Shown piece after piece: positions 1-39,848 of a stretch of DNA of 39,848 nt; position 1 is the stretch's first letter, and every line of letters begins with the position of its first letter. The translations under genes and the position numbers were made by a program. Source of the DNA: Acidobacteriota bacterium (GTDB lineage Bacteria; Acidobacteriota; UBA6911; JACOSC01); NCBI GenBank assembly GCA_016179055.1, contig JACOSC010000014.1:1-39848 (forward strand), written 5' to 3'. Below the pieces are notes generated by a model. It worked only from the letters and a program-made list of their open reading frames with translations, was not told the DNA's origin and searched no databases.

Positions 1-117
1 ATCGAGACGGCCAATTTCAAACGATACCGAAAGCTGTTCGACCGGTTGATTAAACTGTCTATCGAATTGTCACGATTGAAAATGGCCGCTGGGAAAAAGG
101 CTGGTCAAAGTAGCTGA
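1..117 (+). CDS. C-terminal fragment of an unidentified protein
   Basis: An open frame enters from the left edge in frame 1 and stops at TGA 115-117, giving 38 residues. The fragment is basic and probably helical (KRYRKLFDRLIKLSIELSRLK), ending in a Lys/Gly/Ser tail. Nothing in it identifies a family. The 630 bp gap after it and the promoter at 615 suggest it belongs to a different transcription unit from the glycosyltransferase locus. It could also be a chance open frame, as only 117 bases are visible. Confidence 0.4.
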   Translation: METANFKRYRKLFDRLIKLSIELSRLKMAAGKKAGQSS

Positions 118-614
118 GAACTCGTCACTCTCAAGCTATTATATTTGATATTTATTGTCCTGATGATTCTGATGACGAAGAATTCCGGGCGTACCGCTCC
201 AGCAAGTAGCTAACAACAATGGGAACCTGACTCAAAAGACCGATCCTCACAGCGTGGTAACCCGCTATGAATACGAAGATCGGCCCAGATAGGCAGAGGA
301 CCACATCGTACAATAATAATAACATGCCCGATCTCGACCACCACATTCTCGATCGGCAAATGGCTTACCTAAAAATGCCGCGACGCTAAAACACTAAGCG
401 CGGCAAGCCGCCCTTCAGAAAGATCCCCCACTGTCCGCGCGGGCTCGGGCAAGCCGTGGGGTACAAAAGGGACGGTTATCGGCGCCGGGGCTTCCCACAA
501 CCCTGTTTAACCATTTTGACACGGCCTATCGCATATAAAAAACCTGCCCAAAATAATTTACTTCGTCCTATGCTAGGCTCGTGCGGCCGAGAGCAGGCCG
601 GTCAATAAAAAGCT
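118..614. other. intergenic region, no gene supported
   Basis: No convincing coding region is seen on either strand. A 64-codon minus-strand frame (152-346) has hydrophobic stretches but no ribosome binding site or recognisable family. A small GCGGC/GCCGC hairpin without a T-run lies near 399-411. I see no RNA gene. Confidence 0.4.
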
Positions 615-643
615 TTGTCAAAACCCCAAGCATCGTATATACT
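615..643 (+). promoter_or_regulatory. sigma70-type promoter of the glycosyltransferase locus
   Basis: TTGTCA (615-620), a 17-nt spacer, then TATACT (638-643): five of six consensus bases in each box at optimal spacing. Transcription would start near 650, about 100 nt before the first glycosyltransferase at 748. Read by eye only. Confidence 0.6.
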
Positions 644-747
644 TTCCTGATGAGGGGCGCCTACTAAAGAGGAATCATACGTTCGATCTTGAGGTTAACC
701 TGACTTAGTGAATTTACGGACTCGACTCCCTGATTGGCGAAAAAGCG

Positions 748-1692
748 ATGCCGCAAGAAATTGATATATCGGTTGTTGTGCCGCTCTATAACGAAGAAGA
801 CAATGTGCGGGAATTGCACGACTCGATCAACCGCGTCTTGATAACGCTCGGCAAATCCTATGAGATACTATTCGTCGATGACGGCAGCAAAGATGCTACG
901 CTTAATAGGTTATTGGAAATTAAACAGCTTAATCCTTTGGTTAAGGTGATCAAGTTCCGCCGTAACTTCGGACAGACGGCGGCCATGTTGGCTGGATTCG
1001 ATTATTCCTGTGGCCGCGTGGTGGTAAGCCTGGACGGCGATCTGCAAAACGACCCGCAGGATATCCCTCGATTGCTGGAAAAACTTGAGAGTGGCTATGA
1101 TCTGGTCTGTGGTTGGCGCAAGAACCGTAAGGACAAGCTTATTACACGTAAGGTCCCCTCGCGGATCGCCAATGGGCTAATCAGCTTGATTACCGGTGTT
1201 CCTGTACGAGATAATGGCTGTTCTTTGAAGGCCTATCGGGGCAGCATCGTAAAGAATATCAGTCTTTACTCGGATCTGCATCGTTTTGTGCCTACAATGG
1301 CGACGTTGCTCGGCGCGCGCATTACGGAAATCCCGGTTAACCACCGGGAGCGCATACATGGTGAGAGCAAATATGGCCTTTCGCGAGTGCTGAAAGTATT
1401 GTTGGACCTGGTCGCGGTTAAGACCATTACCGGGTTTGCCAGCCAGCCCATGAAATGGTTTATCCTTATTGGATTGCCGCCGTTAATTATCGGGTTGGTC
1501 TGCGGAGGCTACGCTATTAATAGCTTCATTCGCTACGATTATCGGTCTTTGTATGTCATCCCTTCGGTGTCTTTCATTTTTATTTCGATATTCTCTTCCC
1601 TGGTTTTTTCCGGACTGGTGGCGGAAATTGTGTTGAAGACTGGAAAGTTTAAGCACGTCAAGGTTCTCTCGCGTGTTATTGAAATAAGCTAA
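748..1692 (+). CDS. GT2 family DPM-like polyprenyl-phosphate glycosyltransferase
   Basis: A 314-residue membrane-anchored glycosyltransferase of the dolichol-phosphate-mannose-synthase / ArnC / GtrB type. The family moves a sugar from a nucleotide sugar to a polyprenyl phosphate at the cytoplasmic face of the inner membrane. The GT-A fold shows the nucleotide-binding VDDGS (43-47), the metal-binding LDGDLQNDP (95-103) and a HGESKYG segment (204-210) typical of the family. Two membrane segments follow (about 236-257 and 269-296). It is the first gene behind the promoter at 615. The next gene starts 9 nt after its stop and encodes a diverged homologue. It probably makes the lipid-linked sugar used by the GT-C-like transferases downstream; the sugar cannot be read from the sequence. 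Confidence 0.9.
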   Translation: MPQEIDISVVVPLYNEEDNVRELHDSINRVLITLGKSYEILFVDDGSKDATLNRLLEIKQLNPLVKVIKFRRNFGQTAAMLAGFDYSCGRVVVSLDGDLQNDPQDIPRLLEKLESGYDLVCGWRKNRKDKLITRKVPSRIANGLISLITGVPVRDNGCSLKAYRGSIVKNISLYSDLHRFVPTMATLLGARITEIPVNHRERIHGESKYGLSRVLKVLLDLVAVKTITGFASQPMKWFILIGLPPLIIGLVCGGYAINSFIRYDYRSLYVIPSVSFIFISIFSSLVFSGLVAEIVLKTGKFKHVKVLSRVIEIS

Positions 1693-1701
1693 GCCGGTTT
1701 T

Positions 1702-2712
1702 ATGGTAACCAGAATCGATAAATCAAAATTAGAAGCTCAGCCCCAGAATAATTGCCCGGAATTGCCCATGGTCGGGCAATCGGTTAAGCTATCCGTGGTC
1801 GTGCCCGTGGTTGACCGCCACGACGACTTGGAAGATATCTTCCAGTACTTTGCCGCGGAGCTTGACAAGATCGATCCCGCCTATGAGTTTATTTTCGTCT
1901 TGGATGGCAGTCCAGACTCCGACTTTGAGGTCATACGAAAGCTCAAAGACCGGTACCCGAAAATAAAAATCATTCGCTTCGCGCGGAGCTTCGGCGAATC
2001 CATGGCGCTCAGCGTCGGCTTTGAGCGGTCACAGGGTCAATGGATTCTTACAATCCCGCCGTACTTCCAGATTGAACCCGACGGCATAGCGAAGATTATT
2101 GAGGGGCTGGAAGAGGGTTACGATTTGGTCGCCGCCTGCCGCGGCCCCCGTTTGGATTCTGTTTTAAATCGCATACAGACGGCCGGCTTCCATTGGCTGG
2201 TCTCCCGCATGATCGGTATCCACTTTCACGATTTTGGGTGCGGCGTACGCGCCATGTCACGCCGAGTCGTGCATGACTTGCACCTTTACGGCGACCTGTT
2301 CCGCTTTGTTCCCTTGCTGGCTCACAACCTGGGATTCAAAGTCAAAGAGGTATGGATCCCCCAAAGCAAGAAAGACTCGCGTTTGAAAGTATACGGTCTG
2401 GGAGTTTACCTGCGACGTTTGCTGGATATTTTTACGCTCTTCTTCTTGGTTAAATTCACACGCAAGCCGCTGCGCTTTTTTGGATTAATCGGCGCGCTCT
2501 TGACGACCATCGGGGCGGGTATTTGCGGTTATATGCTTTTTGAAAGATGGTGGGGCCCCACTCAGATTTCCAATCGCCCGCTTTTGCTGCTGGGCTCGCT
2601 GCTCATTGCTATTGGCGTGCAAGCCTTTTCCATCGGCCTGCTGGGAGAGATCATCATCTTCACGCACGCCGGCGATGAGAAAGAATATAAGGTAGACGAA
2701 TTCATAGAATAG
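1702..2712 (+). CDS. GT2-like protein lacking the DxD motif (probable pseudo-glycosyltransferase)
   Basis: A 336-residue homologue of the preceding DPM-like enzyme with the same layout: GT-A domain (about 28-235) and two C-terminal membrane segments (about 256-280 and 292-320). It has an N-terminal extension of about 25 residues. The catalytic motifs have changed. VDDGS is replaced by VLDGS (66-70), and the metal-binding block LDGDLQNDP is replaced by LTIPPYFQIEP (116-126), with no acidic pair. The rest of the fold, including RSFGESMAL (95-103) and the DFGCGVRAM core (177-185), is preserved, so this is not a decaying gene. By inference it is a catalytically altered partner or regulator of the neighbour, perhaps in a heterodimer. 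The 9-nt gap between them suggests translation from one message. Confidence 0.85.
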   Translation: MVTRIDKSKLEAQPQNNCPELPMVGQSVKLSVVVPVVDRHDDLEDIFQYFAAELDKIDPAYEFIFVLDGSPDSDFEVIRKLKDRYPKIKIIRFARSFGESMALSVGFERSQGQWILTIPPYFQIEPDGIAKIIEGLEEGYDLVAACRGPRLDSVLNRIQTAGFHWLVSRMIGIHFHDFGCGVRAMSRRVVHDLHLYGDLFRFVPLLAHNLGFKVKEVWIPQSKKDSRLKVYGLGVYLRRLLDIFTLFFLVKFTRKPLRFFGLIGALLTTIGAGICGYMLFERWWGPTQISNRPLLLLGSLLIAIGVQAFSIGLLGEIIIFTHAGDEKEYKVDEFIE

Positions 2713-2774
2713 AGGCGTAACACTTCGAGTCGTCGAAATTCAGACGTCAGGAGCATTGATAGCTGTAGAAAAAA

Positions 2775-3770
2775 ATGCTGAAAGGCCGATGCCGGTTTGC
2801 TTCGGGGTCCTACGCGCTAGACCTTCCTACTCTAATGGGCCATTCCTGGAGACAATCAGAGACCATGCCATGGGGACGATGGCTTAAAATTGGGATCACC
2901 GGTTTGATCTTGTGGTTGCTACTCGCCAAAGTAAAGTGGCCCGTTCTTGTGGGAACGCTGCACAGAGCGGATTGGCGATGGTTGCCGCTGGTATTGGCGC
3001 TGAGCCTGGCGATGCTTTTCCTACGCGCTTATAAGTGGTATGCCTTGCTCAAACAAAGTTTGCGCGAGGTGAGCTTCCGAGAGGCTTGGGTATCATTCTT
3101 AGGCGGTACTAGCCTGGGGGTGCTAACCCCGGCGCGCCTGGGGGAATTGGGAAGGTTATTTTTTCTCAAGAACCACAATAAAGCTCGCGCCGGAGAAGCG
3201 ATGATTGTGGATCGCATGTTCGATCTCTCGGTCCTACTCATTTTCGGCGCGCTCGGCGCGCTGGCGGTCCATCGACGTCTATTAGCGATCATAGTCGGAG
3301 CCTTGACCCTGATCCTACTGTTTGTAATTATGCACCCGCAGCAACTCCGTAGGCTATTTAACGGAGTGGCGCGTGTACCCGTGGTGCAACGGTGGGTGCC
3401 TCAGGTAGACATTTCTTATCAGAATATAGGGCTCCCGATGTTTGCTTGGCAACTGCTGATCACGACCATAAATTGTTTACTGGATCTGGTTTCGTTCTAT
3501 TTTCTGCTGACTGCGTTTGAAGCCGTAAGTGTTGCTCCCGTCCTATATGCCTTCCCGCTCATACTGCTCTCCAATTTGATCCCTCTTACGATCGGCGGGC
3601 TGGGCATACGCGAGGGCACGGCCATGCTGCTGTTGAGCCGGCATGGGGTATCCCCGGCGGCCGCCATTGATGCATCCTTTCTGCTTTATTTCCTTAACAC
3701 GCTGGTTCCGGGACTAGCCGGTGCACTTTGGCTATTAAAAAGGAATTTATTTCCGACGCTAAGATCCTAA
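2775..3770 (+). CDS. flippase-like / LPG-synthase transmembrane family protein (AglD-like)
   Basis: A polytopic inner-membrane protein of up to 331 residues, resembling the lysylphosphatidylglycerol-synthase transmembrane region family (COG0392, AglD-like). Supporting segments are the early RAYKWYALLKQ, the GELGRLFFLKN region and the GGLGIREGTAMLLL motif near the C-terminus. Members usually sit with DPM-like transferases in polyprenyl-linked glycosylation loci and are proposed to move or position lipid-linked sugars; the biochemistry is poorly established. The start is unsure: ATG at 2775, 2835 or 2865 are all in frame. The last falls just before the first membrane helix (WLKIGITGLILWLLLA) and is preceded by GGAG at a long spacing. 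Confidence 0.75.
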   Translation: MLKGRCRFASGSYALDLPTLMGHSWRQSETMPWGRWLKIGITGLILWLLLAKVKWPVLVGTLHRADWRWLPLVLALSLAMLFLRAYKWYALLKQSLREVSFREAWVSFLGGTSLGVLTPARLGELGRLFFLKNHNKARAGEAMIVDRMFDLSVLLIFGALGALAVHRRLLAIIVGALTLILLFVIMHPQQLRRLFNGVARVPVVQRWVPQVDISYQNIGLPMFAWQLLITTINCLLDLVSFYFLLTAFEAVSVAPVLYAFPLILLSNLIPLTIGGLGIREGTAMLLLSRHGVSPAAAIDASFLLYFLNTLVPGLAGALWLLKRNLFPTLRS

Positions 3771-3964
3771 GCGTTCATACAGGTCAAGGTGATGGCACCA
3801 CGACGTAATCCGGCAGGCCGTGCGCGGCCTTTCCTCATCCTGTGCGACTTGTGAACGCCGGCGCCAGCCAATGACCAATGGGATTGTCGGCACACTAAAG
3901 CATTACATCAAGTCTCAAGCTTCGGTCAACCACGTTCTCTGTGCTGAAAGCGTTAGCACCTTGA
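3771..3964. other. short spacer inside the glycosyltransferase locus
   Basis: 194 bases with no gene, convincing promoter or strong hairpin. It is the only sizeable gap in the plus-strand run from 748 to 10252, so an internal promoter here is possible but not visible. Confidence 0.4.
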
Positions 3965-3979
3965 TTGGAACAGGAGTTC

Positions 3980-5821
3980 ATGCAAACGTATAACAAGTTA
4001 ATTATTGGCGCCGTACTGGTCGGCCAGCTCATCGGAGTTCTTTATCTATTTCCGCCCAGAGATTGGCTCAGCCGAGAACCCATATACACAGGCGATTATC
4101 CGGCTCATTATTCTCGTTGCCTTGCCACTGCGGAATTCCTAGCCAAAACGGGACAAGTCGATGGCTACGATCCCTACCTTAAATCTGGCTACGTTATTTC
4201 CCCCTTCCTGGGCGATGGGGCGAGAATAATGCAAATTCTTACATGGTTTTTCCCGATGGCCATGAAGGTCCTTGTTTTCAAGTTGTATGTCATCGCCGTC
4301 TTCCTATTCATGCCGCTGATCCTCTACCACACGGCTCGGAACTTCGGTATGGCGGAGCGAGAAATTACCATATTGCTAACCGCGGGGTTTGTACTTTGGT
4401 GGATCCCAGCCTTTCCTTATCATCTGGCCATTTTTGGCCTGGCCACTTTTGTCTTGGCATCCTACTTAATTCTGTATTTCGCTTCCTTTCTTTACCGACT
4501 GACCACGCAGGGCGGCCTGCGGCCGCTTGTCGCGCTCGTGGCCCTGGCGCCTTTGGCCGTAATGGTTCATATGGAAAGTGTGATCTTGGTCTTTCCCCTC
4601 TTTGTCATCGCCGCCGTTTTCCTTGGACCTTCTAAGAGGATGTTCCTTTTTCTGCTCTGTGCCGTGATAGCGATCGTAGTAAATGGATTTTGGCTAGCCC
4701 CTTACCTGCGCGAGGCTTTGCCCTATTTTCTCAATTCGGCCTTCGCCGCGGCCCATCCGTCTCCCGACGACCCGACCGCCATCGTTCACCTCACAGAAAT
4801 GAATCTGCTCAAGAACGTAAGAACATTCTTTACGGGTGTGGCCTTGCCCATGGCTGTGATGGCCATCCTGGGCTTCTACCAATTGATGCGGCAAGATGGC
4901 AAGATCAAATTCATTTTCTTCTTGGTCCCTACCATCTTTTACGCGTTTTTGAATTACTTCGGTTCATTCCTGCCCGGCGTCGTGGTACTGCAGCCTCTGC
5001 GCTTTAAATTGCCCATGTTGCTCTTTCTACTTGTTCCTACGGTCATCGGCGTCAACCTGCTTTATGAGAAGGCAACCTCGCGCTCAGAGAAACTCAAGTG
5101 GGCGTTGATGCCGTCACTTCTTTTACTCGTGTGTATTGGCACCGTTTGCGCCATACCCGTCGCGCGGCCGCGTGATGATTTTAGTGCCAGACTTAGTGAA
5201 CACGGGAATAATCTATTGGATTGGATTCGGCGAAACACCAATAAAAAGGCCCGGATCTTGTTGGAAGGGGATGACCTGTCTATTCACTTGCGCAATCCCA
5301 AGTATTATGGCGGTCATTTTCCCGCGTTGATTCCGCGCTTGGTAAATAGAGAATTCATCAGCACCACATTCCCGGTGTTGGACTTCCCCGGTTTTTCCGA
5401 TGGTATTTTGTTTACCAAGGAAATTCAGAAATACGGCCTGCCGGATTTCAAAAGATATTTTGAACTATACAATATTAAATGGATCATTTGTTGGTCTGAC
5501 GCCGCCGCCACGACCTTGAGCGCTTTTCCGGAGTACATTACTCTAGTGAACAAGATCGATACACTTTTTATTTTTGAAGTGGCTCGCCTATCCTCCTTTT
5601 TTTCCCAGGGCGATGGCGAAGTGGCCGCTGATTACAGCAGGCTCCATCTTTCAAACCTAAGGGCGGAGAACGGGTCAATCATTATCAAGTACCATTGGGC
5701 GGAACAACTCAGAACTACACCCGAACGCGCGATTAACCCGATCTATTTGGATGCCGATCCCCAAGGGTTTATACAGATCCTCGATCCACCCGAATCGCTT
5801 ACCATCCGCTACGCCCCTTAA
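3980..5821 (+). CDS. polytopic membrane protein, GT-C-like (PTPS-related family)
   Basis: About 613 residues. Many hydrophobic helices fill the first two thirds (to about residue 400 of the longer form), followed by a soluble C-terminal part. The first periplasmic loop carries YTGDYPAHY. An acidic residue at this place is characteristic of GT-C glycosyltransferases and of the membrane family annotated as 6-pyruvoyl-tetrahydropterin-synthase-related. The likely role is transfer of a sugar from a polyprenyl carrier on the outer face of the inner membrane. I prefer ATG 3980, just after AGGAG (3972-3976), although that spacer is short. An in-frame TTG at 3965 would add five residues. Confidence 0.65.
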   Translation: MQTYNKLIIGAVLVGQLIGVLYLFPPRDWLSREPIYTGDYPAHYSRCLATAEFLAKTGQVDGYDPYLKSGYVISPFLGDGARIMQILTWFFPMAMKVLVFKLYVIAVFLFMPLILYHTARNFGMAEREITILLTAGFVLWWIPAFPYHLAIFGLATFVLASYLILYFASFLYRLTTQGGLRPLVALVALAPLAVMVHMESVILVFPLFVIAAVFLGPSKRMFLFLLCAVIAIVVNGFWLAPYLREALPYFLNSAFAAAHPSPDDPTAIVHLTEMNLLKNVRTFFTGVALPMAVMAILGFYQLMRQDGKIKFIFFLVPTIFYAFLNYFGSFLPGVVVLQPLRFKLPMLLFLLVPTVIGVNLLYEKATSRSEKLKWALMPSLLLLVCIGTVCAIPVARPRDDFSARLSEHGNNLLDWIRRNTNKKARILLEGDDLSIHLRNPKYYGGHFPALIPRLVNREFISTTFPVLDFPGFSDGILFTKEIQKYGLPDFKRYFELYNIKWIICWSDAAATTLSAFPEYITLVNKIDTLFIFEVARLSSFFSQGDGEVAADYSRLHLSNLRAENGSIIIKYHWAEQLRTTPERAINPIYLDADPQGFIQILDPPESLTIRYAP

Positions 5822-5866
5822 CGAGGTGAAGACGCTTGCGGATAATTGTTTGATCCGGAATATTCA

Positions 5867-7255
5867 ATGAGTCCGATTACAATCACGAGGGAGAGACGAT
5901 TTCTGCTATATGTTTTTTTCTTGGCCCTTGTTGTGCGGATAGCCTTGATGTTGGTGATGCGCTCATACGTTTTCCCCACCGAACGTGGCTATTGGGCCTA
6001 TGGCTACGAGGCGGGTAGAATTGCGGCGGCGCTCGCCCGCGGCGAGGGCTTCGCTTCCCCATTCCCTGACCCCAGTGGCCCGACCTCCTGGCTGGCGCCG
6101 ATATACCCGGCTTTGTTGGCCGCCATTTTTCGGATTTTCGGTATATATACACAGGCTTCCGCCATAGTTATCTTTGCTCTGCAATCTCTCTGCTCCGCGC
6201 TGACTTGTCTGATAAGTTATTTCATTGGTGACAGAATATTTGCTTCCAAGAAAGTCGGCCTGCTGGCCGCCGTACTGCTCGCGGTTTATCCAACGTCGAT
6301 TTGGTTTTCTATAAACTACATTTGGGATGACAGTCTGGCGGCGCTATGCATAGCGGCGGTTTTCCTGTCTTGTCTCTATTTACAAGATAAACTCACTTTT
6401 AGACGTGCGGCGATCACCGGCCTCTTGATGGGAGTCTCACTGCTGGTGAGTCCGGTAGTTCTAGCTTTTTACGCGGTGGCTTTGCCTTACGTGGGATGGC
6501 AAGCGAGGCGGTCCGAAAGGCCTGTGATAAGACCTCTGCTTGTGGCCGGCTTCGCCATGTTGTTGGTGTTGATGCCCTGGTTGGTTAGAAATTACGTGAC
6601 GTTTGGCAGGCTGGAATTTATCAAGGCCGGATTCGGTCTGGAACTGCGTATAGGCAACAATCCTCAAGCCACTGGAATGTTCGTGCAAGCCCATGGTGGG
6701 CACCTGCATCCATCTTTGGATCCGCTCGAGTTTTCCCGTTATTTGCAAATGGGAGAAGTCAAGTACAGCCAGTACTGTTACGAGGAAGCGATTTCCTTCA
6801 TCAAGGCCAACCCGACTAGATTTCTGCACTTGTCTATCAAGCGTATTGGCTACTTTTGGCTTGGCGACTGGGCCGAGCGGGAAGCCTGGCTGGGCAATTT
6901 TGGTCGCCGCGTGCCCATGGCGCTCATCCTAAAAAAGCTCGCTTATCTAGGCCCTCTGCTGTTTATGGTCATTGGACTATTCGCCGCCGGAAGAAACCGG
7001 CATAATGTCTCATTAGCCGTTCTGCTTTTTTTGACTTTTCCCGTCGTTTATTATATTACGCATGCTCTGGTTAAGTATCGTTACTATATCGATACGATAA
7101 TTGTGGTCATCGGCGCTTATGGTCTATGCCGTTTTGTCGCTTGGGCGGCGGGAATTTTGACGGGAAAACGCAGAGCACCGGAGGCTCGACCGCCCGGGGA
7201 AACTTACCACGGAAATCGTGGCGAAGGCGTTGATCGGAGTTCATCAGAGCCATGA
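5867..7255 (+). CDS. GT39-like (ArnT/PMT superfamily) membrane glycosyltransferase
   Basis: About 462 residues with a GT-C architecture: an N-terminal helix (FLLYVFFLALVVRIALMLVM), a periplasmic loop with conserved aromatic/acidic residues (YEAGRIAAALARGEGF, WLAPIYPALLA), then some ten further membrane helices. It resembles dolichyl-phosphate-mannose-protein mannosyltransferase-type enzymes, which use polyprenyl-phosphate sugars. ATG 5867 follows GGAA at 6 nt; a TTG at 5846 would add seven residues. Its stop overlaps the start of the next gene by 4 bases (ATGA), implying translational coupling. The next protein is a clear paralogue. The acceptor is unknown. Confidence 0.75.
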   Translation: MSPITITRERRFLLYVFFLALVVRIALMLVMRSYVFPTERGYWAYGYEAGRIAAALARGEGFASPFPDPSGPTSWLAPIYPALLAAIFRIFGIYTQASAIVIFALQSLCSALTCLISYFIGDRIFASKKVGLLAAVLLAVYPTSIWFSINYIWDDSLAALCIAAVFLSCLYLQDKLTFRRAAITGLLMGVSLLVSPVVLAFYAVALPYVGWQARRSERPVIRPLLVAGFAMLLVLMPWLVRNYVTFGRLEFIKAGFGLELRIGNNPQATGMFVQAHGGHLHPSLDPLEFSRYLQMGEVKYSQYCYEEAISFIKANPTRFLHLSIKRIGYFWLGDWAEREAWLGNFGRRVPMALILKKLAYLGPLLFMVIGLFAAGRNRHNVSLAVLLFLTFPVVYYITHALVKYRYYIDTIIVVIGAYGLCRFVAWAAGILTGKRRAPEARPPGETYHGNRGEGVDRSSSEP

Positions 7256-8619
7256 GCCGATCTCGTCATAGAGGTATAAGCGTGGCGAAAGATAAATGGG
7301 CCGCAATAATTGGTTGCGCCGATCCTCTCGAAAAATTTGAGCATAGCCTGGTCGTGGGAATAGTCATGCTCGGGTTGGTCCTGCGTTTGACGCTCATATT
7401 CGGCTTTTCAACCTATCGTATTTCTGATGAACAAAACCACTGGCCTTTCGGGTTTGAAACGGGTCGGGTGGCGGCGGCGCTAGTCGAGGGACGCGGCTTC
7501 AGCTCGCCCTTCCAAGAACCTACCGGGCCCACCGCCTGGTTGACACCGGGCTATCCAGCGCTGCTCGCCGTCATTTTTAAAGGCTTCGGAACGTATAGTC
7601 AAACATCGGCCATGGTCGCGCTGGCGCTTAACAGTCTGCTGGCCGCGCTGACTTGCTGGGTTTGTTGCCGACTCGGCAAAATCATATTTGGCACGAATGT
7701 CGGCTTAGGGAGCGCCGCATTCTTGGCGTTCTATCCGCCATCGATCTGGCATGCCATCAATACCATTTGGGACACAACCCTTTTCGCGCTGGCCGTTCTG
7801 TTCCTCGTCCTTTACTTATACCGCATGGCGCTAAATCCCACGGATGTGGCATCGGCCGGCGCCGGGGCGCTCATGGGAGCCCTTCTGCTGATCAATCCGG
7901 CGATTCTGCCGTTTTATTTCTTGGTTTTGGTATGGCTTTGGCTTCAACACGAGGGTGTGGTTAGGAAAAAGCTCAGGTCGTTGTGTATAATTTTAGTTTT
8001 GATGGCAACCGTGGTTAGCCCATGGATGCTTCGTAATTATTATGCGCTTGGCCGCCTTGTGCTTAAATCCAACATCGCCCTCGAGCTTAAACGTGGAAAT
8101 AATCTACAGGCTTGGCAAACGTGGCGCACACGGGATTGGGAATCTGTGCATCCGAGCATATCGGCGATTGAATTTAAGCGCTATGCTCAGATGGGAGAGA
8201 TGCCATATCTCGATCGATGTATGGAGGAGGCGCGGGAATTCATAACGAGCCATCCCAAAAAGTTTTTGCAATTGGTCATGCGCCGGCATCTCTACTTTTG
8301 GTTCGGGGAGATCAACGAAGCCAATGAGTGGACCGGCAATGTACGCGTTGGGGGGAGCATAAGCTGGATCAAAAGGCTCTGCTATTGGATCCCCCTACCG
8401 TTTTTTGTTATCGGTACATGGGCCGCCTGCCGGCAGCGTCTACGGGTTGGACTGCTTGTGCTATTGCTCGCCGGCTTTCCCATACCCTACTACATTACGC
8501 ATGTCACAAACCGATACCGTTATCCGATGGAGCCTGTCATGTTGCTCCTGGCTACTCATGGTCTCTTGGTCATACTACGAAAGTTCATCGGGAGGATGAA
8601 AAAGCGTGCCCCAGGTTAA
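7252..8619 (+). CDS. GT39-like membrane glycosyltransferase, paralogue of the preceding gene
   Basis: 455 residues, with the same landmark blocks in the same order as the gene before it: GFETGRVAAALVEGRGFSSPF, TAWLTPGYPALLA, NTIWDTTLFAL, SPWMLRNYYALGRL, LELKRGNN, FKRYAQMGEM and YYITHVTNRYRY. The pair therefore arose by tandem duplication and has diverged considerably. A hydrophilic N-terminus of about 25 residues precedes the first helix. The start overlaps the upstream stop as ATGA, and the end overlaps the next start by 14 bases, so three genes are translationally coupled. Paralogous GT-C enzymes in tandem suggest successive transfer steps on one glycan or different acceptors. Confidence 0.75.
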   Translation: MSRSRHRGISVAKDKWAAIIGCADPLEKFEHSLVVGIVMLGLVLRLTLIFGFSTYRISDEQNHWPFGFETGRVAAALVEGRGFSSPFQEPTGPTAWLTPGYPALLAVIFKGFGTYSQTSAMVALALNSLLAALTCWVCCRLGKIIFGTNVGLGSAAFLAFYPPSIWHAINTIWDTTLFALAVLFLVLYLYRMALNPTDVASAGAGALMGALLLINPAILPFYFLVLVWLWLQHEGVVRKKLRSLCIILVLMATVVSPWMLRNYYALGRLVLKSNIALELKRGNNLQAWQTWRTRDWESVHPSISAIEFKRYAQMGEMPYLDRCMEEAREFITSHPKKFLQLVMRRHLYFWFGEINEANEWTGNVRVGGSISWIKRLCYWIPLPFFVIGTWAACRQRLRVGLLVLLLAGFPIPYYITHVTNRYRYPMEPVMLLLATHGLLVILRKFIGRMKKRAPG

Positions 8620-10252
8620 TACGAAAGATTATCTCTTCAGAATTTTCTTGATCACGGCGGGGCTGGTCATCTTCGCCAACCAGATTACACTGGGCGAGCT
8701 TTTTTTTAACAATGACGAGACCCGTCACGCCATGACGGGATTATTCTTTCATGATTTTCTCTGTGATGCCCCTTCCAGTCTGCTGGCGTTTAAGACGTAT
8801 GCTTGGGAATATTACGCGCGCTACCCGGCCTTGGGCCTTCTCGTCTGGCCGCCATTCTTCCACATAGCCGAGGCCGCCTTTTTTTCCGTCTTTGGCGTAT
8901 CCGCTTTCGTCGCCAGATTGACCGTGCTCAGCTTCGCCATTATTGGCGTCCTATACTGGTACCAATTGATTCGCTCCATGTACGACGAGCGGCTTGCCTT
9001 TTTCGCCGGACTGTTCTTTATCGCCAATCCTTTCATCACCCTCTATTCCAAGCACGTGATGTTGGAGATCCCCTCACTCACGCTCTGTCTGATGACCCTA
9101 TATTATTTCCACCGTTATATGGCGGGGGAGCGGCGGGTCCATCTCAGCGCTTTTGCCGGTTGTTTTGCCTTGGCCATTCTTACTAAGATTCACGCCGTTT
9201 TTATGGCTCCGTTGTTTTTATTGTACCTTTGGCGGGAGAGGAAGCTTCATTGGCTTTATCGCCGAGAGGTTCTTATAGCTCTGGGCATCGGCGCGTTCAT
9301 ATCCGGATCCTATACGGCCTATGCGTTCAAATTCCAACTCGGGCGCTACCTGATGGAACTAACCCAAGGAACCGCTGCGGAGGGCTCCGCTTGGTCGCTG
9401 CGGGCTTTGCTGTTTTACCCACTGTCGCTGTCGGAACAGTTGGGACCTGTAGTCTTATGGACGAGTCTGGCCTATTTGATTTTGCTGCTATCTCGGCGCG
9501 CGCTTAAGCGCGAAGCCATCTTCATTTTTTGGGTCCTCTCGGTGTTCGCGGTGTTTGTCGTTATTGCACAGAAAGCTCCCCGTTTTACCATATACTGGAT
9601 TCCCCCCTTCGTTCTGATGGCGGTCCTACTGCTGGATTGGGTCCTGCAATTTCTCAGACGCCCTCGACTGGCCACAAGTATCCTAGCTATTATTTCCGCA
9701 GGTCTGCTCCTTCAGGCTTATTTGACCAAAAGAGAGTACTTGCTGGGTTACGAGGAGGCCGCCAAGTTTGTCGTACAAAATCATCGGCCTAACACCACGG
9801 TGTTTTTTCACGGCTACTACGATGGCAATCTCATATTTCATGTGCGCAAGTCCGATCCGGCACGCCGCATTCCGGTCTTGGTAGGAACCAAAATGCTGGC
9901 GGCCACGAACATTTTCCCCTCCCAGTGGAAAGTGGTGACCTTAATGCAGGACAAGAGCGAGATCGAACAACTATTTGCTGAATATGGCACTCGCTTTATC
10001 GTTATGGATGATCTTGACACCGTTGAGTTATCCAAGAAGTTGCCGCCCATATTTGACGAGCTCCGCATGTTGGTGCAGACCGCGGATTACGCCCTAGTTA
10101 AGACAATTCCCATCGAAACCAACATTCCTGGTTATCGTGGTCACTCCATATTAATTTACGAAAACCGCAAGGCGGTGGAGCTGCAAAGTAATTATATACG
10201 GTTTAGGATGCTTACCCTGGGAGATCGCGAGATTTATGTAAAACTACAATAA
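8606..10252 (+). CDS. GT39-family (PMT_2/ArnT-like) membrane glycosyltransferase
   Basis: 548 residues with a GTG start at 8606, set by a strong GGAGGA (8591-8596) nine bases upstream and lying inside the end of the previous gene. A membrane helix is followed by LGELFFNNDETRHAMTG; an acidic residue in this first loop is the usual catalytic position in GT39 and ArnT-like enzymes. Next come YYARYPALGLLVWPPFFH and about ten membrane helices. A soluble C-terminal region of about 190 residues begins near residue 370. This is the last gene of the locus; about 720 non-coding bases follow. It probably transfers a polyprenyl-phosphate-linked sugar in the periplasm. Confidence 0.8.
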   Translation: MPQVNTKDYLFRIFLITAGLVIFANQITLGELFFNNDETRHAMTGLFFHDFLCDAPSSLLAFKTYAWEYYARYPALGLLVWPPFFHIAEAAFFSVFGVSAFVARLTVLSFAIIGVLYWYQLIRSMYDERLAFFAGLFFIANPFITLYSKHVMLEIPSLTLCLMTLYYFHRYMAGERRVHLSAFAGCFALAILTKIHAVFMAPLFLLYLWRERKLHWLYRREVLIALGIGAFISGSYTAYAFKFQLGRYLMELTQGTAAEGSAWSLRALLFYPLSLSEQLGPVVLWTSLAYLILLLSRRALKREAIFIFWVLSVFAVFVVIAQKAPRFTIYWIPPFVLMAVLLLDWVLQFLRRPRLATSILAIISAGLLLQAYLTKREYLLGYEEAAKFVVQNHRPNTTVFFHGYYDGNLIFHVRKSDPARRIPVLVGTKMLAATNIFPSQWKVVTLMQDKSEIEQLFAEYGTRFIVMDDLDTVELSKKLPPIFDELRMLVQTADYALVKTIPIETNIPGYRGHSILIYENRKAVELQSNYIRFRMLTLGDREIYVKLQ

Positions 10253-10387
10253 CAACTAGCCAGGAGGTCTATCCGCGGCGGCGCCGTGGTGCGGAAATCT
10301 TCAAGTACGTATCTGTGTAGAGGGCCTCGGTTGGAAACATGGCCGCGGCTACCCGATCATTTCAGAAAAGAGACTATGGATAATTTA

Positions 10388-10569
10388 TACCTGTTCACGG
10401 GGATCGGGGGTCAGGGATCAGAGGCTGCGGCCTGGAGGTGCTGTAAGGAATTATCGTGATTTAGAGATTGGGCAGTGGGGCGGATGCTTAAGGGATTACG
10501 GACGGTTTGGAAAAGAAATCCAACCAATATCGCCCGCCCCCCGTCCCCTGACCCCCGTGAACGGTTACG
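10388..10569. repeat. foldback repeat, family C (intact copy)
   Basis: A region of about 180 bp bounded by inverted arms. The left arm contains CTGTTCACGGGG followed by a GGGGGTCAGGG run; the right arm contains CCCCTGACCCCCGTGAAC then GGTTACG. A related but interrupted copy occurs at 35781-36646. It encodes no protein I can support. It lies in the gap of about 720 bp between the glycosyltransferase locus and the DUF4388 cluster. Confidence 0.65.
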
Positions 10570-10827
10570 ATAATTTCAACTTCAGTAGGGGATCGCGCGA
10601 AGCTGGTAAGCTTTAGGACAAGTCCATAGGGGACTGGTCGAGGGCTCGAGCATGAGCCACACTCGCGTGTAACGCCTACGCGGAAATGGGTCTGCCACGA
10701 ATGACGACCTTCGCGCCACCCGCCGTCCAGCGGTACGGCCGACAACCAAATCAGGTCTTCTTCTTATTTTTCATCAGTTACGCACGGCCAAACGGGCCAA
10801 GCCCGCTGCGTGCGCCGCCTTAATTCA

Positions 10828-10854
10828 TTGACAAGCGCAAGTATGTATGATAAT
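10828..10854 (+). promoter_or_regulatory. possible promoter of the DUF4388/Roadblock cluster
   Basis: TTGACA (10828-10833), a perfect -35 box, is followed by an AT-rich stretch containing GATAAT (10849-10854) at 15-nt spacing; TATGAT and TAATGT are alternatives at other spacings. It sits about 115 nt before the ATG at 10971. The non-optimal spacing lowers confidence. Confidence 0.4.
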
Positions 10855-10970
10855 GTGGTTTTACTATTGGGGGGGGCAAATGGATGAGCCAAATTCTTAC
10901 CTCCTTTGAATACTTTGGATAGAGAATCTGGGACTTTACCAGTCCGGCCAGCTTACGGTGATTAGAGACT

Positions 10971-11651
10971 ATGGCTATAATTGGGGAACTGAAGGATTTT
11001 GGGGTGGTGACCCTAATACAGCTCAACTGTATTGAACGAAAGAGCGCGCGTCTGACGATTAATTCTCAAGGAAAAGAAGCCGTTATATTTTTTGAGAATG
11101 GCGAGATTTCGCATGCCCAATATGCGGAACATACCGGGACCAAGGCGGTTCATCAAGCTTTAGCCATTAGCGACGGCTACTTTCGCTTGGAAGAAGGCAT
11201 TCTCCCTCATACACGAACCAATAAACTTCCCTGGATGCAAGTCGTCATGGAAGGCATACGCTTGCTCGACGAGCAGCGAGCGCATGCCGATAAGCGGCCT
11301 ATCGAAGAAAGGGTCGTTGAGGAATTGACAACCATTAAGGGAGTGGGGTGGGTTCTGCTAACCACGAGCGATGGATCCATCGTCGCTCATTCCGGACTGC
11401 AGACCCCGGAGCGCATCTCGGCGCTTATGGCCTTCTTCTGCGCCAAAGGACAGGCCATTGGCGGTAAGCTTAAGCTTGGTCGTACGCAACAATTAGCGTT
11501 GACCTGTTCTGATAATCAGGTCGTGATGCTCTTTCGGGAGAGTTATATTGTTGCCTTGCTTTTGGATTCACGGTCCTCCCTCGAGACTATTATTGAAGAA
11601 GCCACGGGGACCCTGCGCAGACATTTTCCGGAGCGCGTGCCGACCGCATGA
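10971..11651 (+). CDS. DUF4388 - Roadblock/LC7 fusion protein
   Basis: 226 residues, predicted cytosolic. Residues 1 to about 100 match the DUF4388 (PatA N-terminal-like) pattern: GELKDFGVVTLIQL, then ARLTIN, AVIFFENGEISHAQY, and GYFRLEEGI. Residues about 112-215 form a Roadblock/LC7 domain (GVGWVLLTTSDGSIVAHSG, then the strand-rich LALTCSDNQVVMLF and YIVALLLD). Roadblock proteins such as MglB act on small Ras-like GTPases or as dimerisation platforms, and DUF4388 is a signalling module of unknown biochemistry. No Ras-like GTPase is encoded in the window. Two related proteins and a membrane sensor follow on the same strand, suggesting one signalling unit. Confidence 0.8.
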   Translation: MAIIGELKDFGVVTLIQLNCIERKSARLTINSQGKEAVIFFENGEISHAQYAEHTGTKAVHQALAISDGYFRLEEGILPHTRTNKLPWMQVVMEGIRLLDEQRAHADKRPIEERVVEELTTIKGVGWVLLTTSDGSIVAHSGLQTPERISALMAFFCAKGQAIGGKLKLGRTQQLALTCSDNQVVMLFRESYIVALLLDSRSSLETIIEEATGTLRRHFPERVPTA

Positions 11652-11717
11652 CTTTCGATAATTAATTTGACAAGGCCTTGGTACACGATTCCGGTGACCC
11701 TCGGCTAGGAGTATTGA

Positions 11718-12260
11718 ATGTCTTTGGGTATATTCGGCCTGCTGGGCCATTCCGATAAAGAACGTCGCCTTGACGCTTGGATAGAACAAATCATTACTGA
11801 AATTAAGGCCGTAGAAGGCGTGAAAGGTGTTTTTCTCCTGAACCCACAAGGAGAAGTGTGCTATCCCTTTGACCAGGCCGATCATGCGCTCACGCCGCTT
11901 ATCGCCGAGGCGGCGTTGGACGTGGTGCAAGCTTTGGCGGTTTTCGAACTCACCGGAAACCCAATTCAAGAAGTAAAGCTCAACTACTCGGACGGGGTTC
12001 TTCTGATATACGACTGTCTGGGCTTGATGATCAAGACGCCAAAGGGGCTTGAAGAAGCCTGTCTGGTTATTCCCTGCAGCAAGGCTATCAATCGTCCTCA
12101 CTTACGCATGATTATGAAGGTGGCGTTAACCCGTGTGCAGAAAAACCAAAAAAATGGCCGAAATCGAACACCGGTTTCGCAATCCAAGGCGGCAACGCTT
12201 ACGCGAGTCAAAGTAGAACCCACATTGCACAAACTCCTCGATACGGTCCGCAGCGCCTGA
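11718..12260 (+). CDS. Roadblock/LC7-like protein
   Basis: 180 residues, predicted cytosolic. The start is fixed by AGGAG (11707-11711) six bases before ATG 11718. Residues about 18-135 look like a Roadblock/LC7 fold: helix (LDAWIEQIITEIKAVEGV), GVFLLNPQGEVCY hairpin, helix (AEAALDVVQALAVF), strands (EVKLNYSDGVLLIYDC) and a final helix. The last 40 residues form a basic tail (KNQKNGRNR). The family assignment rests on overall pattern and neighbourhood and is weaker than for the upstream gene. It could pair with the LC7 domain of the gene before it. Confidence 0.6.
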   Translation: MSLGIFGLLGHSDKERRLDAWIEQIITEIKAVEGVKGVFLLNPQGEVCYPFDQADHALTPLIAEAALDVVQALAVFELTGNPIQEVKLNYSDGVLLIYDCLGLMIKTPKGLEEACLVIPCSKAINRPHLRMIMKVALTRVQKNQKNGRNRTPVSQSKAATLTRVKVEPTLHKLLDTVRSA

Positions 12261-12288
12261 GAAAGGCGCTTCGGTAAGAAAATTTGGT

Positions 12289-12347
12289 TGGCGGATTTCA
12301 CAGTGATATTGGCAAAAATCCGCGTGTGCTCAGGCACCAATCCGCCA
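12289..12347. promoter_or_regulatory. inverted repeat in the spacer between two cluster genes
   Basis: TGGCGGATT (12289-12297) and AATCCGCCA (12339-12347) are perfect 9-base inverted repeats separated by 41 bases, ending 15 bases before ATG 12363. They could form a hairpin over the leader of the next gene or bind a protein. There is no T-run to suggest termination. Confidence 0.35.
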
Positions 12348-12362
12348 GCGCAATAGGATGCC

Positions 12363-13154
12363 ATGGCAGAAATACTCTCCGGCGATCTAACCAGCCTACG
12401 ACTAGTCGATATCCTTCGAGTCTTGAAGCTTAATTACAAAACCGGCCGATTGAACTTGAGTCATCAGAGCGGCAATGGCGAGATCTATGTGAACCGAGGC
12501 GATATTGTGCATGCGAGCTGGCGAGATTGTCAGGGAGAAGACGCGATCTATGTGATGTTGGCATGGTCAAAGGGCGCTTTCGTATTCGCCCCACTTCTGA
12601 CCACCGAGGCAACAACCCTGACAACATCGACCCAAGACATACTCGCCAAAGGCGACGTTATCGACAAGGAATGGGACGGCATTCGCGACGTCATTCCTTC
12701 ATGCGATACTGTTTTCAACAAAGCCGAAGCTCCCCCGGCCGATTTCCATCTGGCGGAGCTTGAACGGGCGATCCTACAGCAAGTTGATGGAAGCAGCACG
12801 ATAACCGATGTCGCGGACCGCCTCCAAAAAAGCGAACTGGAAACCTCGCGAGTAATCCGCAAGCTGTTCCTACTGGGGTTAATTGAGAACGCGGACAAAG
12901 GCATTGACCTCAAACTGGAGGCCACATTGGATGTGGCCGTCTTCGATGTAATTCAGCTTGAATTAACGAAAGTTATTGGACCGATCGCGCCCGTCATTCT
13001 CGCTGAGCAGATAGATCACATGGGGGAGTCCCAACACGCTTTTCCCAAGCACCGGCTGGCTGAATTAGCTGAGTTGTTAAGTCGGGAGATTCCGAGCGAG
13101 TCCAGGCAGATTCGCTTTCAGCAGGCCATGGTGCAGCTTCTGAAGAAAGTATGA
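12363..13154 (+). CDS. DUF4388 protein with winged-helix-like and C-terminal helical domains
   Basis: 263 residues. The N-terminal 95 or so are a DUF4388 domain (SGDLTSLRLVDILRVLKLN, GRLNLSHQSGNGEIYVNRG, DIVHASW, GAFVFAP). Residues about 128-182 look like a small winged-helix segment (LAELERAILQQVDGSSTI, SELETSRVIRKLFLLGLIE). The last 75 contain VIGPIAPVIL and LAELAELLSREIPSESR, a helical block I associate with the C-termini of similar DUF4388 proteins. AGGA just upstream supports ATG 12363. It is predicted cytosolic and probably works with the LC7 proteins encoded before it; function is unknown. Confidence 0.75.
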   Translation: MAEILSGDLTSLRLVDILRVLKLNYKTGRLNLSHQSGNGEIYVNRGDIVHASWRDCQGEDAIYVMLAWSKGAFVFAPLLTTEATTLTTSTQDILAKGDVIDKEWDGIRDVIPSCDTVFNKAEAPPADFHLAELERAILQQVDGSSTITDVADRLQKSELETSRVIRKLFLLGLIENADKGIDLKLEATLDVAVFDVIQLELTKVIGPIAPVILAEQIDHMGESQHAFPKHRLAELAELLSREIPSESRQIRFQQAMVQLLKKV

Positions 13155-13306
13155 GCCGTAGAAGGCATTCACAGGAAAGAATAGAGGAGAGCGTATTGGG
13201 GCAGTTACGATAGAAGTGGGGCAGGGTCTCATAGGCAAGAATGGAGGTCCGTCCTTGGGTTCATCTTGGCGTTACCATCTCTCACTTTTTTTGACTCGGA
13301 GGCAAC

Positions 13307-14557
13307 TTGGACATTAAGGTGACCCTTCGAACAAAGCTCTTGTTCTTTTCATTTCTCATTAGCGCGCTCCCGTTGCTTTCCCTGCTCACTTTCATTAGTT
13401 TTCAAATTCGCGCGCAAACCCAGCGTCGGATTCAAGAGAGTCTACGGGTCGACCTGAACGTAGCTCGGGGCCTGCTTGAGCAAAGGGTCGATGAAGTTCA
13501 AGCCATGGCTAGTTCCGTGGCTGACCTCGCGGCCTCCTACAATTTCGGCGGCCTGGCCGGAGGCTCTTCGGGTGGTTATGGAGCCTCCCACTCTACTGTA
13601 GGAACCCAGCGTGGGCGCGGAGGAATTCCCGCAACTCGGAGCCAGTTTTACGCGCTCATGGATCGCTTCCTTTCCAATTGGAAATTCGATACGCTCGTGA
13701 TTACGGATGCCCATGGCCGTGTTGTATACCGCGCCAACCAACCAGACAGCCTCCACGATGATCTCCACGGCCACGTTCTTGTAAGTAGTGCGCTACAGGG
13801 TAAGAAGGCCGGCGGCCTAATCAAAGAAGCGCCCGAGCGAGTGAACGCCGAGGGACTGCATGACCGGGCCCTGGTCAGCCGGAGCGGTCAGCCGCCACAG
13901 ACACCGGGCAGCAATCCCGCGGAGGCCGCCGGCATGTTCGTTGAAGCAGTGGCCCCGATTCTGGACATCGACGATAAGGTCATCGGTTGTGTTTTGACCG
14001 GGGACCTGCTGAATAACGATTTCACCTTAGTGGATGGAATTAGTGAAATTGTCTACCGGGACCGACCAGGTGTGGGCGCCGTTTCCATCACGCTCGATGA
14101 TTACATTATCAGCTCCAATCTCAACACCGGCGAAGGCAGAGCGCTTGGCCGAACGGTTCTCAGCGCTTACGACGGCATTGATAAGAAAGCCGGGTTGTTC
14201 AATTCCTGCGCGGGCGCCCAAGAGAGCCTAAAGGATCCAGGCGGCCAAGAAATAGGAAAGTTACACGTAGCCGTTAAGGCGTATTGGTACCAACAGTGGG
14301 AAAATGAGTTTCGCCGTCGAATTCTGCTCGTTACATTAAGCTTCCTACTATTCTTCCTGGCCATAGCTTATCTGGTTACGCGTCTCTTTACCCGTTCCAT
14401 CATTGATGTTGTTCACGCCTCTGATCGCGTCAGCCTGGGCGAGCTGGAGACGGTCGTACAAGCTACCACCGGGGATGAAGTTGAAGTCCTGGCCGAATCC
14501 ATCGAGAGGATGCGCTTGAGCCTCAAAGCCGCCTTGGATCGACTGAAAAGAGTGTAA
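13307..14557 (+). CDS. dCache-HAMP membrane sensor without an output domain
   Basis: 416 residues. The TTG start at 13307 is supported by GGAGG (13298-13302) four bases upstream. Order: short cytoplasmic N-terminus, transmembrane helix (about 11-32), periplasmic region (about 33-335) that looks like a double-Cache ligand sensor (FDTLVITDAHGRVVYRANQ; EAVAPILDIDDKVIGCVLTG), second helix (about 339-359), HAMP domain (about 360-412), then stop. No histidine kinase, methyl-accepting, GGDEF or phosphatase domain follows. A Gly/Ser-rich stretch (about 75-105) interrupts the sensor. The partner must be another protein, and the DUF4388/Roadblock proteins upstream are the obvious candidates by position. 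Confidence 0.8.
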   Translation: MDIKVTLRTKLLFFSFLISALPLLSLLTFISFQIRAQTQRRIQESLRVDLNVARGLLEQRVDEVQAMASSVADLAASYNFGGLAGGSSGGYGASHSTVGTQRGRGGIPATRSQFYALMDRFLSNWKFDTLVITDAHGRVVYRANQPDSLHDDLHGHVLVSSALQGKKAGGLIKEAPERVNAEGLHDRALVSRSGQPPQTPGSNPAEAAGMFVEAVAPILDIDDKVIGCVLTGDLLNNDFTLVDGISEIVYRDRPGVGAVSITLDDYIISSNLNTGEGRALGRTVLSAYDGIDKKAGLFNSCAGAQESLKDPGGQEIGKLHVAVKAYWYQQWENEFRRRILLVTLSFLLFFLAIAYLVTRLFTRSIIDVVHASDRVSLGELETVVQATTGDEVEVLAESIERMRLSLKAALDRLKRV

Positions 14558-15156
14558 GGAGACCCGTGCGTCAGGGGCAAGCCGTCCCCGCTTGGCGAAC
14601 CAATACGTCGTGAACCGCTACATTTTCTTTTCACCAACAATGGCGCTATTTTTTTCCTGCCTCCTCCTGTTCCTCTGATAATGACTCCAGCAAAACAGAA
14701 CCGAGAGCGGTAGCGACCGGGTATGTCTCGCCCATACTTACACGCTTCGGCCACCCGCCCGCTACCGCAGGCGGTTTTGTGTTGCAAAATTGAGCTTGAA
14801 AAGAACCTTATGTCGATTGGCAACGTCTTATTGGCTGACGGACTTGTATCAAGAATGCAGCGCTGAACTATTGATGATGAAAATGAACGCGTAAACGCTT
14901 ATAATTAGATTGTAGGTTAGCCGCCGTCAAAGGGGGCCCTATGATAGTTAGGATTATGAACCGATTGGTAAGCAGATTTATTCGTAGACTGAACACGGAC
15001 CTTTGCTGCTCCCTTCACCAAACTTCCGGCGCGATTCCAGAATCTTCAGCCCGGCCGCAAAACACGGAACCGCGAATAAGAATCTATGGGACAATCGGTC
15101 AGCTTTTGCTCGGCGGGTATTGCTGAGACCCCTTTGGGTGGCATAGGACGCAGGCT
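14558..15156. other. intergenic region of about 600 bp
   Basis: No gene is supported. A 61-codon frame at 14941-15126 has only a weak purine-rich leader and no recognisable family. The region holds one foldback repeat, listed separately. Confidence 0.4.
14695..14782. repeat. foldback repeat, family E
   Basis: The left arm reads ACAGAACCGAGAGCGGTAGC and continues GACCGGGT; the right arm is its imperfect reverse complement (CCACCCGCCCGCTACCGC, then a GGCGGTTTTGTGT end). A related element lies at 37629-37706, where the arm sequence appears in the opposite orientation. No coding capacity. Confidence 0.6.
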
Positions 15157-15633
15157 ATGACCACTGTCAGATACCTATACGTACTGTTTTTAGCCATTTG
15201 GCTCGGCAGCATGGTTTTTTTTAGTTTTGTGCTGGCCCCCACGGCATTTGCTCTGCTTCCCTCCCGTGATCTGGCGGGCAGCCTTGTCAATCTCTCCCTC
15301 GCAAAACTTCATAACCTCTCATACCTAATCGCACTCTTGCTGATGGCCTGCGGAGCATGGGCCTCTAAGGATCAGTCCAATCCGATTCGCCACTTCATTG
15401 CGACGAATGTCATCGTTATCGTCATGTTGCTTGTAACGATCGGCTCAGCTCAGATCGTGTCTAAACGCATAGCTGATGTCCGAATGCTGCTCGGCCCCAT
15501 CGATACCGTAGCGGTTACCCATCCCCTGCGATTGGAATTTAACCGCTTGCACGAATTTTCCGTGTGGCTCATGAGCTCAACTATGCTTCTTAGCGGGGCA
15601 CAGCTTTTTGTTGTGTTGAGAACGCTTCGATAA
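15157..15633 (+). CDS. DUF4149 / TMEM205-like membrane protein
   Basis: 158 residues with four predicted membrane helices: YLYVLFLAIWLGSMVFFSFVLAPTAF, LSYLIALLLMACGAWA, FIATNVIVIVMLLVTIGSA and SVWLMSSTMLLSGAQLFVVL. The N-terminal WLGSMVFFSFVLAPTAF and the late LRLEFNRLHEFSVWLM match the DUF4149 pattern, in which a short EFxRLHxxS stretch precedes the last helix. It acts in the inner membrane; function is unknown. It lies alone between a 600 bp gap and the PrkA trio. Confidence 0.7.
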   Translation: MTTVRYLYVLFLAIWLGSMVFFSFVLAPTAFALLPSRDLAGSLVNLSLAKLHNLSYLIALLLMACGAWASKDQSNPIRHFIATNVIVIVMLLVTIGSAQIVSKRIADVRMLLGPIDTVAVTHPLRLEFNRLHEFSVWLMSSTMLLSGAQLFVVLRTLR

Positions 15634-15645
15634 GGAGAGACGACG

Positions 15646-15723
15646 ATGAAGGCTCCCTCTGGCGTCGGCGAAAACGCGCACCCCTCTTCACCAAAGGATG
15701 AAAAACTTTACCGACAGAGGTGA
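15646..15723 (+). CDS. possible 25-residue small ORF
   Basis: ATG 15646 is preceded by AAGGAG (15632-15637) with an 8-base spacer, and the frame ends at TGA 15721-15723. The predicted peptide is hydrophilic (MKAPSGVGENAHPSSPKDEK and five more residues) with no known family. It may be a leader peptide or chance. The candidate promoter for the PrkA trio overlaps its end. Confidence 0.25.
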   Translation: MKAPSGVGENAHPSSPKDEKLYRQR

Positions 15724-15736
15724 ATCGTACTAAAAT
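15707..15736 (+). promoter_or_regulatory. candidate promoter of the PrkA-YeaH-SpoVR trio
   Basis: TTTACC (15707-15712), an 18-nt spacer, then TAAAAT (15731-15736), about 70 nt before the prkA start. The -35 box is weak and the -10 box good. In enterobacteria the homologous genes are stress-induced through RpoS. Whether an alternative sigma factor is used here cannot be told. Confidence 0.35.
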
Positions 15737-15805
15737 AAAAGAAGAAGTAAATTCTACCAATCGTTTTGAGAATGGTTAATAGATTCCCGTTGGAGGGAAG
15801 GATAA

Positions 15806-17710
15806 ATGGAAGATATCTTCAGCAAAATTGATGACCATCAGAAAAAACATAGAGTGGATAAGTGGGAGGGCACGTTCCGCGAGTACCTGCCCATGGTAAT
15901 ACAAAATCCTAAGTTGGCCCGACTCTCCCATGCCTACGTGTACGACGCCGTGCGCTCGTATGGAGTCGAGGTTGACAGTGAAGGGCGAGAACGATTCAGG
16001 TTCTTCGAAAGAGAAATCTTCGGCATTGACGAAGCGCTGGCCAAGGTTGTCGAGTATTTGAAGGCCGCCGCCATTGGCTCCGACGTGGGTAAACGGATCC
16101 TGATGATTTATGGCCCACCTTCCGCCGGAAAAAGCCAAATGGTGATCTTGCTGAAGCGGGGCCTGGAAGAATATTCACGCACGGATGAGGGCGCCATCTA
16201 TGCCATTGCCGATTGCCCGCAGCATGAGGATCCTTTGCACCTGCTCCCCCACAGCTTACGCAAGGACATGTTGGATGAATATCGTATCTACGTTGAAGGC
16301 GAGCTCTGTCCCATGTGCAGCGTGAACCTGAGAGAAAAGTATGAAAACGATATTCATCGCGTGCTCGTCAAGCGCATGTATCTTTCGGAAAAGGACCGGA
16401 TAGGGATTGGCACCTTCGTGCCCAGCGATCCAAAATCCCAGGACATTTCCGAGCTGGTCGGCAGCTTGGACTTAGCGACGGTCGGTGAATTCGGGGTGGA
16501 GTCGGATCCGCGCGCCTACCGCTTTGACGGTGAACTGAACATCGCCAACCGGGGAATGATTGAGTTTATCGAGATGTTCAAGGCGGACGAGCGCTTCCTC
16601 TATATTCTGCTCACCTTGACTCAGGAGCGCAATATCAAGATCGGGCGTTATTCGCTGATTTATGCCGATGAGTTCGTGATTGCCCACACCAATGAGACCG
16701 AGTTTCTTGAATTCTTGTCCGACAAGAAATCCGAAGCGCTGCGCGACCGTATGATCACCGTACAAATTCCCTACAATCTGCAGGTCAGCTCGGAAATGAA
16801 AATTTATGAAAAATTGCTCAAGCAGACCAATATCGGCGATATCCATATGGCGCCGCATACCATGAAAGTTGCGGCCATGTTTGCGGTGCTCTCCCGCCTG
16901 GAAGAACCCAAAATACCCGGCTTGACGCTTACCAAGAAAATGAAGCTGTACAATGGCGAGGATACGGAAGGCTTCCGCCCACAGGACGTCCGTCGCATCA
17001 AAGAGCAGACCGCGAGAGAAGGCATGGATGGGATTTCACCTAGATTCATTATCAATCGTATTTCTTCCGCCCTCATAAAACCGGGAACCATCTGTGTCAA
17101 CCCCATCGACGTGCTGCGCTCCATTAAGGAAGGTTTCGAAACGCATGGCTCCTTCAAGAAGGAAGATCGCGAGCGCGTGGATAATCTCATAGCCGATGTG
17201 CGCCGAGAGTACGATGAAATTGCGAGAACCGATGTACAGAAGGCGTTCTTCGTCTCGTTTGAAAAAGAGGCCTCTACGCTCATGGATAAATACCTAGATC
17301 ATGTAGAGGCTTACTTGGATAATCGAAAATTACTGGACCCGATCACTGAGGACGAGATCGAACCGGATGAGAAGCTCATGCGATCGATTGAAGAAAAAGT
17401 GAAAGTCTCGGAAAGCGGCAAGGATGCTTTTCGCAATGAGATCTTCCGCAAGGTCGCCTTCTCCCAGCGCAAAGGGGAAGGGTTCGACTATAAGACACAC
17501 GAGAAGCTGCGCGAGGCGATCGAGCGACAGCTTTTCGAGGAACGCCGCGATACGATCCGTCTTACCGTTTCCTCACGAAACCCAGACCAGGAACAACTGC
17601 GCAAGATCAATGAGGTGATTAACACGTTGGTGTCGCGCGAAGGCTATTGCACCGAGTGCGCCAACGAATTGCTCAAGTACGTCAGCAGCCTGTTGTCTCG
17701 GGAGAAATAG
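15806..17710 (+). CDS. prkA: PrkA family serine protein kinase (YeaG-like)
   Basis: 634 residues, close to the usual 630-650 of PrkA/YeaG. The N-terminal AAA-like part has Walker A GPPSAGKS (103-110) and the family segments EYLPMVIQNP (26-35) and GMIEFIEMFKADERFLY. A CPMC pair lies near 172-175, and a helical C-terminal region carries the proposed kinase part. PrkA is a cytosolic kinase linked to sporulation in Bacillus and to stress and nitrogen-starvation responses in enterobacteria. Strong GGAGG (15792-15796) precedes ATG 15806. Genes for a DUF444 protein and SpoVR follow, the conserved three-gene arrangement. I infer a stationary-phase or stress module. Confidence 0.93.
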   Translation: MEDIFSKIDDHQKKHRVDKWEGTFREYLPMVIQNPKLARLSHAYVYDAVRSYGVEVDSEGRERFRFFEREIFGIDEALAKVVEYLKAAAIGSDVGKRILMIYGPPSAGKSQMVILLKRGLEEYSRTDEGAIYAIADCPQHEDPLHLLPHSLRKDMLDEYRIYVEGELCPMCSVNLREKYENDIHRVLVKRMYLSEKDRIGIGTFVPSDPKSQDISELVGSLDLATVGEFGVESDPRAYRFDGELNIANRGMIEFIEMFKADERFLYILLTLTQERNIKIGRYSLIYADEFVIAHTNETEFLEFLSDKKSEALRDRMITVQIPYNLQVSSEMKIYEKLLKQTNIGDIHMAPHTMKVAAMFAVLSRLEEPKIPGLTLTKKMKLYNGEDTEGFRPQDVRRIKEQTAREGMDGISPRFIINRISSALIKPGTICVNPIDVLRSIKEGFETHGSFKKEDRERVDNLIADVRREYDEIARTDVQKAFFVSFEKEASTLMDKYLDHVEAYLDNRKLLDPITEDEIEPDEKLMRSIEEKVKVSESGKDAFRNEIFRKVAFSQRKGEGFDYKTHEKLREAIERQLFEERRDTIRLTVSSRNPDQEQLRKINEVINTLVSREGYCTECANELLKYVSSLLSREK

Positions 17711-17719
17711 GAAAGTTTC

Positions 17720-17745
17720 GGTCCGCGGCCTTCGGTGCGCGGACC
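17720..17745. promoter_or_regulatory. GC-rich hairpin in the prkA-yeaH spacer
   Basis: GGTCCGCG and CGCGGACC form a perfect 8-bp stem around GCCTTCGGTG, starting 10 bases after the prkA stop. There is no T-run, so it is more likely a message-stability or processing element, or a leaky attenuator, than a full terminator. Confidence 0.5.
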
Positions 17746-17795
17746 CATCCGTATAGCACGGTGGCCGGGCGTCGCGGTTAACAGAAGGCGCGCAT

Positions 17796-18956
17796 ATGAA
17801 GATGCAACAGATACCTTGGGACTTACGGCGGCGAGGTCTCAAAGACAGCATAAGGCACGACAAACGGGTCAAGGATGCCATCCGTAAAAATCTGAAAGAA
17901 CTTATTGCCGAGGAAAACATTATCACTTCGGACGGCAAGAAGTTGGTGAAGATCCCGCTGAAATACCTGGATCAATACCGATTTCGTTACGGCACGCCCG
18001 GCAATGCGACCGGACAAGGCAAAGGCCAACCCGGCGATGTTATTGCCCGCGATAGCGCTAATGCGCCGGGCATGGGTCCGCCTGGCGACAATCCCGGCGG
18101 TGATATCTATGAAGCCGAAATTTCCCTCGAAGAACTGACGAACATGATGCTGGCCGACCTGGCGCTGCCTTGGTTTGAAGACAAGAAAACCCATCAAATT
18201 AAAACCACCACGTACCGCTACGACGAGATTCGAACTAAAGGCCCGATGTCGAACATCGACAAGCGCCGTACGCTCCTAGAAAACATCAAGCGCAATGCCG
18301 CCAAGAGTGAGCCCAAGGTCGCCGACCTGTGCGAAGAAGATTTGCGCTTTCGAGTTTGGAGCGTCAAAGAAGAGTTGCAAGCCAACGCCTGCGTTTATTT
18401 GCTCATGGACCGATCCGGCAGCATGACCACGGAGAAAAAGTATATTGCCAAGAGCTTCTTCTTCTGGATGGTACGTTTTCTTAAATTGAAATATAATACG
18501 GTCGATTTGGTATTCATCGCCCATGACGTTGAGGCGCGCGTGGTTCCGGAAAAGGATTTTTTCACGATCAGCAATAGCGGAGGCACCTTGTGCTCCTCCG
18601 CCTATCAGGTTGCCCTGGATCATTTAAAGAAGTGCCATCCGCGCGATAACTGGAACAATTACCTCTTTCACTTCTCCGACGGGGAAAACCAGGAAGAAGA
18701 CAATTCAACGTGCAAGGATCTGATTCAAGACTTGCTCACTCATTGCACCATGATCGGTTATGGCGAAATCAACTATCAGGATGACGCCTCCTTCTATGGA
18801 TTAGTGAAGCCGTATAGTCCGCATTGGAGCACGCTCTACAAGGAGTTAAAAACCGTCGATAGCAAGCGGTTTATTACCACCATCATTAAGCAAAAAGAAG
18901 ATGTGCACAATGCGCTGCAACATTTTTTTAGCCGCAAAGAAGCGCGGCGGCAGTAG
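17796..18956 (+). CDS. yeaH: DUF444 / YeaH family protein with VWA-like domain
   Basis: 386 residues, slightly shorter than the ~430 of E. coli YeaH. The N-terminus is basic and helical (LRRRGLKDSIRHDKRVKDAIRK). A Gly/Pro-rich linker (about 66-102) follows, then a von Willebrand A-like domain with the MIDAS-type motif DRSGSM (205-210). The VDLVFIAHDVEA and HFSDGENQ segments are typical of the family. Its partners are the PrkA kinase upstream and SpoVR downstream; the molecular job is not established. AAGG lies before ATG 17796. A GC-rich hairpin occurs on each side of the gene. Confidence 0.9.
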   Translation: MKMQQIPWDLRRRGLKDSIRHDKRVKDAIRKNLKELIAEENIITSDGKKLVKIPLKYLDQYRFRYGTPGNATGQGKGQPGDVIARDSANAPGMGPPGDNPGGDIYEAEISLEELTNMMLADLALPWFEDKKTHQIKTTTYRYDEIRTKGPMSNIDKRRTLLENIKRNAAKSEPKVADLCEEDLRFRVWSVKEELQANACVYLLMDRSGSMTTEKKYIAKSFFFWMVRFLKLKYNTVDLVFIAHDVEARVVPEKDFFTISNSGGTLCSSAYQVALDHLKKCHPRDNWNNYLFHFSDGENQEEDNSTCKDLIQDLLTHCTMIGYGEINYQDDASFYGLVKPYSPHWSTLYKELKTVDSKRFITTIIKQKEDVHNALQHFFSRKEARRQ

Positions 18957-18976
18957 TCCAATACGGGACGGCGCTC

Positions 18977-19006
18977 GGCGGCCGCGTTCACGAAAGACGC
19001 GCCGCC
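18977..19006. promoter_or_regulatory. GC-rich hairpin in the yeaH-spoVR spacer
   Basis: GGCGGC-C-GCGT pairs with ACGCGCCGCC (10 bp with one bulged C) around a 9-base loop. It mirrors the hairpin in the preceding spacer and may set relative expression within the trio. Confidence 0.45.
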
Positions 19007-19073
19007 CGCCATGAACGGCAAAAACCGCTCGGGGAAATCAAGGGCCAAGGCAATTATTAAGGTATAACCCGCT

Positions 19074-20459
19074 ATGAGTTTTCCGGAACAAAGAGCCAAT
19101 GCGATAAAAGAACTGGCGACCGATTTGGGGCTGGATTTCTTTGAAACGATCTTTGAGATCGTTCCGTTTGATATTATGGTCGAGATCGCCGCCTATGGCC
19201 TGCCCACACGCGCCCAGCACTGGTCTTACGGCAAGGTCTACAACCGCGAGCGCATCCACGGTCAAATGGGACTTTCCAAGATCTATGAGATCGTGCTCAA
19301 CAATATCCCGGCGTACGCCTTCCTGCTGGACACCAACAGCGATGTCACGAACCTGCTGGTGGCCGCGCACGTGTATGCCCACGTTGACTTCTTCAAAAAC
19401 AATATATACTTTGCCGATACTAATCGCAATATGGTCAATGAGGCGGTTGAGCACGCCATTCTGATTGATGAGTTCATTGAAAAATACGGCCTCGAAGCCG
19501 TGGAACACGTCATGGACATCGGCTTTGCCGTCGACCGCCATGTCGATGTTCACAAGGGTCTCCAACGCAAACCCTATCCGCCGCGCCAGGTCGTGGAGCA
19601 AGTCCGCAAGGTTAAAGAATACGAAGACATTTTCGGGGACGATGCGTTCATGGTGTCGCGGGCGGTCGTTGGCGGGAAGATGCCCCCGCACCCGGAAAAG
19701 GACCTGTTATGGTTTCTTGCTACCTATGCGCCGATTGAACCTTGGGAGCAATCGGTATTGGAGATCATCCGCAAAGAGTCCATGTACTTTTATCCACAGT
19801 TCGAAACCAAAATTCTCAACGAGGGCTGGGCCAGTTACTGGCATGCCGAGGTAATCAACCATTATCTCTTAACGCCGGGAGAGATGATTGAGTTCGGCGT
19901 CCTCCACTCGGATGTAGTAAACCCCGGCGGGCGCATGGGCGTCAACCCTTATTATCTGGGATACAAGATCCTGGTTGACATCGAGAAACGCTGGGACAAG
20001 ATGTATGCCGACGGCGAGTCAAAGATCACTGGAAAACAAAAAATATTTGAGATCCGCACGCTCGAGAACGATGTTTCCTTTCTGCGCAATTATCTCACCA
20101 AAGAATTAGCGGAGAAATTAGAGCTGTTTACGTATGGATATGCGTGTGATCATCATCCGCACAACAAGCGACTTTGTCCGAAATGCGGCGAGATCGCGGT
20201 GAAGAGCCGATCGCTCGACGACGTGGTTGAAAGCTTAATCGCCACGCGCTTCAATTACGGCGTACCACGTATTCTTATACGCGAGATCAGCAGCGACGGC
20301 ACCATGTACTTAGAGCAAGAGCGCAGCGATCATCGCGGCCTTGATATGAAATACTCCCAAAAAACCATCGATTACGTCCATCAACTTTGGAAGCGCCCTG
20401 TGCACATGGTAGCGCGCAATGAGCAAATGAAAGAGGTTACGATCCGCTCCAGCACCTAA
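19074..20459 (+). CDS. SpoVR family protein (YcgB-like)
   Basis: 461 residues; the family usually runs 450-520. Diagnostic blocks are the early FYETIFEI-type segment (FFETIFEIVPFDIM), YGLPTRAQHWSYGKVY, HVYAHVDFFKNN, HPEKDLLWFLATYAPIEPWE and ILNEGWASYWHAEVI. The last is rich in conserved Glu/His, as expected of a zincin-like or metal-binding core. SpoVR affects spore cortex formation in Bacillus; in Gram-negatives it accompanies PrkA and DUF444 proteins in a stress module. It is predicted cytosolic. A near-C-terminal CDHHPHNKRLCPKCGE segment looks like a metal site. Foldback repeats follow the stop. Confidence 0.92.
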   Translation: MSFPEQRANAIKELATDLGLDFFETIFEIVPFDIMVEIAAYGLPTRAQHWSYGKVYNRERIHGQMGLSKIYEIVLNNIPAYAFLLDTNSDVTNLLVAAHVYAHVDFFKNNIYFADTNRNMVNEAVEHAILIDEFIEKYGLEAVEHVMDIGFAVDRHVDVHKGLQRKPYPPRQVVEQVRKVKEYEDIFGDDAFMVSRAVVGGKMPPHPEKDLLWFLATYAPIEPWEQSVLEIIRKESMYFYPQFETKILNEGWASYWHAEVINHYLLTPGEMIEFGVLHSDVVNPGGRMGVNPYYLGYKILVDIEKRWDKMYADGESKITGKQKIFEIRTLENDVSFLRNYLTKELAEKLELFTYGYACDHHPHNKRLCPKCGEIAVKSRSLDDVVESLIATRFNYGVPRILIREISSDGTMYLEQERSDHRGLDMKYSQKTIDYVHQLWKRPVHMVARNEQMKEVTIRSST

Positions 20460-20504
20460 GTACATCGTTTCATAAATTCATTAACGTATTTTTCAAGTGG
20501 GTGG

Positions 20505-20568
20505 CGCAGACCTTTAGGTCTGCGATTAACTGATGAGTTCCAGCGACGAAGACCTGACGGTCTTCGTC
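20505..20568. terminator. double hairpin downstream of spoVR
   Basis: Two perfect palindromic hairpins occur in a row: an 8-bp stem at 20505-20524 (CGCAGACC/GGTCTGCG) and a 10-bp stem at 20545-20568 (GACGAAGACC/GGTCTTCGTC). They are flanked by complementary GGGTG and CACCC, so the whole can also fold as one. They lie 45 bases after the stop and lack T-runs, so they could be a REP-like repeat acting as a 3' end. Confidence 0.5.
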
Positions 20569-20589
20569 ACCCAGTGATAATAATACGTA

Positions 20590-20825
20590 AGCGTAATGTA
20601 ACTACTCAGGCATGCCTCTCAGCCCCGTAGGGGCGGCATGTTTATAGAAACTGAGATTTCAAAAACAGTCAAGCTCCGTAGAAGCGACATGTGCAGGCTT
20701 TGATACTAGAGGCTCTGTACATGTCGCTCCTATGGAGCTTGACTCCTATTCAAGGGTTTCTGGCTATAAACATGTCGCCCCTACGGGGCTAAGGAGCTCC
20801 GGCTGAGTAGTCACAGCGTAATTAT
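20590..20825. repeat. concentric foldback element, family F
   Basis: About 235 bp. The outer arms (ACTACTCAG / CTGAGTAGT) enclose AGCCCCGTAGGGGC on both sides, each copy itself a hairpin. Inside these are AAGCTCCGTAGAAGC and GCTCCTATGGAGCTT. ACATGT and TTTATAG motifs recur next to the hairpins. The halves are reverse complements, so the region can fold as one long hairpin or as four small ones. No open frame of note. Confidence 0.7.
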
Positions 20826-21043
20826 GAATCAGATTAATAAGCTTACGGGCCGGCTGAAGACATTATCCCTCACCGCTTACGCCAGGGATAGATCTGAGCG
20901 CTACGCCGCCGCATTTGCAGGAAGTGGCGATTAAATCCTGCAGGGTTCTTCAAAGGCTCCCGGCCATGACCTGCCGTGGCGGCCCTCTCCACCTTTCCGA
21001 CCGGCGTGATCATCGGTCGCCTGACTGTCGCAACGGCGATAAC

Positions 21044-21072
21044 TTGACCTCCGGCCGGTATTCCAGTATAAA
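21044..21072 (+). promoter_or_regulatory. sigma70-type promoter of cysS
   Basis: TTGACC (21044-21049), a 17-nt spacer, then TATAAA (21067-21072): five of six matches in each box. Transcription would start near 21079, leaving a leader of only about 14 nt that still contains GGAG (21081-21084). A T-box or other riboswitch is therefore unlikely on this transcript. Confidence 0.6.
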
Positions 21073-21092
21073 TCTCAATCTGGAGATAAGCG

Positions 21093-22589
21093 ATGCCCCT
21101 GAGAATTGTCAGCAGTTTATCCAAGCGGCGCGAAGACTTCCAACCGATCCACGACAAGAAGATCGGCTTGTATGTCTGCGGTTTGACCGTCTATGATGTG
21201 TGCCATATCGGCCACGCCCGCACCTTTCTCGCTTTTGATGCGATCGTGCGCTATTTGAGATTCCTCGGTTATGACGTTACCTATGTGCGCAACTTTACCG
21301 ACGTCGAGGACAAGATCATTAAGCGAGCTTTGCAGGAGGGTGTGGATAGCCGCGTGGTTTCCGAGCGGTACATACGGCAGGCGGAAGAAGACTTTGATGC
21401 GCTCGGCATGATACGGCCTTCCGTAGAACCCAAAGTGACGGAGCATATGGGCGAGATCATCGCGTTCGTACAGGCTCTAATGGATAAAGGCGTGGCCTAC
21501 GCGGTGGACGGCGATGTCTATTATGAAGTAAATAAGTTTTCCGGCTACGGCAAGCTCTCGCGGCGAACGCCGGATGAGTTGCAAGCCGGCGCCCGCGTGG
21601 ACATCGACGAGCGCAAACGAAATCCGCTCGATTTCGCGTTATGGAAATCCGGCAAGCCGGGTGAGCCCGTTTGGGAAAGCCCGTGGGGGTTGGGACGTCC
21701 CGGTTGGCATATCGAGTGTTCGGCCATGGCCACCAAGTATTTAGGCGACCATTTTGATATACATGCCGGCGGCGCCGACCTGGTCTTTCCGCACCACGAA
21801 AATGAGATTGCGCAATCCGAGGCGGTGCTGGGCGGCGATTGGGTCAAATATTGGCTGCATTGCGGAACGCTCAATATCCATCATGAAAAGATGTCCAAAT
21901 CGCTGGGCAATTACCTGACGATTCAAGACGCGCTGCGTCGCTATCACCCGGAAGTGCTGCGCTTTTTCATTCTCAGTTTTCATTATGGGAGCATTATTGA
22001 TTTTTCCGACGCGTTTGTTGAAGAGAAGGAGCAAGGGTTGGAGAGACTCTACCACGTACTGCAGCAGCTCGACACCACGTTAGACGCATCCTTACAGGAT
22101 CCTGCGCTAGCTGCCGCGTCGTCGCTTTCCCACAGCGAGTCCGAAATGGTTACTCGGCTGGCGGAGTTGCGCCAGGCGTTTATCGAGGCGATGAACGATG
22201 ACTTTAATACGGCCGAAGCGGCGGGCGTACTCTTTCAAACGGCCGCGGTATTGAAGAAATACCTCTTGAGTTTGGAGGATGATACGCATACAATCGGCGG
22301 GGGATCGTATTTCGCGCTCAATCAGGGAAGGGCTTTCTTGAAGGAAGTGGGACAGATATTTGGAATTTTCCAATGTTCGCCGGACCTTTTATTTCAGAGC
22401 GTCCTGGAGAGAAAACTCCAAAATGTTGTTCTGCCGTTGCCGGAGATTCAGCAGATGATATCGGACCGCAGTCAAGCCCGCAAGACCAAGGACTGGAAGC
22501 GAGCCGATGCCATTCGTCAGGCCCTTGCCGATCACCGCATACTGGTCCAAGACACCCCCGAAGGAACGACCTGGTCGGTGCGTCGTTAG
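21093..22589 (+). CDS. cysS: cysteinyl-tRNA synthetase
   Basis: 498 residues, a usual length for this class I synthetase, which charges tRNA-Cys with cysteine in the cytosol. Visible motifs: HIGH (38-41), KMSKS (266-270), and the zinc ligands C29, C209 and H234 with E238 in HHENE. WHIECSAMA and GGADLVFPHHENE are near-invariant in the family. GGAG eight bases before ATG 21093 and the promoter at 21044 support the start. The next gene, 73 bases downstream, encodes a sulfur-amino-acid PLP enzyme, giving a plausible functional pair. Confidence 0.97.
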   Translation: MPLRIVSSLSKRREDFQPIHDKKIGLYVCGLTVYDVCHIGHARTFLAFDAIVRYLRFLGYDVTYVRNFTDVEDKIIKRALQEGVDSRVVSERYIRQAEEDFDALGMIRPSVEPKVTEHMGEIIAFVQALMDKGVAYAVDGDVYYEVNKFSGYGKLSRRTPDELQAGARVDIDERKRNPLDFALWKSGKPGEPVWESPWGLGRPGWHIECSAMATKYLGDHFDIHAGGADLVFPHHENEIAQSEAVLGGDWVKYWLHCGTLNIHHEKMSKSLGNYLTIQDALRRYHPEVLRFFILSFHYGSIIDFSDAFVEEKEQGLERLYHVLQQLDTTLDASLQDPALAAASSLSHSESEMVTRLAELRQAFIEAMNDDFNTAEAAGVLFQTAAVLKKYLLSLEDDTHTIGGGSYFALNQGRAFLKEVGQIFGIFQCSPDLLFQSVLERKLQNVVLPLPEIQQMISDRSQARKTKDWKRADAIRQALADHRILVQDTPEGTTWSVRR

Positions 22590-22662
22590 ATAGTCGAATC
22601 GTACGCTCGTCGACCGCGTTTTCTGTATGGTTACCATCATGAAAGGATAAACAGGTGATCCT

Positions 22663-23871
22663 ATGGCGTCAAACTACGCCTTTGAGACGGAAGCCGTGCA
22701 TGCCGGCGAGCGTCAGCCGGCGCCCGACGGCTTGCCCACGACCACGCCGCTCTACGTCAACTCGACGTATATCTATAAAACCGTCGAGCAGATGGACGCC
22801 GTGCTCGGCGGCCAGACCGCAGGCTATGTTTATAACCGCTATGGCAGCCCCACGCTTACCGCTTTAGAGACCGCATTGGCTACGCTGGAGAGAGGGGCCG
22901 CGGCCGTCGCCTTTGGGTCCGGCATGGCCGCACTGCATGCGGCGCTCTTACTCTGCGAGCTGCAGGCGGGCGATGTCGTGCTGGCCGCTCACGATATTTA
23001 TGGGGCGACGCTCGGCTTGCTTACCAAGCTCATGGACCCTTTCGGCGTCCACACGCGGCTGGCCGACTTCACCGACGCGGCGGCGCTGGCCGCCGCCCTG
23101 GAGCAAGCGCCCCGGCCGCGCGCCCTGTTGTTCGAGCCGATCTCAAACCCGGTCATCAAGGTAGCCGATGTGAAAAGGATCTGCCAAATGGCGCGGCGGA
23201 TCGGGACCAAGGTCATTGTCGATAGCACTTTTTCGCCTCCGTGCTTGTTGCAACCGCTCGAGCTGGGCGCCGATGTGGTTGTACATTCCGCGACAAAATA
23301 TTTAGGCGGGCACGGCGATGCTACGGCCGGCGCGGTGATTATCAAAGATGATGCGCGCGCCGCCGACTTGCGAATGATTTCAAAACTTGCCGGGGCGATC
23401 CTGAGCCCTTTTGAGGCGCATCTCATTCACCGCGGAATCAAGACTTTGGTTATACGAGTTGAGCGCCAATGCGCCAACGCCATGAAATTGGCTGAGCATC
23501 TGACCGGCCACCCGCACGTAGCCCGCGTACACTATCCGGGATTGTCCATTCATCCACAGCACCTGTTGGCGGGCGCTCAGTTTCGCGGCGGCCACTTTGG
23601 CGCCATGATGGCCTTCGAAATAAAGGACGGGCATCAGGAAAAGGCGTTCCGTTTCCTCAATGCCCTGCGATTGATAATTCCGGCCACCACGTTGGGCGAT
23701 GTCTACACCGAAGTTTCCTATCCGCCCATGTCCTCCCACCGGGAGTGGTCGGAGGCTGAGCGCCGCAACGCCGGCATCACAGCCGGCCTGATTCGTCTGA
23801 GTGCCGGCCTTGAGCATCACGAGGATCTTTGGGCGGACCTGGACCAGGCGTTGTCTGCCGCGACGCGCTGA
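22663..23871 (+). CDS. Cys/Met metabolism PLP-dependent enzyme (cystathionine gamma-synthase/lyase family)
   Basis: 402 residues, standard for the family. YNRYGSPT (57-64) supplies phosphate-binding residues of the neighbouring subunit, GSGMAA (85-90) contacts the cofactor phosphate, and SATKYLGGHGD (209-219) holds the PLP lysine K212. The usual DNTF is DSTF here (187-190). Members catalyse gamma-replacement or gamma/beta-elimination on cystathionine, O-acylhomoserine or methionine; sequence alone does not separate these, so no symbol is given. It is a cytosolic tetramer by family. It lies 73 bases after cysS, consistent with cysteine or methionine supply. Confidence 0.88.
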   Translation: MASNYAFETEAVHAGERQPAPDGLPTTTPLYVNSTYIYKTVEQMDAVLGGQTAGYVYNRYGSPTLTALETALATLERGAAAVAFGSGMAALHAALLLCELQAGDVVLAAHDIYGATLGLLTKLMDPFGVHTRLADFTDAAALAAALEQAPRPRALLFEPISNPVIKVADVKRICQMARRIGTKVIVDSTFSPPCLLQPLELGADVVVHSATKYLGGHGDATAGAVIIKDDARAADLRMISKLAGAILSPFEAHLIHRGIKTLVIRVERQCANAMKLAEHLTGHPHVARVHYPGLSIHPQHLLAGAQFRGGHFGAMMAFEIKDGHQEKAFRFLNALRLIIPATTLGDVYTEVSYPPMSSHREWSEAERRNAGITAGLIRLSAGLEHHEDLWADLDQALSAATR

Positions 23872-23941
23872 AGATCTCAGGCTTGTGGCAAATCGGTTTT
23901 CCGCTCATAACGATTCCCTCACGGCAATGCCACCCCTCAGA

Positions 23942-24439
23942 TTCGATCATAAGTCAATCAGACGGTGGCGGTGCCGGCCCCGCACGGGGGCTCTGGAGTT
24001 TGTACATTGGCCACAGTCCCGTGCGATCCTTCGTTCCCACCACTTCGAGCGGGTACCCCGCCATAGCCCGAAGCTTGTTCTCGTAGCTCCGAAGGAGCGT
24101 CATATAATAGCCAGGGGCAGAGCGCGCAGCGCGTCGCCCCTGGTATGAACGACTAGAGAAGTTATAAGCCCTGAAAGGGCGGGATACCCTTCTGCTCGAT
24201 GAATACGTATGGAAGAAAACGACGGCGGCCTAGGAATTGATCTCCATTAGTGCGCCCTTTCAGGGCTGGCGTACTGGGGAGGCTTGCTTTCCAGGGGCGG
24301 CGCTGCGCTTGCCCCTGGCTATTACATCTCGCTCCTTCGGAGCTTTGGATTGTAAGCCGTACCCCACTCCCTACAAATGTCCAAACTCCAGGACCCCGCG
24401 GGACTGGATTTTGGCATCAGCGCGTTTCTTATGATCGAA
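23942..24439. repeat. concentric foldback element, family A, copy 1
   Basis: A 498 bp element with 12-base terminal inverted repeats TTCGATCATAAG / CTTATGATCGAA. The two halves are extensively reverse complementary. Each arm carries, from outside in, a GGAGTTTG/CAAACTCC block, a CTCCGAAGGAG hairpin, a CCAGGGGC...GCCCCTGG hairpin and a GCCCTGAAAGGGC hairpin, the last only nearly palindromic at its edges. A unique core of about 100 bp lies between them. A second copy in the same orientation is at 33513-34012. There is no transposase frame and no obvious target-site duplication. It sits just upstream of the receptor promoter. Confidence 0.8.
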
Positions 24440-24464
24440 CTTCGGCCATTCAACCCGCTTTTCA

Positions 24465-24493
24465 TTGACACTCGAAATAATACTGTATATGCT
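24465..24493 (+). promoter_or_regulatory. sigma70-type promoter of the TonB-dependent receptor
   Basis: TTGACA (24465-24470), exactly 17 nt, then TATGCT (24488-24493). It lies 25 bases beyond the end of the foldback element and about 55 bases before the receptor ATG at 24548. A start inside the element (24377) would be upstream of the promoter, so it is unlikely. Confidence 0.65.
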
Positions 24494-24547
24494 ATGCATA
24501 AGAGTAGCCTGAACTCCACTCATGTGTGCAACGTCAAGGTAGGTAGT

Positions 24548-26947
24548 ATGGTCAATATAGTTCTTCGCGTCGGGCTTGCGCTAACCGTGTTCGCATTTTC
24601 ATTCGTAACCATAATCAATGCGCAAATCCAAATGGGAACGGTTCAGGGAACGATTTCCGACGAAACCGGAGCCGTCATGGGTGATGTGCCGGTGACCTTG
24701 GAAAACCTGTTATCGGGCTTCCGTAGAACCGGGCCCTCTAACGCCGCCGGGGAATTTAGCTTTCATAACGTCCCCTTCAACTTTTACGTGATACGCGCGG
24801 AACGCGACGGGTTCCAGAGCTTTTCAACTATGCTATACCTGCGCTCGAATGTGCCGTTGCGCGTGCCTATCGAACTAAAAATCATGTCGCTCTCGGAAGA
24901 TATTACCGTAATGCCTTCGCCGGAGTTGATTGCGAAGGATTCCTCCAGTGCACATATTATGGTTGATGCCGGCGCTCTCGAACGCGCGCCTGGCGCCGCG
25001 CCCAGCCGTGGCCTGTCGTCTTTGCTCACGACCCTGCCCGGCTGGACGAGTGACGATAACGGATTGCTGCACGTACGCGGCGCCGATGATGAAATATTGT
25101 ACGTGCTGGATGGGATACCGTTCACCGATCGCGTCGATCCGCAGTTTAGCTGCCCGCTGAACACGGAGATGATCGGCTCGCTGGAAGTGATCACCGGCAA
25201 TATTCCAGCAGAATATGGCCATCGGTTGGGCGCCGTAGTAGCTATTCAGCCCAAGTCCGGCATCGACTTGCCTTTGTTTGGCAGTGTACAATTCGGCGCC
25301 GGCAATTTTAATAACAACGAGATTACGGTGCAGGCCGGTGGCAAGCTCCATGATAAATTGGGATTTTATATGGCCTCCTCGGCGAGTCAGTCGCACCGTT
25401 TTCTGGATCCGGTGGATTGGCGCAATTTTAATAATATCGGCGCCGGCGGCCAGTTGAGTCTGCGCCTGGACTGGCATCCCACCGACCGCGACATACTCCT
25501 TTTCCATGTTTGGAACGGCGGCAGCAATTTTAGAGTGCCCAACGATGACGAGCAGCAACGCAAGCAGAATCGACAAAGAGTTCGCCTGCGTAACGATGCG
25601 CAAACTATGAACTGGCAGCATACGTGGTCGGCGCAAACCGTCACCAATCTGGCCATATATCATCATTCATTTACCGGCCGATTGCTCCCGACGCCCCGGG
25701 ACACGCCTTTTCTTGTCGAACAGGATCGCACACACGGCCGGCAAGGTTTGCAGGTCCATATGAGTCAGCAACGCCGCAGTCATACCTTGAAGGTCGGCGT
25801 TGAGGGGATTCGCACAACCCCGCGTGAGTTTTTCACCTTTGCCGTGACGGATGATGATGATGCCGAAGAGTTGGGATTCACTCGTTATGCTCGCAGCTTC
25901 CGGCGTGGCAATCCGTTTGTTTATCGCGGTAACCGGACCTTTGGGCAAGGTTCCTTGTACCTACAGGATAGCTTTTCGCCGTATAAGAATATTACGCTCA
26001 GCGGCGGTCTGCGTTATGATTACGTGCATCAGATTGTTTCCAGCCAGCAATGGAGTCCGCGCATCGGCGGTGTGTACTATATCCCGTGGAGCAAGACGGC
26101 CCTGCGCGCCTCGTTCAATCGTCTGTTTCAACCGCCTCCGGTGGAAAACCATCTCGTCTCGTCTTCCCCGCAAGCTCGACTGCTCTCGCCGTTGGCTCCC
26201 TCGGGCGGTGGCTATACCGCTATTCGCCCCGAGCGAGTATCGGCTTACGAGGTTGGCTTTTCGCAGGATTTTCATGGTTGGTTTAAGCTCGATGGGAATC
26301 TATTCTGGCGCCGTTTTCGCAACTTTGATGATCCGAATGTCTTCTTCGCCACGACGATCGTCTTTCCCAACAGCGTAGCACGAGGGGCTGCGCATGGGTT
26401 AGATATTCGGCTGGATGTTCCAGAGCGTCATGGTTTCTCGGGGTACTTCAGCTATGTCAATCAAAACATTTACCAGATTGGACCTATTAATGGGGGCCTC
26501 TTCCTAACCACCGACTTGCTACGTTTTGGGCCGGGCGTGAAGTTTATTCCCGATCATGACCAGCGCAATAGCGGGTCGCTGGGTGTGACCTATCGTCATC
26601 GCCGTAGTGGCGCTTGGGCCACCTTCTCCGGACACCACGAGAGCGGAACGCCACTCGAGTTCGATGAGAAGGAGATACCGGATCGTATACGAGACCTACG
26701 TCGCCAAGGCTTGCAGTTGACCGATGTGATCCGACTAGCGTCGTTGCGGATGAGGCCGCGGACAATTTTGAATCTGTCTACCGGCACGGAATTGTTGCGT
26801 CAAGATCGGCTGTCCATAGGCCTGCAATTCGACATACAGAACCTAACCAACCGGCTTTTTGCGTACAATTTCGGAAACCCGTTCAGTGGGACGCACTTTG
26901 GTTATCCGCGGCTCTATAGCGGCCGATTGAAATTCACGTTCCATTAA
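24548..26947 (+). CDS. TonB-dependent outer-membrane receptor (Oar-like)
   Basis: 799 residues from ATG 24548, chosen because it begins a clean signal peptide (MVNIVLRVGLALTVFAFSFV, cleavage near residue 25), follows GGTAGGTAG and lies after the promoter. Residues about 29-112 form a carboxypeptidase-regulatory-like beta sandwich (GTVQGTISDETGAVM; AAGEFSFHNVPF). About 143-237 is the plug (LHVRGADDEILYVLDGIPF; GNIPAEYGHRLGAVV), and the rest is a 22-strand-type barrel ending GRLKFTFH. Such receptors import large or scarce ligands using ExbBD/TonB energy; the ligand is unknown. No TonB system, SusD-like or regulatory partner is adjacent. Confidence 0.88.
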   Translation: MVNIVLRVGLALTVFAFSFVTIINAQIQMGTVQGTISDETGAVMGDVPVTLENLLSGFRRTGPSNAAGEFSFHNVPFNFYVIRAERDGFQSFSTMLYLRSNVPLRVPIELKIMSLSEDITVMPSPELIAKDSSSAHIMVDAGALERAPGAAPSRGLSSLLTTLPGWTSDDNGLLHVRGADDEILYVLDGIPFTDRVDPQFSCPLNTEMIGSLEVITGNIPAEYGHRLGAVVAIQPKSGIDLPLFGSVQFGAGNFNNNEITVQAGGKLHDKLGFYMASSASQSHRFLDPVDWRNFNNIGAGGQLSLRLDWHPTDRDILLFHVWNGGSNFRVPNDDEQQRKQNRQRVRLRNDAQTMNWQHTWSAQTVTNLAIYHHSFTGRLLPTPRDTPFLVEQDRTHGRQGLQVHMSQQRRSHTLKVGVEGIRTTPREFFTFAVTDDDDAEELGFTRYARSFRRGNPFVYRGNRTFGQGSLYLQDSFSPYKNITLSGGLRYDYVHQIVSSQQWSPRIGGVYYIPWSKTALRASFNRLFQPPPVENHLVSSSPQARLLSPLAPSGGGYTAIRPERVSAYEVGFSQDFHGWFKLDGNLFWRRFRNFDDPNVFFATTIVFPNSVARGAAHGLDIRLDVPERHGFSGYFSYVNQNIYQIGPINGGLFLTTDLLRFGPGVKFIPDHDQRNSGSLGVTYRHRRSGAWATFSGHHESGTPLEFDEKEIPDRIRDLRRQGLQLTDVIRLASLRMRPRTILNLSTGTELLRQDRLSIGLQFDIQNLTNRLFAYNFGNPFSGTHFGYPRLYSGRLKFTFH

Positions 26948-26952
26948 TATCC

Positions 26953-27095
26953 GACAAGATGAAATTGTGTTGAAACGGGCAAAATATATTTTTGGAGGTC
27001 TGATTTCGCCCTTTATTCATGCAGGCGATTGACGATTTTCCCTCGCCTTCAACTTTTTAAATTTTACCTGGCTGGTGCTGCTCGTCCCGGTTAGG
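26953..27095. repeat. interspersed repeat, family B, copy 1
   Basis: Starts GACAAGATGAAATTGTG, continues TGAAACGGGCAA, a T-rich stretch and CTTTATTCATGC, and ends CTCGTCCCGGTTAGG. Related copies are at 35869-35974 and 36407-36524. It begins five bases after the receptor stop. No coding capacity. Confidence 0.6.
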
Positions 27096-27142
27096 GCGGG
27101 TCCTTACCTAAACATTGGAGCTAACCGAACGCTGGATAAACC

Positions 27143-27235
27143 GGCCGCGTAGCGGCCTAATGATTTTAGCCGTGCCTTTCAAGGCACGGTAAGTCCGGCG
27201 GCGGAAATCCCTTTCGTCCCGACGCTGTCGGGACG
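27143..27235. repeat. array of three perfect hairpins
   Basis: Three palindromes within 93 bases: GGCCGC/GCGGCC (27143-27157), CCGTGCCTT/AAGGCACGG (27170-27189) and CGTCCCGAC/GTCGGGACG (27215-27235). It lies between two convergent genes. Similar hairpin strings form the foldback elements elsewhere in the window. Confidence 0.55.
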
Positions 27236-27417
27236 ATTGAACCGCAGCCACGGGATAGAAGTAAGGACCAATATCTACACTTCACGCCACGAACCCCTCG
27301 TCTTTAGCACCAAAAATCTTACAGGATACTGAAAAAACCGGAGAGCCGACAACGGGTCTGAGTACGCCTCGGCGGGGACGCGCGTGCACACTATATCTTT
27401 CATGAAAAATGTTATTG

Positions 27418-27475
27418 GAAAGGTGGCACAGGCGTCCCGCCCCTGCGGACAGGCAAGATGCCTGTCCCACCTTTC
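27418..27475 (-). terminator. foldback hairpin abutting the methyltransferase stop codon
   Basis: GAAAGGTGG...ACAGGC and GCCTGT...CCACCTTTC form a 58-base inverted repeat that ends one base before the minus-strand stop (27477-27479). By position it would act as the 3' end of the methyltransferase message. A related AGGTGG...AAGCGGC hairpin occurs at 29027-29051. Confidence 0.5.
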
Positions 27476-27476
27476 G

Positions 27477-28703
27477 TTACGGTGCATCAATGAGAGCGAT
27501 GCCGGAAATTTTCGCAAGGAGAAAACAATATTCGCGCTTCATTTCCTCGCAGTAGGCCCATAACACGTGCTCATGGTACGCGTGGCGCTCGATCCAGTGC
27601 GGTGCAATTCGATAAACCGTAAAGCCCGTCTGCGCCTCCTTGGGATAACCAATATAGGCGTCCATTTCCTTCTGCATGGCGATCTCCAGCGAATCGTACA
27701 GCGCGGTTTCGGACACGGCGGCCAAACTCTCCAGAGATGGCCGCAGCGTTAATGTCCCGTTGGGCGCGACGATACGCGGCGCGGCGAGGAAACTGGCGCC
27801 CGTCGCGCCAAACAACGAAGGTTGCGCGGAAAGGATGAATTTTTTAATTCGCTTTTCCGCCAGTTGGACATATTCTTGTTTTATGTCATAGCCGACGTAA
27901 TGACGGCCGGTTTTAATGGCGGCCAGACAAGCTGATCCGCTACCGCAAAATGGGTCGAGCACGACGTCCTCTTTGAACGTATACAGTTGTATCAAACGAT
28001 AGGGCAGTTCCAAGGGAAAAGGGGCCGGGTGGCCGATTTTCTTAGCCGACTCGGGAGTAAACGTCCAAACGCTCTTGGTGAATTCAAGAAACTCGTCTCT
28101 TGAAATAGTGTTTCGTCCGGACGACCGCTTACGGTTGAATTCCTGTTTAGAAAATATCAGAATGTACTCGTGCACATCGCGCAAGGTGGGGTTGGAGGCC
28201 GAGCGCCAGCTTCCCCAAGCCGTGGAAGAGCCCGCACGGGCCGCCTTGTTCCATATAATCTCACCGCGCATCAGATAGCCGAGATCGACCATGTCCTTGA
28301 TGATGTAACTATGCAGGGGAACGTACGGCTTGCGGCCGAGGTTCGCAATATTGATGCAGGCGCGGCCACCGGTCACCAGCTTCCGGTAGGTTTCCTTAAA
28401 TACAGTACGTAAAAGGTCACGATACTCATCCAGTGAAAGCTCTTCATCATACTCTTTGTTGGCATTGTAAGGCGGAGAGGTAACCATGAGATGAACGCTG
28501 GAGTCGGGGAGATCATCCATGCAAGCGCTGCTCTTGCAATAAATCTTATCAAGCTGTGTGGGATCGATGGGATTCTCCGCGTAGGGCAACGCCGGCGCAA
28601 CGGACTGGCTGGCATAGAGCCGGCTCTTGTAGAATCTGGAAGAATCATGGCTAATTCTTCCTGGAGCACCAAAGGCGCTGGTTTTGGTGCGCTTCTTCTT
28701 CAT
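27477..28703 (-). CDS. site-specific DNA methyltransferase (beta class, m6A or m4C)
   Basis: 408 residues. The catalytic motif IV TSPPY (75-79) precedes the S-adenosylmethionine motif I DPFCGSG (250-256), the beta-class order; GHPAPFPLELP (224-234) is the usual motif X-like stretch. SPPY-type enzymes methylate adenine N6 or cytosine N4 and the two cannot be separated by eye. The N-terminal 45 residues are basic. About 110 residues follow the catalytic core (from about 295) and may contribute to target recognition. No restriction endonuclease is adjacent, so it may be an orphan. The tRNA-Phe gene lies 64 bases upstream on the same strand. Confidence 0.88.
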   Translation of the reverse strand: MKKKRTKTSAFGAPGRISHDSSRFYKSRLYASQSVAPALPYAENPIDPTQLDKIYCKSSACMDDLPDSSVHLMVTSPPYNANKEYDEELSLDEYRDLLRTVFKETYRKLVTGGRACINIANLGRKPYVPLHSYIIKDMVDLGYLMRGEIIWNKAARAGSSTAWGSWRSASNPTLRDVHEYILIFSKQEFNRKRSSGRNTISRDEFLEFTKSVWTFTPESAKKIGHPAPFPLELPYRLIQLYTFKEDVVLDPFCGSGSACLAAIKTGRHYVGYDIKQEYVQLAEKRIKKFILSAQPSLFGATGASFLAAPRIVAPNGTLTLRPSLESLAAVSETALYDSLEIAMQKEMDAYIGYPKEAQTGFTVYRIAPHWIERHAYHEHVLWAYCEEMKREYCFLLAKISGIALIDAP

Positions 28704-28767
28704 ATCGCCGGCCGATCAACAAAGGCTTGGTGTCGTGAGTCTGGATCAAAATGCGGATTAATGAAAA

Positions 28768-28840
28768 TGCCGGGGGACGGAATCGAACCGCCCACACAAG
28801 GATTTTCAGTCCTCTGCTCTACCTACTGAGCTACCCCGGC
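28768..28840 (-). tRNA. tRNA-Phe (GAA)
   Basis: A 73-nt cloverleaf on the minus strand: acceptor GCCGGGG/CCCCGGC, D arm GCTC/GAGC with AGTAGGTA loop, anticodon stem GAGGA/TCCTT with loop CTGAAAA (anticodon GAA), 5-nt variable loop, T arm GGCGG/CCGTC with loop TTCGATT, discriminator A. CCA is not encoded; TTTT follows directly. Confidence 0.96.
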
Positions 28841-29523
28841 AATGATCTTCTTGGTCTATGCGCACGAAACCGAGCGTATAGCCCACGCTCTGGCGCCGGT
28901 TCTATATTCCAAGAACAGTTTATGGAAATAGACCAACGTGATTGCACATTATACCAAGATTTCTCTTTTATTCAAGATGAGCCCATGGGAACCTGAAATT
29001 CGATCATAAGAAAGTCTCCTTGAAAAAGGTGGAAGCGGCATCCTGCCGCTTGTCTTAAATAATGGCCGCCAAAGTAGCACACAAGTTTTCAATAAACCGG
29101 CCGCTCCGCTGGGGCTCGACAACGGCAATTTTCGATGTGTTTCCCCAGATGGGAAAGAGATTGATTGGGAAATGGCGAAGTCCGTGTTAATCTTTTATCG
29201 GGAATGGATTTGCTGAGATGGGAGGTCCGCAAAGAAACATCCAGCCAATCATTGAACGCGCGGGTGATGGATAGGTAGCACGGTGTCCGAAGTTAGATGT
29301 CGCAAGCTCAGGGGGCCGCGTGAAACAGGCCCGGGATAATCTTTGCGAAGCGTTAAACTTTTTTTCGAAACGGCATCTCCCGTGGAGATAAAGCCGCGAT
29401 TTCCTGACAAGGGTATCGTTATCCAAAGTGAGGTGCCACTTGAGTAAACGGCGTGGCCTTTCTGGAAAAGAGGCATCGGCTATCTTGGCCAACCATGGCT
29501 TTACAGTAGTACAACGGCGGTGA
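28841..29523. other. intergenic region with repeat fragments
   Basis: No gene is supported in about 680 bases. Overlapping minus-strand frames (29187-29627) run into the ATPase gene and look like shadows. The region contains a solo TTCGATCATAAG (28999-29010), identical to the family A terminus, and a perfect AAGCGGC/GCCGCTT hairpin (29033-29051). Confidence 0.45.
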
Positions 29524-31032
29524 ATGATGACTGACCTTCTCTTTTCCGAATTGAGTCTGCCGGCCGAGTTGGTCCGTGATCTCGATCGCCAGAATCCCTG
29601 GTGGCGGAACCAACCGCTGCCTGTCATCCCGGTTTTTCGTCGCTGGCCCTACAACAAGCTACGAGAGCGCCTCGATCATCCTATCGCACCGATCATGGTC
29701 ATCCGTGGGCCGCGCCAGATCGGCAAGACGACCTTACAGCTACAGCTGATCAAGTCGCTGCTGGAGCAAGGCGTATCGCCCCAGCGGATATTGCGAGTTC
29801 AATTCGATGACCTGCCATCGTTGGCCCACGCAAAGTTTGAAGAGCCCATTCTGCGTATCGTGGACTGGTTCGAGAAAACCATACTCCGCGCTACACTCAA
29901 TGAGAGTGCGCATCGGCAGGAACCAGTCTTCCTGTTCTTCGATGAAGTGCAGAACCTGGAAGCTTGGGACGTGCAACTGAAGTCGCTGGTTGACCACTCC
30001 ACCGTGCGAGTGATGGTCACCGGCAGTTCGGCTCTGCGGATCGAAATGGGGCGGGACAGTCTAGCCGGCCGCATTCATTCACTCGAAGTCGGCCCGCTGC
30101 GTTTGAACGAAATTGCGGCACTGCGCAGCCTCGGCCGTCTCAATCCGTTGCAACAAGAGAACGGTTGGCCAGACTGGCTGCGACCGGAATTCTGGCGCGA
30201 GCTTACGGTCTATGCCGAACGTCAATCGGGAGCATTGAGACTGGCGTTTGCGGCGTTTTCCGAGCGCGGCGCCTATCCGCTGGCACAGGCTAATGCAGGT
30301 ATCTCATGGGAAGACATCGCTGCTCAATTGAATGAGACCGTCGTGCGCCGCGTGATCGAGCACGATCTGCGCGTGGGTGAACGTGGCCGAAAGCGTGATC
30401 GCCAATTGCTCGAAGCCGTCTTTCGAATGAGCTGTCGCTACCTCGGGCAAAGTCCTAACCCCGCCCTCCTGGCACGAGAGGCGCAGCGTAGCCTGAACGC
30501 CAACATCGGTCCCCAGCGCATTCGCCACTATCTGGATTTCCTCGACAGCAGCCTGCTCTTGCGCGCCATCGAGCCGCTGGAGATCCGGCTTAAGAAACGG
30601 CGCGGTTACAGCAAGCTTTGCTTGTGCGACCATGCGATTCGCGCGGCTTGGTTGCAGGAGATCGTTCCACTCGATCCCACCGCGCTGGACTGCGCGCTGC
30701 ATCTCAGTGATCTCGCCGGACATATTGCCGAAAGCACGGTAGGATATTTCTTTGCCTCGCTCACCGGACTTTCGGTGGCGCATCTGCCGGAACGAGGGAA
30801 TGATCCGGAGGTGGACTTCGTGCTCACCATCGGCGAGAAGCGTATTCCCGTGGAGGTCAAGTACCGCCGAGTCATCGATCCCCTGCGCGACACCTTCGGT
30901 CTGCGAGCCTTTCTGGAGAAGGCTGTCCACAATGCGCCGTTCGGCCTCTTGATCACCCGAGGCGACGCACCGGCGGTCTCCGATCCGCGTATCGTCACTG
31001 TTCCCTTAGCGGCGATGCTCATTGTTCGCTGA
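29524..31032 (+). CDS. AAA ATPase with DUF4143-like C-terminal domain
   Basis: 502 residues, predicted cytosolic. The N-terminal AAA_14-type ATPase has Walker A GPRQIGKTT (62-70), Walker B VFLFFDEVQ (135-143) and sensor-like VMVTGSSALRIEMG. The C-terminal part contains DPEVDFVLTIGEKRIPVEVKY (427-447), whose D...ExK arrangement (D431, E444, K446) resembles the PD-(D/E)xK-like tail of DUF4143 proteins. These are common, often laterally transferred and of unsettled function; links to toxin-antitoxin or defence have been proposed. It stands alone on its strand, followed by a tiny ORF. ATG 29524 overlaps a second ATG at 29527. Confidence 0.82.
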   Translation: MMTDLLFSELSLPAELVRDLDRQNPWWRNQPLPVIPVFRRWPYNKLRERLDHPIAPIMVIRGPRQIGKTTLQLQLIKSLLEQGVSPQRILRVQFDDLPSLAHAKFEEPILRIVDWFEKTILRATLNESAHRQEPVFLFFDEVQNLEAWDVQLKSLVDHSTVRVMVTGSSALRIEMGRDSLAGRIHSLEVGPLRLNEIAALRSLGRLNPLQQENGWPDWLRPEFWRELTVYAERQSGALRLAFAAFSERGAYPLAQANAGISWEDIAAQLNETVVRRVIEHDLRVGERGRKRDRQLLEAVFRMSCRYLGQSPNPALLAREAQRSLNANIGPQRIRHYLDFLDSSLLLRAIEPLEIRLKKRRGYSKLCLCDHAIRAAWLQEIVPLDPTALDCALHLSDLAGHIAESTVGYFFASLTGLSVAHLPERGNDPEVDFVLTIGEKRIPVEVKYRRVIDPLRDTFGLRAFLEKAVHNAPFGLLITRGDAPAVSDPRIVTVPLAAMLIVR

Positions 31033-31042
31033 GAAGTAAACC

Positions 31043-31132
31043 ATGACACGCAACCAGAGCGCCGTGAAGGTGATCAACCACGACGGCGATGATCACTATG
31101 GCGATGAGGTACTGAAGGTGTTTGGCCTATAA
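31043..31132 (+). CDS. possible 29-residue ORF after the ATPase
   Basis: ATG 31043 to TAA 31130-31132, ten bases after the ATPase stop, encoding an acidic peptide (MTRNQSAVKVINHDGDDHYG and nine more). There is no clear ribosome binding site. It could be a coupled microprotein, the remnant of a larger gene, or chance. Confidence 0.25.
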   Translation: MTRNQSAVKVINHDGDDHYGDEVLKVFGL

Positions 31133-31221
31133 GGTAACCGGTTAGCACCTGAATTTTGCACGACAAGGAGGTTTCTCTAACAAAGGATCCATTTTTGTCC
31201 GGCTCTGCTTGTTCGCGCGGA

Positions 31222-31247
31222 TCCGTGCAAAAAAATTTTTGCACGGA
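31222..31247. promoter_or_regulatory. perfect 26-bp palindrome upstream of ddl
   Basis: TCCGTGCAAAAA and TTTTTGCACGGA form a perfect 12-bp stem with two central bases, about 80 bases before the ddl ATG. With A- and T-tracts next to a GC stem it could be a short bidirectional terminator for the ATPase unit, or an operator. A half-site-like TTTTGCACG occurs upstream near 31155. Confidence 0.45.
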
Positions 31248-31327
31248 CGATCATCACCACGGAGGGTAACTTAGCGATGACTGTGCGTTCTCAGCTAATC
31301 AGCGTAAAACAACGCTGAAGCCTTGCT

Positions 31328-32383
31328 ATGGCAAAAAGCAAACTTAATTTGGCGCTCATTTTCGGCGGTCGCTCCGCGGAACGGGATATTTCTGTCAGCA
31401 CGGCTACGCAAATCGCCAGTCACTTGGATGCGGGCAAGTATAGAGTCGTTCCGATTGAGATTCTGCAAGATGGTCGTTGGACCACCTCAAGTCCCGCGGT
31501 TAGGAGCTTGATGGCGCAAAGCCCCAAGCTGATCGGCGATGTCAAGCAAGCTTCGGCGAATTTAATTCCTTTTGTAGATAATCATCTGTGCAACTTGCCT
31601 GCTGTGCGCCGTCGCCGGCTCGACGTGGCGTTCCTCGCCTTACATGGTCCTTTCGGAGAAGACGGCACTATACAAGGTATGATGGAGATGTTAGGCATTC
31701 GCTACACCTGCTCCGGCGTGCTGGCTTCTGCGCTGGCGATGGATAAGTTTCGCACCTTGCAAATGGTCGAGCAGGCCGGTATACGTGTGCCTGAACACTT
31801 GTTGATCACGGCGGCCCAGCGCCGCCTTGCGGTCCGCATCGTCAAACGGCGTTTGGGTTTTCCGTGCGTGGTCAAGCCGCTCCGGTTGGGTTCCTCGGTG
31901 GGCGTTAGCATCGTTCAAAACGATAGCGAATTGGATGTCGCCATCGCGGCGGCGCTTTCGTTCGGCCCAGCGGTTTTGGTTGAGCGCTACATATCGGGCC
32001 GGGAGATTACTGCGGCCGTCTTAGGCAACGATGCCCCGATGGCCTTACCGCTAATTGAAATTCAACCGAAGGTGTCCCACTTTTTTGATTATAAAGCCAA
32101 ATACGAAATTGGGGGTTCTAATGAGATTTGTCCCGCCCCGATCGCAGGCTCACTTACCAAAACCATCCAACGCCAAGCCGTAGGCGTGCATTTGCTTTTA
32201 GGCTGCCGCGGCATCACCCGTTCGGATTTTATGGTCGATCGGCGAGGTAAGCCGTATTTCCTGGAGATCAATACCATACCAGGCATGACTCAGACTAGCC
32301 TGGTCCCGCAAGCGGCTCGGCAAGCCAATATTTCCTTCTCCAAGCTCTTGGATACGTTGCTAGATCTCGCCATGACCGATTAG
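31328..32383 (+). CDS. ddl: D-alanine--D-alanine ligase
   Basis: 351 residues, ATP-grasp enzyme joining two D-alanines for peptidoglycan precursors in the cytosol. It shows the N-terminal IFGGRSAERDISV block (11-23), LALHGPFGEDGTIQG, KPLRLGSSVGVS and the C-terminal LEINTIPGMTQTSLVP (312-327), which carries metal- and substrate-binding residues. The usual EHEVS after GGRSA reads ERDIS, a tolerated variant in many phyla. There is no strong ribosome binding site. No mur genes adjoin it, so it is outside a division/cell-wall cluster. Confidence 0.93.
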   Translation: MAKSKLNLALIFGGRSAERDISVSTATQIASHLDAGKYRVVPIEILQDGRWTTSSPAVRSLMAQSPKLIGDVKQASANLIPFVDNHLCNLPAVRRRRLDVAFLALHGPFGEDGTIQGMMEMLGIRYTCSGVLASALAMDKFRTLQMVEQAGIRVPEHLLITAAQRRLAVRIVKRRLGFPCVVKPLRLGSSVGVSIVQNDSELDVAIAAALSFGPAVLVERYISGREITAAVLGNDAPMALPLIEIQPKVSHFFDYKAKYEIGGSNEICPAPIAGSLTKTIQRQAVGVHLLLGCRGITRSDFMVDRRGKPYFLEINTIPGMTQTSLVPQAARQANISFSKLLDTLLDLAMTD

Positions 32384-32537
32384 ACCGTTGGCGTGGAACG
32401 ACCTTAGAGCCACAGCCTACGGCACGTCTAGAACGAACGCCAAAGAGCTATTTTATTTTTCGCCACCATTCCGCAGGGTCCTTTGTTTGAGCACTGTACC
32501 CCACAGATCAAAGGTGTCATTCTTCGCGGTCCTTCCC

Positions 32538-32566
32538 TTGACAGTCGTGAAGCCAGTTGCTAAGGT
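32538..32566 (+). promoter_or_regulatory. candidate promoter of the J-domain protein gene
   Basis: TTGACA (32538-32543), 17 nt, then TAAGGT (32561-32566): perfect -35, weak -10. A start near 32573 would exclude the in-frame TTG at 32557 and supports ATG 32596. No CIRCE-type inverted repeat is seen. Confidence 0.45.
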
Positions 32567-32595
32567 ATTTTCCTGATAACCTAGGGCAGAATGAA

Positions 32596-33447
32596 ATGAC
32601 TAACAAACGAGATTATTATCAGACATTGGGCGTGGATCGCAAAGCCGGCGCGGAGGAGTTGAAGCGCGCCTATCGGAAGCTGGCGTTGAAATGGCACCCC
32701 GATCGCAACAAATCGTCGGAAGCCGGTGAGCGATTCCGCGAAATAAATCAGGCCTACGAAATTCTCTCAGACTCGGAAAAGCGAGCCGCGTATGATCAGT
32801 TTGGCCGCGCGGCGTTTGAACCAGGCGCACGGCCGACGCGCCAAGGCCCCTATGGAGAAACCTATACCTATCGCACCCATCGACCCAAGCAGGGTGCTGA
32901 AGATTTTGAGTTCGGCGGTTTCTCCGATCCGTTTAGTATTTTTGAACAATTCTTTGGCGGCTCCTCGCCCTTTGCTCGTCGAGAAACTCGACCCACTTAC
33001 GGTATCACGATTGATCTTTTGCAGGCGCTGCGAGGCACTGAGGCTGAAATATCGATCAATGGCCAGAGAAAAAGGGTGCGCATCCCGGCGGGAGTGGAGG
33101 AGGGCGCCCGGCTTAGAGTGGGCGATGCCGACTTGGTGGTAAAGCTCCGCCCCGACGAGCGCTTTACTCGCCAGGGCGGCGATCTATATGTAAATCTCAG
33201 CATCCCCTTCACCAAAGCAATCCTGGGAGGTGTCCTCACGGTACCCACTATCCAAAGTGAGATCAAGGTCAAAGTGCAACCGGGAACACAACCAGGCACC
33301 CTCATACGGCTGCGCGGCCAAGGAGCCCCTCGGATTAGTGAAGGCGGTCTTGGCGATCTCTATGTGAGAGTTCAAGTCATTATTCCGACGAAGTTGAATA
33401 AGCGTCAGAAGGAACTCCTCGAAACGTTTGAGCGGGAGTCGGCGTAA
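32596..33447 (+). CDS. DnaJ-family co-chaperone without zinc finger (CbpA-like)
   Basis: 283 residues from ATG 32596. The J-domain spans about 4-68 with HPD at 34-36, the site that stimulates DnaK ATPase. A Gly/Phe/Arg-rich linker (about 70-125, including [17 protein letters not shown]) follows, then the C-terminal substrate-binding beta domains ([44 protein letters not shown]). The CxxCxGxG repeats of true DnaJ are absent, so it is a class B / CbpA type protein. It acts in the cytosol with DnaK, which is not in the window. Confidence 0.9.
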
Positions 33448-33512
33448 ATGGACAGCCCCCTTCTGTCCCCGCAGTGTCTGAATGGCAAAGCCGCGAAGAA
33501 AAGCTATTGAGA

Positions 33513-34012
33513 TTCGATCATAAGCCTATCAGAACGTAGCGAAGCCGGCCCCACACGGGGGCGCTGGAGTTTGGACAATGGCCGCGGCCTCGGGCGATCC
33601 TTTCGTCCCGTCACTGCGATCGAGAGCCCCGCCATAGCCTGAAGCTTGTTCGCTTAGCTCCAAAGGAGCGAGCTGTAATAGCCAGGGGCAAGCGCAGCGC
33701 CGCCCCTGGTACGTAACATGGCCGAAGCTATGCGCCCTGAAAGGGCGCGCTACCCTTCTGCTCGATGAATACGAATGGAAGACAACGATGACGGCATGAC
33801 AATCGATCTTCACTAGTGCGCCCTTTCAGGGCTTATGTGCTGGGGACGCTATCTTTCCAGGGGCGGCGCTGCGCTTGCCCCTGGCTATTATAGTCCGCTC
33901 CTTCGGAGCTTCGGATTGTAAGTGGCACCCCGCTCAATACTAAATGTCCAAACTCCAAGGCCCCCCTCACGGTGGGCTGGCTTTTGGCATCCGCACGTTT
34001 CTTATGATCGAA
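33513..34012. repeat. concentric foldback element, family A, copy 2
   Basis: 500 bp bounded by TTCGATCATAAG and CTTATGATCGAA, aligning end to end with the copy at 23942 and in the same orientation. The arms again contain the GGAGTTTGG/CCAAACTCC, CTCC-AAGGAG, CCAGGGGC-GCCCCTGG and GCCCTGAAAGGGC hairpins in mirrored order. The core contains the shared CTACCCTTCTGCTCGATGAA block. It starts 65 bases after the J-protein stop. Confidence 0.8.
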
Positions 34013-34644
34013 CGTCAGAAATGCTATTTTCAGCTTTATGTCCAATATGATAAAATATAAAATGCTTGGCCGGTGAGGGGGGGAGAGCTGCTCCCATCGA
34101 ATCGGGAGTGGTGGATTAAGAATTGCTTCTCCAGGGGTTGTTAAATAACCCCAGCGGCACGCGCCGCTTGCGTGGTGTACGTGGGTGGTGAGGTGACCGG
34201 TAAGATGCGGCTAGATAATGTTCATGCTCCAGCTAATCCGAGGGGAGCCGGCGAACTCCAGGCGGGCGTTGAGGAAAACTTAACTCCCGACCGGTATTGG
34301 CCGACCTCATGTAACCTTTTTTGTTCCCCAAGATTATTTCAAGTCGTATGGCTTTTTCGCTTTATAAATCTCTTATACAAGCTTGACACCGAGTTTCCCA
34401 ATCCTCTGCGTACTTATCCTGGCCAGATTTATTATCCGCTATTATATGGTCTCCAGCGGGCAAAGCGCCTAGCGACACCTGGGTCCTGCTTTGGCCTTTT
34501 CCGCGGCGATGGCGTCTATTATCACAACTCCATCGCGATCGCCGTAGCAGGACGCACGCGGACTCTCGCCGTAAGACCAGAGAGCCCTGCCGTAGCCTGG
34601 CACAGGTGCGGATTGAAACAATCGGTCTTCACATTGAGGTGTTT
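34013..34644. other. non-coding leader region before mreB
   Basis: About 630 bases. A 158-codon plus-strand frame (34172-34648) has no recognisable family and I do not support it. Two small hairpins are visible: CTCCC/GGGAG near 34091-34108 and GGGGTT/AACCCC at 34134-34152. A TTGACA at 34383 lacks a matching -10 box. A structured leader is possible but I recognise no riboswitch class. Confidence 0.4.
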
Positions 34645-35718
34645 ATGATTTGGAGAACGATCCGAAACTGGTTTGTCAATGATTTGGCCATCGACCTGGG
34701 AACAGTCAATACTTTGATTTACTCAAATGGGGCAGGGATCATTCTGCGGGAACCCTCGTCGATAGCCACCAACAAATATACCGGTCAGGTAGTTGCTCTC
34801 GGTCGGGAAGCCGAAGTGATGTTAGGCCGGGAACCCTATGGTGTGACCATTCACCATCCTTTGCAAGACGGCACGATCGCGGATTTTGATCTGGCCGAGA
34901 AGATGCTAAAAGGATTTATTCGCCGTTCGTGTGGCCGGCGAGGGAAGCGGCTACGTGTACTGTTGGCGCTGCCCACGTCAGCCACCGACGTGGAGCGCAA
35001 TGCGCTTTATGAGGCCGCCGAAAGGGCCGGCGCCAACCACATCGATCTCGTGGACGAAGGTCTGGCGGCCGCGCTCGGCACCGGCAATATCTCTGATGGG
35101 CGTAGCCGCATGATTGTCGACATTGGCGGCGGCACGACCAATTTTAGCATCGTTTCGGAACATGGGCTGATCTTTTCCTGGTGCCTGAAAATTGCGGGCA
35201 CGGAACTAACTGAATCGATCGTCGCCCACGCGCGGCACAATTACCATACATTGATAAGCTTTCAAGCCGCCGAGAGCGCCAAGTGGCAATTAGGTTCTGC
35301 CCAGATGTCTCAGACCCCGGAATCGGTAGAGATTATCGGAAAGTCAACCGCCGACGGCTCCCCCAAAACCATTAACTTTACCAACGCCGATGTATCGCAA
35401 TCGATCGAGAAGAGCCTACAGGCCATCATCGAAGGCGTGCGCTATACCCTGCTGCATACGTCGCCGGACGTTACCTCCGACATTTACCGGGCCGGCGTGA
35501 CGATTGCGGGTGGTGGTTCCTTGCTCAAGAACCTGGACCTCCGTTTACAAACGGAATTAGGCATTCCCGTGATTCGCGCCGAGCATCCCTTGGAAGCCGT
35601 GGCCTTGGGCGCCGGGAAACTGGTCGAGAACCCAGAGCTGCGACAGAAGCTGGACATGTTCTCGACCGTTTCAAAATGGGAGGGAACGGTCGTACCCGAG
35701 TATAATCTGATTCAATAG
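34645..35718 (+). CDS. mreB: rod-shape-determining protein MreB (actin-like)
   Basis: 357 residues from ATG 34645, chosen for GAGGT (34636-34640) just upstream; an earlier in-frame ATG at 34606 would add 13 atypical residues. Actin-fold landmarks: LAIDLGTVNTLIY (phosphate 1), EPSSIATN, HPLQDGTIADFDLAEKML, MIVDIGGGTTNFSIV (phosphate 2) and TIAGGGSLLKNLD (adenosine). The N-terminal MIWRTIRNWF is amphipathic, as expected for membrane attachment. MreB filaments guide lateral peptidoglycan synthesis. The usual downstream mreC and mreD are missing; about 930 repeat-filled bases follow instead. It could be a second, specialised MreB. Confidence 0.9.
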   Translation: MIWRTIRNWFVNDLAIDLGTVNTLIYSNGAGIILREPSSIATNKYTGQVVALGREAEVMLGREPYGVTIHHPLQDGTIADFDLAEKMLKGFIRRSCGRRGKRLRVLLALPTSATDVERNALYEAAERAGANHIDLVDEGLAAALGTGNISDGRSRMIVDIGGGTTNFSIVSEHGLIFSWCLKIAGTELTESIVAHARHNYHTLISFQAAESAKWQLGSAQMSQTPESVEIIGKSTADGSPKTINFTNADVSQSIEKSLQAIIEGVRYTLLHTSPDVTSDIYRAGVTIAGGGSLLKNLDLRLQTELGIPVIRAEHPLEAVALGAGKLVENPELRQKLDMFSTVSKWEGTVVPEYNLIQ

Positions 35719-35868
35719 TCATAGGGCTGCGAAGCGTCCAGCCCCGGCCGTGGAAAGGTGGGGCGTTTGCGCATTTTGTGATTACTGTTCACGGGGATCG
35801 GGGGTCTGGGATCGGGGATCGGGAGTCAGAGGCGGAGGACCCGGGAGTGCCGATGACTGTTAGTCTCT

Positions 35869-35974
35869 GACAAGATGAAATTGTGCTGAAACGGGCAATA
35901 AAATTTTCAGGACGTGCCATTCGGGCCTTTATTCATGCGGGTATTTCATGATTTTGAAATCCGTCCGGGTTAGG
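35869..35974. repeat. interspersed repeat, family B, copy 2
   Basis: Starts GACAAGATGAAATTGTG like copy 1, continues TGAAACGGGCAAT, TTCGGGCCTTTATTCATGC and a TCATGATTT stretch, and ends CCGTCCGGGTTAGG. It is shorter than copy 1 in the middle. Confidence 0.6.
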
Positions 35975-36060
35975 CCTGTGGTTGCCTAATTCAATACCTC
36001 ATTAAATGGGTAATACATATTTGCCTTTACTCGGTCGCGCTTCGCGGCGGGGCGCAAAAA

Positions 36061-36287
36061 CAATCCCAAAGGGATTGTGGAACAAAGCCCAGGGTTGGCC
36101 GCGTCCCCGCGGCCAACCCTGGGGCTGCGATGCGAAATAGTTGCAACCCCCAAGGGGTTGCGGCACGACCAAGGTTCGCCGGGAACCGACACAACCCTGT
36201 TGGGGTTGCGAATGTCCGCCGACTTTTTCCCAGGGTAGCTCGCTCCTCGCCACCCTGGGCTTTGAGACAGAATCCCGATGGGATTCC
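36061..36287. repeat. mirrored seven-hairpin array
   Basis: Hairpins in order: CAATCCC/GGGATTG (36061-36077); a perfect 16-bp stem of CCCAGGGTTGGCCGCG with its complement (about 36088-36124); GCAACCCC/GGGGTTGC (36143-36161); GGTTC/GAACC (36173-36187); CAACCC/GGGTTG (36192-36208, right side GGGGTTG); CCCAGGGT/ACCCTGGG (36229-36259); GAATCCC/GGGATTC (36271-36287). The order of types is mirrored around the centre. Confidence 0.7.
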
Positions 36288-36406
36288 AACCTTCGTGATG
36301 CTTCAACCGCGCTTCATCATCAGTCCCAAACATCTCGTTCATCCTATTACTGCCAGTGCTTGTGAAGTCAATTGAATCAAATCGCAACTAGGCTTAACTG
36401 AGATTC

Positions 36407-36524
36407 TGAAACGGACATAATATTTTGGAGTGTTCATTCGGGCGTTTATTCATGAGGGTAATTCATGATTTCGAAACCCCCTTTTGATATTGTTGCTATT
36501 TGGTTCCGGCTCGTCCGTGTTAGG
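36407..36524. repeat. interspersed repeat, family B, copy 3
   Basis: TGAAACGGACATAATATTTT, TTCGGGCGTTTATTCATG, TTCATGATTT and the CTCGTCC...GTTAGG end match copies 1 and 2; the GACAAGATGAAATT start is degraded. It joins directly to the right part of the family C element. Confidence 0.55.
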
Positions 36525-36652
36525 AATTATTGTGCTTTAGAGATCGGGTGGTGGGTCGGATGCTTAACGGTTTGCGAAAGTCTTTGGAAGAGAAATCCAC
36601 GTAATATCGGCCGATCCCCGACTCCTGACCCCCGTGAACAGTTACGAAACCT

Positions 36653-37582
36653 CTATGGCTTAATTATCCGTATCGGGTAATTATCTATTAAAGGGGCCTG
36701 TTTATTTTGTTCGTAGATTCCCAAAGTATAAAGGCCCGCCTCGAAGGCCTCCTCATATAATTGAACCGAAATCGTTGCGAATGATTGGTCATCCTCAACG
36801 ACCGGCTGTGCTTGCCATTCCCAGCGCTTGCCCTGCGCTTGGGCGATCTGGACTGTATAGGTACGCGGCGGTTCCGGATCTACAGGGATCACTAACGTGA
36901 CCCATTTTATATTCGCAGGAAAGCGGATCTCCTTGGGGTTTCCGTAGGCCCCGCTTTTCCGGCTGGAGCGCAGGGTATCCTGGGGCCGTATTCGTAGGAA
37001 GGCCGCGGGTTGGGGTTGGGATATGCCGCGCAGCTTTTCCGCAAGGTGGGCTACCTGATCGCTCGCTTTACGCGCTTCCTGGACTAGACGCGCGGCTTCT
37101 AACGACTGGCTGTGATGTAACGCGCTGGCCTCTTTGAGTTCGCGGTTCATACGGACCATTTTGAGTATGAGATAGGGGAAGAGCAGCAGCAACAGTATGG
37201 CTATGGCCGCCGAGAAGGCCGGCGATGGACGCCATGTTCTGAGAGTCGGAAAGAGTGATGGTTTCGGCTCGACAAAGTCCTGCTCAGTATCTTGCGTTAG
37301 CCAGACTTCCGCTCGGCACTCTGGGCAGTCTTTTAAATGGCTTTCTAATCCCAGCCGTTTCGTCCGATGCATTCTTTTCTTTTGCAGGGCGTAATCTATA
37401 ATGTCGGCCGGAGCGAGATGCCGCCGGTTCCGCAAAGTATCGCCGATTTCCTTATCAAGACCCCGATCCCGGGCGCACGCCGGGCATTGCCGTATATGGA
37501 ACTCGACGAGAGACTTTTCTTCATCGCTCAAGAGGTTAAAACAAGCGACCTTCTCTTCCATCCCTGGATCATGGCATCTCAT
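36653..37582 (-). CDS. membrane-anchored zinc-finger anti-sigma factor with tandem HxxxCxxC motifs
   Basis: 309 residues. The cytoplasmic N-terminus has two zinc-binding anti-sigma signatures: H29-x3-C33-x2-C36 and H82-x3-C86-x2-C89. A single membrane helix (about 121-143, AAIAILLLLLFPYLILKMV) is followed by a likely coiled coil (about 145-185) and a periplasmic beta-rich domain of about 110 residues (WVTLVIPVDPEPPRTYTVQI). Zinc-finger anti-sigmas hold ECF sigma factors at the membrane until a signal releases them. The gene follows the ECF sigma gene on the same strand, after a 228-base spacer that contains a foldback repeat. The start could also be the ATG at residue 8. Confidence 0.8.
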   Translation of the reverse strand: MRCHDPGMEEKVACFNLLSDEEKSLVEFHIRQCPACARDRGLDKEIGDTLRNRRHLAPADIIDYALQKKRMHRTKRLGLESHLKDCPECRAEVWLTQDTEQDFVEPKPSLFPTLRTWRPSPAFSAAIAILLLLLFPYLILKMVRMNRELKEASALHHSQSLEAARLVQEARKASDQVAHLAEKLRGISQPQPAAFLRIRPQDTLRSSRKSGAYGNPKEIRFPANIKWVTLVIPVDPEPPRTYTVQIAQAQGKRWEWQAQPVVEDDQSFATISVQLYEEAFEAGLYTLGIYEQNKQAPLIDNYPIRIIKP

Positions 37583-37628
37583 GATGAGAACGCTCCTTCA
37601 AATATACTTTGAACGGTCACAAAGTAAA

Positions 37629-37706
37629 AGAACCGGTAGCGTTAGCGTCCGGGTTGACCCGTTGTGGAAGGGTTCCCCACCCGGTCGCTACCGCTCCCGG
37701 TTCTGT
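37629..37706. repeat. foldback repeat, family E, copy 2, between sigma and anti-sigma genes
   Basis: The left arm AGAACCGGTAGCG... and the right arm ACCCGGTCGCTACCGCTCCC plus GGTTCTGT are inverted repeats. The right arm is the reverse complement of the left arm at 14695. On the message it would lie between the sigma and anti-sigma coding regions and could reduce anti-sigma expression. Confidence 0.6.
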
Positions 37707-37810
37707 AAGGGTGGGACCCATAAAATCATAGTTTATGCCCGCTCGCCTTATATAAGACGAAGCTGGGCGACATTTCTGTACTATAATTTTCAGAAAAATC
37801 ACCGCGCAAC

Positions 37811-38326
37811 CTAATCCTTTCGCCACCCTGTGGCTTCTATAAAAGCCCGCATCTTCTTCTTGGCTCGGTAATAGAAAACATGAATGGTGTTAGGCGGCTT
37901 GTTTAGAATTACGCTGACTTCTTGCGGTTTGAGGCCGTGGAAGTCGATCAGCTCTACAATTTCCCTTTCAGCCGGCAGCAAGGCCTTCAGCGCCTGCTCC
38001 ACAAGCTGAAGCTGCTCCTGTGCGAGTAACTGCTCTTCCGGGTTTTTCTGATGAGGATGCAACGGCTCCGCCGGCATATCTTCCAGAGAAATGTCCTGCC
38101 GATGCGCCTTTCGTTTGATGTCCAGGCACAGATGTGAGGCCGTCATATGAATAAAAGAACCGAGTGCCTTGTCCACACGCAACTCTTTAATCCGCAGACA
38201 AACGCCCTGCCACACGTCCTCGGCGTCATTGCCGGCGCCATACCGCTCGGCCAGTCGCAGGACTTTCCACTTATAGCGAGTCTCCAGCTCTTTCAGGAAG
38301 TCCGGGGCATCGGATTTCTGCATCAT
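37811..38326 (-). CDS. ECF-type sigma70 factor
   Basis: 171 residues from the ATG at 38326, chosen for GGAG (CTCC at 38335-38338 on the plus strand) eight bases upstream; the frame stays open for 62 more codons without family resemblance. Region 2 spans about 8-60 (FLKELETRYKWKVLRLAERY, DAEDVWQGVCLRI). Region 4 is about 112-165 (LKALLPAEREIVELIDFHGL, PQEVSVILNKPPNTIHVFYYRAKKKM) with its helix-turn-helix. The linker is short, as in ECF factors. It directs RNA polymerase to a stress or envelope regulon. The zinc-finger anti-sigma encoded downstream is its likely inhibitor. Confidence 0.88.
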   Translation of the reverse strand: MMQKSDAPDFLKELETRYKWKVLRLAERYGAGNDAEDVWQGVCLRIKELRVDKALGSFIHMTASHLCLDIKRKAHRQDISLEDMPAEPLHPHQKNPEEQLLAQEQLQLVEQALKALLPAEREIVELIDFHGLKPQEVSVILNKPPNTIHVFYYRAKKKMRAFIEATGWRKD

Positions 38327-38438
38327 CGGCGCCACTCCGTCTGAAGTATAAAACAGGTGAGCGGGCATTTGCCAGGTATTTGTTAGGCGGAGTGCCGCCC
38401 AAAAATTCCTGAAGTTCGATCGTAAGGATTGTATTATG

Positions 38439-38939
38439 CTAAAAGCCGAGGAGTTGCCGCAGGCGAGCAATGTAGGTCTCTTGCGCCGCGCTGGTTGCGC
38501 GTAGCTGAGCATTTTCCGTTTCCAGCAATCGTTGTTTCGCAGCGGTCAGCGCTGCCAGTCGTTGTGATACCCTATGTTCCACTAATGCAGGGCGGTTCAA
38601 TTGCAGTAAAGCCATATGAAAACGTCCTGACTCGGTTAACGATATCAGCGCCCCCGTCTGCTGATCCTCTCGCACATACGCGGAAATCTCATCTCGCCGC
38701 GGGTGGAGCACTTGCCAACCGTGCGCCAGGTCGTTAGGGCTGGGAAAGAAATTGCTTTTGTATTGGTTGCACCGGATGCAGGCATAGACTAGATTGTCGT
38801 CACGATCATCCCCACCGGCGGAGACGGGTTGGAAGTGGTCGATCGTCAACTCGCCACCGGTATCGACTTCGGAGACGCCACAGTAACCGCAGCGATAGTT
38901 ATAGCGCTGCCGAACCTGCGCGTGCTTGGGATGGGCCAC
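38439..38939 (-). CDS. HNH endonuclease family protein
   Basis: 166 residues. The HNH core occupies about 14-63: C17/C20 and C54/C57 form the zinc-binding pairs, TIDHFQPV (32-39) carries the catalytic D34-H35, and N49 lies in DDRDDNLVYAC. The C-terminal half (about 105-166) is helical and probably coiled-coil (RLAALTAAKQRLLETENAQL). It starts five bases after the stop of a coiled-coil protein gene and forms an apparent three-gene unit with it and an antitoxin-like gene. HNH proteins cut or nick DNA; the role could be defence, mobile-element related or repair. Confidence 0.82.
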   Translation of the reverse strand: MAHPKHAQVRQRYNYRCGYCGVSEVDTGGELTIDHFQPVSAGGDDRDDNLVYACIRCNQYKSNFFPSPNDLAHGWQVLHPRRDEISAYVREDQQTGALISLTESGRFHMALLQLNRPALVEHRVSQRLAALTAAKQRLLETENAQLRATSAAQETYIARLRQLLGF

Positions 38940-38944
38940 AACCT

Positions 38945-39241
38945 TCAGTTCTCCACGCCCAAGAGCTGTCGCGTTCGCTCGCCCAAGGCCGCTTCGAGTC
39001 TTACAATCTCCGCGGCCAACGTATCGTGCTTTACGTGCAATTGTGTGTGTTCTGCTTCTAATGCCGCCAAGGCTGTCCGCGCCTGGCGCAGCGCGGCTAT
39101 GTCTCGGTTAAAGACTTCTTCTTGGTGTTGTAACTTTAATCCCGCTTCATACGCCGCTTGTTCTTCCGGGTTCAGACGCTCTCCGCGCGCGACGCGCAAA
39201 TGCAATACCCACCAAGTTTGGTACGAGGTTTCATGCATCAT
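38945..39241 (-). CDS. small coiled-coil protein encoded next to the HNH nuclease
   Basis: 98 residues, predicted cytosolic. After an aromatic N-terminus (MMHETSYQTWWVLHLRVARG) the protein is almost entirely heptad-like helix (RQARTALAALEAEHTQLHVK, then LAAEIVRLEAALGERTRQLL). No catalytic motif is seen. It lies five bases before the HNH start and 46 bases after the upstream antitoxin-like gene. It may be a binding partner of the HNH protein, whose C-terminus is also helical. Not recognised as a named family. Confidence 0.6.
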   Translation of the reverse strand: MMHETSYQTWWVLHLRVARGERLNPEEQAAYEAGLKLQHQEEVFNRDIAALRQARTALAALEAEHTQLHVKHDTLAAEIVRLEAALGERTRQLLGVEN

Positions 39242-39287
39242 TGTAATAGATCTTCCATTTCAGGTCACTTCAGTTCGTCTAAATGAT

Positions 39288-39521
39288 TTAAGGGGCCAGT
39301 TTCTCGAACTTCTTCATCCAATCTCGGCGAACCTCCACTAAATCTTTATCAATGTCCACATCGACAGGAAACTTCCCTTGCCAAGCACCGTAAAGCGGTT
39401 GGGCTTGTTTCCCTTCGCTTTGTCGCAATCGCTCAGCGATATGCTCGATCAGCAACAATTGCTCTTCCCGACTTAAGTCGTTCAGTGCGTTCTCAATTTC
39501 TTCCAGCTTTGATACGTTCAT
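39288..39521 (-). CDS. antitoxin-like small protein
   Basis: 77 residues: a helical N-terminus (LEEIENALNDLSREEQLLLIEHIAERLRQ), then LYGAWQGKFPVDVDIDKDL and a C-terminal VEVRRDWMKKFEKL. This layout resembles short antitoxins usually paired with PIN-domain toxins. Here no PIN gene adjoins; the downstream genes encode a coiled-coil protein and an HNH nuclease. The antitoxin reading is by pattern only. It is the first gene of the minus-strand group. Confidence 0.55.
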   Translation of the reverse strand: MNVSKLEEIENALNDLSREEQLLLIEHIAERLRQSEGKQAQPLYGAWQGKFPVDVDIDKDLVEVRRDWMKKFEKLAP

Positions 39522-39708
39522 CGTTAAATCTTCCCTGCCTTATTATGCCACTATCGGCGCGTTACTTCCAACGATTTGCCAAGGGGGGGTGCGTCAAAAA
39601 TATAGGTAGGAATGGACAAGAGATGGGGTTTTTCCGAGCATCTGAATGCGGGACAGCCTTCAGAATAAATCTTACCATCCCGCCAAGGCGGAAACACAAA
39701 GGCACTAA

Positions 39709-39764
39709 GGGTCTGCAACAAAATAAGTGTAGCAACTTAGTCTGGAACCTATTATAATTATGGT
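39709..39764 (+). mobile_element. probable left end of an insertion sequence
   Basis: GGGTCTGCAACAAAATAAGTG begins near 39709, just before a transposase start, with TATAAT at 39753-39758. The boundary is inferred from position; the other end is outside the window, so inverted repeats cannot be checked. Confidence 0.35.
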
Positions 39765-39848
39765 ATGGGTTTCGAAGCGGCGATTCGGGAGAAGTTCCGA
39801 TCTCTGGGCTTGCGTCGCGACGAGCATACACGGCGCCTCTGGGCCGCC
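39765..39848 (+). CDS. N-terminus of an ISAzo13-like transposase (runs off the window)
   Basis: ATG 39765 opens a frame of 28 codons to the edge: MGFEAAIREKFRSLGLRRDE continuing with HTRRLWAA. The pattern of an AAIR start, then LRRDEHTRRLWAA, matches my recollection of ISAzo13-family transposase N-termini (LDERxRRLxAAAEA). An alternative upstream ATG at 39760 is in another frame and gives no recognisable protein. The catalytic DDE part lies outside. Confidence 0.55.
   Translation, partial: MGFEAAIREKFRSLGLRRDEHTRRLWAA

Follow-up and report, generated by a model that had tools for sequence, protein, structure and literature searches.

The genes P1, P2, P3, and P4 of this Acidobacteriota bacterium are all found on the forward strand at positions 10971–14557 of the window—the whole analyzed stretch of DNA, 39.8 kb in length—and form a real conserved unit, the grouping of which is not due to chance. 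The locus is probably a receptor-to-GTPase input module acting on the Ras-like MglA. The cassette is kept across phyla, often beside MglA, which suggests a new route by which bacteria could couple an external signal to a small GTPase. A preceding sequence-only reading had described the locus as two DUF4388 proteins, two Roadblock-type domains, and a membrane sensor without output on one strand; this composition is confirmed by Pfam and by fold comparison.

Gene layout and conservation of the cassette

P1 (226 aa; 10971–11651, + strand) is a DUF4388-Roadblock/LC7 protein. Its DUF4388 domain, of the PATAN family, spans about 10983–11276 (Pfam, E = 4e-20, 72 bits at a cut-off of 25), and its Robl_LC7 domain spans about 11307–11552 (Pfam, E = 4e-6, above the Pfam cut-off). 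As judged by the orthologue alignment, P1 of the Acidobacteriota carries DUF4388 at its N-terminal start and features no receiver domain. P2 (180 aa; 11718–12260, + strand) is a stand-alone Roadblock-fold protein. P2 itself matches no Pfam or NCBIfam family, and 5 of its 16 orthologues match Robl_LC7 in Pfam (best E = 1.5e-4). Comparison of its AlphaFold model with the PDB by Foldseek yields 66 matches at E ≤ 1e-3, the best 50 of which are roadblock-type proteins or complexes holding them (Roadblock/MglB/Ragulator). P2 is counted as a Roadblock fold because the model and Foldseek resolve what the family profiles missed.

The remaining two genes encode P3 (263 aa; 12363–13154, + strand), which combines DUF4388 with a winged-helix-like stretch and a STAC-like domain, and P4 (416 aa; 13307–14557, + strand), a Cache-HAMP receptor without an output domain. 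P4 starts with a TTG codon preceded by the ribosome-binding-like GGAGG at 13298–13302 (+ strand), as read from the sequence. The PrkA-YhbH-SpoVR genes downstream were considered as further members of the system and set aside, being missing from two fully read acidobacterial cassette neighborhoods.

Full-length P3 orthologues occur in 16 cases among 396 Acidobacteriota genomes, and all 16 lie in a cassette of the same order and on the same strand, led in each case by a P1 orthologue. The co-occurrence of the sensor with the other three genes, on which the sequence-only reading had staked its proposal, hence holds. The same gene order is found at 15 named acidobacterial loci, some of them cut by contig ends. 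Most of the 16 acidobacterial cassettes contain an extra gene, P5; its Pfam comparison with the archaeal DUF2226 gives an E of 0.07, and this link is not used. The core of the cassette is also present in Calditrichota, in Desulfobacterota, and on one contig labelled Chloroflexi. Since the STAC-like domain occurs in only 2 of 350 Chloroflexi genomes, the Chloroflexi case is rare, transferred, or mislabelled.

The receptor tail and the STAC-like domain

P4 consists of dCache_3 and HAMP, after which the protein ends; the dimerization and catalytic domains of kinases are absent. The HAMP domain (PF00672, residues 356–407; 14372–14527, + strand) together with the tail has Af1503 as its best PDB match (E = 3e-13). 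P4 thus shows both features of an Af1503-type receptor: HAMP as the sole cytosolic domain, without effector, and a HAMP related to that of Af1503. The conserved C-terminal tail (RMRLSLKAALDRL; 14507–14545, + strand), a proposed docking helix, follows the pattern RMRxSLKxAxxRL. Its signature is present in 58/58 receptors, each of which ends 3–10 residues past it. The last 12 residues are the most conserved part of P4, the tail having a mean identity of 81% as compared with 28% in the sensor. A conventional kinase fused to orthologues of the sensor, which would have spoken against the sequence-only reading, is seen in none of the 58 receptors. Histidine kinases with a similar Cache-HAMP arrangement were rejected as P4 orthologues: They are paralogues encoded away from the cassette and do not have the tail motif.

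In P3, DUF4388 is matched in Pfam at E = 1e-17 (64 bits; cut-off 25) and is followed by a weak Pfam match to a winged helix. The AlphaFold model features, in addition, a C-terminal four-helix domain that the earlier reading overlooked (12933–13148, + strand), with helices at residues 191–205, 209–219, 229–240, and 246–262. A GP motif (IGPIA; 12975–12989, + strand) separates helix 1 from helix 2, and the hairpins are nine residues apart, in agreement with the description of Af1502 (PMC4834066). In helix order, the model agrees with the definition of STAC: a pair of hairpins and an LGPx(x)A motif placed between the first and second helix. The domain matches no Pfam or NCBIfam family. Its top PDB match with two profiles is Af1502, at weak E values of 0.003 and 0.0076 and with Tctex dynein light chains close behind (E = 0.015–0.034). 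Foldseek with the full-length P3 model gives no match at E ≤ 0.001, and 5a1q is absent from the best 50 matches listed. The receptor gene adjoins the STAC-like gene in every acidobacterial and Calditrichota locus and in most Desulfobacterota loci. The Af1502 gene likewise adjoins Af1503, and the STAC family occurs beside such receptors (PMC4834066).

The proposed mechanism starts with the Cache domain of P4, which would sense a putative ligand outside the cell. The P4 dimer would carry the signal across the membrane, where it would alter the HAMP bundle. The output would then be the HAMP tail instead of a kinase, with P3 predicted to receive the tail at its STAC-like C-terminal domain. Direct contact of HAMP with DUF4388 or LC7 partners, as first suggested, is in line with the conservation of the P4 tail and the presence of a STAC-like domain in P3, although the contact itself is a predicted one. 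P3, P1, and P2—joined by P5 in most relatives—may form a DUF4388/Roadblock complex recruited to the membrane. This complex would alter the nucleotide state or the location of MglA/MglB by a putative GAP or GEF action, in either the on or the off direction. MglA-GTP would finally act on its effectors, of which type IV pili or polarity are the likeliest. In a wider, tentative reading that falls somewhat short of an even chance, binding of a HAMP tail to STAC would be a general phosphorylation-free receptor output: In bacteria it would feed a DUF4388/Roadblock complex setting the state of MglA, and Af1503-like archaeal receptors would use the same relay. Archaeal genes of the Af1503 type are reported to lie close to transporters, an arrangement that hints at a different function of STAC (PMC4834066).

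Linkage to MglA and alternative readings

MglA and MglB are not encoded in the 39.8-kb window, and mglBA is not found in the 5–17 kb stretches around the other acidobacterial cassettes; the MglA link for this genome therefore rests on relatives. In Calditrichota, mglBA is part of the same operon at 22/23 loci, with mglA on the same strand as the STAC-like gene and 1.3–1.4 kb away from it, and the remaining locus is cut by a contig end inside mglB. In Desulfobacterota, mglA lies within 0.6–3.0 kb of the STAC-like gene at 12/22 loci. Genomic linkage is what ties the cassette to a putative role as GAP or GEF of MglA. MglA is present in 23/23 cassette genomes tested as compared with 264/396 Acidobacteriota overall; since many Acidobacteriota have MglA without the cassette, its presence in 16/16 is only mildly informative, and these cases are not phylogenetically independent. 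The PilT family is found in 23/25 genomes tested, with three copies in this genome. The absence of a GTPase, as noted before, holds solely within the window; the genome search locates mglB-mglA on another contig. A GTPase-free system is not supported: mglBA lies inside or beside the cassette in two other phyla.

This linkage also bears on a GTPase-independent reading, in which the HAMP receptor acts via DUF4388/LC7 on another target—for instance the motor of type IV pili or, via the winged helix of P3, transcription—and MglA is a bystander. The winged-helix-like stretch and the lack of mglBA near any acidobacterial cassette favor it, as does the fact that DUF4388 (PATAN) response regulators are tied to pilus control in cyanobacteria. 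It is nevertheless unlikely, given that the linkage to mglBA is fixed in Calditrichota and frequent in Desulfobacterota and that every cassette genome tested has MglA. Neighborhood by descent alone, without a functional unit, is highly improbable and already contradicted: The order is kept across phyla, and cassette genes overlap or nearly touch in several relatives, although the gaps within P1–P4 of the window amount to 66–152 bases and promoter and terminator scans yield sites at near-chance numbers, with no clear shared promoter found.

Two further readings carry an equally low probability, clearly below that of the GTPase-independent one. In one, the receptor and the STAC-like domain would regulate membrane transport, comparable to the proposal for archaeal STAC, with the Roadblock and DUF4388 proteins as scaffolds. 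No recurrent transporter lies beside the cassette in the window or in the fully read acidobacterial loci; nonetheless, many Calditrichota loci have an MFS gene after mglA, the STAC of CbrA docks on a transporter, and transporters are reported in the vicinity of STAC and Af1503 (PMC4834066). In the other, a histidine kinase would phosphorylate REC or REC-DUF4388-LC7 partners and the receptor would merely tune this. Just upstream, nearly all Calditrichota loci encode a receiver protein together with a histidine kinase, and P1 bears a receiver domain in several Desulfobacterota loci and in the "Chloroflexi" locus, but the P1 of Acidobacteriota starts with DUF4388 and the window has no histidine kinase next to the cassette. 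The earlier label of kinase-free signaling consequently applies to the window and to the sensor orthologues and is not general, as Calditrichota add these two proteins. The input to MglA remains the preferred reading.

Comparison with known systems

The closest counterpart is the Af1503/Af1502 (STAC) pair of Archaeoglobus fulgidus (PDB 4gn0, 2l7h, and 5a1q; PMC4834066). The cytosolic part of Af1503 is HAMP alone, with a tail of the kind seen in P4 (ERLRRSLKVAME). Af1502 resembles P3 in being a neighboring gene with a small four-helix domain and (I/L)GPxA between helices 1 and 2, with a weak sequence similarity (E = 0.003–0.008). Unlike Af1502, the STAC-like domain here is fused to a winged helix and DUF4388 beside Roadblock proteins, and its relatives are mglBA-linked; the archaeal pair, unlike the cassette, is reported near transporters. 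The literature search found no paper on DUF4388 together with roadblock, and among the papers listed none joins Af1503 with roadblock or MglB. The HAMP of Af1503 is a founding structure for receptor signal relay, and Af1503 has no known effector; the locus and its relatives suggest the STAC-like domain as a partner for such a receptor and an MglA-type GTPase as the final target. If true, MglA, which regulates polarity and pili, would gain a direct phosphorylation-free transmembrane input in Acidobacteriota. The proposed HAMP-tail/STAC/MglA relay is approachable with small soluble proteins.

The polarity module of Myxococcus (MglA/MglB with RomR/RomX/RomY) pairs the Ras-like MglA with the Roadblock GAP MglB, and mglBA is also present in this genome. 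The input described for it comes from the Frz chemosensory system and RomR, in contrast to the output-less HAMP receptor with DUF4388 and STAC-like partners. Roadblock proteins are often components of larger GAP or GEF complexes (PMC9481161). In the conservons CvnABCD of Actinomycetota, one operon encodes a HAMP membrane sensor, a Roadblock protein, and a further small protein together with a GTPase of the MglA family (PMC4316618). The histidine kinase CvnA bears an LPxR motif at its C-terminus (PMC4316618), whereas P4 stops after HAMP and the cassette adds DUF4388 and a STAC-like domain. Two features of conservons are absent here: The window has no MglA-family GTPase gene, and P4 has no histidine kinase core. 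The passages on PATAN and mglA/mglB, according to which PATAN genes occasionally neighbor mglA of Groups 1 and 5, describe neither the receptor nor the STAC-like domain nor a fixed gene order (PMC4316618).

The four-gene cassette and its conservation

The cassette consists of four forward-strand genes, which are real and lie where the sequence-only reading had placed them. P1 (10971–11651) joins DUF4388 to a C-terminal Roadblock/LC7 domain, and P2 (11718–12260) is Roadblock-type as judged by orthologue matches and its AlphaFold model. P3 (12363–13154) combines DUF4388 with a winged-helix-like stretch and ends in a domain of ~75 residues (12933–13148) that the reading had not described. P4 (13307–14557) is a dCache_3-type sensor followed by a HAMP domain, where the protein stops. 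A Pfam search of P2 itself matched no family; Robl_LC7 is matched by 5 of 16 P2 orthologues, and the model has 66 PDB matches at E ≤ 1e-3, with MglB, Ragulator, and other roadblock-type structures among the matches listed.

The host genome, an acidobacterial draft of 5.3 Mb in 334 contigs, is one of 16 among 396 Acidobacteriota genomes in which a P3 profile search found full-length orthologues. All 16 keep the order P1-(P5)-P2-P3-P4 on a single strand, with intergenic gaps often below 30 bases or overlapping genes. P5, with weak DUF4388 similarity, occurs in 13 of these cassettes but not in the window. Scanning named genomes yielded 15 acidobacterial loci, including Chloracidobacterium and Blastocatellia—some on contigs already in the 16-genome set—with identical order wherever contig extent permits. 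The core is also present in Calditrichota, Desulfobacterota, and one contig labelled Chloroflexi; hence, the genes proposed to form one signalling system do co-occur in related genomes.

The 0.7-kb gap upstream of P1 holds an imperfect 29-nt inverted repeat (10388–10567, 79% complementary, 122 nt apart), a candidate mobile or palindromic element. Downstream of P4 lies an inverted repeat with 33-nt arms (14690–14785, 79% complementary) containing a terminator-like hairpin (14759–14774). A gene for a DUF4149 membrane protein (15157–15633) then precedes consecutive PrkA kinase, DUF444/YhbH, and SpoVR-like genes (15806–17710, 17796–18956, and 19074–20459; together 15806–20459).

The receptor tail and the C-terminal domain of P3

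Across 13 non-redundant Acidobacteriota, the P4 sensor has a mean pairwise identity of 28%, HAMP helix 2 one of 66%, and the final 12 residues one of 81%. A tail signature, defined as a regular expression built on RMRxSLKxAxxRL, lies 3–10 residues before the protein end in 58 of 58 receptors from three phyla and the Chloroflexi-labelled contig, and is absent from 10 of 10 kinases with a similar Cache-HAMP. Sensors vary by phylum (dCache_3, Cache_3-Cache_2, sCache_3, and Tar-like) and the tail is constant, as would be expected of a docking helix whose partner does not change. Among solved HAMP domains, that of Af1503 is the nearest (E 3e-13); Af1503 is an archaeal receptor without recognisable effector whose HAMP is its sole cytosolic part (PMC4834066). 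Both proteins carry a tail of the same kind and lack output beyond HAMP. Some Desulfobacterota receptors bear an N-terminal zinc ribbon ahead of the first transmembrane helix (loci L107, 2259–3464; L230, 9700–10917; and L239, 7614–8657).

Within the motif (I/V/L/M)GPxA of the P3 C-terminal domain, the GP is invariant. Two profiles built from different sequences, one Acidobacteriota-led (A9) and one from Calditrichota and Desulfobacterota (A10), share as top match among 177,635 PDB sequences Af1502 (5a1q), with E of 0.003 and 0.0076. Af1502, whose gene adjoins that of Af1503, is a STAC domain: its four-helix bundle is made up of two hairpins joined by a nine-residue linker, and LGPx(x)A sits between helices 1 and 2 (PMC4834066). 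The P3 model likewise has four helices; the GP motif falls between the first two, and nine residues separate helices 2 and 3. From profiles and model, the domain is likely a STAC member, sharing helical plan, motif position, and linker with Af1502; membership is not proven, because the match is weak by sequence alone and Tctex-type dynein light chains rank just behind Af1502 among PDB matches (E 0.015–0.034). The Tctex match is probably due to chance, though curious beside Roadblock/LC7. The best argument for the STAC assignment is that the independent P4 and P3 searches end at two adjoining genes of one archaeal operon.

One further acidobacterial genome (G057) encodes a protein that joins a STAC-like domain directly to LC7, next to another HAMP protein lacking an output; this locus (L041, contig C4, 2302–10940) also encodes a Ser/Thr kinase with an AAA domain, several Roadblock-type proteins, and a receiver-DUF4388 protein.

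Linkage to MglA

No MglA was found in the window or around any fetched acidobacterial cassette. The claim that no GTPase is encoded hence holds for the window but not for the genome, where contig C239 carries a canonical mglA with an MglB-like gene immediately before it. MglA is present in 23 of 23 cassette genomes tested and in 264 of the 396 Acidobacteriota genomes sampled; thus, the cassette without MglA was never seen, and MglA without the cassette is common. MglA-like domains in open frames of ~750–790 residues, possible fusions, occur in six cassette-bearing genomes (G052:C218, G065:C99, G077:C139, G089:C212, G100:C153, and G110:C269).

The strongest link comes from phyla other than Acidobacteriota. 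The P3 domain is present in 40 of 40 Calditrichota genomes, and in 22 of 23 loci read it is followed with P4 by mglB and mglA, the latter 1.3–1.4 kb from the P3-domain gene on the same strand; the remaining locus is cut inside mglB by the contig end. In Desulfobacterota, the domain occurs in 43 of 297 genomes, and mglA lies on the same strand within ~3.0 kb in 12 of 22 loci read, several of the others running out at contig ends. By our estimate, assuming one to two mglA per ~4 Mb genome, chance would give such closeness in no more than ~1% of loci.

A probable receptor module for MglA

The system had been proposed to be kinase-free. This stands for the receptors, all 58 of which end 3–10 residues past the tail without a kinase, but it is not general: in nearly all Calditrichota loci, genes for a histidine kinase and a receiver protein directly precede the cassette, and in several Desulfobacterota loci as well as L103, the Chloroflexi-labelled locus, P1 itself includes a receiver domain. 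In the Calditrichota loci with kinase and receiver, an MFS transporter often follows mglA (L105, L106, L108, and L202–L221).

The cassette is most likely a receptor module for MglA. In the route that we infer, contacts and sign of effect included, ligand would act on the P4 dimer, the signal would reach the HAMP tail and pass to the STAC-like domain of P3, and from there to a DUF4388/Roadblock complex that would activate or inhibit MglA. In Myxococcus and in eukaryotes, Roadblock proteins act in GAP or GEF complexes that control small GTPases (PMC9481161). DUF4388 is the PATAN family. PATAN genes have been mentioned near mglA, and conservons are operons that combine a sensor, a Roadblock protein, and a GTPase (PMC4316618). 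A literature search, with subscription journals mostly outside it, returned no paper joining an output-less HAMP receptor, a STAC-like domain, DUF4388/Roadblock proteins, and MglA. For receptors of the Af1503 type, the module suggests a specific effector path that can be put to the test. PilT-family genes occur in 23 of the 25 genomes examined, with three copies in the window's genome, which fits a type IV pilus output.
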